This document shows positions 1-40,667 of a DNA stretch of 40,667 bases, piece by piece. Numbering within the stretch: the stretch's first letter is position 1; each line of letters starts with the position of its first letter. Origin of the DNA: Petrachloros mirabilis ULC683 (GTDB lineage Bacteria > Cyanobacteriota > Cyanobacteriia > Thermosynechococcales > Thermosynechococcaceae); the NCBI RefSeq assembly GCF_009939295.1, contig NZ_WVIC01000038.1, positions 1 to 40,667 on the forward strand. The letters run 5' to 3'. Position numbers and translations under genes: made by a program. The notes under the pieces were generated by a model. The model was given only the letters and a program-made list of their open reading frames with translations. It searched no databases and was not told the origin of the DNA.

Positions 1-27
1 GCAAGTCTGGTAACTTAGCACATTTTC

Positions 28-537
28 TTGATCTTTTTCTTGCGCTTACCCTGCACCTATCGGTTGGGGGGCAGCAAATCTCTGGAGCTATCGGGTGGCA
101 CCAATCTGACCCTGGGCACAGGCGATCAAGACATGACGGTTGTCTTGCACCTAGATGGTGAATTAGTGCTCAGCGGTGAAAGTTCCATCCAACTAAAGCC
201 GCGCACCAAAATGGTGATGTATATCAATGGCGATGCCACCTTTTCAGGGGGGTCTAGTACCCGACCTGAAGATGCCCAGATCTACGTCTATGGCAAGCGC
301 AAGGTTACATTAAGTGGTGGCTCGGGGGCGAGTTTATTTCTGTTTGCGCCTGACTCAGCCGTTACTTTCAGTGGTGGCTCAAACATCAGTGGTGCTGTTT
401 GGGCTCGCTCTTGGAAAGGGTCGGGATCCTCATTCCTGATTGAGAAAAATGTCGATCCGTCGCAACTAAAGGTGATGTTGCCCAATAGCCAGAGGTTTGA
501 ATCTATTCAGTCATGGCAGCGTCAAGCGGTGAACTAG
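28..537 (+). CDS. C-terminal part of Gly/Ser-rich beta-repeat protein (partial or frameshifted)
   Basis: The frame is rich in repeated LSGG, FSGGS and SGGS blocks spaced about 20-25 residues apart. This resembles the right-handed beta-solenoid-like C-terminal domain (DUF7305-like) of bacterial surface or pilus-associated proteins; the family call is from memory. There is no convincing start: the frame opens after a TAG at 16-18 and only a TTG is available at 28. A second frame (starting at base 3) is open across the upstream bases and meets this one at a run of six G at 66-71. The likely picture is therefore the 3' end of a longer gene entering from the left, with a frameshift at the G-run or a sequencing error. 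Function unknown. Confidence 0.5.
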   Translation: MIFFLRLPCTYRLGGSKSLELSGGTNLTLGTGDQDMTVVLHLDGELVLSGESSIQLKPRTKMVMYINGDATFSGGSSTRPEDAQIYVYGKRKVTLSGGSGASLFLFAPDSAVTFSGGSNISGAVWARSWKGSGSSFLIEKNVDPSQLKVMLPNSQRFESIQSWQRQAVN

Positions 538-555
538 CGGGAACTTCTCCATTTC

Positions 556-1554
556 TTAAATGACAAAGTGTTCGATCGTTTCAGCGCCTTTCCAGCGCAG
601 GGCGGTGGCAAAAGGTTCTCCCAAACTTCCCCAAAACTGAAGCTGCATATAGCTGTCTGCCCGCTGGGAGCGCGCTGTCAAGAATGGGGTTCCCTTCTCG
701 TCTATCACCTGCAATGCCAATTCCGGGGGTAGGGTAAACTGCTGGCTGCCTGGATAAACTTGCACCATCAGTCGTATTCGACTTGAGGTGGCCTCAATGT
801 AGATCACCAAGACCACAGGGCAGCTCTCTAGCCCAGATCGCAGGGTCATAAGCTTTGCCCGTCGGAGTCCCTTGGGCAAATGCTCCCGGATAGGGGGGGC
901 GGCAGCGGCTGCCAGCATCACGCTCCGCATGGGGTAAGCCGGAGGTGGGTTCAAGGTGCTCAATAGGGTCTCAACACTTTCCCATCCCGCTTCAAAAATC
1001 CCCGTTAGCCACTGACTCAGTTGGATGTGGGGCTGCACTATCCAATTCAGAGGCACTTGCAGGGCATAGAGCTGATCTAGGAGTTGACTGAGGGGCTGTA
1101 GGCTAGCCACCGTCACTTCAGAACCATTTACCGTGGGTGTAAAGCCCACGAGTGTGGCCCAATCCCAGGTGGGACTGAGGGCAACTGCGACATAGCCGAT
1201 GCGATCGCACCAAACCTCAGGTGGCACCAAACAGCTCGAAGCTTCAGGATCCATCGGACGACATTCTAAACGTCCCACATTTTGGATATTGAGATCAGCA
1301 GAATTAGTGGCCCATCTCATGATAGGATTCCAGCTATCGCTGGTGGTCAAATCAGCCCGAATCCCCATCAGTTTGAGATAGTTATATACTGCCCAAACCG
1401 CCAATGTATTTTTGCGAGCTTGGTTAGCTTTTGCCGTTGAAGGTTGCTCACAGGCAAAAGCCTCTGAAAGTTGACGAACATAGATCGGAACGGGAAACGT
1501 GAGTTTCTGGCTGGGCTCAAAACTCATGTCCGGCGCAAAAAATGATGCAAGCAT
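556..1554 (-). CDS. DUF1822 family protein
   Basis: This 332-aa protein resembles the cyanobacterial DUF1822 family. Visible hallmarks are the N-terminal LTFPVPI segment, the ARKNTLAVWAVYNYLKLMGI helix and the DRIGYVAVAL segment near residues 118-127. The molecular function of DUF1822 is not known. It lies 19 bp downstream of a sigma factor-like gene on the same strand, a pairing I recall as common in cyanobacteria, so the two are probably co-transcribed. The start at 1554 has little visible Shine-Dalgarno; an internal Met at 1527 (MSFEPSQ) is an alternative. No signal peptide or membrane segment is evident. Confidence 0.75.
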   Translation of the reverse strand: MLASFFAPDMSFEPSQKLTFPVPIYVRQLSEAFACEQPSTAKANQARKNTLAVWAVYNYLKLMGIRADLTTSDSWNPIMRWATNSADLNIQNVGRLECRPMDPEASSCLVPPEVWCDRIGYVAVALSPTWDWATLVGFTPTVNGSEVTVASLQPLSQLLDQLYALQVPLNWIVQPHIQLSQWLTGIFEAGWESVETLLSTLNPPPAYPMRSVMLAAAAAPPIREHLPKGLRRAKLMTLRSGLESCPVVLVIYIEATSSRIRLMVQVYPGSQQFTLPPELALQVIDEKGTPFLTARSQRADSYMQLQFWGSLGEPFATALRWKGAETIEHFVI

Positions 1555-1573
1555 TGTTCATTACAGTTGTCTT

Positions 1574-2227
1574 TCATACATATCCTTGAGACACAGCAAA
1601 ATTACGCAAACAAGCCACACAATTTCGTTGATAAAAACTGCTCAGCGTGGAAATGGGAACCCCCAACTCATTGGATAAATCTTCCCAACTGGTACCCGGT
1701 GGCAAGCGCTTCAAAATCAAATATTGACAGTTGATATGCGGATGATGGCGCAGATGCTGTTGATGCAGCACCCCATCTGGATCCCTCTGCACCCAGCGTT
1801 GGGTTTCCTCTAGCATCGGCGGAATATCGGGATTGGCTACTAGGGTATTCTCAATCAAACTCCCCCCGCTCTTGCCAGCTTCGTCCCCAGAAATGAGGCG
1901 CTTCTTATCCTGCTGAATAGCCAGTCGATAATCTTGAAGCCGCCACTTCAGGTAGTGATTCAGCCAGGTTAGAATACTGCCACGCTTGGGATCGTATTGC
2001 TTGCCGGTGCCAGATTCACACAGATTTTGACAAAAAAAGAGCCAAGTCTGTTGCAGGGCATCTTCATAGTACGGACTCCGATCTCGCCATAGTTTGCCAG
2101 ATTCTTGAATCAGGCAGATTAGCTGAGTTAAACGTTTGCGCCGCTCCAAGCTATCGGGGTGACACTGGCAAGCCTGAGCAACAAGGCTTTGTAGTTGCTG
2201 CTCTAAGGTATCGTTGGTTAGCGACAT
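1574..2227 (-). CDS. sigma-70 family RNA polymerase sigma factor (cyanobacterial group 3 / ECF-like)
   Basis: About 217 aa. The region-2-like part reads YYEDALQQTWLFFCQNLCE followed by YDPKRGSILTWLNHYLKWRL, the helical core-binding and -10 recognition segment of ECF-like sigma factors. The C-terminus (LPPGTSWEDLSNELGVPIST LSSFYQ, spaced here for reading) looks like a region-4 helix-turn-helix. Its size suits a two-domain alternative sigma factor. I chose ATG 2227 (MSLTNDTLEQ); an upstream in-frame ATG at 2242 adds five residues. It heads a leftward operon with the DUF1822 gene, suggesting sigma-dependent control of the neighbouring unknown functions; the target promoters cannot be read from here. 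Confidence 0.7.
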   Translation of the reverse strand: MSLTNDTLEQQLQSLVAQACQCHPDSLERRKRLTQLICLIQESGKLWRDRSPYYEDALQQTWLFFCQNLCESGTGKQYDPKRGSILTWLNHYLKWRLQDYRLAIQQDKKRLISGDEAGKSGGSLIENTLVANPDIPPMLEETQRWVQRDPDGVLHQQHLRHHPHINCQYLILKRLPPGTSWEDLSNELGVPISTLSSFYQRNCVACLRNFAVSQGYV

Positions 2228-2402
2228 GCATCCAAGATCCATCGAGGTGCAGTGTAAAGTATCATCTTACCGTCAACTCAGCGACTTCAATTCACCAGGA
2301 TTTCCAGTAGACAATTAGAAAATTGCCACATTCCTAACACTTGGGGGCTAAGCTTCAGGCTAGGATCTGGGTTTAATAACGTGTGGGTAAGTATAAGTAA
2401 CC

Positions 2403-2588
2403 ATGCAAGCCGTAATGTCTAAATCTTCTAGTCCCAGTGAGATGACGGTTCCTTCTGCTGAGAAGCGGCTGTCCGAGTCTGTTAAAGTGTCCTACGGCTC
2501 AGATCAGCAAGCGGCATTCTGGGATCTCAAGAATCAAGTCGAGTCGCTCCTAGCCGAATTAGAAAACCTCAAGGTGAGCCAGCCTTGA
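2403..2588 (+). CDS. small conserved hypothetical protein (61 aa)
   Basis: A short acidic protein whose C-terminal half (AAFWDLKNQVESLLAELENL) is a predicted amphipathic helix with heptad-like leucines, so it may dimerise or bind a partner. The first 30 residues are Ser-rich and probably disordered. An alternative start is Met5 at 2415. I do not recognise a named family. It stands alone between the divergent sigma-factor operon and the cas1 relic. Coding status rests on the open frame and the ordered C-terminal helix. Confidence 0.45.
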   Translation: MQAVMSKSSSPSEMTVPSAEKRLSESVKVSYGSDQQAAFWDLKNQVESLLAELENLKVSQP

Positions 2589-2623
2589 TCGGCATAACCC
2601 AGGAGCTTCTTTGATTTCTGGTC

Positions 2624-2773
2624 AAGGCAAGGGGCGAGCTAGATTATGAAGGCCAGTCTTCACAGCGATACTTTCGGGCTTTTTCGTCTTTGCTCAAGGA
2701 TGAGTTCCAGTTTTAGAGCCGCACCCGCAGACCTCCAAAGGATCCGGTCAATAGAGGGGTGCTGAGTTGGCCT
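2624..2773 (+). pseudogene. cas1: relic of a second cas1 (fragment with in-frame stop)
   Basis: Read in the frame of base 2645, this stretch encodes YEGQSSQRYFRAFSSLLKDE and, after one codon-triplet of matching sequence, a TAG at 2714-2716, then SRTRRPPKDPVN. The functional Cas1 domain at 6242-6360 reads HEGHASQRYFRAFSSLLKDD, then SRNRRPPKDPVN. Nucleotide identity is roughly three quarters by eye, so this is not a recent copy but the remnant of a diverged cas1. The glutamate aligned with the catalytic Glu is retained, but homology frameshifts after about 2752 and then fades. It cannot make a functional integrase. Confidence 0.8.
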
Positions 2774-2784
2774 AATCTTATAGA

Positions 2785-3339
2785 ATGGGATTATTGAATC
2801 GCCAAGCTGGAATCAATTTTTTATCCCTATTGCCGGGGACGACCCTGACTGTTTTAGGGATTGCCGTTGCGTTTTTGAGATTTTATGACGCCGAAGATTT
2901 CCAATTCCTGGGACTCATCGCCGAGCCGCGAACCTGGAGTAACCGACTCACTCTGGCAGCCACCTTGGTGGCGGTGGTTAATTTCGGCGTTGAGTGGGAC
3001 CGTCGAAACCGAGAAACAGATCGCCTGGCTGAGGAAAGAAACCGAAGAGCTGAGGAAGAGCAACGAAGAGATGAGGAAAGAGACCGCAGAGCTGAGGAAG
3101 AGCAACGAAGAGTTCGAGAAGAGCAACGAAGAGTTCGAGAAGAGCAACGAAGACGCGAGGATACAAGACGATCAGCAGCTCGCAGAACTGCTGAGGCAGA
3201 ACGAGCGGCTCGCCGAGCTCGAATTGAAGCTCGATGCCGTGCTGCCCAAATCCGGTTCCAGCTAGAACCCAATGAGGTCAATCGTCAGGCATTGGCAGGT
3301 ATGTTGGCTTTTTTAGAGGAGTACGGTGAGACGTTGTGA
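2785..3339 (+). CDS. membrane-anchored coiled-coil protein (hypothetical)
   Basis: 184 aa. Two hydrophobic segments lie near the N-terminus (about residues 12-32 and 54-68). They are followed by a long charged helix (about 72-155) of EEQRR / EERDRR repeats, then a globular tail ending LAFLEEYGETL. This organisation suggests a membrane-tethered coiled-coil protein of the kind common among cyanobacterial hypotheticals. The helix is encoded by short tandem DNA repeats, including two near-identical 21-bp units around 3112-3153. A second frame through the same DNA (2885-3265) also spells a coiled coil, discussed under findings. The TM segments and ordered tail favour this frame. Function unknown. 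Confidence 0.55.
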   Translation: MGLLNRQAGINFLSLLPGTTLTVLGIAVAFLRFYDAEDFQFLGLIAEPRTWSNRLTLAATLVAVVNFGVEWDRRNRETDRLAEERNRRAEEEQRRDEERDRRAEEEQRRVREEQRRVREEQRRREDTRRSAARRTAEAERAARRARIEARCRAAQIRFQLEPNEVNRQALAGMLAFLEEYGETL

Positions 3340-3367
3340 ATCTAATTTGGGTCTTTAAGGATTTTCA

Positions 3368-3756
3368 GTGCCCACTGTCATTTGTCACATTTTAATTGGT
3401 CTGCCTGGGTCGGGGAAGTCCACTCTGGCGCAGCAGTGGGTTGCCCATGATCCCAATCTTTGCTGGGTTTCGACCGATGCCATTCGTCAGAATCTATTTG
3501 GAGATGCAGCTATCCAAGGGGCTTGGCCCCCAATAGAAGCAGAAGCCCTCCGACAGATCAAAGGTGCGATCGCACCTTTCCCCATCGCTTGCAGGCCGTA
3601 GTGCCCCACTGGGTCGTGACCGCAGACTACGAGTTCAAGCGCTGGATTTTAGGATTTGGCGCTCAGGTTAAAGTTTATGCACCAGTTGAATTAGCTCAAG
3701 ATCTGCAAGCCATGGCCCAGGCCATTGCTGCCATCTATCCCGTAGACGACTCCTAA
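3368..3756 (+). pseudogene. broken chimera: P-loop (AAA_33) kinase N-terminus joined to WYL-domain regulator C-terminus
   Basis: From a GTG at 3368 the frame encodes a Walker A (LIGLPGSGKSTLAQQW) and STDAIRQNLFGD, typical of AAA_33 nucleotide kinases, then stops at 3599-3601 after 77 aa. A different frame continues to 3756 with HWVVTADYEFKRWILGFGAQ and VKVYAPVELAQDL, which matches the extreme C-terminus of WYL-domain (YafY-type) transcriptional regulators. The switch falls at a HIP1 palindrome (GCGATCGC near 3567). The kinase core beyond Walker A and the regulator's HTH and WYL core are missing, so neither part should work. WYL regulators often accompany CRISPR loci, so the relic may derive from a former regulator; this is inference. 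Confidence 0.65.
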
Positions 3757-3866
3757 GTTCATTCGATTCGAGTGCCCAGTTAACCCATCGAAAAGGCTAC
3801 AGCGTGGGGCTTCCCATCGAATTCGCTAAACTGGAAGCCAATGAAGGATTGCGACAAGAGGCAAAC

Positions 3867-4322
3867 ATGCAACCTCAAGCCCCCTCACTATACGATGTTG
3901 ACTTTTATGCTTGGCTACAGCAGCAGGCTGAATACCTACGCTCTGGAAAGCTAGACCAATTAGATGTTTTCAATCTAGTTGAGGAGATTGAATCCTTGGG
4001 CAAGCAACAACGGCAGGAATTGCGGAACCGTCTCGGTGTGCTGCTCGGGCATCTGCTGAAATGGCACTATCAACCCCAACAGCGCTCTGCAAGTTGGTTT
4101 TACACCATTGAGGAACAGAGAGAAGAAATCTTAAGGCATATGAAGGAAAATCCTAGCTTGCAACCTTATCTCTCTGAAGCAATCTCCATAGGGTACAAAA
4201 AGGGTCTGAGGCTATTCGGTAGTGACACTGGCTTAAACCATAAACGACTCCCCCAGTCCTGTCCCTTTTCAATAGAACAAATCTTTGAGGAGCCGATCGA
4301 ATTCCCAGAGCCTCCGTCATAA
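3867..4322 (+). CDS. DUF29 family protein
   Basis: 151 aa from ATG 3867 (MQPQAPSLYDVDFYAWLQQQ). The opening SLYDVDFYAW, the central LVEEIESLGKQQRQELRNRL and the LLKWHYQPQQRSASWFYTIEEQR segment are the recognisable DUF29 pattern, and the length is normal for the family. The frame is open further upstream to 3804, but the conserved start is at 3867. DUF29 proteins are small, helical and abundant in cyanobacteria; their function is not established. It is the last gene before the CRISPR adaptation operon and on the same strand, but 125 bp separate it from the next ORF. Confidence 0.85.
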   Translation: MQPQAPSLYDVDFYAWLQQQAEYLRSGKLDQLDVFNLVEEIESLGKQQRQELRNRLGVLLGHLLKWHYQPQQRSASWFYTIEEQREEILRHMKENPSLQPYLSEAISIGYKKGLRLFGSDTGLNHKRLPQSCPFSIEQIFEEPIEFPEPPS

Positions 4323-4447
4323 TGTATAAGTCGAAATCACTAGCTGTAGAATGTTTGGCGTTGCCGCTTGGGCGTCAATCGCATGACTTTTCTGCGTGCG
4401 CCACTCTTTTCTGGTTACCGTAGGGAAAGTGATTCAACAATGCCCTG

Positions 4448-4783
4448 ATGCCGCCAGAGTTTGATACATTCCACCGCCTGGAACTCCCGAGTGAAATTTC
4501 GATTCCGGATCTGTTCTACGCTCTGTACCTTCACCGCTATCAGTCTCCCTGTACAGTCGGGCACCACATCTGCTCGGGACAATATCCGTTCGATCTTTTC
4601 TATTTCGACGATCCTCGTCCTCACGAGGAACCCGATCGCAGCCAAGCCTGGATCCAGTACCACTATCGAGTGTGTCAACGTCTAGTGCGGCCACCCCGGA
4701 TCAAAAGTATCAACCGGTTGATTCTGTGTTGCTCTCCGAATCCAAACCCACCGCTCTACTGGGTGTGGTTTGAGCTTGATTAG
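4448..4783 (+). CDS. hypothetical protein upstream of RT-Cas1 (111 aa)
   Basis: I do not recognise this protein. It is unusually rich in Tyr, Phe, Trp, His, Pro and Cys: the core reads LFYALYLHRYQSP and FDLFYFDDPRP, and the end reads PPLYWVWFELD. It ends 12 bp before the RT-Cas1 start on the same strand, which suggests translational coupling and a role alongside adaptation. Two leftward frames (4415-4678 and 4434-4694) are also open here, so the coding strand is not certain; operon position and codon choice favour this one. It is far too short for Cas6 and shows no RAMP glycine-rich loop. Confidence 0.5.
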   Translation: MPPEFDTFHRLELPSEISIPDLFYALYLHRYQSPCTVGHHICSGQYPFDLFYFDDPRPHEEPDRSQAWIQYHYRVCQRLVRPPRIKSINRLILCCSPNPNPPLYWVWFELD

Positions 4784-4795
4784 GGGTAGCAGAGC

Positions 4796-6778
4796 ATGAA
4801 TATTTCACTGACCCATCTCATTTTGGCCTGGAAGCTGGTCAAACAAGGCAGCCCTGCGGCTGGCGTTGATGGCATGACGACGGCATTATTCGCAAGCGAT
4901 CTTCAACCCCAGCTCCAACGCCTGGAGCGCCAGTTGCAGCGTGAGACCTATCTATCTTTGCTCGCTAAGGGCTTTTTATTACGGAAAAAACAGGGGGGAC
5001 ATCGTTTAATTGGCATCCCGGCGGTTCGCGATCGCATCGTACAGCGGCTGATCTTGCAAGCATGTTATCCCGCCTGGGAAGAACGCTTGAGCGAGTGTGC
5101 CCACGCCTACCGCCCCGGCTACTCTATTCATTCCGCGATTGAACGTCTGATGCTGTACTACCGCCACGAGGCGGTATGGACGATCAAGGTCGATATCCAT
5201 GAATTTTTCGATCACCTGAACTGGTCGCTCCTGATCAGTCAATTAGAAGCCATTGAGCTGCATCCCTGGTTGATACAGTTGATTGAGCAGCAGTTGAAAT
5301 CCGGGGTGGTTCTCAAAGGGCGATTTCAGCCCACCAACCAGGGGGTACTTCAGGGGGCTATATTATCTGGCGCTTTGGCGAATCTCTACCTCTACAACTT
5401 TGACCAGCAATGCTTAGAAGCTGGCATTCCCTTGGTGCGGTACGGCGATGACTGCGTTGCTACCTTCCCTTCCTGGGTTCAAGCAAATCGAGCCTTAGAG
5501 CTGATGCAGTCATGGTTGGCAGAGCTATATCTGGACGTACATCCAGAGAAAACTCAGATTGTATCTCCACAGGAGAGTTTCACGTTTTTGGGGCATCATT
5601 TCCAGCAGGGAAAAGTCTCTGTCCCCGTTCGCAAGCCGAGACAGAAAAAGCAACAATCAGGCAAATCCACAGGTAGGCATGAGTTCACCTATCCTAAGGT
5701 TTGCAATATTGTTCACACTCAGTCTAAAAAACAAAAAACTAAAGTTAGTCCTGAAATTTGGAAGCAGGAAATGACAACACTATATCTTACAGAACAAGGC
5801 TCGTATCTACGTGTTAAGCATCAACAATTTCGAGTTTATTATCAAAAAGAGTTGCGTTGTAGTGTTCCGATCAATCGAGTTAGCCATATTGTTATATTTG
5901 GCTGTTGTCAGTTGTCCCATGGCACAATCAGTTTAGCCCTAAGTCGGCACGTTCCTATTCTCTATCTATCCCATAATGGCAAATACTTTGGACGACTAGA
6001 GACCGCAGGACAGGCGCAAGTCAAATATTTAATTCAGCAGGTACACAAGTCCCAAGATCAAGATTTTGTTCTCAGTCAGGCCCGCAGTATGGTTGCCGCT
6101 AAGCTCCATAATGCCAGAATGTTACTAAAGCGCCTGAGCCGACGACGAAAGACGGAATTGGCTAAAGAGGTGATGGATGAACTCAAAATTATCAATCAAG
6201 AAAAAATCATCTCTGCCAATTCTATCGAAGTCCTTCTGGGCCACGAGGGCCATGCTTCTCAGCGATATTTCCGGGCATTTTCTTCTTTGCTGAAAGATGA
6301 CTTTCAGTTTGACAGCCGCAATCGTCGGCCCCCAAAAGACCCAGTCAACAGCCTACTGAGCTTAGGGTATACGCTGCTATCCCAGAATATTCATTCGATG
6401 GTTGAAGTGGCGGGTCTGCATACCCACTTCGGTAATCTCCACAAGCCCCGCTCCAACCATCCGGCTCTAGTCAGCGATCTAGTTGAGGAATTCCGAGCCC
6501 TGGTTGTGGACTCTTTGGTGGCGTATTTGGTGAACTCTGGCATTGTTAAACCCGAGGACTTTACCCCACCCGATGAACGTGGAGGTGTTTACTTACATCC
6601 GGCAACGCTCAAAGTCTTTCTCCATCACTGGTCAAAGAAATTAGAGACCCAGGTCACGCATCCCCATACGGGCTACAAGGTGAGCTATCGCCGCTGCATG
6701 GAGTTGCAGGTCTGGGAGTATATTGCGTGCCTGCAAGGCGATCAGCCGGTCTATCGTGCTATGAGGTGGGATGCCTGA
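4796..6778 (+). CDS. cas1: reverse transcriptase-Cas1 fusion protein
   Basis: 660 aa with two domains. Residues about 1-275 form a group II intron-like reverse transcriptase: motif A is KVDIHEFFDHLNW, motif B contains NQGVLQGAILSGALANLYLY, and the catalytic box is YGDD (residues 216-219). After a basic linker (about 276-325), a full Cas1 integrase runs to the C-terminus, with putative metal ligands E484 (HEGHASQRYF), H549 (FGNLH) and D561 (DLVEEFR), all present. RT-Cas1 proteins associated with type III systems can acquire spacers from RNA. There is no Cas6 domain at the N-terminus, unlike some fusions. The stop codon overlaps the Cas2 start (TGATG). Both active sites look intact. Confidence 0.95.
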   Translation: MNISLTHLILAWKLVKQGSPAAGVDGMTTALFASDLQPQLQRLERQLQRETYLSLLAKGFLLRKKQGGHRLIGIPAVRDRIVQRLILQACYPAWEERLSECAHAYRPGYSIHSAIERLMLYYRHEAVWTIKVDIHEFFDHLNWSLLISQLEAIELHPWLIQLIEQQLKSGVVLKGRFQPTNQGVLQGAILSGALANLYLYNFDQQCLEAGIPLVRYGDDCVATFPSWVQANRALELMQSWLAELYLDVHPEKTQIVSPQESFTFLGHHFQQGKVSVPVRKPRQKKQQSGKSTGRHEFTYPKVCNIVHTQSKKQKTKVSPEIWKQEMTTLYLTEQGSYLRVKHQQFRVYYQKELRCSVPINRVSHIVIFGCCQLSHGTISLALSRHVPILYLSHNGKYFGRLETAGQAQVKYLIQQVHKSQDQDFVLSQARSMVAAKLHNARMLLKRLSRRRKTELAKEVMDELKIINQEKIISANSIEVLLGHEGHASQRYFRAFSSLLKDDFQFDSRNRRPPKDPVNSLLSLGYTLLSQNIHSMVEVAGLHTHFGNLHKPRSNHPALVSDLVEEFRALVVDSLVAYLVNSGIVKPEDFTPPDERGGVYLHPATLKVFLHHWSKKLETQVTHPHTGYKVSYRRCMELQVWEYIACLQGDQPVYRAMRWDA

Positions 6779-7056
6779 TGTTTTACCTGGTTTGCTACGA
6801 CGTTGTAGAAGATCGCCGCCGCAATCAGGTGGCCACGCTCTTTGAAGGGTATGGAATGCGGGTGCAAAAGTCTGTGTTCGAGTGTGTACTCACACCTGAG
6901 CAGTATCAGATGATCTTGAAAAGGTTGCCCCAGTACCTGGATCTAGCCGTGGATCAGGTGCGCTTCTATCCGATGTCGCCTCGGCATCGGAAGAAGGTGG
7001 TGGTGGTGGGTGTGCAGCCCACCTGGCAGGTTGATGATCACTCGTTCATTGTATGA
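6778..7056 (+). CDS. cas2: CRISPR-associated protein Cas2
   Basis: 92 aa, starting at the ATG that overlaps the RT-Cas1 stop by one base. An in-frame ATG at 6727 would give a longer form but lies inside RT-Cas1. The ferredoxin-like fold starts with MFYLVCYDVVEDRRRNQVA, including the conserved Asp8 at the end of strand 1. The middle reads GMRVQKSVFECVLTPEQ, as is usual for Cas2. It would bridge Cas1 dimers in the spacer integration complex. The coding sequence ends about 240 bp before the first CRISPR repeat, on the leader side, as expected for an adaptation module feeding this array. Confidence 0.95.
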   Translation: MFYLVCYDVVEDRRRNQVATLFEGYGMRVQKSVFECVLTPEQYQMILKRLPQYLDLAVDQVRFYPMSPRHRKKVVVVGVQPTWQVDDHSFIV

Positions 7057-7294
7057 AGTTTCATGTCGGTGGGACTGACTCTGTCGTGGTCAAGGTGGTA
7101 GTCTGTAGGGGTCGGACGAACCTTAAAAAGACTATAACTTGGTTGACCCCCGCAGAACGTTTGCCTGGAAAGAATTTCAGGGCTTAGATATTCAGGCTTG
7201 TTGCGAAAGCATGCCTTTTACTGACATCAAAAAAGACCCCCTACATTTTTTGCCATGTGAAACCCTTGGCACACAAGACATCCAAACCTAGGCG
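7057..7294 (+). promoter_or_regulatory. putative CRISPR leader
   Basis: This 238-bp non-coding stretch lies between cas2 and the first repeat and contains A/T-rich runs such as CATCAAAAAAGACCCCC and CATTTTTTGCC just upstream of the array. Array polarity supports it as the leader: the repeats next to it are identical, while the degenerate repeats are at the far end. No promoter boxes could be assigned with confidence. Confidence 0.6.
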
Positions 7295-7971
7295 CTTTTC
7301 CTTACCACTACCCCGTAAGGGGACGGAAACAAGTAAAAACTCCTCTGGCTTAAAGCACTTTGCCAAACTTTTCCTTACCACTACCCCGTAAGGGGACGGA
7401 AACACGGGTGGGACGGGGCAAAAGGATTTTTTTCATAAGCTTTTCCTTACCACTACCCCGTAAGGGGACGGAAACACATCGGTCCCAGATGGGACCCCCT
7501 CGATTTTTTTACTTTTCCTTACCACTACCCCGTAAGGGGACGGAAACGAGAGGAATTTTACGAGCTTCTCCCCAAGCTCGGCTTTTCCTTACCACTACCC
7601 CGTAAGGGGACGGAAACCCGTCTTGCGACGGTAGAAGGTTACTCGGACAGGGGCTTTTCCTTACCACTACCCCGTAAGGGGACGGAAACAGGTTCTCCCA
7701 ACTGTTTGGGTCCCCAGGGTTCCGCTTTTCCTTACCACTACCCCGTAAGGGGACGGAAACCCTTATTCAGCTGAGCAAGTTTCTCAGCTTGCTCAGCTTT
7801 TCCTTACCACTACCCCGTAAGGGGACGGAAACGATAACCGCCACGGTCAGGGCGGCCAGGGGAGCGACTTTTCCTTACCACTACCCCGTAAGGGGACGGA
7901 AACCGGTAGTGGTCATTCGTGTGATGGAAAACCTTCTTTTCCTTATCACTAATCCATAAGGGAACTGAAAC
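7295..7971 (+). CRISPR. CRISPR array, 10 repeats of 36 nt and 9 spacers
   Basis: Repeats start at 7295, 7368, 7440, 7512, 7582, 7654, 7725, 7797, 7868 and 7936. The first nine appear identical: they open CTTTTCCTTACCACTA, carry a CCCC-GTAA-GGGG stem-loop with a GNRA-type loop, and end ACGGAAAC. The tenth has six mismatches and ends ACTGAAAC. Spacers are 32-37 nt. The GAAAC 3' end predicts rightward transcription with ACGGAAAC as the 8-nt crRNA 5' handle. RT-Cas1/Cas2 sit on the leader side. An 11th, truncated repeat (CTTTTCCTTA) lies at 8008-8017. Several spacers contain perfect inverted repeats (see findings). Confidence 0.98.
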
Positions 7972-8007
7972 TTGGATCCGTTGCCCACAAAGGGCTTTGG
8001 GAACTCA

Positions 8008-8017
8008 CTTTTCCTTA
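8008..8017 (+). repeat. truncated CRISPR repeat at array end
   Basis: CTTTTCCTTA matches the first ten bases of the array repeat, positioned 36 nt after the tenth repeat, exactly where an eleventh would begin. It then breaks directly into sequence homologous to the 153-aa gene at 10218-10679, marking a recombination junction. Confidence 0.75.
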
Positions 8018-8128
8018 TTGTTTAGTCTCGCCCCCTGAAGGCAATTCGCATTGATATGGCGATTGATTGCCACTGGGTGATTGTGGCTCCCGGTTTACGT
8101 TCCTATCCAGATGCAGTCTGAGTTGGCT
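8017..8128 (+). pseudogene. fragment duplicated from the 153-aa gene at 10218-10679
   Basis: About 110 bp align with 10497-10607 of the intact gene at high identity. Both carry, for example, the same CACTGGGTGATTGTGGC block. Its translation gives SRPLKAIRIDMAIDCHWVIV against SRSLKAVRLDMAIDRHWVIV in the intact copy, but stop codons interrupt it at both ends. It has no start. It is fused directly to a truncated CRISPR repeat, so it marks rearrangement of the array's distal end. Confidence 0.85.
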
Positions 8129-8205
8129 TCGCTGCGTCTGTAATATCATTCGCGATGAAGAAATTTGTGAGAATATAAGTGCTATAAAATTTACTTTTCT
8201 CCTGG

Positions 8206-8672
8206 ATGCCAGCACGCGAACCTAAAATACAAGCTCAAGCTCGGACAATTTTAGACCAGATCGCCTCTACTCCCTTTGATCAGTGCCAACCATTGACCCG
8301 TCAATTTCAGAGTATTCCTGCTCGTCCTGAAATTTACGCCGTTAGGCATAGAACGGACGGATTACTTTACATTGGTAAAACCAAGAGTCTAAGAGGACGT
8401 TTTAGTGGTGGGCATAAGGCTTTTTTGTGGGCGTGGCTGGATAGATATCAAGATGAAGATGTGCGAATCGCAGTTCGGCTTATTCCATATTCAGAGAACC
8501 CTGCGCTATTAAGCTGATCGGCATTTAAATTTCCAGGTCGATCCCCTTGTGGCAAGGGCTTGAGAGCGATCAACATGCAGTTTAGATGCTTAACAGCTTA
8601 TTAGAACTAGAAGCAATCATTCTAAGGGCTACTCAGCCACCGTATAATGTCCAAATCCCAGCCGAAATGTGA
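8206..8672 (+). pseudogene. GIY-YIG nuclease-like gene, interrupted
   Basis: From ATG 8206 the frame encodes a GIY-YIG-like module: EIYAVRHRTDGLLYIGKTKS, then LRGRFSGGHKAFLWAWLDRY and DEDVRIAVRLIPY, ending at a stop at 8515-8517 (103 aa). A different frame from 8586 to 8672 supplies what looks like the missing C-terminus (LELEAIILRATQPPYNVQIP). Roughly 70 bp of unrelated sequence with stops lie between. The simplest reading is a small stand-alone GIY-YIG protein inactivated by a short insertion or replacement. Arg in KSLRGRF is retained, so the N-terminal piece might still fold. The C-terminal piece nearly touches the next small ORF. Confidence 0.65.
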
Positions 8673-8676
8673 AGCT

Positions 8677-8883
8677 ATGCAAACCAAAATTCAAAAACAA
8701 CTTTCCCCTATTGATGCCAAAGTTATTTTGGAACGTTTGCCTGAGCAAATTCAAGAAGCCTTAGTTGCACGTGCCAGTGAAATTGAATATCCAATCGAAG
8801 CAGTTATTGAAATGGCAATTGCTAGCTTTCTTGATACAGAAGCACTAGGCTTTGTAGATTGCAAACCAGGACGTGGACAATAA
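8677..8883 (+). CDS. small hypothetical protein, antitoxin-like (68 aa)
   Basis: The sequence MQTKIQKQLSPIDAKVILER, then LPEQIQEALVARASEIEYPI and EAVIEMAIASFLD, reads as a compact helical protein reminiscent of small DNA-binding or antitoxin-like cyanobacterial proteins. I cannot name the family. The start at 8677 fits the apparent domain; the frame is also open from an ATG at 8647. It follows the broken GIY-YIG gene directly, and the two probably formed an operon originally. The C-terminus runs to a normal stop and nothing suggests truncation. Confidence 0.5.
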   Translation: MQTKIQKQLSPIDAKVILERLPEQIQEALVARASEIEYPIEAVIEMAIASFLDTEALGFVDCKPGRGQ

Positions 8884-8908
8884 AATCATCTGGTGCTGGC
8901 AGAGGTCT

Positions 8909-8933
8909 AAACCCTTAGTAAGGGGATCGAAAC
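8909..8933 (+). repeat. decayed CRISPR repeat relic
   Basis: The 3' half of a repeat is recognisable: a CCCTTAGTAAGGGG stem-loop followed by ATCGAAAC. It aligns with the stem and handle of the array repeat at the expected spacing, but the 5' half is gone. It lies about 940 bp beyond the last full repeat. Confidence 0.55.
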
Positions 8934-8976
8934 ATTTGGATGCTTTGAAAAGGTCGATTAAGAGGGGATAGTCAGG

Positions 8977-9120
8977 ATGGAAAGTCTTAAGGTGCGGCAA
9001 AGAATAGGGCAGGATGGCATTCTGCATCTTGATATTCCAGTTGGGCTAACCGATCGGGATATTGAGGTAAGCTCTAGAGATCGTCATAGACAGTCGTTCC
9101 ACCCAACCACTTCCCCGTAA
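8977..9120 (+). pseudogene. antitoxin-like gene fragment (47 codons) ending in a CRISPR-repeat relic
   Basis: ATG 8977 opens a frame reading MESLKVRQRIGQDGILHLDI PVGLTDRDIEVS (spaced for reading), which resembles the N-terminus of small AbrB-like or VapB-type antitoxins common in cyanobacteria. The usual C-terminus is absent. The frame instead runs into TTCCCCGTAA, part of a CRISPR repeat relic, which supplies the stop. It is best viewed as a truncated gene captured in the array debris. Confidence 0.4.
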
Positions 9121-9124
9121 GAGG
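9107..9124 (+). repeat. CRISPR repeat relic, left of inserted element
   Basis: CCACTTCCCCGTAAGAGG resembles the central CCACTACCCCGTAAGGGG of the array repeat. It is cut off exactly where a 201-bp MITE-like element begins, and a matching right half resumes at 9326. Confidence 0.6.
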
Positions 9125-9325
9125 CTACGGTGTACACACATCTCTGGATAAACCCATTTCGCTCTGCATTAGCCCCCCCGACCCCCCCTCGCGCAGCGTG
9201 CCCGCAGGGCGTAATTCTGGGGGGAGATCAACAAAAACTGGGACTATTTCCCCCCAGAATTGGGGGGCTAGGGGGGCGAGTGCAAAGATTTTGAATGCTT
9301 GGCAAGACTTGTGTGTACACGGTAG
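9125..9325 (+). mobile_element. MITE-like palindromic element (family B) inserted in CRISPR relic
   Basis: The 201-bp element is bounded by 16-bp terminal inverted repeats, CTACGGTGTACACACA at 9125 and TGTGTGTACACGGTAG at 9310, with one mismatch. The interior holds a CCCCCCAGAATTGGGGGG-type palindrome and a nested block GCGCAGCGTGCCCGCAGGGC. It encodes nothing convincing. A partial reverse-oriented relative lies at 40614-40667. Flanks share TAAGAGG, possibly a target duplication. Confidence 0.75.
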
Positions 9326-9344
9326 CCCATAAGAGGACGGAAAC
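9326..9344 (+). repeat. CRISPR repeat relic, right of inserted element
   Basis: CCCATAAGAGGACGGAAAC retains the stem region and the exact ACGGAAAC handle of the array repeat. It is the farthest recognisable repeat remnant, about 1.37 kb past the last full repeat. It indicates that the array, or a sister array, once reached this point. Confidence 0.65.
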
Positions 9345-9589
9345 CGGATAAGGGAATAGTGCCAGCACGCACCCAACCCATCATCTGGCAAGAATGCACA
9401 ATCGCAAATACTAGTCCTAGAAACCGCGATTTGAGGAATCGGCATCATGCAACAGTATGACTCTAGCTCTCCCGAGCAGTTGTAGATTTTGACCAAGCCC
9501 ACCAAAGGCAATCAAAGCGTCTAAATCAGCTAGACCAGCATTATTTTCTTACACTACAATTTCTATATAACGGTTTACAGATCAATGGA

Positions 9590-9630
9590 GTACATGGGGT
9601 GCAGGGGGCAGTGCCCCCTGCACCCCGTAC
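9590..9630. repeat. near-perfect 41-bp inverted repeat
   Basis: The arms GGGGTGCAGGGGGCA (9596-9610) and TGCCCCCTGCACCCC (9612-9626) are exact complements around a single G. GTAC flanks both sides. It would form a cruciform or a very strong RNA hairpin upstream of hicB. It looks like a dispersed cyanobacterial palindromic repeat rather than a dedicated terminator, since no T-tract follows. Confidence 0.8.
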
Positions 9631-9679
9631 CTCACTCAGGTGAGAACCGCTGTATTCATTAATGTTGGAGCTAATGAGT

Positions 9680-9880
9680 ATGAAGTGGCGCGTAATTTTA
9701 GAGCCAGATCCAGAGACAAGTGATTGGGCGGCTTGGTGTCCTGAACTTCCTGGCTGTGTTTCTTGTGGAGAGAATCAAGCAGAAGCGCTAGCAAATATTC
9801 AAGAAGCCATTGCGCTTTACCTCGAACCCACTCCCATCGATCTTCAATCTGGTGCAATTTCTTGTGAAGTTACAGTCTGA
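9680..9880 (+). CDS. hicB: HicB-family antitoxin
   Basis: 66 aa from ATG 9680, preceded by GGAG at good spacing; the frame opens earlier at 9662. The sequence MKWRVILEPDPETSDWAAWC then PELPGCVSCGENQAEALANI and QEAIALYLE is the classic HicB partial RNase H-like fold. HicB neutralises the HicA mRNA interferase. Here HicB precedes a HicA-like start that overlaps its stop codon by one base (TGATG at 9878-9882), but that HicA is truncated. The antitoxin therefore survives without a functional partner nearby. A stable hairpin lies about 50 bp upstream. Confidence 0.85.
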   Translation: MKWRVILEPDPETSDWAAWCPELPGCVSCGENQAEALANIQEAIALYLEPTPIDLQSGAISCEVTV

Positions 9881-10011
9881 TGGGCGAGCGTATTCGCCGA
9901 ATGGATGCAAAGCAGGTTGAGAAAATTTTGCAGAAATATGGATTTCAAAGTCCCTCTCCCTCTCTGGGAAAGGGATTTAGGGTAAGGGTTACAAAAGTGG
10001 AACGCACCTAA
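9880..10011 (+). pseudogene. hicA: hicA toxin, truncated by a dispersed repeat
   Basis: ATG 9880 overlaps the hicB stop and encodes MGERIRRMDAKQVEKILQKY GFQ (spaced for reading), the normal N-terminal helix of HicA. The dsRBD-like core with its catalytic His is missing. From 9951 the frame passes into the repeat CCCTCTCCCTCTCTGGG...AGGGATTTAGGGTAAGGG and stops at 10009-10011 after 43 codons. The toxin should be inactive. Confidence 0.75.
9951..9991. repeat. dispersed palindromic repeat disrupting hicA
   Basis: This C/T-rich then G/A-rich stretch (TCCCTCTCCCTCTCTGGGAA then AGGGATTTAGGGTAAGGGTT) forms an imperfect hairpin and matches a kind of intergenic repeat widespread in bacterial genomes. 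It sits exactly where HicA homology ends. Confidence 0.6.
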
Positions 10012-10217
10012 CATTACTTAGCCTTTCTCCAGCAAACCCGTTGATCTCAAAACTCAAGAAACAAGCTTGCCATGACCAAAACGACTATGCTACTATTCAG
10101 ACTGTTCACCAAATGACGGGAACCACAAATGACATATTCTTAGCGCTGTGACTATTCCTCAATCTTCTTGAGTACTCAAGGGATTGATGTACCTAAAGTC
10201 AAGCTAAGAGGTGAATC
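10012..10217. other. intergenic stretch without recognised features
   Basis: This spacer between the truncated hicA and the 153-aa gene carries no convincing ORF, repeat relic or terminator by eye. A purine-rich AGCTAAGAGGTG just before 10218 can serve as the ribosome binding site of the following gene. Confidence 0.5.
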
Positions 10218-10679
10218 ATGTCATACCAAGTCATTTGGTTTAGGGATGCAGCTAAACGATTGAAGCTGCTAGAGCCGAACCTGGCGTTTGAGTCTTTAAT
10301 CGATATTGTGAATACTCACCTTCCCCGCCTAGCCGGAACCCTAGTGAGTCAGGGAAGTGACCTAAATAACCCCGAAGCGTGGTGGCAAGGGTTGGGAATG
10401 GATGCCATGCTGCGCCTGGAGCGCAAGTGTGGCAAGGTAGAGCGGGTTGCAGTTTGCCTTGCCTCCAACTGGCCTCAAGGCCAGGAAGCGCTCAAAATTG
10501 TTCAGTCTCGCTCCCTAAAGGCAGTTCGCCTTGATATGGCAATTGATCGCCACTGGGTGATTGTGGCACCCAGTTCACGTCCCTACCCAGATTACATCTG
10601 GGTTGACTTTTTCTACGCAGTCATCGATCGCCAGCCCGGTTATCGTGGCTGCTCATTGCTGGAGGTGCCATCTGGCTAG
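10218..10679 (+). CDS. unknown CRISPR-locus protein (153 aa)
   Basis: I do not recognise this family. The protein is mixed alpha/beta with conserved-looking blocks WFRDAAKRLKLLEPNLAFES, AWWQGLGMDAMLRLERK, and RLDMAIDRHWVIVAP near residue 110. It has no signal peptide or membrane segment. It starts at ATG 10218 behind AAGAGGTG. A diverged 110-bp piece of the same gene is fused to the end of the CRISPR array at 8017-8128, so the family has been tied to this array through rearrangement. It lies between the array and the CARF gene, and a strong hairpin follows at 10692. A CRISPR-linked role is inferred from position only. Confidence 0.7.
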   Translation: MSYQVIWFRDAAKRLKLLEPNLAFESLIDIVNTHLPRLAGTLVSQGSDLNNPEAWWQGLGMDAMLRLERKCGKVERVAVCLASNWPQGQEALKIVQSRSLKAVRLDMAIDRHWVIVAPSSRPYPDYIWVDFFYAVIDRQPGYRGCSLLEVPSG

Positions 10680-10691
10680 ATAGCCAAAGAG

Positions 10692-10720
10692 GGGCGACTG
10701 TTCATTCAGAACAGTCGCCC
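10692..10720 (+). terminator. strong hairpin, possible terminator
   Basis: GGGCGACTGTTC and GAACAGTCGCCC form a perfect 12-bp stem around the five-base loop ATTCA, 13 bp after the stop of the 153-aa gene. No clear T-tract follows, so termination may be partial. Confidence 0.6.
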
Positions 10721-10755
10721 ATTTGCATGAAAAGTAACTAAAGAGGAATAATGTC

Positions 10756-11874
10756 GTGTTTAAGTCCGTGATCTGTTCAGTAGGAACCAGTGCAGCAAAG
10801 AACTTAAGTGGCATTCCTCCATCTGCGCTAGAAAATTGGGTTTTAGAGCAAGGTGGTATTGATACAGCTTCTGAAGTTATGTTTAATAGCTTTAAAGATA
10901 AAGAACCCAGTGACGAAAATTTAGCGAGGTATTTGTCTGCTGAAATACATTCGCTGGTCAGAATTGGAATTGATAAAGGTAGCAGAATACTGTTGTTGGC
11001 TTCCGAGACTATTGATGGTCAAGCTTGTGCCTTAGCTCTAAAAAAATATCTCGAATCCTATTGGAAAGGCATTGACGTACAAACAAAAAAAATTGAAGGT
11101 CTACAGGTTCAAAATGCCGATAGATTTCGCCAACAGGGAGTCATAAATTTTATTAAAGAAGCAATTGCCGAGATAGATTGCCATGGCAATAATGTAATTC
11201 TTAACCCAACTGGAGGTTATAAGGCACTAGTTCCCTACATGGTCTTATTGGGAATGATCAAGTCGGTGAAATGCAATTATATTTTTGAGCGCTCTACAAG
11301 CTTATTAGAACTACCACCCCTACCAATTGAATTTGATCGAAATCAATTTGAAGTGCATAAAGAATTATTTGAACAAATTGAACGTGACTCCTCAATCTCT
11401 AAACAAGATTGGGGAGATAAGGTTTCTTATGAGGATCGATCCTGGTTCGAGCCTTTAGTTGAAGAAATGGGTGATAATCAAATTACACTTTCTGCGGCAG
11501 GTTTTTTGTTTCTTGAGGCCATGCAAAAACCGGCAAAAAAATTGGTTTCTTACCTCTCAAAACAAGCAATTAAAGATTGCTTTGAAAATATTGCGACACT
11601 GGATAATCGAGATCCATTCCGTTATCTAAATCAAGTATCTAAATCTGGACTAAATGAAGATAATGTACATATACATACAGATGGTTTGTATTGGTTAAAA
11701 CCTGGAAGGACAACCGATCGATATCTAGTCTCAACTGAAGACTGGAGACTGCTCGTTTGGAGAGTAATTCGTGAAGATCAAGTAGGAAAAGACTATTCAA
11801 CTAAGATTAAGGTTGATCCAGCTAAAGAAAGAAATGAATATGCTCCATTTATGCGAATGGATTTTGTGACTTGA
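10756..11874 (+). CDS. CARF-domain effector with RelE-like C-terminal domain (Cami1-like)
   Basis: 372 aa from GTG 10756, with AAGAGGA upstream. Residues 1-185 form a CARF domain: strand 1 ends VICSVGTSAAKNL, and the ligand-pocket signature is VILNPTGGYKALVPYM (147-162), so it should bind cyclic oligoadenylate made by Cas10. Residues about 195-265 look like a winged-helix linker. The C-terminal 100 residues contain HTDGLYWLKPG and RTTDRYLVSTEDWRLLVWRV, which resembles a RelE-type mRNA interferase and not HEPN, since no RxxxxH motif is seen. This would make it a CARF-RelE (Cami1-type) effector that cuts mRNA at ribosomes. CARF is confident; RelE is inferred from pattern. Confidence 0.8.
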   Translation: MFKSVICSVGTSAAKNLSGIPPSALENWVLEQGGIDTASEVMFNSFKDKEPSDENLARYLSAEIHSLVRIGIDKGSRILLLASETIDGQACALALKKYLESYWKGIDVQTKKIEGLQVQNADRFRQQGVINFIKEAIAEIDCHGNNVILNPTGGYKALVPYMVLLGMIKSVKCNYIFERSTSLLELPPLPIEFDRNQFEVHKELFEQIERDSSISKQDWGDKVSYEDRSWFEPLVEEMGDNQITLSAAGFLFLEAMQKPAKKLVSYLSKQAIKDCFENIATLDNRDPFRYLNQVSKSGLNEDNVHIHTDGLYWLKPGRTTDRYLVSTEDWRLLVWRVIREDQVGKDYSTKIKVDPAKERNEYAPFMRMDFVT

Positions 11875-11894
11875 GGAGTAACTAAGCACTAAAT

Positions 11895-12479
11895 TTAATA
11901 CCCTCGATGTTTTGGCTCCCCAAAGACTTGAGCCAATGAACCAGAAAAACCAGGTAGCAGCGGCGAGCTAAGAATATCTGTTGCAAAGAGCGTTGCCACT
12001 TGCTTCAACATTGCCTGGTCTCGACGGTACACCTGCACCTGGTGTAACTCGGGGTCAACAATCCAATACTCCTGAACCCCCTGTTGGGAGTACAGCTTCA
12101 GTTTGAGCTGACAATCTCGTTGTACATTTTGCTCTCCAGGCGACAGAACTTCAACGATTAACTCAGGCGCACCGACTAAATGTTCAGCTTCGTTGAGCAA
12201 CTGGTGCAGTCGGGCATGACTTGCCCAGGCCACATCGGGAATAACGTTATCCTCGTCGCTCAAGAGAATACCCGGAGCAAAGGCCGCTTCCCCTAGGCCA
12301 CTCTCCTGAGACCAGCAATCCAGGGCGCTAAAGATCCGTCCAGTGATTTGCTGATGGCTCCAGCGCGGTGCTCGGGTCACGATTAAGGCTCCATCGATAA
12401 TTTCATAGCGCTTGTCGTTGTCTGCAAAAAGGGCTAAGTCGCGCGTCGTCCAGTGAACACGATTCATTGTCGAACCCAT
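11895..12479 (-). CDS. Uma2 family endonuclease-like protein (DUF820)
   Basis: 194 aa. The pattern KRYEIIDGALIVTRAP, VIPDVAWASHARL, LIVEVLSPGEQNVQRDCQLK and KLKLYSQQGVQEYWIVDPEL is the PD-(D/E)XK-like Uma2 fold, with the putative active-site Asp in PDVAW, Glu in VEVLS and Lys in KLKLY. These restriction-endonuclease-like proteins are highly multiplied in cyanobacteria; their substrates are mostly unknown. It lies opposite in strand to the surrounding CRISPR genes, convergent with the CARF gene (20 bp apart), so it is probably an independent insertion. Met5 (MNRVHW) at 12467 is an alternative start. Confidence 0.9.
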   Translation of the reverse strand: MGSTMNRVHWTTRDLALFADNDKRYEIIDGALIVTRAPRWSHQQITGRIFSALDCWSQESGLGEAAFAPGILLSDEDNVIPDVAWASHARLHQLLNEAEHLVGAPELIVEVLSPGEQNVQRDCQLKLKLYSQQGVQEYWIVDPELHQVQVYRRDQAMLKQVATLFATDILSSPLLPGFSGSLAQVFGEPKHRGY

Positions 12480-12613
12480 GACGATGACCTTGGAGAAGGA
12501 CTTGCTTCTAATCTAGCGAAAGCATCCCTCAATGGCTGAGCATGCCATGCTTCGTCATTCGCATGAGTTTGTGACTTTCTCGAAGGAGTGGGCGTTACGA
12601 TAGGGACGGGTTA

Positions 12614-12766
12614 ATGATGATGGGGGGTCTTATGCAGGTTAAACATTGGCAAAGCAGCGGTCGTCCACAGCAGAAAAGCCGCAAAACGCCCAAAACTGTG
12701 CGACGCAAGCAGCGCCTGACGCAGCATCTGCGGCGGAAACTGAAATCTCTCGGCACTGAAAAATGA
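12614..12766 (+). CDS. tiny basic protein (about 50 aa)
   Basis: Four in-frame ATGs (12614, 12617, 12620, 12632) lead into MQVKHWQSSGRPQQKSRKTP followed by KTVRRKQRLTQHLRRKLKSL. The protein is extremely rich in Lys and Arg with a predicted C-terminal amphipathic helix, so it is likely to bind nucleic acid if made. I do not know a family for it. An antisense frame (12595-12816) is open only because of the Arg/Lys-rich composition and looks unnatural. It lies alone between the Uma2 gene and the effector operon. Coding status is uncertain. Confidence 0.4.
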   Translation: MMMGGLMQVKHWQSSGRPQQKSRKTPKTVRRKQRLTQHLRRKLKSLGTEK

Positions 12767-12944
12767 ATTTTTCTGTAGAAGTGGAACGTTTCAAATAGGC
12801 TTTTGAAGTTAATCAAGGTCTAAATTAAGAATTATTAAAAGTCTGTTTTCGTCATTTATGATGGGAAGAACTCAAAATGGTTTATAGAATCTCAAAATAA
12901 GGTGAGTTTCAATAGTTGAGTCACGACGAGTGACTGATGGTGCG

Positions 12945-13087
12945 TTAGAGGCGGTTTGAAAAGTTTCTAACGCCTTGCACCCGCCCCCTAAATCCCCCAT
13001 TCTGGGGGACTTAAGAGTGATCAAAGCCCCCCAGAATGGGGGGTTGGGGGACGAGTGTAGAGCAAGACTTTAGAGACAGCCTCTTAA
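12945..13087 (+). mobile_element. MITE-like palindromic element (family A)
   Basis: The 143-bp element starts TTAGAGGCGGTTTGAAAAG and ends with the imperfect complement ending GCCTCTTAA. The centre holds CCCCCATTCTGGGGG and CCCCCCAGAATGGGGGG palindromes. Its first 90 bp nearly match 40516-40600. It lies 60 bp upstream of cas10 and probably contributes part of that gene's upstream region. No ORF. Confidence 0.75.
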
Positions 13088-13147
13088 GCTCTGACCGACT
13101 GGTCTGATAGCAGTTAAGTGGTTTGATGGCAGCGTGGATAGTGCTTA

Positions 13148-14869
13148 ATGTCTGAGCTTTACCTAGTTCTGTTGGAAACATCAGGCAATCAGAACTATAT
13201 TTTCTCAACGAACAAGCTGAAAGAAAATATCGGTGCGTCTGAGCTGACCTATCGAGCGGGCACCCAGTGGATCATTGACGCTGTAAGGGGTGAAAAGGTG
13301 CAGCAGTCTCTCCGAGAAGTTCTATTGAACCCTGAACTTAATCCTCCGATTGAACAGGAGGGAAACACAGTTGAAATCATTCTGGCGACTTCTGGCAAAG
13401 CCTTATTGTTAACCCGCACAGCAGAGCAGGCGCAAGCGATTATCCGACAAGTGACGCAGCAAGCCCTAGAAGAGGCACCAGGGCTAGAAATCTGTGGTGT
13501 ATTTGTATCCCTTAACTGGGAGACCGACTGTTTGGGCGAAATGAATCGCCAGGTTCATCAACGCTATGAACAGGTGCGCTCAGAAAAGCCCAGTGCCGAT
13601 CTGCGATTTCTGCGCTTACCGATCTTTGCTGACTGTGCCAGTAGTGAGTTCCCCGCGAACCATGTAGACACAGTGCATGAGGAAACGGTTTTGCTCTCTG
13701 TCCTAGCCCATGCAAAACGTCAAGCGAGCGCAGCAGGAGTGCAACGACTGGCTCAAGTTGCTCGTCGAGCCGACATGCGACTGGCTCAGAATGTGGATCA
13801 GCTTGAGAAGCGGTTTGAAGAAGAGTTGGACTGGCTGGCAGTGGTTCATGCCGATGGCAATGGCTTGGGTGAAATCTTTCTGAAGTTTCACGAGCATATT
13901 GCGGCGACAACAGCTCAGGACAACCGCCGCTATATTAATACCCTCCGGCTCTTTTCCCTGGCGCTGGATGTCTGTACTGAAACTGCTTTTAATATGGCTC
14001 TGAAGACGTTTCAGCAGAAGAATGAAAACACGGCAGATGCCCCCCAAGACTTGCCGGTGGTGCCCCTGATCTTGGGGGGCGATGATCTGACGGTCATCTG
14101 TGATGGCCAGAGCGCGTTGCCCTTTGTGCGGGCATTTCTCCTGGCCTTTGAAGCTGAAACCCAAAAAGAGCAGAATCTGGGCCGAGTCAAGACCAATGTG
14201 ATCCCAGAAATTGCCAAGAAAGCGCTGAAGGTGGGTCGTCTCTCTGCCTGTGCAGGGGTAGCCATCGTCAAGCCCCACTTTCCGTTTTCAGTGGCCTATG
14301 CCCTTGCGGCTGATTTGATCCAATCGGCAAAGGGCGTCAAACTGCGGGTCACTCAATCTGGCTCCTCAGGGCAGCAGCCTTACCCCTGCTCTGCTCTAGA
14401 CTTTCACATTCTCTACGATTCCAGTGATGTTGATTTAGATCTAATCCGTGGGCATCTGCACATCAAGTTAGGGGAAGACCCGCCCGTATGGCTCTACAAC
14501 CGTCCCTATGTGGTCACAGCCTTAGGAGACTTGTCCGGTGTCGATGGGCACGATTGGGCTGAGTTTCATCACTGGCAAAAGCTCCAGGAGGGCATAGATC
14601 TCCTGCTCGAAACCGATGACGAGGGGCGTCGGTGTTTGCCCAACAGCCAGACCCATGATTTGCGGGCGGCGTTGTTTCTGGGTAAAGCCGCCGCAGATGC
14701 TCGTTATCAGTTGATTCGCCAGCGATATGAGTCCCTTGAGCGGCTAGCTGGCAGTCCAGACTCACTGTTCCAGGCAGAACCAGGCACTCATACCGATATG
14801 ACTGCCCTCATGGACATCATTGATGCGGCTGAATTTATTGGCAAGACCCCCCATGCCGAAAAAGCGTAG
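13148..14869 (+). CDS. cas10: Cas10, type III-D, lacking HD domain
   Basis: 573 aa. The protein begins directly in the first palm domain (LYLVLLETSGNQNYIFSTNK then LKENIGASEL); there is no N-terminal HD nuclease, so ssDNA cleavage is not expected. The motif VVHADGNGLGEIF marks the palm core. The catalytic palm carries ILGGDDLTVICDG with GGDD at residues 310-313, the cyclic-oligoadenylate synthase site, which looks intact. The C-terminal helical region ends near the overlapping start of the next gene. It heads a tightly packed effector operon. Retained GGDD together with the CARF protein at 10756 supports a signalling-based response. The start is ATG 13148, with only a weak Shine-Dalgarno. Confidence 0.93.
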   Translation: MSELYLVLLETSGNQNYIFSTNKLKENIGASELTYRAGTQWIIDAVRGEKVQQSLREVLLNPELNPPIEQEGNTVEIILATSGKALLLTRTAEQAQAIIRQVTQQALEEAPGLEICGVFVSLNWETDCLGEMNRQVHQRYEQVRSEKPSADLRFLRLPIFADCASSEFPANHVDTVHEETVLLSVLAHAKRQASAAGVQRLAQVARRADMRLAQNVDQLEKRFEEELDWLAVVHADGNGLGEIFLKFHEHIAATTAQDNRRYINTLRLFSLALDVCTETAFNMALKTFQQKNENTADAPQDLPVVPLILGGDDLTVICDGQSALPFVRAFLLAFEAETQKEQNLGRVKTNVIPEIAKKALKVGRLSACAGVAIVKPHFPFSVAYALAADLIQSAKGVKLRVTQSGSSGQQPYPCSALDFHILYDSSDVDLDLIRGHLHIKLGEDPPVWLYNRPYVVTALGDLSGVDGHDWAEFHHWQKLQEGIDLLLETDDEGRRCLPNSQTHDLRAALFLGKAAADARYQLIRQRYESLERLAGSPDSLFQAEPGTHTDMTALMDIIDAAEFIGKTPHAEKA

Positions 14870-17396
14870 ATCCAAAAACCAGACTTCTCAGAAGTCAAGG
14901 CAGTCTCCCGCCACCCCTATCTCTTCAACCTCCACAGATGTTTCTCTAGCCGCGATGCAACCTCAGTCAGCCTTCCCTATTCGTATTCATTTGCTTAGCG
15001 ATTGGCATATTGGCTCTGGGGCTGGGCGTCCCGGTGATGTAGATCGCTTAGTTCAACGCGATCGCGAGGGGTTCCCTTTCATCCCGGCCAAGACCCTGAC
15101 GGGGATCTGGCGCGATGCCTGTGAGCAGGTGGCCTATGGCCTTGATAATGGCACGCCAGGGAATTGGTCAGCCTGGGTGGCTTACTTGTTTGGGGATCAG
15201 CCCGCTTTGGCTCAGGCTGCTGTTAGTCAGGCTCCCCGAGAGGCCGCCCTATCTGTGCGGTTGGCGCGCCTGCCAGATGACTTGCGGGCAGCAGTGGGGT
15301 CGAAGTCGCACCTCAAAGCCGCCCTAACCTTTGTCAAGCCGGGGGTGAGCCTGGATCCTCAGACGGGCTGTGCCCGAGAGGAGTATTTACGGTTTGAGGA
15401 AATGGCACGGGCTGGGGCGACCTTGGTTGCGGACTGTGAGCTAGCGCTAGACGAACTGGAGACCGAACAACAGCAGGCGGCCTTTTGTTTGGCTGTAGCT
15501 GGCACGCCCATGATTGAGCGCCTGGGTGGAAAACGTCGTCGGGGCGCTGGGCGCTGCACCGTTGAAATTGGCTCAACACGGAGCTACGCCCGGCTGCTAA
15601 ATCGATGTATTACCTGGATTGAGCAACATTCTTCCCCTCACTCGCCTCCTTCGGCTTCTTCCTCTTCCTCGGAAGCCTCCTGGGCAGCCTGGACGCCTGC
15701 TGCCCAGGAGTCCACCTGGCGGGTTTTCCCCCTGCGAATTGAAGCCCGCTCCCCCCTGGTGATGGCTCAGCGCACCCTGGGCAACGTGGTGGAAACCCTT
15801 GACTATATTCCAGGTACCCATCTCCTCAGGCTGGTGGTGCGTTGTTTAAGTGGCTTGGGGGTGGATTTGAGTGGTGCGATCGCCCACAGTAACCTTATGG
15901 TCACCAACGCCACCCTCGAAATCCAGGGGCAACGCAGCCTCCCCGTTCCCTACGCCCTCTTTGGCGAAAAACTGACCGGGGGTCTAGCCAAAGGGCGAGG
16001 GGTTCACAACTGCTTTGTGGGTGACACCACAACCGCCCCCGGCCAGCTAAAAGGCGAGCGCAGTGGCTACCTGGTGCCCCAATCCGGGCTTCTGCCCTAC
16101 TACGCCACAGTCAAACGCGGAGTGGAAACCCACAATACCGTCGAGGATGCAACCCAGTGCCCCACTGAAGCCGTTGGCGGTGTGTATAGCTACACCGCCA
16201 TTGCCCCCGGCACCCACTTTCAAGCTGAACTGCGCCTCACCAGCGACCTAGCTGCCCAACTGTCCGCCCAAGATGCCCACTGGGTGCAGCACCTATCCGG
16301 CTCACACCGCCTAGGGCAATCCAAGAAAGACGACTACGGTGCTGTCAACCTTCAAGTCTTGAGTACAGCTCCAGACAACTCATCGAATAAGACAGTGGAT
16401 AAGACACCGAATCAAACATCGAATCAGGCATCGAATCAAGCATCGAATCAGGCATCGGATAACGCCCCAGATCCCCCCGAATCAACCCTAACCGTTTGGC
16501 TGCTTTCAGACCTCTTGCTGCGTGACGAACGCTTACGCCCCACCGCCAATACAGACGCCCTCCGCCAAGCCCTGGAAGACCAGCTTGATGTCAAGCTCAG
16601 TCCCCGCCAAGGAGATACCCCCGCCGTTATGGCTCGACAGCATCGGCTAGAGTCTTGGCAAGTGCGCTGGGGTCTGCCTCGTCCCTCCCTGGCAGGGCTA
16701 AAGGGTGGAAGTTGCTTTGTCTTTACCGTTCAAGGAACGCTCAGTGCCAGTCGCCTGGCCAGTCTTGCCCAGCAAGGACTCGGAGAGCGTCGCGCCGAAG
16801 GCTTTGGACAGGTGTGCTTTAATGCCCCCTTGCTAACGCAATCAACCGCAAAACTAACCCGGACTGATTCATCCTCACCTGATCAGTCCCCCGATCAGCC
16901 CCCTGATCTGCCGCTGCTCAACACCCAGGATGACGCCCTCAAGACCTATGCCCGAGGCATAGAACGAGCCGCATGGCGAGCCGCCATACGCCAAAAGGTT
17001 CTGGCCTTAGCCGCCACTCCTGAGAGCCGCTGTCAAATTTTGGGCATCACCGGCGATAAACCCAGCCAAACTCAACTCGGAGCCTTGCGATCGGTATTGG
17101 GTCGCGTGCAGCAGCATAGCGATCATGCAACTGTAGTCAATTGGTTAGATCACTTACAAGCAACCCCCACGCGTCAGGCGAAATGGCCTCAGGGTAGTCT
17201 CACCAAAATTCGCAACTTAATGACTAACGCAGAGCTGATCTGGCAACACCTCGAAGGAGACACCCCCACCCTCGCCCAGATCACCATGACCCCAGATGGC
17301 ACATCAATCCTGAAGCAAGAACTGTGGGCAGAAGCGGTAAAAACCCTTGTGGATGCTTGTATTCGAGCCCATAAGCGCAGTCAGGAGGAGGCTTAA
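14853..17396 (+). CDS. Cas7-Cas5-Cas11 fusion, type III-Dv effector
   Basis: About 847 aa from ATG 14853, overlapping the cas10 end. An upstream ATG at 14820 and a downstream one at 14955 are possible starts. Three parts are visible. First, a Cas7/Csm3-like RAMP (about 35-265): LLSDWHIGSGAGRPGDVDRL and PFIPAKTLTGIWRD. Second, a Cas5/Csx10-like part (about 290-680): LDYIPGTHLLRLV, HRLGQSKKDDYGAV and LGERRAEGFGQVCF. Third, a helical Cas11-like C-terminus (about 700-847). Ser/Pro- and Asn/Gln-rich linkers separate or interrupt the parts. This fusion order is the one known from the Synechocystis sp. PCC 6803 III-Dv complex, an intermediate towards single-protein III-E effectors. It would hold the crRNA 5' end and cut target RNA. 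Confidence 0.88.
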   Translation: MPKKRRSKNQTSQKSRQSPATPISSTSTDVSLAAMQPQSAFPIRIHLLSDWHIGSGAGRPGDVDRLVQRDREGFPFIPAKTLTGIWRDACEQVAYGLDNGTPGNWSAWVAYLFGDQPALAQAAVSQAPREAALSVRLARLPDDLRAAVGSKSHLKAALTFVKPGVSLDPQTGCAREEYLRFEEMARAGATLVADCELALDELETEQQQAAFCLAVAGTPMIERLGGKRRRGAGRCTVEIGSTRSYARLLNRCITWIEQHSSPHSPPSASSSSSEASWAAWTPAAQESTWRVFPLRIEARSPLVMAQRTLGNVVETLDYIPGTHLLRLVVRCLSGLGVDLSGAIAHSNLMVTNATLEIQGQRSLPVPYALFGEKLTGGLAKGRGVHNCFVGDTTTAPGQLKGERSGYLVPQSGLLPYYATVKRGVETHNTVEDATQCPTEAVGGVYSYTAIAPGTHFQAELRLTSDLAAQLSAQDAHWVQHLSGSHRLGQSKKDDYGAVNLQVLSTAPDNSSNKTVDKTPNQTSNQASNQASNQASDNAPDPPESTLTVWLLSDLLLRDERLRPTANTDALRQALEDQLDVKLSPRQGDTPAVMARQHRLESWQVRWGLPRPSLAGLKGGSCFVFTVQGTLSASRLASLAQQGLGERRAEGFGQVCFNAPLLTQSTAKLTRTDSSSPDQSPDQPPDLPLLNTQDDALKTYARGIERAAWRAAIRQKVLALAATPESRCQILGITGDKPSQTQLGALRSVLGRVQQHSDHATVVNWLDHLQATPTRQAKWPQGSLTKIRNLMTNAELIWQHLEGDTPTLAQITMTPDGTSILKQELWAEAVKTLVDACIRAHKRSQEEA
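16405..16464 (+). repeat. 12-bp tandem repeat inside the Cas7-Cas5-Cas11 gene
   Basis: Five imperfect units of CATCGAATCAGG encode SNQA repeats (SNQASNQASNQAS). They lie in a low-complexity loop after the HRLGQSKKDDYGAV motif of the Cas5-like part. Unit length is a multiple of three, so expansion or contraction keeps the frame. Confidence 0.85.
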
Positions 17397-17399
17397 GCG

Positions 17400-18974
17400 A
17401 TGGCACGTAAACTGGCGTCTCGCCTCAAAATTGAAGGCACACTGCTAGCGCAGACCCCAATCCATGTGGGTGGGTTAGGGGATGATCCCACCGTTGACTT
17501 AGCCTTAGCCGTCAATGGTCAAGGGCAGTATTATATCCCCGGCACCAGTTTGGCTGGGGCACTGCGGGGCTGGCTGGGGATTGATGAAAACAGCGGCTCA
17601 ACGGAGGCCAAAGTCCTGCAAACCCTCTGGGGATTTCAACCGCACAAACAGCGTCGCCAAGGCCATGCCAGCCATGTTCTGGTTGAAGACGCCCCCCTCC
17701 CTGACGCCCAGGTAGAAATCCGCGATGGCGTGGGAATAGATCGAGAAACGGGCACAGCCGCTGAAAACATTAAGTTTGATCGAGCGATTTTAGCCAAAGG
17801 CACCCGGATTCCCCTGCGGATGATCTTGGAGTGCCCTGTGCAACCCGCCAACCCTCAACCCCAGGGAGCCGACCTCTGGGAAAGGGCTGAAGTCCTGTTT
17901 ATACAGACCCTCCAGGCACTCCAAACCGCTGAAATTCGCCTAGGGGCAGCCAAAACCCGAGGGCTGGGGCAAGTGCAGTTGCAAAACCTGACGCTGCTCA
18001 AACAGCCTTTGAATACCTTTGCTGGCATGGTGAAAACCCTCCGAAACCAGGGCGAAACCCTGAATTTAGCGGACTGGTCCCTTGGCGACGCCTTGCTCTG
18101 CCCTCGCCCTCAGTTACAGATCACCATTCATTGGCAGCCTGTCGGCCCCGTTATGGTCAAAGCGGAGGCCGATGGCATTGCCGTTGATAGCCTTCCCTTG
18201 GTCAGTGCTGTCGATCAGCACCAGGTTTCCTTGGTGATTCCAGGCAGCTCTCTAAAAGGCACCCTGCGCGCCCAGGCCGAACGGATCCTTCGTACCTTAT
18301 TGGGGGTTCCCATCCCTACAAATGAGAACCCCAGGCAACGCTTTTTGCAGCAAACCCAAGACCTGCCCTTGATTCAGGCTCTATTTGGGGGAGCTGCGCG
18401 GCTCAAAGACGGCCAACAGCAAGGGCGCATAGGTGCCTTCAGCGCCAATGATTGTTATGCCCAGCCTCAGATCGAGCCAGCCCAATGGCGCAGTATAGAA
18501 TCTGCTCGGGATGATCACCAACTCAGACAAGCCCTCAACCAAGCTAATCTCAACAGCGTGCAACAGGCTTACCATGTGGCCATTGACCGTTGGACTGGAG
18601 GGGCAGCAGAGGGGTTTCTGTACAGCACCCTGGAACCCATGGGGGTGAGCTGGCACCCCCTGGAATTAACCCTCGATTTGTCTCGACTTTCGGAGTCAAA
18701 AGAGCAAAGGGCTGCGATCGCACTTCTCTTGCTGCTCTTGCGAGATTTAGCCCATGGCCGCATCCCCCTGGGCTATGGCACCAATCGCGGCATGGGAGCC
18801 ATTGCAGTTCAAAACATCAATATCAAAGGTCGCGGCCTGCCTGAGACTTTATCTGCCCTGGAAGACATCTACCTACCCCAAGGAAACATCACCGCAATCA
18901 ATGCCGATTGTTTGAACTCTTTGACCAAGGAGTGGAAAGACTACTATCTGAAGCAGCAAGGAGAAGCCCCATGA
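17400..18974 (+). CDS. Cas7-2x: tandem Csm3-like RAMP protein
   Basis: 524 aa made of two Cas7/Csm3-like domains. The first (about 10-210) has the loop PIHVGGLGDDPTVDLAL, with candidate catalytic aspartates, and IPGTSLAGALRGWLG. The second (about 235-500) has EADGIAVDSLPLVS and VIPGSSLKGTLRAQAERIL, then LFGGAARLKDGQQQGRIGAF. The GSSLKG(T)LR crRNA-binding motif is strong in domain 2 and slightly altered in domain 1. In the 6803 III-Dv complex the Cas7-2x protein forms part of the backbone with RNase sites. It begins three bases after the previous stop and its own stop overlaps the next ATG (ATGA). Confidence 0.9.
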   Translation: MARKLASRLKIEGTLLAQTPIHVGGLGDDPTVDLALAVNGQGQYYIPGTSLAGALRGWLGIDENSGSTEAKVLQTLWGFQPHKQRRQGHASHVLVEDAPLPDAQVEIRDGVGIDRETGTAAENIKFDRAILAKGTRIPLRMILECPVQPANPQPQGADLWERAEVLFIQTLQALQTAEIRLGAAKTRGLGQVQLQNLTLLKQPLNTFAGMVKTLRNQGETLNLADWSLGDALLCPRPQLQITIHWQPVGPVMVKAEADGIAVDSLPLVSAVDQHQVSLVIPGSSLKGTLRAQAERILRTLLGVPIPTNENPRQRFLQQTQDLPLIQALFGGAARLKDGQQQGRIGAFSANDCYAQPQIEPAQWRSIESARDDHQLRQALNQANLNSVQQAYHVAIDRWTGGAAEGFLYSTLEPMGVSWHPLELTLDLSRLSESKEQRAAIALLLLLLRDLAHGRIPLGYGTNRGMGAIAVQNINIKGRGLPETLSALEDIYLPQGNITAINADCLNSLTKEWKDYYLKQQGEAP

Positions 18975-19531
18975 CCCAGCTTTACGGACGCCGGAGTCTC
19001 AGCATTTCCCTCACAGAGGCGCTGCGCCAGACCGCCACCCAACTCAAAGGCGGCACCGCCCTCCTCTACACCCCAAACCAGTGCCAACTGGCACAGGTTA
19101 CAGAAGCAGGCCATCTAAACGATGCAGTCGCAGGCGACATAGACCTATCCGCAGTATTTGAAGCGCGGATCTTTAACCCCGACTATGAACTGCGCTGGCT
19201 CCATCAGCACAGGGGGCAGGGGGTGGCCGTACTCCTGGCTGAGCAACCCCTGCCTGAGACCTGTTTTGACCAAGACCTTGAGACCCTAGAAGCCTTTGAG
19301 ACTATCTCGCAGCAGTATTTACTGTGGGGCAAAGGAACTGAAACCACCCCCAGCCCAGGGTGGGGACAGCTAGCCGATGCTCGCATTGGAACATTGGCTG
19401 TCCCCGTTGCTGGGGTTACTCAAGAGCGGCGGGTCGTGCTGAAAACCCGCGAATACCTCAAAACCGTAGACCCCTATGGCAACGTTGCCGTGGTCGAAGA
19501 ACGCTTACTCAAACTGGGAGTTCGAGCATGA
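18971..19531 (+). CDS. csx19: Csx19 (TIGR03984-like), type III-D subunit
   Basis: 186 aa from ATG 18971, which overlaps the upstream stop as ATGA; the frame is open further upstream, but this is the coupled start. Recognisable segments are MTQLYGRRSLSISLTEAL, ALLYTPNQCQLAQ and a central FEARIFNPDYELRWLHQH, followed by GVAVLLAEQP. The tail LLWGKGT...LADARIGTLAVPV is in keeping with the Csx19/TIGR03984 group, which is restricted to type III-D loci. It is a structural component of the III-Dv effector without known catalysis. Identification leans partly on operon position. Confidence 0.8.
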   Translation: MTQLYGRRSLSISLTEALRQTATQLKGGTALLYTPNQCQLAQVTEAGHLNDAVAGDIDLSAVFEARIFNPDYELRWLHQHRGQGVAVLLAEQPLPETCFDQDLETLEAFETISQQYLLWGKGTETTPSPGWGQLADARIGTLAVPVAGVTQERRVVLKTREYLKTVDPYGNVAVVEERLLKLGVRA

Positions 19532-21984
19532 TTACCGGCAGATTAGAGGTATCTGGGTCTCCAAATAATCGGAAGCTCAGGGTTACCTACACCCATAACG
19601 GCAGCTACAATCAGATCACCCTTCCCAATGACGATCAGTTATCCCTAGCCTTGGCGGCCAAGAAGCAAGAAGGTGGACTTGAAGCACTGAAAAACCTTCC
19701 GGTAGAGCTAGAAGAAGACGGTGGACAGCCAGTCCGCATTCGTGAGCAAGGCCAAGACTGGGATCGAGTGGCAGCCGCCCCTATTGCTCCCGTAGCCGCA
19801 GCACCCGCAGACCCTTTTGCCACAGTAGAAGTCTATCAAGCACCAAACCTGCCCCCCGGAGACTTTCATAACCCCTACAACTTCATCCCTGCACCCCCGC
19901 GCCAAACCGAGCATCCTGACCTGGGCGACCATAATCCGGTTAAACAGGGGATGGGACATGGCTACTACCACCCAGATCGCTGGTCTGGGCGGATTGCTGT
20001 CAAACTGACCACCGAAACTCCGCTTCTGATTCCCGATGCTGCCAATGCCACCGGTGACGATCACAAAAGCTATCCCCTGCGCCTGGGCGTTGATGGCAAG
20101 CCCTATCTGCCCCCGACCTCCATTAAAGGCATGTTGCGCACCGCCTACGAAGCGGTGACCAACTCCCGCTTTGCCATTTTTGCCAAGCACGAAGAGCGAT
20201 TAGCCTACCGCATGCCCGCCAACCTGGGATTAAAAATGGTTCCAGCCCGAATTGAGAAAGATGCTACGGGCAATCTAATCATTCAGCTCTACCCAGGTAC
20301 ATCAACCATTGGTGCAGATGGCGCTCCTGGTGGTAACCAGATGTATGCTGCTTGGCTGCCCAGCTACCAGCCTAATGGCAGTGGCATTAGAAACCTCACT
20401 GGTTACCCAGCCAACAATCGTCTACCAAATCACAGGGATAGGGTAACTGTTTTGCTGGAGCAGTACGGGAAATACCACAACCCTCAGCACACGGGTCATC
20501 CTATTTTCACCTACTGGAAAGTCCGAGCAATGGCACCCCCAGGGACTACGCTGGACACCCCTCCACCGGGTGCAGCGAACGGTAGACATGCCCCTCTGAG
20601 GACTCCCATGAGGCAAGTTGATGGGTATGTCTGCATTACGAACAAAAATATTGACAATAAGCATGACGAGCGCGTCTTTTTTAGTACGGCTCCGGTGCCC
20701 CCACGTCCGCTAACTCCCGCCCTTCAGCAGCAGTGGCAAGCGCTGATTAAAAACTACCAGGAAATTCATGAGACTGAAATCAGCAGAGGTATGACAGGGC
20801 CACCCGCGCTAGCCAACTCGCGGTGGTCAAGACAGGTGGTCGGAGGGAGTTCTGAGTGGGTGCTATCACCTGGCACTCTTTGCTATGCCCAGGTCAAAAA
20901 AGTAGCTTCTGGCTATGATGTTTTGGCATTGTACCCGGTGATGATTTCTCGGGAGTTGTACGCCCAACCGCCCCAAGCCCTACTGCATCCCAGTCAGGCT
21001 CCCGCTGAGCGTTTAGAACAGCTCTCACCCGCAGATCGGGTGTTTGGCTGGGTCAATCAACAAGGGAAATCGGCCTATAAAGGCAATCTCCGTATTCACA
21101 GCGTCACCTGTCATTCAGACACAGCCGTTGCATCCTTTAATGGGTTGGGGGTGCCCTTGGCCATTTTGGGAGCGCCCAAGCCGGAGCAGACCCGGTTCTA
21201 CACCGCTCACGATGCCACTGGTAATCCCCTCCAGGTGGGCGTCAATAAAGAAAGTGGCTACGACTCTGCAGCTCGTGGTCTGCGCGGTCGTAAAGTCTAT
21301 CCCCATCACAATGGGCTACCGGCCAACCACTGGGATAATCCGCAGCAAGATCGTACCCACCAAGACAATCAAGGTCACTACCAGGAATATCGTCGCCCCC
21401 GACAAAATGGACAAGAACAGCGAGACGATCAAAATCGTTCGATTCAAGCCTGGGTGAAGCCGCAGACTGAGTTTTCACTTCAGCTAGAAGTGACCAATCT
21501 GTCGAAGTGTGAACTTGGAGCCTTGCTGTGGCTGTTGACCTTACCCCCAGGGCACTATCACCGGTTGGGTGGAGCCAAGCCCTTTGGCTTTGGCAGTGTT
21601 TACCTTCAGGTAGACTGGCAAAACACCGATCTCAAATTGGGTCAGGGTTGGAAAACGTTTTATCAGTCACTGACCGCTCCCTCCAATGCAGACCCGTTTG
21701 ATCCCTCGTCTATGATCACCGCCTTTAAGGATGCAGTTCAAAAAGTGCAGGGTGGCAATTTTGAGCAGGTGCCTTTTATTGCCGCATTTTGTCGCGCCGC
21801 TCAGGGCTTTGCAGATCAATTGCCTGTGCATTACCCGCGTCTTCAAGCTCAACTCCAGCCAGATACAAAAATTTTCGACTGGTTTGTTGCCAATGAGAGA
21901 ACAGGCAATCAGGGAAATGGTCAAAAAGTGTCCTTGCCAGCCTTGAGGCAAGACCAAGGGTTGCCCTTAAATCCTCTCCAGTAG
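19528..21984 (+). CDS. Cas7-insertion RAMP protein (TIGR03986-like), type III-Dv
   Basis: 818 aa from ATG 19528, coupled to the csx19 stop (ATGA). An N-terminal small domain (about 1-85) and an Ala/Pro linker precede the Cas7 fold: NPYNFIPAPPRQ, GHGYYHPDRWSGRIAVKL, TPLLIPDAANATGDDHKSYP and YLPPTSIKGMLRTAYEAVTN. A large insertion (about 235-480) interrupts the RAMP fold before the C-terminal GGAKPFGFGSVYLQV glycine-rich loop. The matching 6803 subunit is called Cas7-insertion. It would cap or extend the backbone near the crRNA 3' part. It closes the effector operon; 229 bp later a MITE-like element begins, followed by the ribosomal genes. Confidence 0.88.
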   Translation: MITGRLEVSGSPNNRKLRVTYTHNGSYNQITLPNDDQLSLALAAKKQEGGLEALKNLPVELEEDGGQPVRIREQGQDWDRVAAAPIAPVAAAPADPFATVEVYQAPNLPPGDFHNPYNFIPAPPRQTEHPDLGDHNPVKQGMGHGYYHPDRWSGRIAVKLTTETPLLIPDAANATGDDHKSYPLRLGVDGKPYLPPTSIKGMLRTAYEAVTNSRFAIFAKHEERLAYRMPANLGLKMVPARIEKDATGNLIIQLYPGTSTIGADGAPGGNQMYAAWLPSYQPNGSGIRNLTGYPANNRLPNHRDRVTVLLEQYGKYHNPQHTGHPIFTYWKVRAMAPPGTTLDTPPPGAANGRHAPLRTPMRQVDGYVCITNKNIDNKHDERVFFSTAPVPPRPLTPALQQQWQALIKNYQEIHETEISRGMTGPPALANSRWSRQVVGGSSEWVLSPGTLCYAQVKKVASGYDVLALYPVMISRELYAQPPQALLHPSQAPAERLEQLSPADRVFGWVNQQGKSAYKGNLRIHSVTCHSDTAVASFNGLGVPLAILGAPKPEQTRFYTAHDATGNPLQVGVNKESGYDSAARGLRGRKVYPHHNGLPANHWDNPQQDRTHQDNQGHYQEYRRPRQNGQEQRDDQNRSIQAWVKPQTEFSLQLEVTNLSKCELGALLWLLTLPPGHYHRLGGAKPFGFGSVYLQVDWQNTDLKLGQGWKTFYQSLTAPSNADPFDPSSMITAFKDAVQKVQGGNFEQVPFIAAFCRAAQGFADQLPVHYPRLQAQLQPDTKIFDWFVANERTGNQGNGQKVSLPALRQDQGLPLNPLQ

Positions 21985-22213
21985 AAATACATCTCTGCTC
22001 GAAAGGAACAATTTCTATGAAATTCCTTTTTTTCCTGGACAAGACGCTTTGAGTCGTCTAACATGAGTAATTGCTGCCAAAAAATGGAAACTGAGTCAAT
22101 GTTTGGCTCAAGTCCCGGCACAAATAGGGCAACTGAAACGCCCTAGCTAAGCTTCAACAGTTTCAACTCGACTCAATCAGCGGTATATTCTGCCCCTGAA
22201 CCTGAGAGCTTGT

Positions 22214-22385
22214 TTGAGAGGTTGCTTAGTCCTTGCACTTGCCCCCCTAGCCCCCCCTCGCGCAGCGTGCCCGCAGGGCGTAATTCTGGGGGGAAATGAT
22301 CAGAGTGTTTGGCTTTCTCCCCCCAATTTTGGGGGTTGGGGGGCTAATGCAGGGATGAATGAGGCTTTTCAGACGGCCTCTGAGG
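22214..22385 (+). mobile_element. MITE-like palindromic element (family A variant)
   Basis: This element of about 172 bp starts TTGAGAGGTTGCTTAG and ends with the related inverted end near GACGGCCTCTGAGG. Inside are CCCCCC/GGGGGG palindromes and the nested block GCGCAGCGTGCCCGCAGGGC, identical to that at 9190-9209. It occupies most of the 494-bp gap between the CRISPR effector operon and rplC; the rest of that gap shows no gene. Confidence 0.65.
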
Positions 22386-22478
22386 GGCAGCTTTTGAGTG
22401 GCCGATGCACATCGGTGAAGAAACTGCTGGGGTGTCATGGTCGCTGCTCCGTAGCGTTTTTAAGGGAGACTACTCACT

Positions 22479-23117
22479 GTGTCTGTTGGTATTCTTGGAA
22501 CCAAGCTGGGGATGACCCAGATTTTTGATGAGGCTGGCCGCGCCGTGCCAGTGACAGTGGTGCAGGCTGGCCCTTGCCCCATTACCCAAATCAAGACAAA
22601 GCAGACGGATGGCTACACCGCCATTCAAGTGGGATTTGGCAGTGTCAAAGAGAAAGCGCTCACTCTACCTGAGTTAGGTCATCTCAAAAAGTCAGAAACG
22701 TCACCCGTTCGCCATCTTCAAGAATTTCGCTTAGAAGATGTGAGTGAGTTTGAGCTGGGTCATGCGATCACAGCAGATCGCTTTAGCGAAGGACAGTTGG
22801 TAGATGTCTCTGGCACGAGCATGGGGCGTGGATTTGCTGGCTACCAAAAGCGACACAACTTTAAGCGTGGACCCATGGGTCATGGTTCCAAAAACCATCG
22901 CTTGCCAGGTTCGACCGGAGCTGGAACAACCCCAGGCCGAGTATATCCCGGCAAACGCATGGCTGGGCAAATGGGTAATGCCCAAGTGACCGTGCGCAAG
23001 CTGACTGTAGTCAAGGTTGATGCAGAGCGCAACCTGCTTTTGATTAAGGGGGCTGTTCCGGGCAAAAGCGGTGGTCTGCTGACGATTCACCCGGCCACGA
23101 TTGTGGGCAAAGCCTAG
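22479..23117 (+). CDS. rplC: 50S ribosomal protein L3
   Basis: 212 aa with the standard L3 opening [16 protein letters not shown] and the extended arm [31 protein letters not shown] (spaced for reading), which reaches the peptidyl-transferase centre. L3 is an early assembly protein of the 50S subunit. It starts at GTG 22479 behind AAGGGAG. It is the first gene of the ribosomal superoperon in this window; rpsJ is not adjacent, as is usual in cyanobacteria. Confidence 0.97.
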
Positions 23118-23159
23118 GGTTGACGACCAATTGTTTTAGGACGGCTGAAGAGATCAACG

Positions 23160-23792
23160 ATGGTTACCTGTATTGTTCGTGATTGGCAAGGTGCAGAAGT
23201 TGGCGAGACTAACTTAGACCTCCGAGTTGCCAAAGAAGAAAATGCTTCCCACATTGTCCACCGGGCGCTAGTGCGTCAACTGGCCAATGCTCGTCAAGGG
23301 ACGGCCTCGACCAAGACCCGTGCCGAAGTTCGGGGGGGCGGTCGTAAGCCTTGGCGACAAAAGGGTACGGGTCGGGCTCGGGCGGGTTCGATTCGCTCTC
23401 CGTTGTGGCGGGGCGGGGGTGTCATTTTTGGCCCCAAACCCCGAGACTACTCCATCAAGATGAACCGCAAAGAGCGGCGTTTGGCTTTACGGACGGCTTT
23501 GACGAGCCGCCTTGAAGACTTGGTGGTTGTCGATGAGTTTGAGACTCAGTTGCCCCGTCCTAAAACCAAGGAACTGATTGCTGCTTTTCGACGCTGGGGC
23601 GTAGATCCAGAAGCCAAGACCCTGTTGATTTTGGCCGATAAGCAGGAAAATGTCTATTTGTCGGCTCGCAATATTAGCCGCGTTAAGTTGCTGCTGGCTA
23701 GCAATCTGAATATTTATGACCTGCTGGCTGCCGACCAGATTGTGGCCACGAAGTCTGCGATCGCAAAAATCCAGGAGGTTTACAGTGACTAA
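23160..23792 (+). CDS. rplD: 50S ribosomal protein L4
   Basis: 210 aa, L1e/L4 family. The tunnel-lining loop is visible as [20 protein letters not shown] followed by [21 protein letters not shown]4 binds 23S rRNA near the exit tunnel. In Escherichia coli, L4 autoregulates the S10 operon; no such leader could be identified here. The end overlaps rplW by eight bases. Confidence 0.97.
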
Positions 23793-24087
23793 GCTTCAGA
23801 ATGCCTCTGCATCTGACATTATTCGTCGTCCCATTGTCACCGAAAAAGCGACCCTGCTCTTAGAAAACAACCAATACACCTTTGATGTCGATCCTCGGTC
23901 TACCAAGCCTCAAATTAAAGCTGCCATCGAAGAGCTGTTTGAGGTCAAGGTGATTGGTGTGAGCACCCATAACCCCCCCCAGAAAAAGCGCCGAGTGGGT
24001 CGGTTCCCAGGTCATCGTCCCCATTACAAACGAGCCATGGTCACCCTCGCCCCTGGCGATAGCATTACGCTTTTCCCCGAAGTTTAG
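23785..24087 (+). CDS. rplW: 50S ribosomal protein L23
   Basis: 100 aa, with [25 protein letters not shown] (spaced) as the conserved N-terminal half. L23 sits at the exit tunnel and docks SRP and trigger factor. The GTG at 23785, behind AGGAGG at 23773-23778, is the start; it lies inside the rplD end, implying coupling. An ATG at 23716 opens the same frame but encodes no L23 sequence. Confidence 0.96.
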
Positions 24088-24124
24088 TCTCTGACTTGCA
24101 AACGTTTTATCAGGTTTTGTAGCC

Positions 24125-24988
24125 ATGGGCATCCGTCATTATCGACCCTATACCCCTGGAACTCGGCAAAAAACGAGTTCTGATTTTTCGGAGATCACGC
24201 GATCGCAGCCCGAAAAGTCCTTAGTGACCTCCAAACATCGTGCCAAAGGACGAAACAACCGTGGGGTGATTACCAGTCGGCGTCGAGGCGGCGGCCACAA
24301 GCGACTCTATCGCCTCATTGACTTTTACCGCAATAAGCACGGCATCACAGGCACCATCGCCACCGTTGAATACGATCCCTTTCGCAATGCCCGCATCGCC
24401 CTGGTTCACTACCGAGATGGCGAAAAGCGATACATTCTTCATCCTCGGAATTTGCCCGTAGGATCTGAGATTACCGCCGGCCCAGACTCCCCCATCGAAG
24501 TCGGCAATGCCCTGCCCCTAGAAAAAATTCCCCTAGGCACCGAAGTTCACAACGTAGAGCTGATTCCAGGGCGCGGCGGGCAAATTGTGCGAGCTGCTGG
24601 CTCCATGGCTCAAGTCGTTGCCAAAGAAGGGAACATGGTCACCCTGAAGCTGCCCTCCGGCGAAGTGCGTCTATTTCGCAAAGAGTGCTACGCCACCATT
24701 GGTCAAGTTGGCAACGTCGAAGCCAACAACATCAACATTGGTAAAGCCGGGCGCAATCGTTGGAAAGCCCGCCGCCCCAAAGTGAGAGGGTCGGTCATGA
24801 ACCCTGTAGATCACCCCCATGGTGGCGGTGAAGGCCGTGCCCCCATTGGCCGAAGTGGCCCTGTTACCCCTTGGGGTAAGCCCACCTTAGGATATAAAAC
24901 TCGCAAGCGCAAAAAGCAAAGCAACGCCTTAATTGTGCGTCGTCGCCGCCGCTCCTCCAAGCGAGGTCGGGGTGGACGACAAAGCTAG
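24125..24988 (+). CDS. rplB: 50S ribosomal protein L2
   Basis: 287 aa, normal for cyanobacterial L2. The KQTHRAK-type N-terminal region ([27 protein letters not shown], spaced) and the C-terminal [18 protein letters not shown] with the conserved His are present. L2 is required for subunit association and peptidyl transfer. It ends in a basic [15 protein letters not shown] tail. Confidence 0.98.
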
Positions 24989-25066
24989 TCCGTTTGCCTT
25001 GAGACAACCCCTGCCACTGCTTCACACTGAATTATCAACTCCTGCCTGTAGAGAATATTCAAAACT

Positions 25067-25345
25067 ATGTCGCGCTCACTCAAAAAAGGCCCTTTTGTGG
25101 CCGATCACCTGCTTCGCAAAATTGAAACCCTCAACGCCAAAGGCGAAAAGCAACTGATCAAAACTTGGTCTCGCGCATCTACAATTGTGCCCCAAATGAT
25201 TGGACATACCATCGCCGTTCACAACGGTCGCCAGCATGTTCCCGTCTTTGTCTCCGAGCAGATGGTGGGTCATAAACTCGGTGAATTTGCGCCCACTCGC
25301 ACCTTTCGCAGTCATGCTAAAGGTGACAAAAAAGGTCGCATGTAA
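25067..25345 (+). CDS. rpsS: 30S ribosomal protein S19
   Basis: 92 aa, full length. It opens [20 protein letters not shown] and carries [20 protein letters not shown] and [16 protein letters not shown], all standard for S19, which contacts the 30S head and S13. It follows rplB after a 78-bp gap that contains no feature I can name. Confidence 0.97.
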
Positions 25346-25414
25346 GGCATTAGCCTAACCCAGAGGGGGTCACCCCGCAGTACTTCCAAGAAAGCTCAGA
25401 TATAGGGCAAAGCT

Positions 25415-25786
25415 ATGACTACAAAGGTATTACAAGAACTAGATGGGGCATACGCAACTGCCCGCTATATCCGGATGTCTCCTCGGAAAGTGCGTCGAGT
25501 TCTCGATCAAATTCGAGGGGAGTCCTATCGTGAAGCACTGATTATGTTGGAGTTCATGCCCTATCGAGCCTGTGAGCCAGTCCTTAAGGTTTTACGCTCA
25601 GCCGTTGCCAACGCCGAAAACAACCTGGGCATGGATCCTGCCGATCTAACCGTCAGCGTGGCCTATGCAGACCAAGGCCCAAGCCTCCGTCGCTTTCGGC
25701 CCCGAGCCCAAGGGCGTGCCTACCAAATTCGCAAACCAACCTGCCACATCACCATTGGCGTTGCGCCCAGTGACGACGACGCCTAA
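25415..25786 (+). CDS. rplV: 50S ribosomal protein L22
   Basis: 123 aa. [22 protein letters not shown] (spaced) and the beta-hairpin region [20 protein letters not shown] identify L22, whose loop lines the exit tunnel near the macrolide site. The N-terminus [13 protein letters not shown] is slightly longer than in Escherichia coli. ATG 25415 is the only good start. Confidence 0.97.
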
Positions 25787-25838
25787 CCCTGAATCAATCT
25801 GAGCCAAATACTGCTTTAGGAACATAGAGGACGCACTT

Positions 25839-26561
25839 GTGGGACAAAAAATTCATCCAACCGGCTTTCGCCTAGGCATCACCCAAGATCATCAATCGCG
25901 TTGGTTTGCAGACACAAATCGCTACCCAGAGCTATTGCAAGAAGATCACAAAATTCGTCAGTACGTTCAAACAAAACTGAACAATGCCGGCATTTCAGGG
26001 GTGCGAATCGAGCGCAAAGCCGATCAGATTGATCTAGAAGTGCGCACTGCCCGACCGGGTGTTGTGGTCGGTCGCGGCGGTCAAGGCATTGAAAGCCTGC
26101 GCACGGGTCTTCAAGAAGCCCTTGGAAGTGCTCATCCCATTCGGATCAACGTCGTCGAAGTGTCTCGTGTTGACGCCGAGGCTACCCTAATTGCCGAATA
26201 TATCACCCAGCAGCTAGAGCGGCGAGTCTCTTTCCGTCGAGTAGTCCGCCAAGCCATTCAACGAGCCCAAAGAGCAGGGGTTGAAGGCATCAAAATTCAA
26301 GTTGCAGGTCGCCTCAACGGTGCTGAAATCGCCCGGAGTGAGTGGACTCGTGAAGGTCGTGTCCCCCTTCACACCCTGCGGGCTGATATTGACTACGCCT
26401 ATCGTACTGCCAGTACCATCTACGGCATTCTTGGCATCAAAGTCTGGGTATTCAAGGGCGAAATCATTCCCGGTTCTGAAGAGACCTCCAGCAACCGAGA
26501 ACCACAGCCCCGTCGTCGTCAGCAGCGTCGTCGTCAGCAGTTTGAAGACCGCTCAGAATAG
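25839..26561 (+). CDS. rpsC: 30S ribosomal protein S3
   Basis: 240 aa from a GTG start. [25 protein letters not shown] (spaced) begins the protein. The KH domain has the GXXG loop in [14 protein letters not shown], and the C-terminal domain [18 protein letters not shown] follows. S3 helps form the mRNA entry helicase site. The tail is a low-complexity [11 protein letters not shown] stretch encoded by CGTCGTCAGCAG repeats. Confidence 0.97.
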
Positions 26562-26631
26562 CTGCCCTAGAAGATTTCAGATCTGATGTCCGGCCTATCT
26601 TTGTTGAACACCTTTACCTTGATCGCTGACC

Positions 26632-27054
26632 ATGTTAAGCCCAAGAAGAACTAAATATAGAAAGCAACAACGGGGGCGAATGCGCGGCACGGCTACCCGT
26701 GGCAACACCATCAGTTTTGGTGAGTTTGCGCTCCAAGCCCAAGAACCCGCTTGGATCACCGCCCGTCAAATTGAAGCCGGACGTCGAGCCATGACCCGCT
26801 ACATTCGCCGGGGCGGCAAAATCTGGATTCGAGTCTTTCCTGATAAGCCTGTGACCATGAGACCTGCAGAAACGCGCATGGGATCTGGGAAGGGATCGCC
26901 AGAGTATTGGGTCGCCGTGGTTAAACCCGGTCGAATCATGTACGAAATTGCTGGGGTTCCAGAGGAAACCGCCCGTGAAGCCATGCGATTGGCCGCATTC
27001 AAAATGCCAATTAAGACCAAATTTATCGTGCGTGAAGCGACAGAGGAGGTTTAA
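26632..27054 (+). CDS. rplP: 50S ribosomal protein L16
   Basis: 140 aa. [52 protein letters not shown] (spaced) and [20 protein letters not shown] are diagnostic of L16, which positions A-site tRNA and organises the central protuberance region. The stop is three bases before the rpmC ATG. Confidence 0.98.
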
Positions 27055-27057
27055 ATC

Positions 27058-27291
27058 ATGGCACTCACGAAAATAAGCGATCTTGAAGATCTGACCCTTG
27101 AAGAAGTTGAGATCAAAATTCAAGAACTGAAGCGGCAGCTCTTTGATTTGCGGTTTCAACAGGCAACCCGCCAAGCTGTTAAGCCCCATGAATTTAAACA
27201 TGCCCGTCACACCCTGGCTCAATTGATGACCCTAAAGCATCAGCGTCACAGTGCTGGCAAGTCCACAGCAGCGGTTTCAACAGAGGAGTAG
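27058..27291 (+). CDS. rpmC: 50S ribosomal protein L29
   Basis: 77 aa, a helical hairpin protein. LEEVEIKIQELKRQLFDLRF QQATRQ (spaced) and FKHARHTLAQLMTLKHQR match L29, the exit-tunnel neighbour of L23. It has a short Ser/Thr-rich C-terminal extension. An AGAGGAGG-type site overlaps the end of rplP. Confidence 0.95.
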   Translation: MALTKISDLEDLTLEEVEIKIQELKRQLFDLRFQQATRQAVKPHEFKHARHTLAQLMTLKHQRHSAGKSTAAVSTEE

Positions 27292-27297
27292 TTTTCC

Positions 27298-27549
27298 ATG
27301 GCGGTTAAAGAACGCATAGGCATGGTCGTTAGCGACAAAATGGACAAGACGGTGGTGGTTGCAGTCGAAAGCCGCGCCCCTCATCCCAAATACGGCAAAA
27401 TTGTTGTCCAAACCCGTAGCTACAAGGCTCATGATCCCGAAAATACCTGTAAGGTCGGCGACCGGGTGCGAATTCGTGAAACCCGTCCCTTAAGCCGCAC
27501 CAAACGTTGGCTAGTCGCAGATATTCTCACTACGGTGACCAAGGGTTAG
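27298..27549 (+). CDS. rpsQ: 30S ribosomal protein S17
   Basis: 83 aa, OB-fold. [20 protein letters not shown] and [20 protein letters not shown] are the conserved S17 strands that bind 16S rRNA helix 11 early in assembly. It is six bases downstream of rpmC, so translation is coupled. Confidence 0.97.
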
Positions 27550-27554
27550 GAACC

Positions 27555-27923
27555 ATGATTCAGCAAGAGTCTTATTTGAATGTAGCGGACAACAGCGGTG
27601 CCAAAAAGCTGCTGTGTATCCGGGTTCTAGGTGGCAGTAAGCGTCGATATGGCGGTGTTGGCGATATCATTATTGCCACGGTTAAAGATGCAACTCCGAA
27701 TATGCCCGTTAAAAAATCTGATGTGGTTCGAGCCGTGATTGTCCGAACCAAAAAAACTATCAGTCGAGAAAGTGGCATGTCCATTCGCTTTGATGACAAC
27801 GCAGCAGTGTTGATCAACGCTGACGGCAACCCCAGGGGTACCCGAGTCTTTGGGCCGGTCGCCCGTGAGCTCCGTGACAAAAGTTTTACGAAGATTGTGT
27901 CCCTAGCACCGGAGGTTCTGTAA
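27555..27923 (+). CDS. rplN: 50S ribosomal protein L14
   Basis: 122 aa, the standard L14 length, from ATG 27555: [27 protein letters not shown] (spaced). L14 forms an intersubunit bridge and, with L19, a cluster that binds the silencing factor RsfS. The frame is open upstream into rpsQ but only this ATG gives L14. The rplX GTG follows with no gap. Confidence 0.98.
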
Positions 27924-28274
27924 GTGGCTAAAACACAAAAAAAACAGGCCGTTCGGCATGCCATGCATGTCAAAAAGGGAGATACCGTTCAAGTCATTTC
28001 CGGCAAAGACAAAGCCAAGGTCGGAGAAGTCCTGAAGGTTCTCCCGAAAGAGAGCAAGGTCGTGGTTTCGGGTGTAAATATCAAAACCAAACATGTCAAA
28101 CCCCAACGCGAAGGCGAGTCCGGTCAGATTACAACGTTGGAATTTCCGATTCACAGCTCAAACGTGATGCTTTATTCCACAAAGCAAAACGTCGCAAGCC
28201 GCATTTGCTATAGCTTTGACGAGTCTGGACGCAAGGTGCGAATGCTCAAGAAAACGGGTGAAATTATTGATTAA
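27924..28274 (+). CDS. rplX: 50S ribosomal protein L24
   Basis: 116 aa starting at a GTG that abuts the rplN stop (TAAGTG). The KOW motif is [20 protein letters not shown], then [21 protein letters not shown]24 is an assembly initiator on 23S rRNA. The length suits cyanobacteria. An 88-bp gap follows before rplE. Confidence 0.97.
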
Positions 28275-28362
28275 TTCAAATATCATTGTTTTTTCGAGCT
28301 TTGTTGGTTCGGTGTGTCTCTATTCCTGACCCAGCCCAGGAATCTACAGTTAAGGTAAAACC

Positions 28363-28908
28363 ATGGCAGTACGATTAAAAAATTTCTACACTGAGACGGC
28401 TGTTCCGAAGCTGCGTGAACAGTTTAGCTACGACAACATTCACCAAGTTCCCAAAATCACAAAGGTGACGGTTAACCGAGGCTTGGGTGAAGCGTCCCAA
28501 AATGCCAAGGCACTCGAAAGTTCTATTAGTGAAATTGCCTTGATCACTGGTCAGCGACCTGTGGTAACTCGGGCTAGAAAGGCAATTGCAGGCTTCAAAA
28601 TCCGCCAGGGAATGCCAGTGGGTGTCATGGTCACCCTCCGTCAAGAACGGATGTATGCGTTTCTCGATCGACTGATCAACTTGGTTCTACCCCGAATTCG
28701 AGACTTTCGAGGGGTTAATCCTAAGAGTTTTGATGGTCGTGGAAACTATACCTTGGGCTTGCGTGAACAGTTGATCTTTCCAGAGGTTGAGTACGACAGC
28801 ATTGACCAAATCCGCGGGATGGATATCTCGATCATCACCACAGCAAAGACCGATGAAGAAGGCCGTGCTTTGCTGAAAGTTTTAGGAATGCCCTTTCGTG
28901 AAAACTAG
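28363..28908 (+). CDS. rplE: 50S ribosomal protein L5
   Basis: 181 aa. [40 protein letters not shown] and [20 protein letters not shown] match L5, which binds 5S rRNA and bridges to S13. In cyanobacteria rpsN does not follow it; here rpsH comes next directly. Confidence 0.98.
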
Positions 28909-28945
28909 CTTTGTCGCCTAGGGGGCGGTTCATCAAGGAGTAACT

Positions 28946-29347
28946 ATGGCAGCGAATGACACAATTGGTGATATGTTGACGCGAATTCGCAATGCGAATA
29001 TGGCTCGGCATCAAAAAACGGAAGTTCCATCTACAAAAATAACCCGCAGTATTGCTTCTGTTCTTCGGGATGAAGGCTTTATTGCCGATTATGAAGAGGC
29101 CGGCGAAGGAGTCAAGCGGCACCTAGTCATTGCGCTGAAGTATCGGGGAAAGAATCGTCAGCCCATTATTACCCGATTGCAGCGGATTAGCCGCCCTGGT
29201 TTAAGGGTCTACTCTAGGCGGCAAGAATTGCCTCGGGTGTTAGGCGGTATCGGCATTGCTATTATCTCTACCTCCAGTGGCATTATGACCGACCGCGATG
29301 CTCGCCGTAACGGGATTGGCGGAGAAGTCCTCTGTTATGTGTGGTAG
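28946..29347 (+). CDS. rpsH: 30S ribosomal protein S8
   Basis: 133 aa. [20 protein letters not shown] and the C-terminal [20 protein letters not shown] are diagnostic. S8 organises the 16S central domain and, in Escherichia coli, represses the spc operon; no such site could be confirmed here. AAGGAG precedes ATG 28946. Confidence 0.98.
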
Positions 29348-29381
29348 GCATTGGTGTCGTTATTGATCAAGGAGTAGTGAA

Positions 29382-29921
29382 ATGTCTCGCATTGGCAAGC
29401 GTCCCATTGAGATTCCAAACAAGGTAAATGTAACTTTTCAGGGACAGACCGTTCTGGTGAAAGGGCCTAAGGGTGAACTCTCCCTTGATTTGGTTCCTCA
29501 GATCGCGGTGGAGCAGGTAGAGGGGGTTTTACAGGTGACTCGTCAAGATGAGTCTCGGGTTGCCCGACAACTTCATGGCTTATCTCGTACCCTGGTGGCC
29601 AATATGGTTGAAGGGGTTCACCAGGGGTTTCAAAAGCGCCTCGAAATTCAGGGGGTTGGTTATCGGGCTCAGGTGCAGGGTCGCAATCTCATTTTAAATG
29701 TGGGTTACAGCAATCCGGTCACCATTGAGCCGCCGGAAGGGATTCAAATTGCTGTTGAAAGCAACACAAATGTGATTGTCAGCGGCATTAGTAAAGAACT
29801 GGTGGGAAATGTGGCTGCTCAGATTCGAGCGGTACGTCCGCCGGAACCCTATAAAGGAAAAGGGATCCGCTACGCCGGTGAGTATGTTCGCCGTAAAGTT
29901 GGTAAGGCAGGGAAGAAATAA
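29382..29921 (+). CDS. rplF: 50S ribosomal protein L6
   Basis: 179 aa with two L6 domains. [20 protein letters not shown] opens the protein and [20 protein letters not shown] closes it. L6 sits near the factor-binding centre by the sarcin-ricin loop. The stop overlaps the rplR start by one base (TAATG). Confidence 0.98.
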
Positions 29922-30283
29922 TGAAGGCGACTCGTAGAGAATCTACTCGTAACCGCCATCAGCGGGTACGTCGTCGGGTGCAGGGAACTGCGGAGCGTCC
30001 TCGCTTGGCAGTGTTTCGGTCTAATCATCATATCTATGCTCAAGTGATTGATGATGAGCGTCAACATACCTTGGCGGCAGCTTCTACCGTAGAGCCTGCA
30101 CTCAAGCAAGCCGTTGCCTCTGGGGCAACTTGTGAGGCTTCTGTTGCAGTCGGTAAGCTATTAGCGGAGCGGGCGCTTGCTCAGGGGGTCACGCTCGTGG
30201 TTTTTGATCGCGGTGGTAAGTTATTTCATGGCCGGGTCAGGGCGTTGGCAGACGCGGCTCGCGAAGCTGGACTGGAGTTTTAA
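29921..30283 (+). CDS. rplR: 50S ribosomal protein L18
   Basis: 120 aa. [29 protein letters not shown] (spaced) and [31 protein letters not shown] (spaced) are the 5S rRNA-binding L18 fold. It is coupled to rplF by TAATG overlap and followed after 14 bases by rpsE. Confidence 0.98.
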
Positions 30284-30297
30284 AGCAGGTAAACGCT

Positions 30298-30819
30298 ATG
30301 GCAAATCGTCGCAGAAGTAATCGCAGTCGCGAAAAAGAAACGAACTGGCAAGAGCGCGTGGTGCAAATTCGCCGGGTGTCTAAGGTGGTTAAGGGGGGTA
30401 AAAAGCTTAGCTTCCGTGCCATTGTGGTGGTCGGTAACGAACGGGGCCAGGTGGGCGTCGGCGTGGGTAAGGCCAGTGATGTGATCGGCGCGGTCAAGAA
30501 AGGGGTTGCGGATGGCAAAAAGCAGTTGATTGATGTGCCGTTGACGAAGGCAAATTCTATTCCTCACCCCACGTTTGGGGAAGGGGGCGCGGCTCGGGTG
30601 ATGATGCGACCGGCGGCTCCTGGAACTGGGGTGATTGCAGGGGGGGCTGTGCGCACGGTGCTTGAACTGGCGGGTGTGCGCAATGTTTTGGCCAAGCAAT
30701 TGGGCTCGGATAATCCCCTGAACAATGCGCGTGCTGCTTTGGATGCGCTAGATTCGCTCCGCACTTTTGCTGAGGTTGCTGAAGAACGGGGTGTTGCCAT
30801 TGAAAAACTTTATGCCTAG
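30298..30819 (+). CDS. rpsE: 30S ribosomal protein S5
   Basis: 173 aa. The dsRBD-like part is [30 protein letters not shown] (spaced), and the C-terminal part [23 protein letters not shown] (spaced) completes S5, which affects decoding accuracy with S4. rpmD (L30) does not follow, consistent with its absence in cyanobacteria. Confidence 0.98.
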
Positions 30820-30859
30820 GTACCCGAAAGATCCTGATGGGATTTTTGGGATTAGTTAA

Positions 30860-30877
30860 GGGGTGCGATCGCACCCC
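30860..30877. repeat. HIP1-centred perfect palindrome
   Basis: GGGGTGCGATCGCACCCC is an 18-bp perfect palindrome with HIP1 (GCGATCGC) at its centre, in the rpsE-rplO gap. In RNA it could form a hairpin, but HIP1 sites are abundant in cyanobacterial DNA, so a regulatory role is uncertain. Confidence 0.7.
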
Positions 30878-30908
30878 CAAATATGTTCATTTTTTAACAT
30901 CAACAGCC

Positions 30909-31358
30909 ATGAGACTCAATGACGCTCAACCAAAAGCCACCTCCCAGCATCGCCGTCGGCGCGTGGGTCGAGGCATTGCTGCCGGCCAAGGCGCGAGCTG
31001 CGGCTTCGGAATGCGGGGGCAAAAATCACGCTCTGGTCGTCCCACTCGCCCCGGCTTTGAAGGGGGACAAAATCCCCTCTATCGTCGGATTCCCAAGCTG
31101 AAGCACTTCCCCTTAATCAACCACAAAGTCTTCACAACGCTCAACGTAGGGGCACTCAATGGCCTCGCAGCCAATTCCCAAGTCAATGTAGATAGCCTAT
31201 TAGCAGCGGGAATATTGACCACAGCCAAAGCACCGCTAAAAATCTTGGGCGACGGAGAATTGACCATTCCCCTCACCGTGAAAGCAGCCGCAGCGACCCA
31301 AAGCGCCATTGCCAAAATCACTGCGGCGGGAGGCAGCTTCGAAGCCACCGAATCTTAG
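30909..31358 (+). CDS. rplO: 50S ribosomal protein L15
   Basis: 149 aa from ATG 30909 ([20 protein letters not shown]). The basic, glycine-rich N-terminus [20 protein letters not shown] and [15 protein letters not shown] are typical of L15. The open frame extends to 30837 but that part is intergenic and contains a HIP1 palindrome. L15 joins late in 50S assembly. Confidence 0.97.
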
Positions 31359-31497
31359 CTAGCGCCGAGAGTAGACCGGTCAAACACTTGTAGACAACCC
31401 AGAGCCTTACTTAGAGTGGGATATTATCAAAGAGTGATTTTGTCCCTTCACAAAGCTTATGAACCAAGCGCTTGCACCTTATAGAGGAATATCCTAG

Positions 31498-32808
31498 ATG
31501 GTTGTCAGTCGAGGAAAAACACCCACAGCTCAAGAAACCTTTGCGCAGATGGCTCAAGCCGCCGGTCTGCGCAGTCGGATTTTTGTCACCATCGGTCTGT
31601 TAATTTTGGTGCGTCTAGGCATCTACCTACCCGTGCCAGGAATTGACAGACCCGCCTTTGCAGCAGCCATCCAAGACTTTCAATTCATCGGGTTCCTCGA
31701 CTTCTTTTCCGGTGGGGGCTTCTCTGCTGTGGGCATTTTTGCCCTAGGCATCCTGCCCTTTATTAACGCCTCCATTATTTTGCAGTTGTTAACTGCGGCC
31801 TTGCCGTCCCTAGAACGATTGCAAAAAGACGAAGGTGAAGCAGGTCGCCGTAAGCTCTCCCAAATTACTCGTTATGTGGCGCTGGGTTGGGCTGTGATCC
31901 AAAGTACCGGCTTTGCCCTGTTAGTCAACTCCATCGAAGGGGTGGTCATCAACCCTGGCCCTTGGTTTGTGGTTCAGATGGTTTTAGCCTTGACCGCCGG
32001 ATCCATGTTTGTGATGTGGGTGGGCGAACTGATCACAGAGCGAGGTGTTGGTAACGGTGCCTCCCTGCTGATTTTCCTCAGCATTGTTTCAGTGCTGCCC
32101 ACCTCCATTAGTGCCACGATTGACCTTGCCCAAGGGGGCGGCAGCGTTGGTGGCATCGTCATTTTGCTGGCAGTCTTCTTGGTGATGATTATCGGCATTG
32201 TGTTTGTTCAAGAAGGAACCCGACGCATCCCCATCGTCTATGCTCGGCGGCAAGTTGGGCGGCGACTCTATCGAGAACAAACCAGCTACCTGCCCTTGCG
32301 ATTGAACCAGGGTGGCGTCATGCCCATTATCTTTGCCTCCGCAGTCTTAATTTTGCCCAGCTTTCTAGCCGGACTCGTTCGCAACGAAACCTTCGCTCAA
32401 ATTGCGGCCTACCTGTCCCCCGGTAGCAGCATCCCCTGGCTCTACGCAGGGTTTTACTTGATTTTGATCCTGTTCTTCAGCTACTTCTATGCTTCCTTGG
32501 TGGTTAACCCGGTAGACATGGCGCAAAATCTTAAAAAAATGGGCGCCAGCATCCCCGGTATTCGTCCCGGAAGAGCCACCACGGAATATATTGAGCGCGT
32601 CTTAAATCGCTTGACGTTTCTGGGGGCAATTTTCTTAGGAGCAGTAGCCATTATTCCCACTGCCGTAGAAGGTGCGACCCGTGTCACCACCTTTCAAGGA
32701 TTAGGGGCAACTTCTCTACTGATCCTGGTCAGCGTGGCCATTGACACTGCTAAGCAAATTCAAACCTATGTGATTTCCCAACGGTATGAAGGGATGGTGA
32801 AACAATAG
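31498..32808 (+). CDS. secY: protein translocase subunit SecY
   Basis: 436 aa with about ten hydrophobic segments. The first, [23 protein letters not shown] (spaced), and the plug-region motif [20 protein letters not shown] are characteristic, as is [13 protein letters not shown] and the cytosolic loop with [20 protein letters not shown]. SecY is the channel of the Sec translocon in plasma and thylakoid membranes. Its last base is shared with the adk GTG start. A 139-bp gap before it may hold a promoter. Confidence 0.98.
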
Positions 32809-33377
32809 TGGCACGTTTAGTCTTATTTGGCCCTCCCGGTGCTGGCAAAGGAACCCAGGCAACTGCACTCTCTAAGATTCTGAACCTGATTCATATTTCT
32901 ACAGGTGATTTATTCCGAGCAGCCGTCGCCCAGAAGACCGCATTAGGTATCCAAGCTCAGCAGTATTTAGACAAGGGAGAGTTGGTTCCGGACGAAGTTG
33001 TCATTGGTATGGTGCGAGAACGATTGGGACGCGGCGACACTCACTCAGGGTGGATCTTAGATGGATTTCCCCGCACCATACCCCAGGCCAAGGCTCTAGA
33101 ATCTCTGCTCATCGAGATTGATCAACGCCTTGATCAAGTGATTAACCTCAAAGTGTCAGACGATGTTTTAGTAGCGCGATTGCTGTCTCGGGGTCGCCAA
33201 GATGACACTGAAGCAGTGATCCGTCGTCGCCTACAAGTCTATGCCGAACAGACTCAACCTTTGATTCAGTTTTACCAAGAGCGGCAGCAGCTTATTAATA
33301 TTGATGGCAATCAATCCATGGCTCAAGTGACTCAGGCCATTGAGCAAGCAGTGACCCTCCTCGATCATTCGCTTTAG
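32808..33377 (+). CDS. adk: adenylate kinase
   Basis: 189 aa, the short form without a zinc-type long LID. The P-loop is [13 protein letters not shown], the AMP site is [14 protein letters not shown], and [14 protein letters not shown] and [16 protein letters not shown] follow. It converts ATP and AMP into two ADP. It starts at a GTG overlapping the secY stop by one base, so it is translationally coupled. Confidence 0.98.
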
Positions 33378-33456
33378 CAGAGGCTTTATTGCAATGCCAA
33401 ACAGATCCCATTTAGTGTTCTTGATCTCGAAGATGTCCTAGAAGGAGGCTTAATCC

Positions 33457-33681
33457 TTGTCCAAGCAAGATGCCATCGAAATGGAAGGAACCGTAATGGA
33501 ATCCCTTCCCAACGCCATGTTCAGAGTGGATCTGGACAATGGTTTTAATGTGTTGGCTCACATTTCCGGAAAAATTCGTCGGAACTACATCAAAATTTTG
33601 CCCGGCGATCGGGTCAAAGTAGAGTTAACCCCCTACGACCTTACCAAAGGCAGAATCACCTATCGACTGCGGAAAAAGTAA
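33457..33681 (+). CDS. infA: translation initiation factor IF-1
   Basis: 74 aa from a rare TTG start at 33457. The Shine-Dalgarno AGGAGG at 33443-33448 and the conserved N-terminus [12 protein letters not shown], which lies upstream of the first ATG (33481), fix this start. The OB-fold has [24 protein letters not shown] (spaced). IF-1 binds the A site during initiation. A hairpin (33670-33689) covers its stop codon. Confidence 0.97.
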
Positions 33682-33689
33682 TTTTTCCG
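33670..33689 (+). terminator. hairpin across the infA stop codon
   Basis: CGGAAAAA and TTTTTCCG form an 8-bp stem around the loop GTAA; the infA TAA lies in the loop region. It is followed by TTTG. It could act as a weak intrinsic terminator or attenuator between infA and rpmJ, or as an mRNA stabiliser. Confidence 0.45.
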
Positions 33690-33751
33690 TTTGTCTGTAA
33701 CAAACAACCAAAAAGTGATAGAATTACAGTTTTGTAGAGATTACATTGATC

Positions 33752-33865
33752 ATGAAAGTTCGGTCTTCAGTCCGCCGCATGTGTGATAAATGTCGCGTCA
33801 TTCGTCGACGTGGGCGCGTCATGGTGATTTGCTCAAATCCTAAACATAAGCAACGCCAGGGCTAA
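33752..33865 (+). CDS. rpmJ: 50S ribosomal protein L36
   Basis: 37 aa, the full length of L36. [20 protein letters not shown] continues to [17 protein letters not shown]. Zinc ligands C11, C14, C27 and H32 are present, so it is the zinc-ribbon form. L36 is a late 50S assembly protein. It sits between infA and rpsM, as in most bacteria. Confidence 0.97.
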
Positions 33866-33939
33866 CAGAATCAAATCGTCTCGGCGGCTCTCTCCATCGA
33901 GACACACTTGTATTCATCAGTATAGGGAGATAGGAAAGC

Positions 33940-34323
33940 GTGGCACGCATTGCCGGAGTTGACCTTCCACGTGATAAACGCATTGAAATTGGTCTGACCT
34001 ACATCTATGGGGTTGGTCTGAGCCGGTCTCATCAGATTTTGGCAGCCTCGGGTGTGAATCCCGATACCCGGGTCAAAGATCTCAGCGACGCCGATGTTGC
34101 GGCACTGAGGACTGCGGTGGCCGACTACCAAGTCGAAGGGGATCTCAGAAGACTAGAAGCCATGAACATCAAGCGATTGATGGATATTGGCTCCTATCGC
34201 GGTCGGCGACATCGAGCGGGTTTGCCCGTTCGAGGACAGCGCACCCGGACGAATTCTCGAACCCGTCGTGGGGGAACTCGTCGCACCGTAGCAGGGAAGA
34301 AAAAAGCCCCTGCCAAGAAGTAG
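33940..34323 (+). CDS. rpsM: 30S ribosomal protein S13
   Basis: 127 aa from GTG 33940, behind [41 protein letters not shown] (spaced) and the tail [20 protein letters not shown] are typical S13, which contacts P-site tRNA and L5. The C-terminal KKKAPAKK extension is basic and flexible. Confidence 0.98.
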
Positions 34324-34385
34324 GGGTTGATCTAAAGCGCTGGTTCTGCACTGCATCCGTTATTTGAGTCAAATTATATTAAGTC

Positions 34386-34781
34386 ATGGCGCAACAATCA
34401 TCCAAGCGATCCGGGAGCCGCAAGCAAAAGCGTAACGTTCCCAGTGGCATTGCCCACATTCAATCTACCTTCAATAACACCATTGTCACGATTAGTGATG
34501 TCGGTGGTGAAGTTATTTCTTGGGCTTCCGCAGGCTCCAGTGGCTTTAAAGGAGCCAAAAAGGGCACCCCCTTTGCAGCGCAAACGGCCTCTGAAAATGC
34601 AGCTCGTCGAGCCATCGATCAGGGCATGCGTCAAATTGAAGTGATGGTGACCGGGCCTGGCGCGGGACGAGAAACCGCCATTCGGGCACTACAAGGCGCT
34701 GGCCTGGAAATTACCCTCATTCGAGACGTGACCCCCATTCCCCACAATGGTTGCCGTCCGCCCAAGCGACGACGAGTCTAG
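34386..34781 (+). CDS. rpsK: 30S ribosomal protein S11
   Basis: 131 aa. [40 protein letters not shown] and [15 protein letters not shown] identify S11, part of the platform near the mRNA exit. rpsD is not adjacent, which fits cyanobacteria. A 181-bp gap to rpoA may carry a promoter, but none could be assigned. Confidence 0.98.
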
Positions 34782-34962
34782 ACGGGTCTTTGGGATTTTT
34801 TCGGTTCAGTGAGGCTCGGTGACCGGAGACTTTCCTTGTCTCTCCACACTAGAACTTACAGCCTATGCAATCAGCAATCATTGTTCAGCGTTTCTAAAGC
34901 AGGACTGCTGGGGCACAAAATGCACCAAACGTCACTGAGCGCAGCAAAAGGGAGGGATTTTC

Positions 34963-35910
34963 GTGGCGCAATTTCAGGTTGAATGTGTTGAATCCACCAG
35001 CGATTCAGACTATAGCCAATTTAGCAAATTTGTTCTGGAACCTCTAGATCGAGGTCAAGGAACCACCATCGGCAATGCACTCCGGCGAGTGCTGTTGTCT
35101 AATCTAGAAGGATCGGCAGTGACCGCTGTTCGGATCGCTGGGGTCAATCATGAGTTTGCGACGATTCCAGGGGTGCGCGAGGATGTCCTGGATATTATGC
35201 TGAACATGAAGCAGGTCGTGGTCAGAAATCACACCCCTGAGCCTCAAATTGGCCGCCTATTTATCCAGGGACCGATCACGGTAACGGCTGGAGATTTTGA
35301 GGTTTCTCCGGATGTCGAAGTGATTAACCCCAATCAGTACGTTGCCACCCTTTCTGAGGGTGCCACCTTAGAGATGGAGTTTCGCATTGAACGGGGGGTG
35401 GGCTACCGACCCATTAGTAAAGGTCACGATGAGTCATCAGCCCTAGACTTTCTCCAGATTGATGCGTTGTTCATGCCTGTCCGGAAAGTGAACTATAGCG
35501 TTGAAGATGCCCGAGTGGGGGGTGTTCTTGAAAAAGATCGCCTGATTTTGGAGATCTGGACCAATGGGAGCATGACCCCTCAAGAGTGCCTCAGTAAAGC
35601 CGCCGAAATTTTGGTGGATTTACTCAATCCGCTCATGAATGTGACCTTCAGACCCGTAGAAAAAGACCCAGAAAAAGAAGAAGATGAGAACAATCAATTG
35701 CCCATTGAAAATCTCAATCTGTCTGTGCGGGCTTATAACTGTCTGAAGCGAGCCCAAATTAACAGTGTGGCCGATCTGCTGGAGTACTCCCAAGAAGATT
35801 TGCTGGAGATTAAAAACTTTGGGGCTAAGTCTGCCGAAGAGGTGATTGAAGCGCTCCAGACCCACCTAGGCATTAAGTTGCCGGTGGAAAAGTCGTCTAA
35901 AAATAGCTAA
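34963..35910 (+). CDS. rpoA: DNA-directed RNA polymerase subunit alpha
   Basis: 315 aa from GTG 34963, behind GGGAGGG. The N-terminal dimerisation domain has FVLEPLDRGQGTTIGNALRR VLLSNLEGSA (spaced). An acidic linker (EKDPEKEEDENN) leads to the C-terminal domain NLNLSVRAYNCLKRAQINSV ADLLEYSQEDLLEIKNFG (spaced), which binds UP elements and activators. Full-length and intact. Confidence 0.98.
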   Translation: MAQFQVECVESTSDSDYSQFSKFVLEPLDRGQGTTIGNALRRVLLSNLEGSAVTAVRIAGVNHEFATIPGVREDVLDIMLNMKQVVVRNHTPEPQIGRLFIQGPITVTAGDFEVSPDVEVINPNQYVATLSEGATLEMEFRIERGVGYRPISKGHDESSALDFLQIDALFMPVRKVNYSVEDARVGGVLEKDRLILEIWTNGSMTPQECLSKAAEILVDLLNPLMNVTFRPVEKDPEKEEDENNQLPIENLNLSVRAYNCLKRAQINSVADLLEYSQEDLLEIKNFGAKSAEEVIEALQTHLGIKLPVEKSSKNS

Positions 35911-35922
35911 AGAGGCTTTCTC

Positions 35923-36273
35923 ATGCGTCATCGTTGCCGTGTCCACAAATTAGGCAAACCTGCCGATCAGCGCAAAGCGCTGCTGCGATCGCTCACCACT
36001 GAGTTGATTCGTCATGGTCGGATTACCACCACCAAAACTCGTGCCCGCGCGGTTCGAGAGCGTGCCGATCAGATGATTACCCTAGCCAAGGATGGCTCTC
36101 TTGCCTCACGCCGACGAGCCTTAGGCTATCTATACGACAAGGATTTAGTCCATTCCCTATTTGCTCAAGCCCCTGAGCGCTACGCCAATCGGCAGGGAGG
36201 GTATACCCGCATCATCCGCACCGTGCATCGGCGCGGTGATAACGCTGAAATGGCAGTTATTGAACTGACCTAA
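35923..36273 (+). CDS. rplQ: 50S ribosomal protein L17
   Basis: 116 aa. [37 protein letters not shown] (spaced) and the C-terminal [22 protein letters not shown] (spaced) are standard L17. It follows rpoA by 12 bases with a good AGAGG site, so the alpha-operon order is preserved. Confidence 0.98.
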
Positions 36274-36297
36274 GACCGCATAGCACAAATCACAACG

Positions 36298-37167
36298 ATG
36301 TCTGACGGCCAACCTACGGAATTAAAGCGAGTTGCCCTGGTGATTCAATACCTGGGCACTCATTTTCATGGTTGGCAGTGGCAACCTCGGCATCGCAGCG
36401 TTCAAGCGGAAATCGAGCAAACCCTAGCCTCTGTGACTGGAACTGCGATTACCCTCCATGGGGCGGGTCGTACCGATGCGGGAGTGCATGCAGCAGCTCA
36501 AGTGGCTCACTTTGATACCCAAGCTCCGGTGCCAGCCCCTCGTTGGGCTAGTATCTTAAACGCCCGGCTGCCCCAAGACATTGCGATCCGGGGGTCTGCA
36601 TCCGTACCTTTGACGTGGCATGCTCGGTTCTCAGCGTCTTGGCGGCGATATCGCTACACCCTGTACACCGATCCCCGTCCCAACTTGTTTTTAAGGGATC
36701 AAACCTGGCACTACTACTACCAGCCTCTCTCTATCGAAACGATGCAGTCAGCCCTGCATCCTTTGCTCGGTCGTCATCACCTGGCAGCGTTTCATCGAGC
36801 GGGCTCCAGTCGTCCCCATTCCTGGGTAGACATTCAATCGGTGAGTTGTGTGCGCCATGGCTCTTTGGTTCAGATTGAGGTGCAAGCGAGTGGCTTCTTG
36901 TACGGCATGATGCGGCTGTTGGTAGGCTTATTGGTGCAGGTAGGGCGTGGCCAACGAACCCCAGAAAGCTTTACCCAGCTCTGGCAGCAGGAACAGCGAG
37001 ATCAGGTCAAGTATGCTGCCCCCCCTCAGGGACTGTGCTTGTTGCGAGTGGGCTATCCTGAATTCCCCTTTGAGCCGGAGGTTTGGTATGACACGCTACC
37101 CACCCCCACCTTGGCTGAGTTGCCACCCAACAAGAGTTGGGCAGTGGCTCTGAGCGGTTGCTGCTAG
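36298..37167 (+). CDS. truA: tRNA pseudouridine(38-40) synthase TruA
   Basis: 289 aa. The catalytic motif GAGRTDAGVHAAAQVAHFDT contains the nucleophile D60. WHARFSASWRRYRYTLYTDP and ASGFLYGMMRLLVGLLVQVG are further family motifs. It makes pseudouridine at positions 38-40 of tRNA anticodon arms. Its place between rplQ and rplM is the usual cyanobacterial arrangement. Confidence 0.97.
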   Translation: MSDGQPTELKRVALVIQYLGTHFHGWQWQPRHRSVQAEIEQTLASVTGTAITLHGAGRTDAGVHAAAQVAHFDTQAPVPAPRWASILNARLPQDIAIRGSASVPLTWHARFSASWRRYRYTLYTDPRPNLFLRDQTWHYYYQPLSIETMQSALHPLLGRHHLAAFHRAGSSRPHSWVDIQSVSCVRHGSLVQIEVQASGFLYGMMRLLVGLLVQVGRGQRTPESFTQLWQQEQRDQVKYAAPPQGLCLLRVGYPEFPFEPEVWYDTLPTPTLAELPPNKSWAVALSGCC

Positions 37168-37212
37168 CCCACAGCGTTTGTTTTGATCAATTTTCTGATT
37201 TAGAGAAGACCC

Positions 37213-37668
37213 ATGGAAAAAACATACTTACCGTCTGCGACACCTGAATCTCAACAGTGGTACGTCATTGATGCAGCAGATCAGCGTCTTGGACGTTTGG
37301 CGACTCAGATTGCCATGATATTACGAGGCAAGCACAAACCTACCTATACCCCCTTCATGGACACCGGCGATTTCGTGATTGTGGTTAATGCCGAAAAGAT
37401 TGATGTGACGGGTCGCAAGCGCAGTCAGAAGCTCTACCGTCGTCACTCGGGTCGTCCGGGTGGCATGAAAGTTGAAACCTTTGATCACCTCCAAAAACGC
37501 CTGCCTGAGCGCATTGTAGAGCAGGCTGTTAAGGGAATGTTGCCTAAAAATACCCTTGGACGCCAGTTATTTACCAAGCTCAAGGTCTATGCTGGCCCTG
37601 ATCATCCCCATGCAGCTCAACAACCCGAATCTCTAGTGATTGATACCCTTTCAGGAGCCAAACGTTAA
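37213..37668 (+). CDS. rplM: 50S ribosomal protein L13
   Basis: 151 aa. [40 protein letters not shown] (spaced) and [20 protein letters not shown] identify L13, an early 50S assembly protein. The stop overlaps the rpsI ATG by one base (TAATG). Confidence 0.98.
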
Positions 37669-38081
37669 TGCAAGCCACTGAACAAAATAACCGAGTTAGC
37701 TATGCCGGCACTGGACGGCGCAAGTCTTCTGTGGTCCGAGTGCGGCTCGTGCCTGGGTCAGGAGAAATCAAAATTAATGGTCGTCCCGGTGATGAGTACT
37801 TACAATTTAATCCCAGCTATCTAGCACTGGCGAAAGCACCCTTGGAAACCCTGGGCTTAGAAGCTGATTACGACATTCTGGTGAATGCCCACGGTGGCGG
37901 GTTGACGGGTCAAGCAGATGCTATTCGCTTGGGGGTAGCTCGGGCGCTGTGTCAACTGGATCCAGCCAATCGGCAGCCTCTCAAGATTGAGGGTTATCTG
38001 ACCCGTGACCCTCGGGCTAAAGAGCGGAAGAAGTATGGTCTGCGTAAGGCGCGTAAAGCACCGCAATACTCGAAGCGTTAA
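37668..38081 (+). CDS. rpsI: 30S ribosomal protein S9
   Basis: 137 aa. [30 protein letters not shown] and [14 protein letters not shown], ending in the conserved Lys-Arg that touches P-site tRNA, identify S9. It is coupled to rplM by TAATG overlap. Confidence 0.98.
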
Positions 38082-38133
38082 TCGAGTGGTTGGGGTTTAA
38101 TTTATTTGCAGTTTGATTTAGTTGGAGTATGTG

Positions 38134-38373
38134 ATGGCAAAACCTGATATTCATCCGCAATGGTACCCTGATGCCAAGGTTTATTGTGATGGCGAAGTGA
38201 TCATGACCGTGGGGGCAACCAAGCCCGAACTGTCTGTTGATATTTGGTCTGGGAATCATCCGTTTTATACAGGAACCCAGAAAATCATTGACACCGAAGG
38301 TCGAGTCGAGCGCTTTATGCGGAAGTATGGCATGACCGATGCCGCTCAAGGCGCACCGAAACAAAAACAATAG
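38134..38373 (+). CDS. rpmE: 50S ribosomal protein L31
   Basis: 79 aa from ATG 38134 (MAKPDIHPQWYPDAKVYCDG), preceded by TTGGAG. HPFYTGTQKIIDTEGRVERF is diagnostic. Only one cysteine is present and the CxxC before HPFYTG is replaced by WSGN, so this is the zinc-free (C-minus) form. L31 bridges the 50S central protuberance and 30S head. A hairpin at 38394 follows. Confidence 0.95.
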   Translation: MAKPDIHPQWYPDAKVYCDGEVIMTVGATKPELSVDIWSGNHPFYTGTQKIIDTEGRVERFMRKYGMTDAAQGAPKQKQ

Positions 38374-38393
38374 CCGAGTTGTCTCGGGTTGCT

Positions 38394-38420
38394 GAAAGCC
38401 CTGCCCTTGGTAGGGCTTTC
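38394..38420 (+). terminator. probable terminator hairpin after rpmE
   Basis: GAAAGCCCT and AGGGCTTTC form a perfect 9-bp stem around a nine-base loop, 20 bp after the rpmE stop. No long T-tract follows, so efficiency is uncertain. It marks a plausible end of the ribosomal transcription unit before prfA. Confidence 0.6.
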
Positions 38421-38590
38421 GCTGTCTCGATCTGCTTTCGGCTAGACTAAAGTATCCTCAGTGTTATGCACAGACCTGTTCCCACCTGACTTGGGGAGTC
38501 TGCAATCTTGGGCTCTAGTAGATAGCCAAAGCGCCTGGTGTCTCAATCTGAGCAAGTTAACCCCCTGCTGTGTATGTGGTGAAAATAGTC

Positions 38591-39685
38591 ATGGCTGAAG
38601 CCTATTTGCTAGAAAAACTGCGCTCTGTTGAGCAAACCTTTCAGGAGCTAACCCGGCGGTTGGCGGATCCGGATGTGTCTACTGATCCAACGGAACTTCA
38701 TCGGGTGGCTAAAATGCGGGCTTCCTTAGAGGAAACCGTGACGACCTTTGAAGCTTGGCAAAAAGCAGAGCAAGATCTCAAAGATGCGCAACAAATTTTG
38801 AAAGAGAGTGCCAGCGACCCTGAAATGCGGGAGATGGCTGCCCTTGAAGTAGAAGAGTTGTCTCAGACTCTCAATAACTTGGAAGACCGCCTGAAAGTGT
38901 TGCTGTTGCCCCGTGACCCCAATGATGACAAAAACATTATGTTGGAAATCCGGGCGGGAACGGGCGGAGATGAAGCTAGCATTTGGGCTGGGGATCTGGT
39001 TCGGCTGTACTCTAAATATGCTGAAAGTCAGGGTTGGCGGATTAAGCTGCTCAGTGAGTCTTTGGGTGAAATGGGCGGGTTTAAAGAAGCTGTGTTAGAA
39101 GTGCAGGGCGACCAAGTGTATAGCAAACTTAAGTATGAAGCTGGGGTTCATCGCGTACAGCGGGTGCCAGCCACTGAAGCTTCGGGACGGGTACATACCT
39201 CTACTGCCACGATTGCGGTGATGCCTGAAGTCGATGAAGTAGAAGTGGAAATTGACCCCAAGGATATTGAGCTGACCACGGCTCGCTCTGGGGGAGCGGG
39301 GGGTCAAAACGTCAATAAGGTGGAAACTGCTGCCGACCTCTATCATAAGCCCACGGGGATTCGGGTCTTTTGTACAGAGGAGCGATCGCAGCTAAAAAAC
39401 AAAGAGCGAGCCATGCAGATTTTGCGAGCCAAACTCTACGAACTAAAGCTGCAAGAGCAACAGGACTCCGTGACTGCCGTCCGACGATCTCAGGTGGGGA
39501 CTGGCTCCCGGTCTGAAAAAATCCGCACCTACAACTACAAAGACAATCGAGCCACCGATCATCGCCTCACCCAAAACTTTTCCCTCGACCGCGTTCTCGA
39601 AGGCGACATTGACACCATTATTCAGTCCTGTATTGCTCAAGATCAGCAGCAACAATTGGTCGAACTGGCCACGTCTAGCGCTTAA
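38591..39685 (+). CDS. prfA: peptide chain release factor 1
   Basis: 364 aa from ATG 38591; an in-frame GTG at 38570 would add seven residues. The stop-codon recognition tripeptide PAT (193-195, in [14 protein letters not shown]) is that of RF1, which reads UAA and UAG. The hydrolysis motif GGQ is at 237-239 ([15 protein letters not shown]). The N-terminal coiled domain and C-terminal [15 protein letters not shown] are complete. It follows rpmE, as in many cyanobacteria. Confidence 0.97.
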
Positions 39686-39818
39686 CTTAGCCACCGCCAC
39701 CAGCTCTCTACCCCTGGATATGCTGAGAGGCAGTTGCTATACTTGTCTTGCGAGAGATTTCAGTGGTAACTTCCACAGCATAATGTAAATGATCAATTAA
39801 GCATCTTTTCAAATCCCT

Positions 39819-40415
39819 ATGACCGGTGTTGAATTTGTGTTCTCAAAGCTGAGTGTCTCCTCTAAAATGGTTGCCCGTCCGTTCTGCCTCTCCTCACGCT
39901 TACTTGGAACAACAGTTGCTTTAGGGCTTTGGCTTAGCCCTCAGGTCGTTTTTGCTTCTACATTGGCCGTTGCACCCTTCCCAGGATTGCCAGATGCCAG
40001 TCTGCTGTTGCCTGAAGTGATCATCCCCAAGCGCCTAGAACTCGATCTTCGCAATCGTCGGGTGACTCTTTGGGAAGGGCGTAAGGCTGTCAAAACCTAT
40101 CCCGTCGCCATTGGTCGCCAGGGCTGGGAAACTCCCGTCGGTGAATTTAAAGTAAAGACAATGTACAAAGATCCCCCCTGGGCCAACCCTTTTACTGGGG
40201 ATGTGATTTCAGGGGGCGACCCTGAAAATCCACTGGGACGGCGCTGGATTGGCTTTTGGTCAGACGGCAATAACTGGATTGGGTTTCATGGCACCCCTAA
40301 CCGAGGCTCAGTCGGGCAGGCAGCCTCTCATGGCTGTGTGCGGATGCTCGATGAACACATTGCCGAGCTCTACGAGAAAGTCGCCATTGGGGTGCCGGTG
40401 ATCGTCACCCGATGA
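39819..40415 (+). CDS. L,D-transpeptidase (YkuD domain), secreted
   Basis: 198 aa. An N-terminal signal peptide is visible (SRLLGTTVALGLWLSPQVVF AS, spaced); the start could also be Met17 at 39867. The YkuD domain begins near residue 68 (LELDLRNRRVTLWEGRKAV) and carries GFHGTPNRGSVGQAASHGCV with H157, H171, catalytic C173 and R175. Such enzymes form 3-3 peptidoglycan crosslinks or attach proteins to the wall in the periplasm. It is monocistronic as far as the window shows, 133 bp after prfA. Confidence 0.93.
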   Translation: MTGVEFVFSKLSVSSKMVARPFCLSSRLLGTTVALGLWLSPQVVFASTLAVAPFPGLPDASLLLPEVIIPKRLELDLRNRRVTLWEGRKAVKTYPVAIGRQGWETPVGEFKVKTMYKDPPWANPFTGDVISGGDPENPLGRRWIGFWSDGNNWIGFHGTPNRGSVGQAASHGCVRMLDEHIAELYEKVAIGVPVIVTR

Positions 40416-40515
40416 GTTTATTCATCTTAGGCTTGACACAAATCAAACCTGGCGCAAAATTGACACTGCAAAGGACTGGAGCGTCTCAGTTAGCCCTATA
40501 ACCTTATCAGTGGCG

Positions 40516-40613
40516 TAAGAGGCGGTTTGAAAAGTTTCTAATGCCTTGCACCCGCCCCCTAAATCCCCCATTCTGGGGGACTTAAGAGTGATCAGCCCCC
40601 CATTCTGGGGGGC
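40516..40613 (+). mobile_element. MITE-like element (family A), interrupted copy
   Basis: It begins TAAGAGGCGGTTTGAAAAG and nearly matches 12946-13030, including CCCCCATTCTGGGGG. It is cut at about 40613 by the terminal repeat of a family B element. Its right end is not in the window. Confidence 0.75.
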
Positions 40614-40667
40614 CTACCGTGTACACACAAGTCTTGAAAAATTCAAAATCTTTGCACTCGCCCCCCT
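40614..40667 (-). mobile_element. MITE-like element (family B), start of a reverse copy
   Basis: CTACCGTGTACACACAAGTC and the following bases to TTTGCACTCGCCCCCCT are the reverse complement of the right end of the 9125-9325 element, with a few differences. It lies inside the family A element and runs off the window. Confidence 0.7.

Follow-up and report, generated by a model that had tools for sequence, protein, structure and literature searches.

Hairpin-rich spacers beside an RT-Cas1 fusion in Petrachloros mirabilis and their possible origin in structured RNA

The window, by which we mean the whole stretch of 40,667 nucleotides analysed here from Petrachloros mirabilis ULC683, carries a CRISPR array and the following genes.

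4796..6778, + strand: RT-Cas1 fusion, 660 aa, one ORF (RVT_1 at 63-269, 9e-34; Cas_Cas1 at 329-613, 2e-89)
6763..7056, + strand: Cas2, adjoining the RT-Cas1 fusion
7295..7971, + strand: CRISPR array; CTTTTCCTTACCACTACCCCGTAAGGGGACGGAAAC is repeated exactly nine times (36 nt each), and the final copy (7936-7971) is degenerate
10756..11874, + strand: CARF-RelE-like accessory protein
13148..14869, + strand: Cas10
14820..17396, + strand: RAMP protein with Cas7-like and Cas5(III-D)/Csx10-like parts
17400..18974, + strand: Cas7 (III-D), a Csx7-type RAMP
18908..19531, + strand: Csx19 (III-D; TIGR03984, 131 bits against a cut-off of 35)
19360..21984, + strand: Cas7-type RAMP of the TIGR03986 family (III-D; 331 bits, above the cut-off)

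Judged by its gene content, this is an ordinary RT-Cas1 type III-D CRISPR-Cas system, in which the RT is fused to Cas1 and Cas2, the array and a Cas10/RAMP effector lie in the same locus, and Csx19 and the TIGR03986 family are recognised by their profiles and the III-D forms of Cas7 and Cas5 by PADLOC; the Csx10 profile match of the RAMP protein is below the cut-off, and the fusion has no detected Cas6 part. The leader side of the array is probably the upstream one, because the repeat ends in GGAAAC at its 3' end, the distal repeat is the degenerate one, and rt-cas1-cas2 lies on that side. Elsewhere in the locus, positions 2621-2755 hold a stretch resembling residues 475-519 of the Cas1 part of the fusion (69% identity, with a stop), which by its similarity is a putative relic of an earlier RT-Cas1 copy, and a 113-nt direct repeat (8017-8129 and 10497-10609, 84%) flanks the stretch between the end of the array and the CARF-RelE gene.

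The exact repeats span 7295-7903 and the nine spacers 7331-7935. The six spacers with a perfect stem of at least 5 bp and a loop of 3-8 nt are:

7476..7511, + strand: spacer 3, 6-bp stem (7481-7486/7491-7496), reverse complement reading KKIEGVPSGTD
7548..7581, + strand: spacer 4, 7-bp stem CGAGCTT/AAGCTCG, protospacer overlapping spacer 1 of another array of this genome, on contig C34
7618..7653, + strand: spacer 5, 5-bp stem CCGTC/GACGG, MFE no better than shuffles
7690..7724, + strand: spacer 6, 5-bp stem CCCAA/TTGGG, MFE no better than shuffles
7761..7796, + strand: spacer 7, 9-bp stem CTGAGCAAG/CTTGCTCAG
7833..7867, + strand: spacer 8, 5-bp stem CCGCC/GGCGG, MFE no better than shuffles

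All six stems had been reported by the initial annotation and are present where it placed them. Dinucleotide shuffles of the same spacers lead one to expect 1.43 such stems (P=0.00025) and mononucleotide shuffles 0.84, so that the earlier chance estimate of one spacer in nine comes close to the mononucleotide value and is somewhat low for dinucleotides. The stem of spacer 7, given before as 9 bp, or 10 with a repeat base, has its 9 bp within the spacer and extends to 11 bp when two bases of the next repeat are included (7769-7798), while the terminator-like appearance ascribed to spacer 3 is lost on inspection, the seven T beginning 7 nt past the stem. Beyond the degenerate repeat a tenth spacer follows (7972-8007), in which no stem reaches 5 bp. 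The folding-energy effect, which for the nine spacers summed reaches P=0.012 against shuffles, is carried mostly by spacers 7, 3 and 4 (z of -4.4, -2.2 and -1.5), spacers 5, 6 and 8 having z of about 0 or above.

Hairpin richness of this kind is a property of the class. About 3,500 spacers were compared overall, those of RT-Cas1 loci coming from 42 loci on contigs of GTDB genomes and from loci in a cyanobacterial genome collection; arrays were detected by script and spacers were compared with their own dinucleotide shuffles. Stems of at least 5, 6 and 7 bp occur in 22.0, 9.3 and 3.75% of the RT-associated spacers (n=1068); in the comparison with shuffles the RT-Cas1 arrays gave 22.1, 9.2 and 3.6%, against 13.6, 3.5 and 0.9% expected, and RT-Cas1 arrays of bacteria other than cyanobacteria (n=136) show the excess as well. 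For the same three stem lengths, random windows from the genomic flanks of the RT loci give 14.9, 4.5 and 1.3%, five DNA cyanophages 12.9, 3.6 and 0.9%, and type I-D/I-E cyanobacterial arrays (n=1269) 14.4, 4.2 and 1.5%, the RT-associated spacers exceeding the type I spacers at Fisher values of 2e-6, 8e-7 and 8e-4. Five ssRNA phage genomes cut to 36-mers reach 24.9, 9.5 and 4.0%, a yardstick made up of only five Leviviricetes (MS2, Qbeta, PP7, AP205 and phiCb5). The earlier proposal that RT-Cas1 arrays are rich in hairpins therefore stands, whether they are set against shuffles, the flanking host DNA, DNA cyanophages or type I arrays, those of the same genomes included; the dependence on the RT that it also implied is only weakly supported, as discussed below.

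A cleaner contrast is obtained from interior stems, which lie at least 3 nt inside the spacer and thus exclude errors at the repeat boundary. Interior stems of at least 6 bp are found in 6.8% of the type III spacers of RT-bearing genomes (2.5% expected), in 2.8% of type I spacers (1.9% expected; 3.1% for type I within the RT genomes), in 2.3% of DNA phage fragments and in 7.9% of ssRNA phage fragments (2.2% expected). The type III spacers of RT genomes do not differ from ssRNA phages in interior stems (p=0.53, 0.35 and 0.9), whereas for stems of at least 6 bp they differ from DNA phages (4e-11) and from the type I spacers of the same genomes (p=0.0086). The effect stays in an array-clustered model that adjusts for GC and length, in which the log-OR relative to type I is 0.81 [0.48, 1.25] for type III of RT genomes. 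That these spacers are richer in hairpins than type I spacers and DNA sequences is a firm result.

The hairpins are not arranged as the capture of ends would have them. Their centres are uniform along the spacers (KS p=0.48 and 0.42), and spacers in which a GC-rich stem is directly followed by a T-run number 2, against 1.9 expected, among 1062 RT spacers, by which terminator capture was rejected. The initial annotation's idea that structured or terminated RNA 3' ends are taken up finds no support in these two results or in the coding signature, which hairpin spacers retain: their reverse-complement frames are as open as those of other spacers. In RT spacers with a stem of at least 6 bp there are also more T-runs upstream of the stem than the 1.5 expected (9 observed) and more A-runs downstream of it than the 0.75 expected (4 observed), the opposite of terminators. 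Reverse-complement frames are more open than forward frames in type III spacers of both the RT (p=0.006) and the RT-free group (p=0.0005), with no such asymmetry in type I spacers (p=0.79); therefore crRNAs tend to be antisense to coding RNA, a bias that, since it also occurs in RT-free type III, can reflect selection for the targeting of transcripts. The target strand folds no better than the crRNA strand, and strand asymmetry is likewise lacking in the ssRNA phage controls. As a source, rRNA was rejected, because the 47 rRNA-like spacers found with E. coli rrnB as target compare with 40 among shuffled sequences, which is at chance; a 16S gene was not found in the contigs of this genome that were searched.

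The explanation that we prefer, with confidence about evenly balanced by doubt, is that the RT-Cas1 type III-D array records RNA and that its hairpins are inherited from hairpin-dense source RNAs similar to those of ssRNA phages. The arrays would sample, mostly in antisense, coding regions of RNAs as dense in local hairpins as ssRNA phage genomes; the fragments would be taken regardless of where a hairpin lies, and the hairpins would come along from the source. That this source was RNA, that it resembled phages and that the RT accounts for the effect are inferences. Since fragments cut at random from ssRNA phage genomes reach an equal hairpin density, RT-Cas1 need not prefer hairpins, and these most likely derive from structured RNA, perhaps like that of ssRNA phages, and not from a search for hairpins by the enzyme, although the data do not fully separate the two.

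The donors might instead be ordinary transcripts, among which RT-Cas1/Cas2 or host RNases favour fragments with hairpins, for example because structured pieces survive or because RNase III cutting leaves a 3' OH. Such an acquisition bias, which is the initial annotation's view without the terminators and which we regard as rather unlikely, would fit an excess that is seen in type III arrays of the RT lineage and absent from type I arrays of the same genomes, as well as the hairpin richness of sites sampled repeatedly by related or overlapping spacers, and RNase III cleavage of structured RNA has been proposed as an origin of RNA protospacers (Mohr et al. 2024, PMC11014452). However, cutting or end capture should fix the place of the hairpin, which is uniform, the terminator signature is not seen, and the bias would have to happen to reproduce the density of ssRNA phages.

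How far the excess depends on the RT is less clear-cut. The comparison with arrays lacking an RT, proposed in the initial annotation as a check, went against it at face value, as RT-less type III loci equal RT loci in hairpin rate (OR 0.93, p=0.57). As a control, RT-less Cas1 loci are confounded, since most lie in RT-bearing genomes and some have the repeats of RT loci, and their place was taken by two other sets, type I-D/E arrays and the type III arrays of genomes without CRISPR-RT. These RT-free type III spacers (n=792) have stems of at least 5, 6 and 7 bp at 19.1, 6.4 and 2.4%, between RT-associated and type I arrays and near the latter, and keep a small excess (6.4% against 3.4% expected for at least 6 bp); their clustered log-OR relative to type I is 0.14 [-0.30, 0.58]. 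The difference between RT-genome and RT-free type III is 0.66 [0.25, 1.12] in log-OR, the interior stems of at least 6 bp stand at 6.8% against 3.7% (2.7% expected in the RT-free group; p=0.0017), and the RT contrast within type III overall ranges over p=0.002-0.02. Grouping by RT-bearing genome was, however, chosen after the first RT-less result had been seen, and when four ambiguous loci (129 spacers) are moved to the RT-free side the contrast falls to p=0.05; for these reasons the dependence on the RT within type III is only suggestive. One of the four, G030, has an RT remnant 47% identical to the RT of the window, in G239 an RT adjoins Cas1, and G094 and G280 have only Cas1 fragments, which are close to RT-Cas1.

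It is against this background that one may ask whether the pattern is mostly chance together with a mild property of type III arrays generally, the RT being irrelevant, which we consider unlikely. The six of nine stems do exceed the class rate of about 22% (P=0.005), and the window array is the most hairpin-rich of 68 arrays; the chance of such a maximum is about 0.29, so that this array is best seen as lying at the high end of an excess that is real and extends over the class. That figure, the equality of RT and RT-less loci and the small excess kept by RT-free type III all speak for this reading. Against it, all three RT-type arrays of the Petrachloros genome fall in the top four of 68, with stems in 20 of their 38 spacers and in 9 of 61 spacers of its type I arrays (p=9e-5), and RT genomes and RT-free type III differ in their interior stems, although the strictest grouping brings this to the p=0.05 given above.

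Further information on the source comes from spacers that are related to one another, 19 pairs of which were found in the first array set, 18 on the same strand and one on opposite strands. The same-to-opposite ratio is 13:1 for RT loci, 4:0 for RT-less loci of RT genomes, 8:2 for RT-free type III and 10:4 for type I, the last including re-found near-identical spacers. Related spacers often have hairpins, and the changes between them are mostly synonymous. Spacer 3 has a relative in the C34 array, both with the reverse complement (K/V)KIEGVPSGTD; their five internal differences are all synonymous and in one codon phase. At one pair of differing positions base pairing is restored, but this compensatory change was rejected as proof of RNA structure because the codon phase shared by all five substitutions, which on either strand are synonymous, explains it equally well. 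Between spacer 4 and C34 spacer 1 there is an overlap of 16-17 identical bases (joint reverse complement LQVNLADPELGEKLVKFL), and genome G067, which belongs to another family, has a relative of C34 spacer 1 (reverse complement LHVNLADPELP). Therefore, at least two hairpin sites have been sampled twice from related coding sources. The peptide KIEGVPSGTD, shared by spacer 3 and its C34 relative, resembles motif B of RNA-dependent RNA polymerases (GxPSG), and these two spacers may thus target such a polymerase; a motif scan of the spacers found no excess, one match per about 1000 independent spacers being near chance, and a motif B-like match also occurs in one type I spacer.

That the hairpins were made at acquisition, by an RT folding back on the cDNA it is making and so leaving an inverted repeat in the spacer, is highly improbable. 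In its favour, RNA protospacers receive 3' DNA tails from the Marinomonas RT-Cas1 (PMC11014452), CRISPR RTs can prime DNA synthesis (PMC10415136), and spacer 7 is a near-perfect fold-back. Against it, the hairpin of spacer 3 is found again, with synonymous changes, in an independent spacer, the overlapping C34 spacer 1 contains the second stem arm of spacer 4 and runs on into further source sequence, hairpin spacers keep their open reverse-complement frames, and the stems have no fixed position.

Several features of the related arrays deserve mention in their own right. The repeat of the C34 array (L044:1-900) is identical to that of the array beside a 91% identical RT-Cas1 in G011 and similar to the C57 repeat, and an insert of about 150 nt, with inverted repeats made of G-runs and C-runs, splits one of its spacer intervals; the C77 array is interrupted by a similar insert (L048:1137-1290). 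The C34 insert, as well as the sequence just downstream of the C34 array, is resembled by a dispersed element of which the window has two 89-nt copies, 94% identical (12942-13030 and 40513-40601; GTTTGAAAAGTTTCTAACGCC...CCCCCATTCTGGGGG). In the L143 array of G067, spacers 682 and 745 overlap by 23 identical bases, and when joined they contain the hairpins GGCACC/GGTGCC and GGAACC/GGTTCC about 20 nt apart. The second RT-Cas1 array, on C57, has a spacer (L091:11591-11626, C57:31590-31625) that is the exact reverse complement (36/36) of one of its own repeat-spacer junctions, formed by 13 nt of repeat and 23 nt of a distal spacer (L091:12649-12684), an apparent self-acquisition from the array or its transcript, to judge from the match; the repeat that precedes this spacer has a run of N immediately before it, so an assembly error is possible.

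Matching the spacers to phages and plasmids, as the initial annotation had suggested, gave nothing convincing, and the same holds for IMG/VR, by DNA or by back-translated peptide; spacers 3 and 4 and their relatives were not found in any of these three. The window, C57, L141 and L143 arrays have no ssRNA phage match in 50,697 phage records. As no protospacer was found, the RNA source is reached only indirectly, through the antisense coding signature and the hairpin density resembling that of ssRNA phages.

The source of RT-associated spacers has been called enigmatic by Silas et al. (2017, PMC5513706), who do not discuss spacer structure, and we found no paper on spacer structure in RT-Cas1 arrays in the open-access literature. 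The hairpin signature is a lead on this open question, being a fingerprint that works without a database match and that makes the question testable on any sequenced array. Its ssRNA-like density points to metatranscriptomes over DNA viromes as the place to search, and if RT-Cas1 does prefer structured RNA, this would matter for RNA-recording tools built on these enzymes. We put forward only tentatively, as doubtful though possible, the wider view that what type III arrays in bacteria with RT-Cas1, the present one among them, have stored is for the most part sequence of undiscovered ssRNA viruses infecting cyanobacteria and other bacteria, and that hairpin density alone is enough to recognise it.

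Compared with known systems, the locus is like the III-B systems of Marinomonas mediterranea and Arthrospira platensis (Silas et al. 2017, PMC5513706) in its RT-Cas1 fusion, its Cas2 and its adjoining type III effector and array, and unlike them in having a III-D-like effector and a fusion without a detected Cas6 part; as in the RT-Cas1 systems of the same study, its spacers are without matches in DNA databases. Type III CRISPR systems, some of them with RT, target prokaryotic RNA viruses and viroid-like RNAs (PMC10847044), and spacer matches have been reported for Obelisks (PMC13096302); those cases rest on matches between spacer and target, of which there are none here, and the likeness of the present arrays to them would lie in the recording of RNA elements. 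The spacers of these arrays share no sequence match with any ssRNA phage record searched, and their likeness to Leviviricetes genomes, which is a statistical one only, lies in the density and stem-length distribution of local hairpins.
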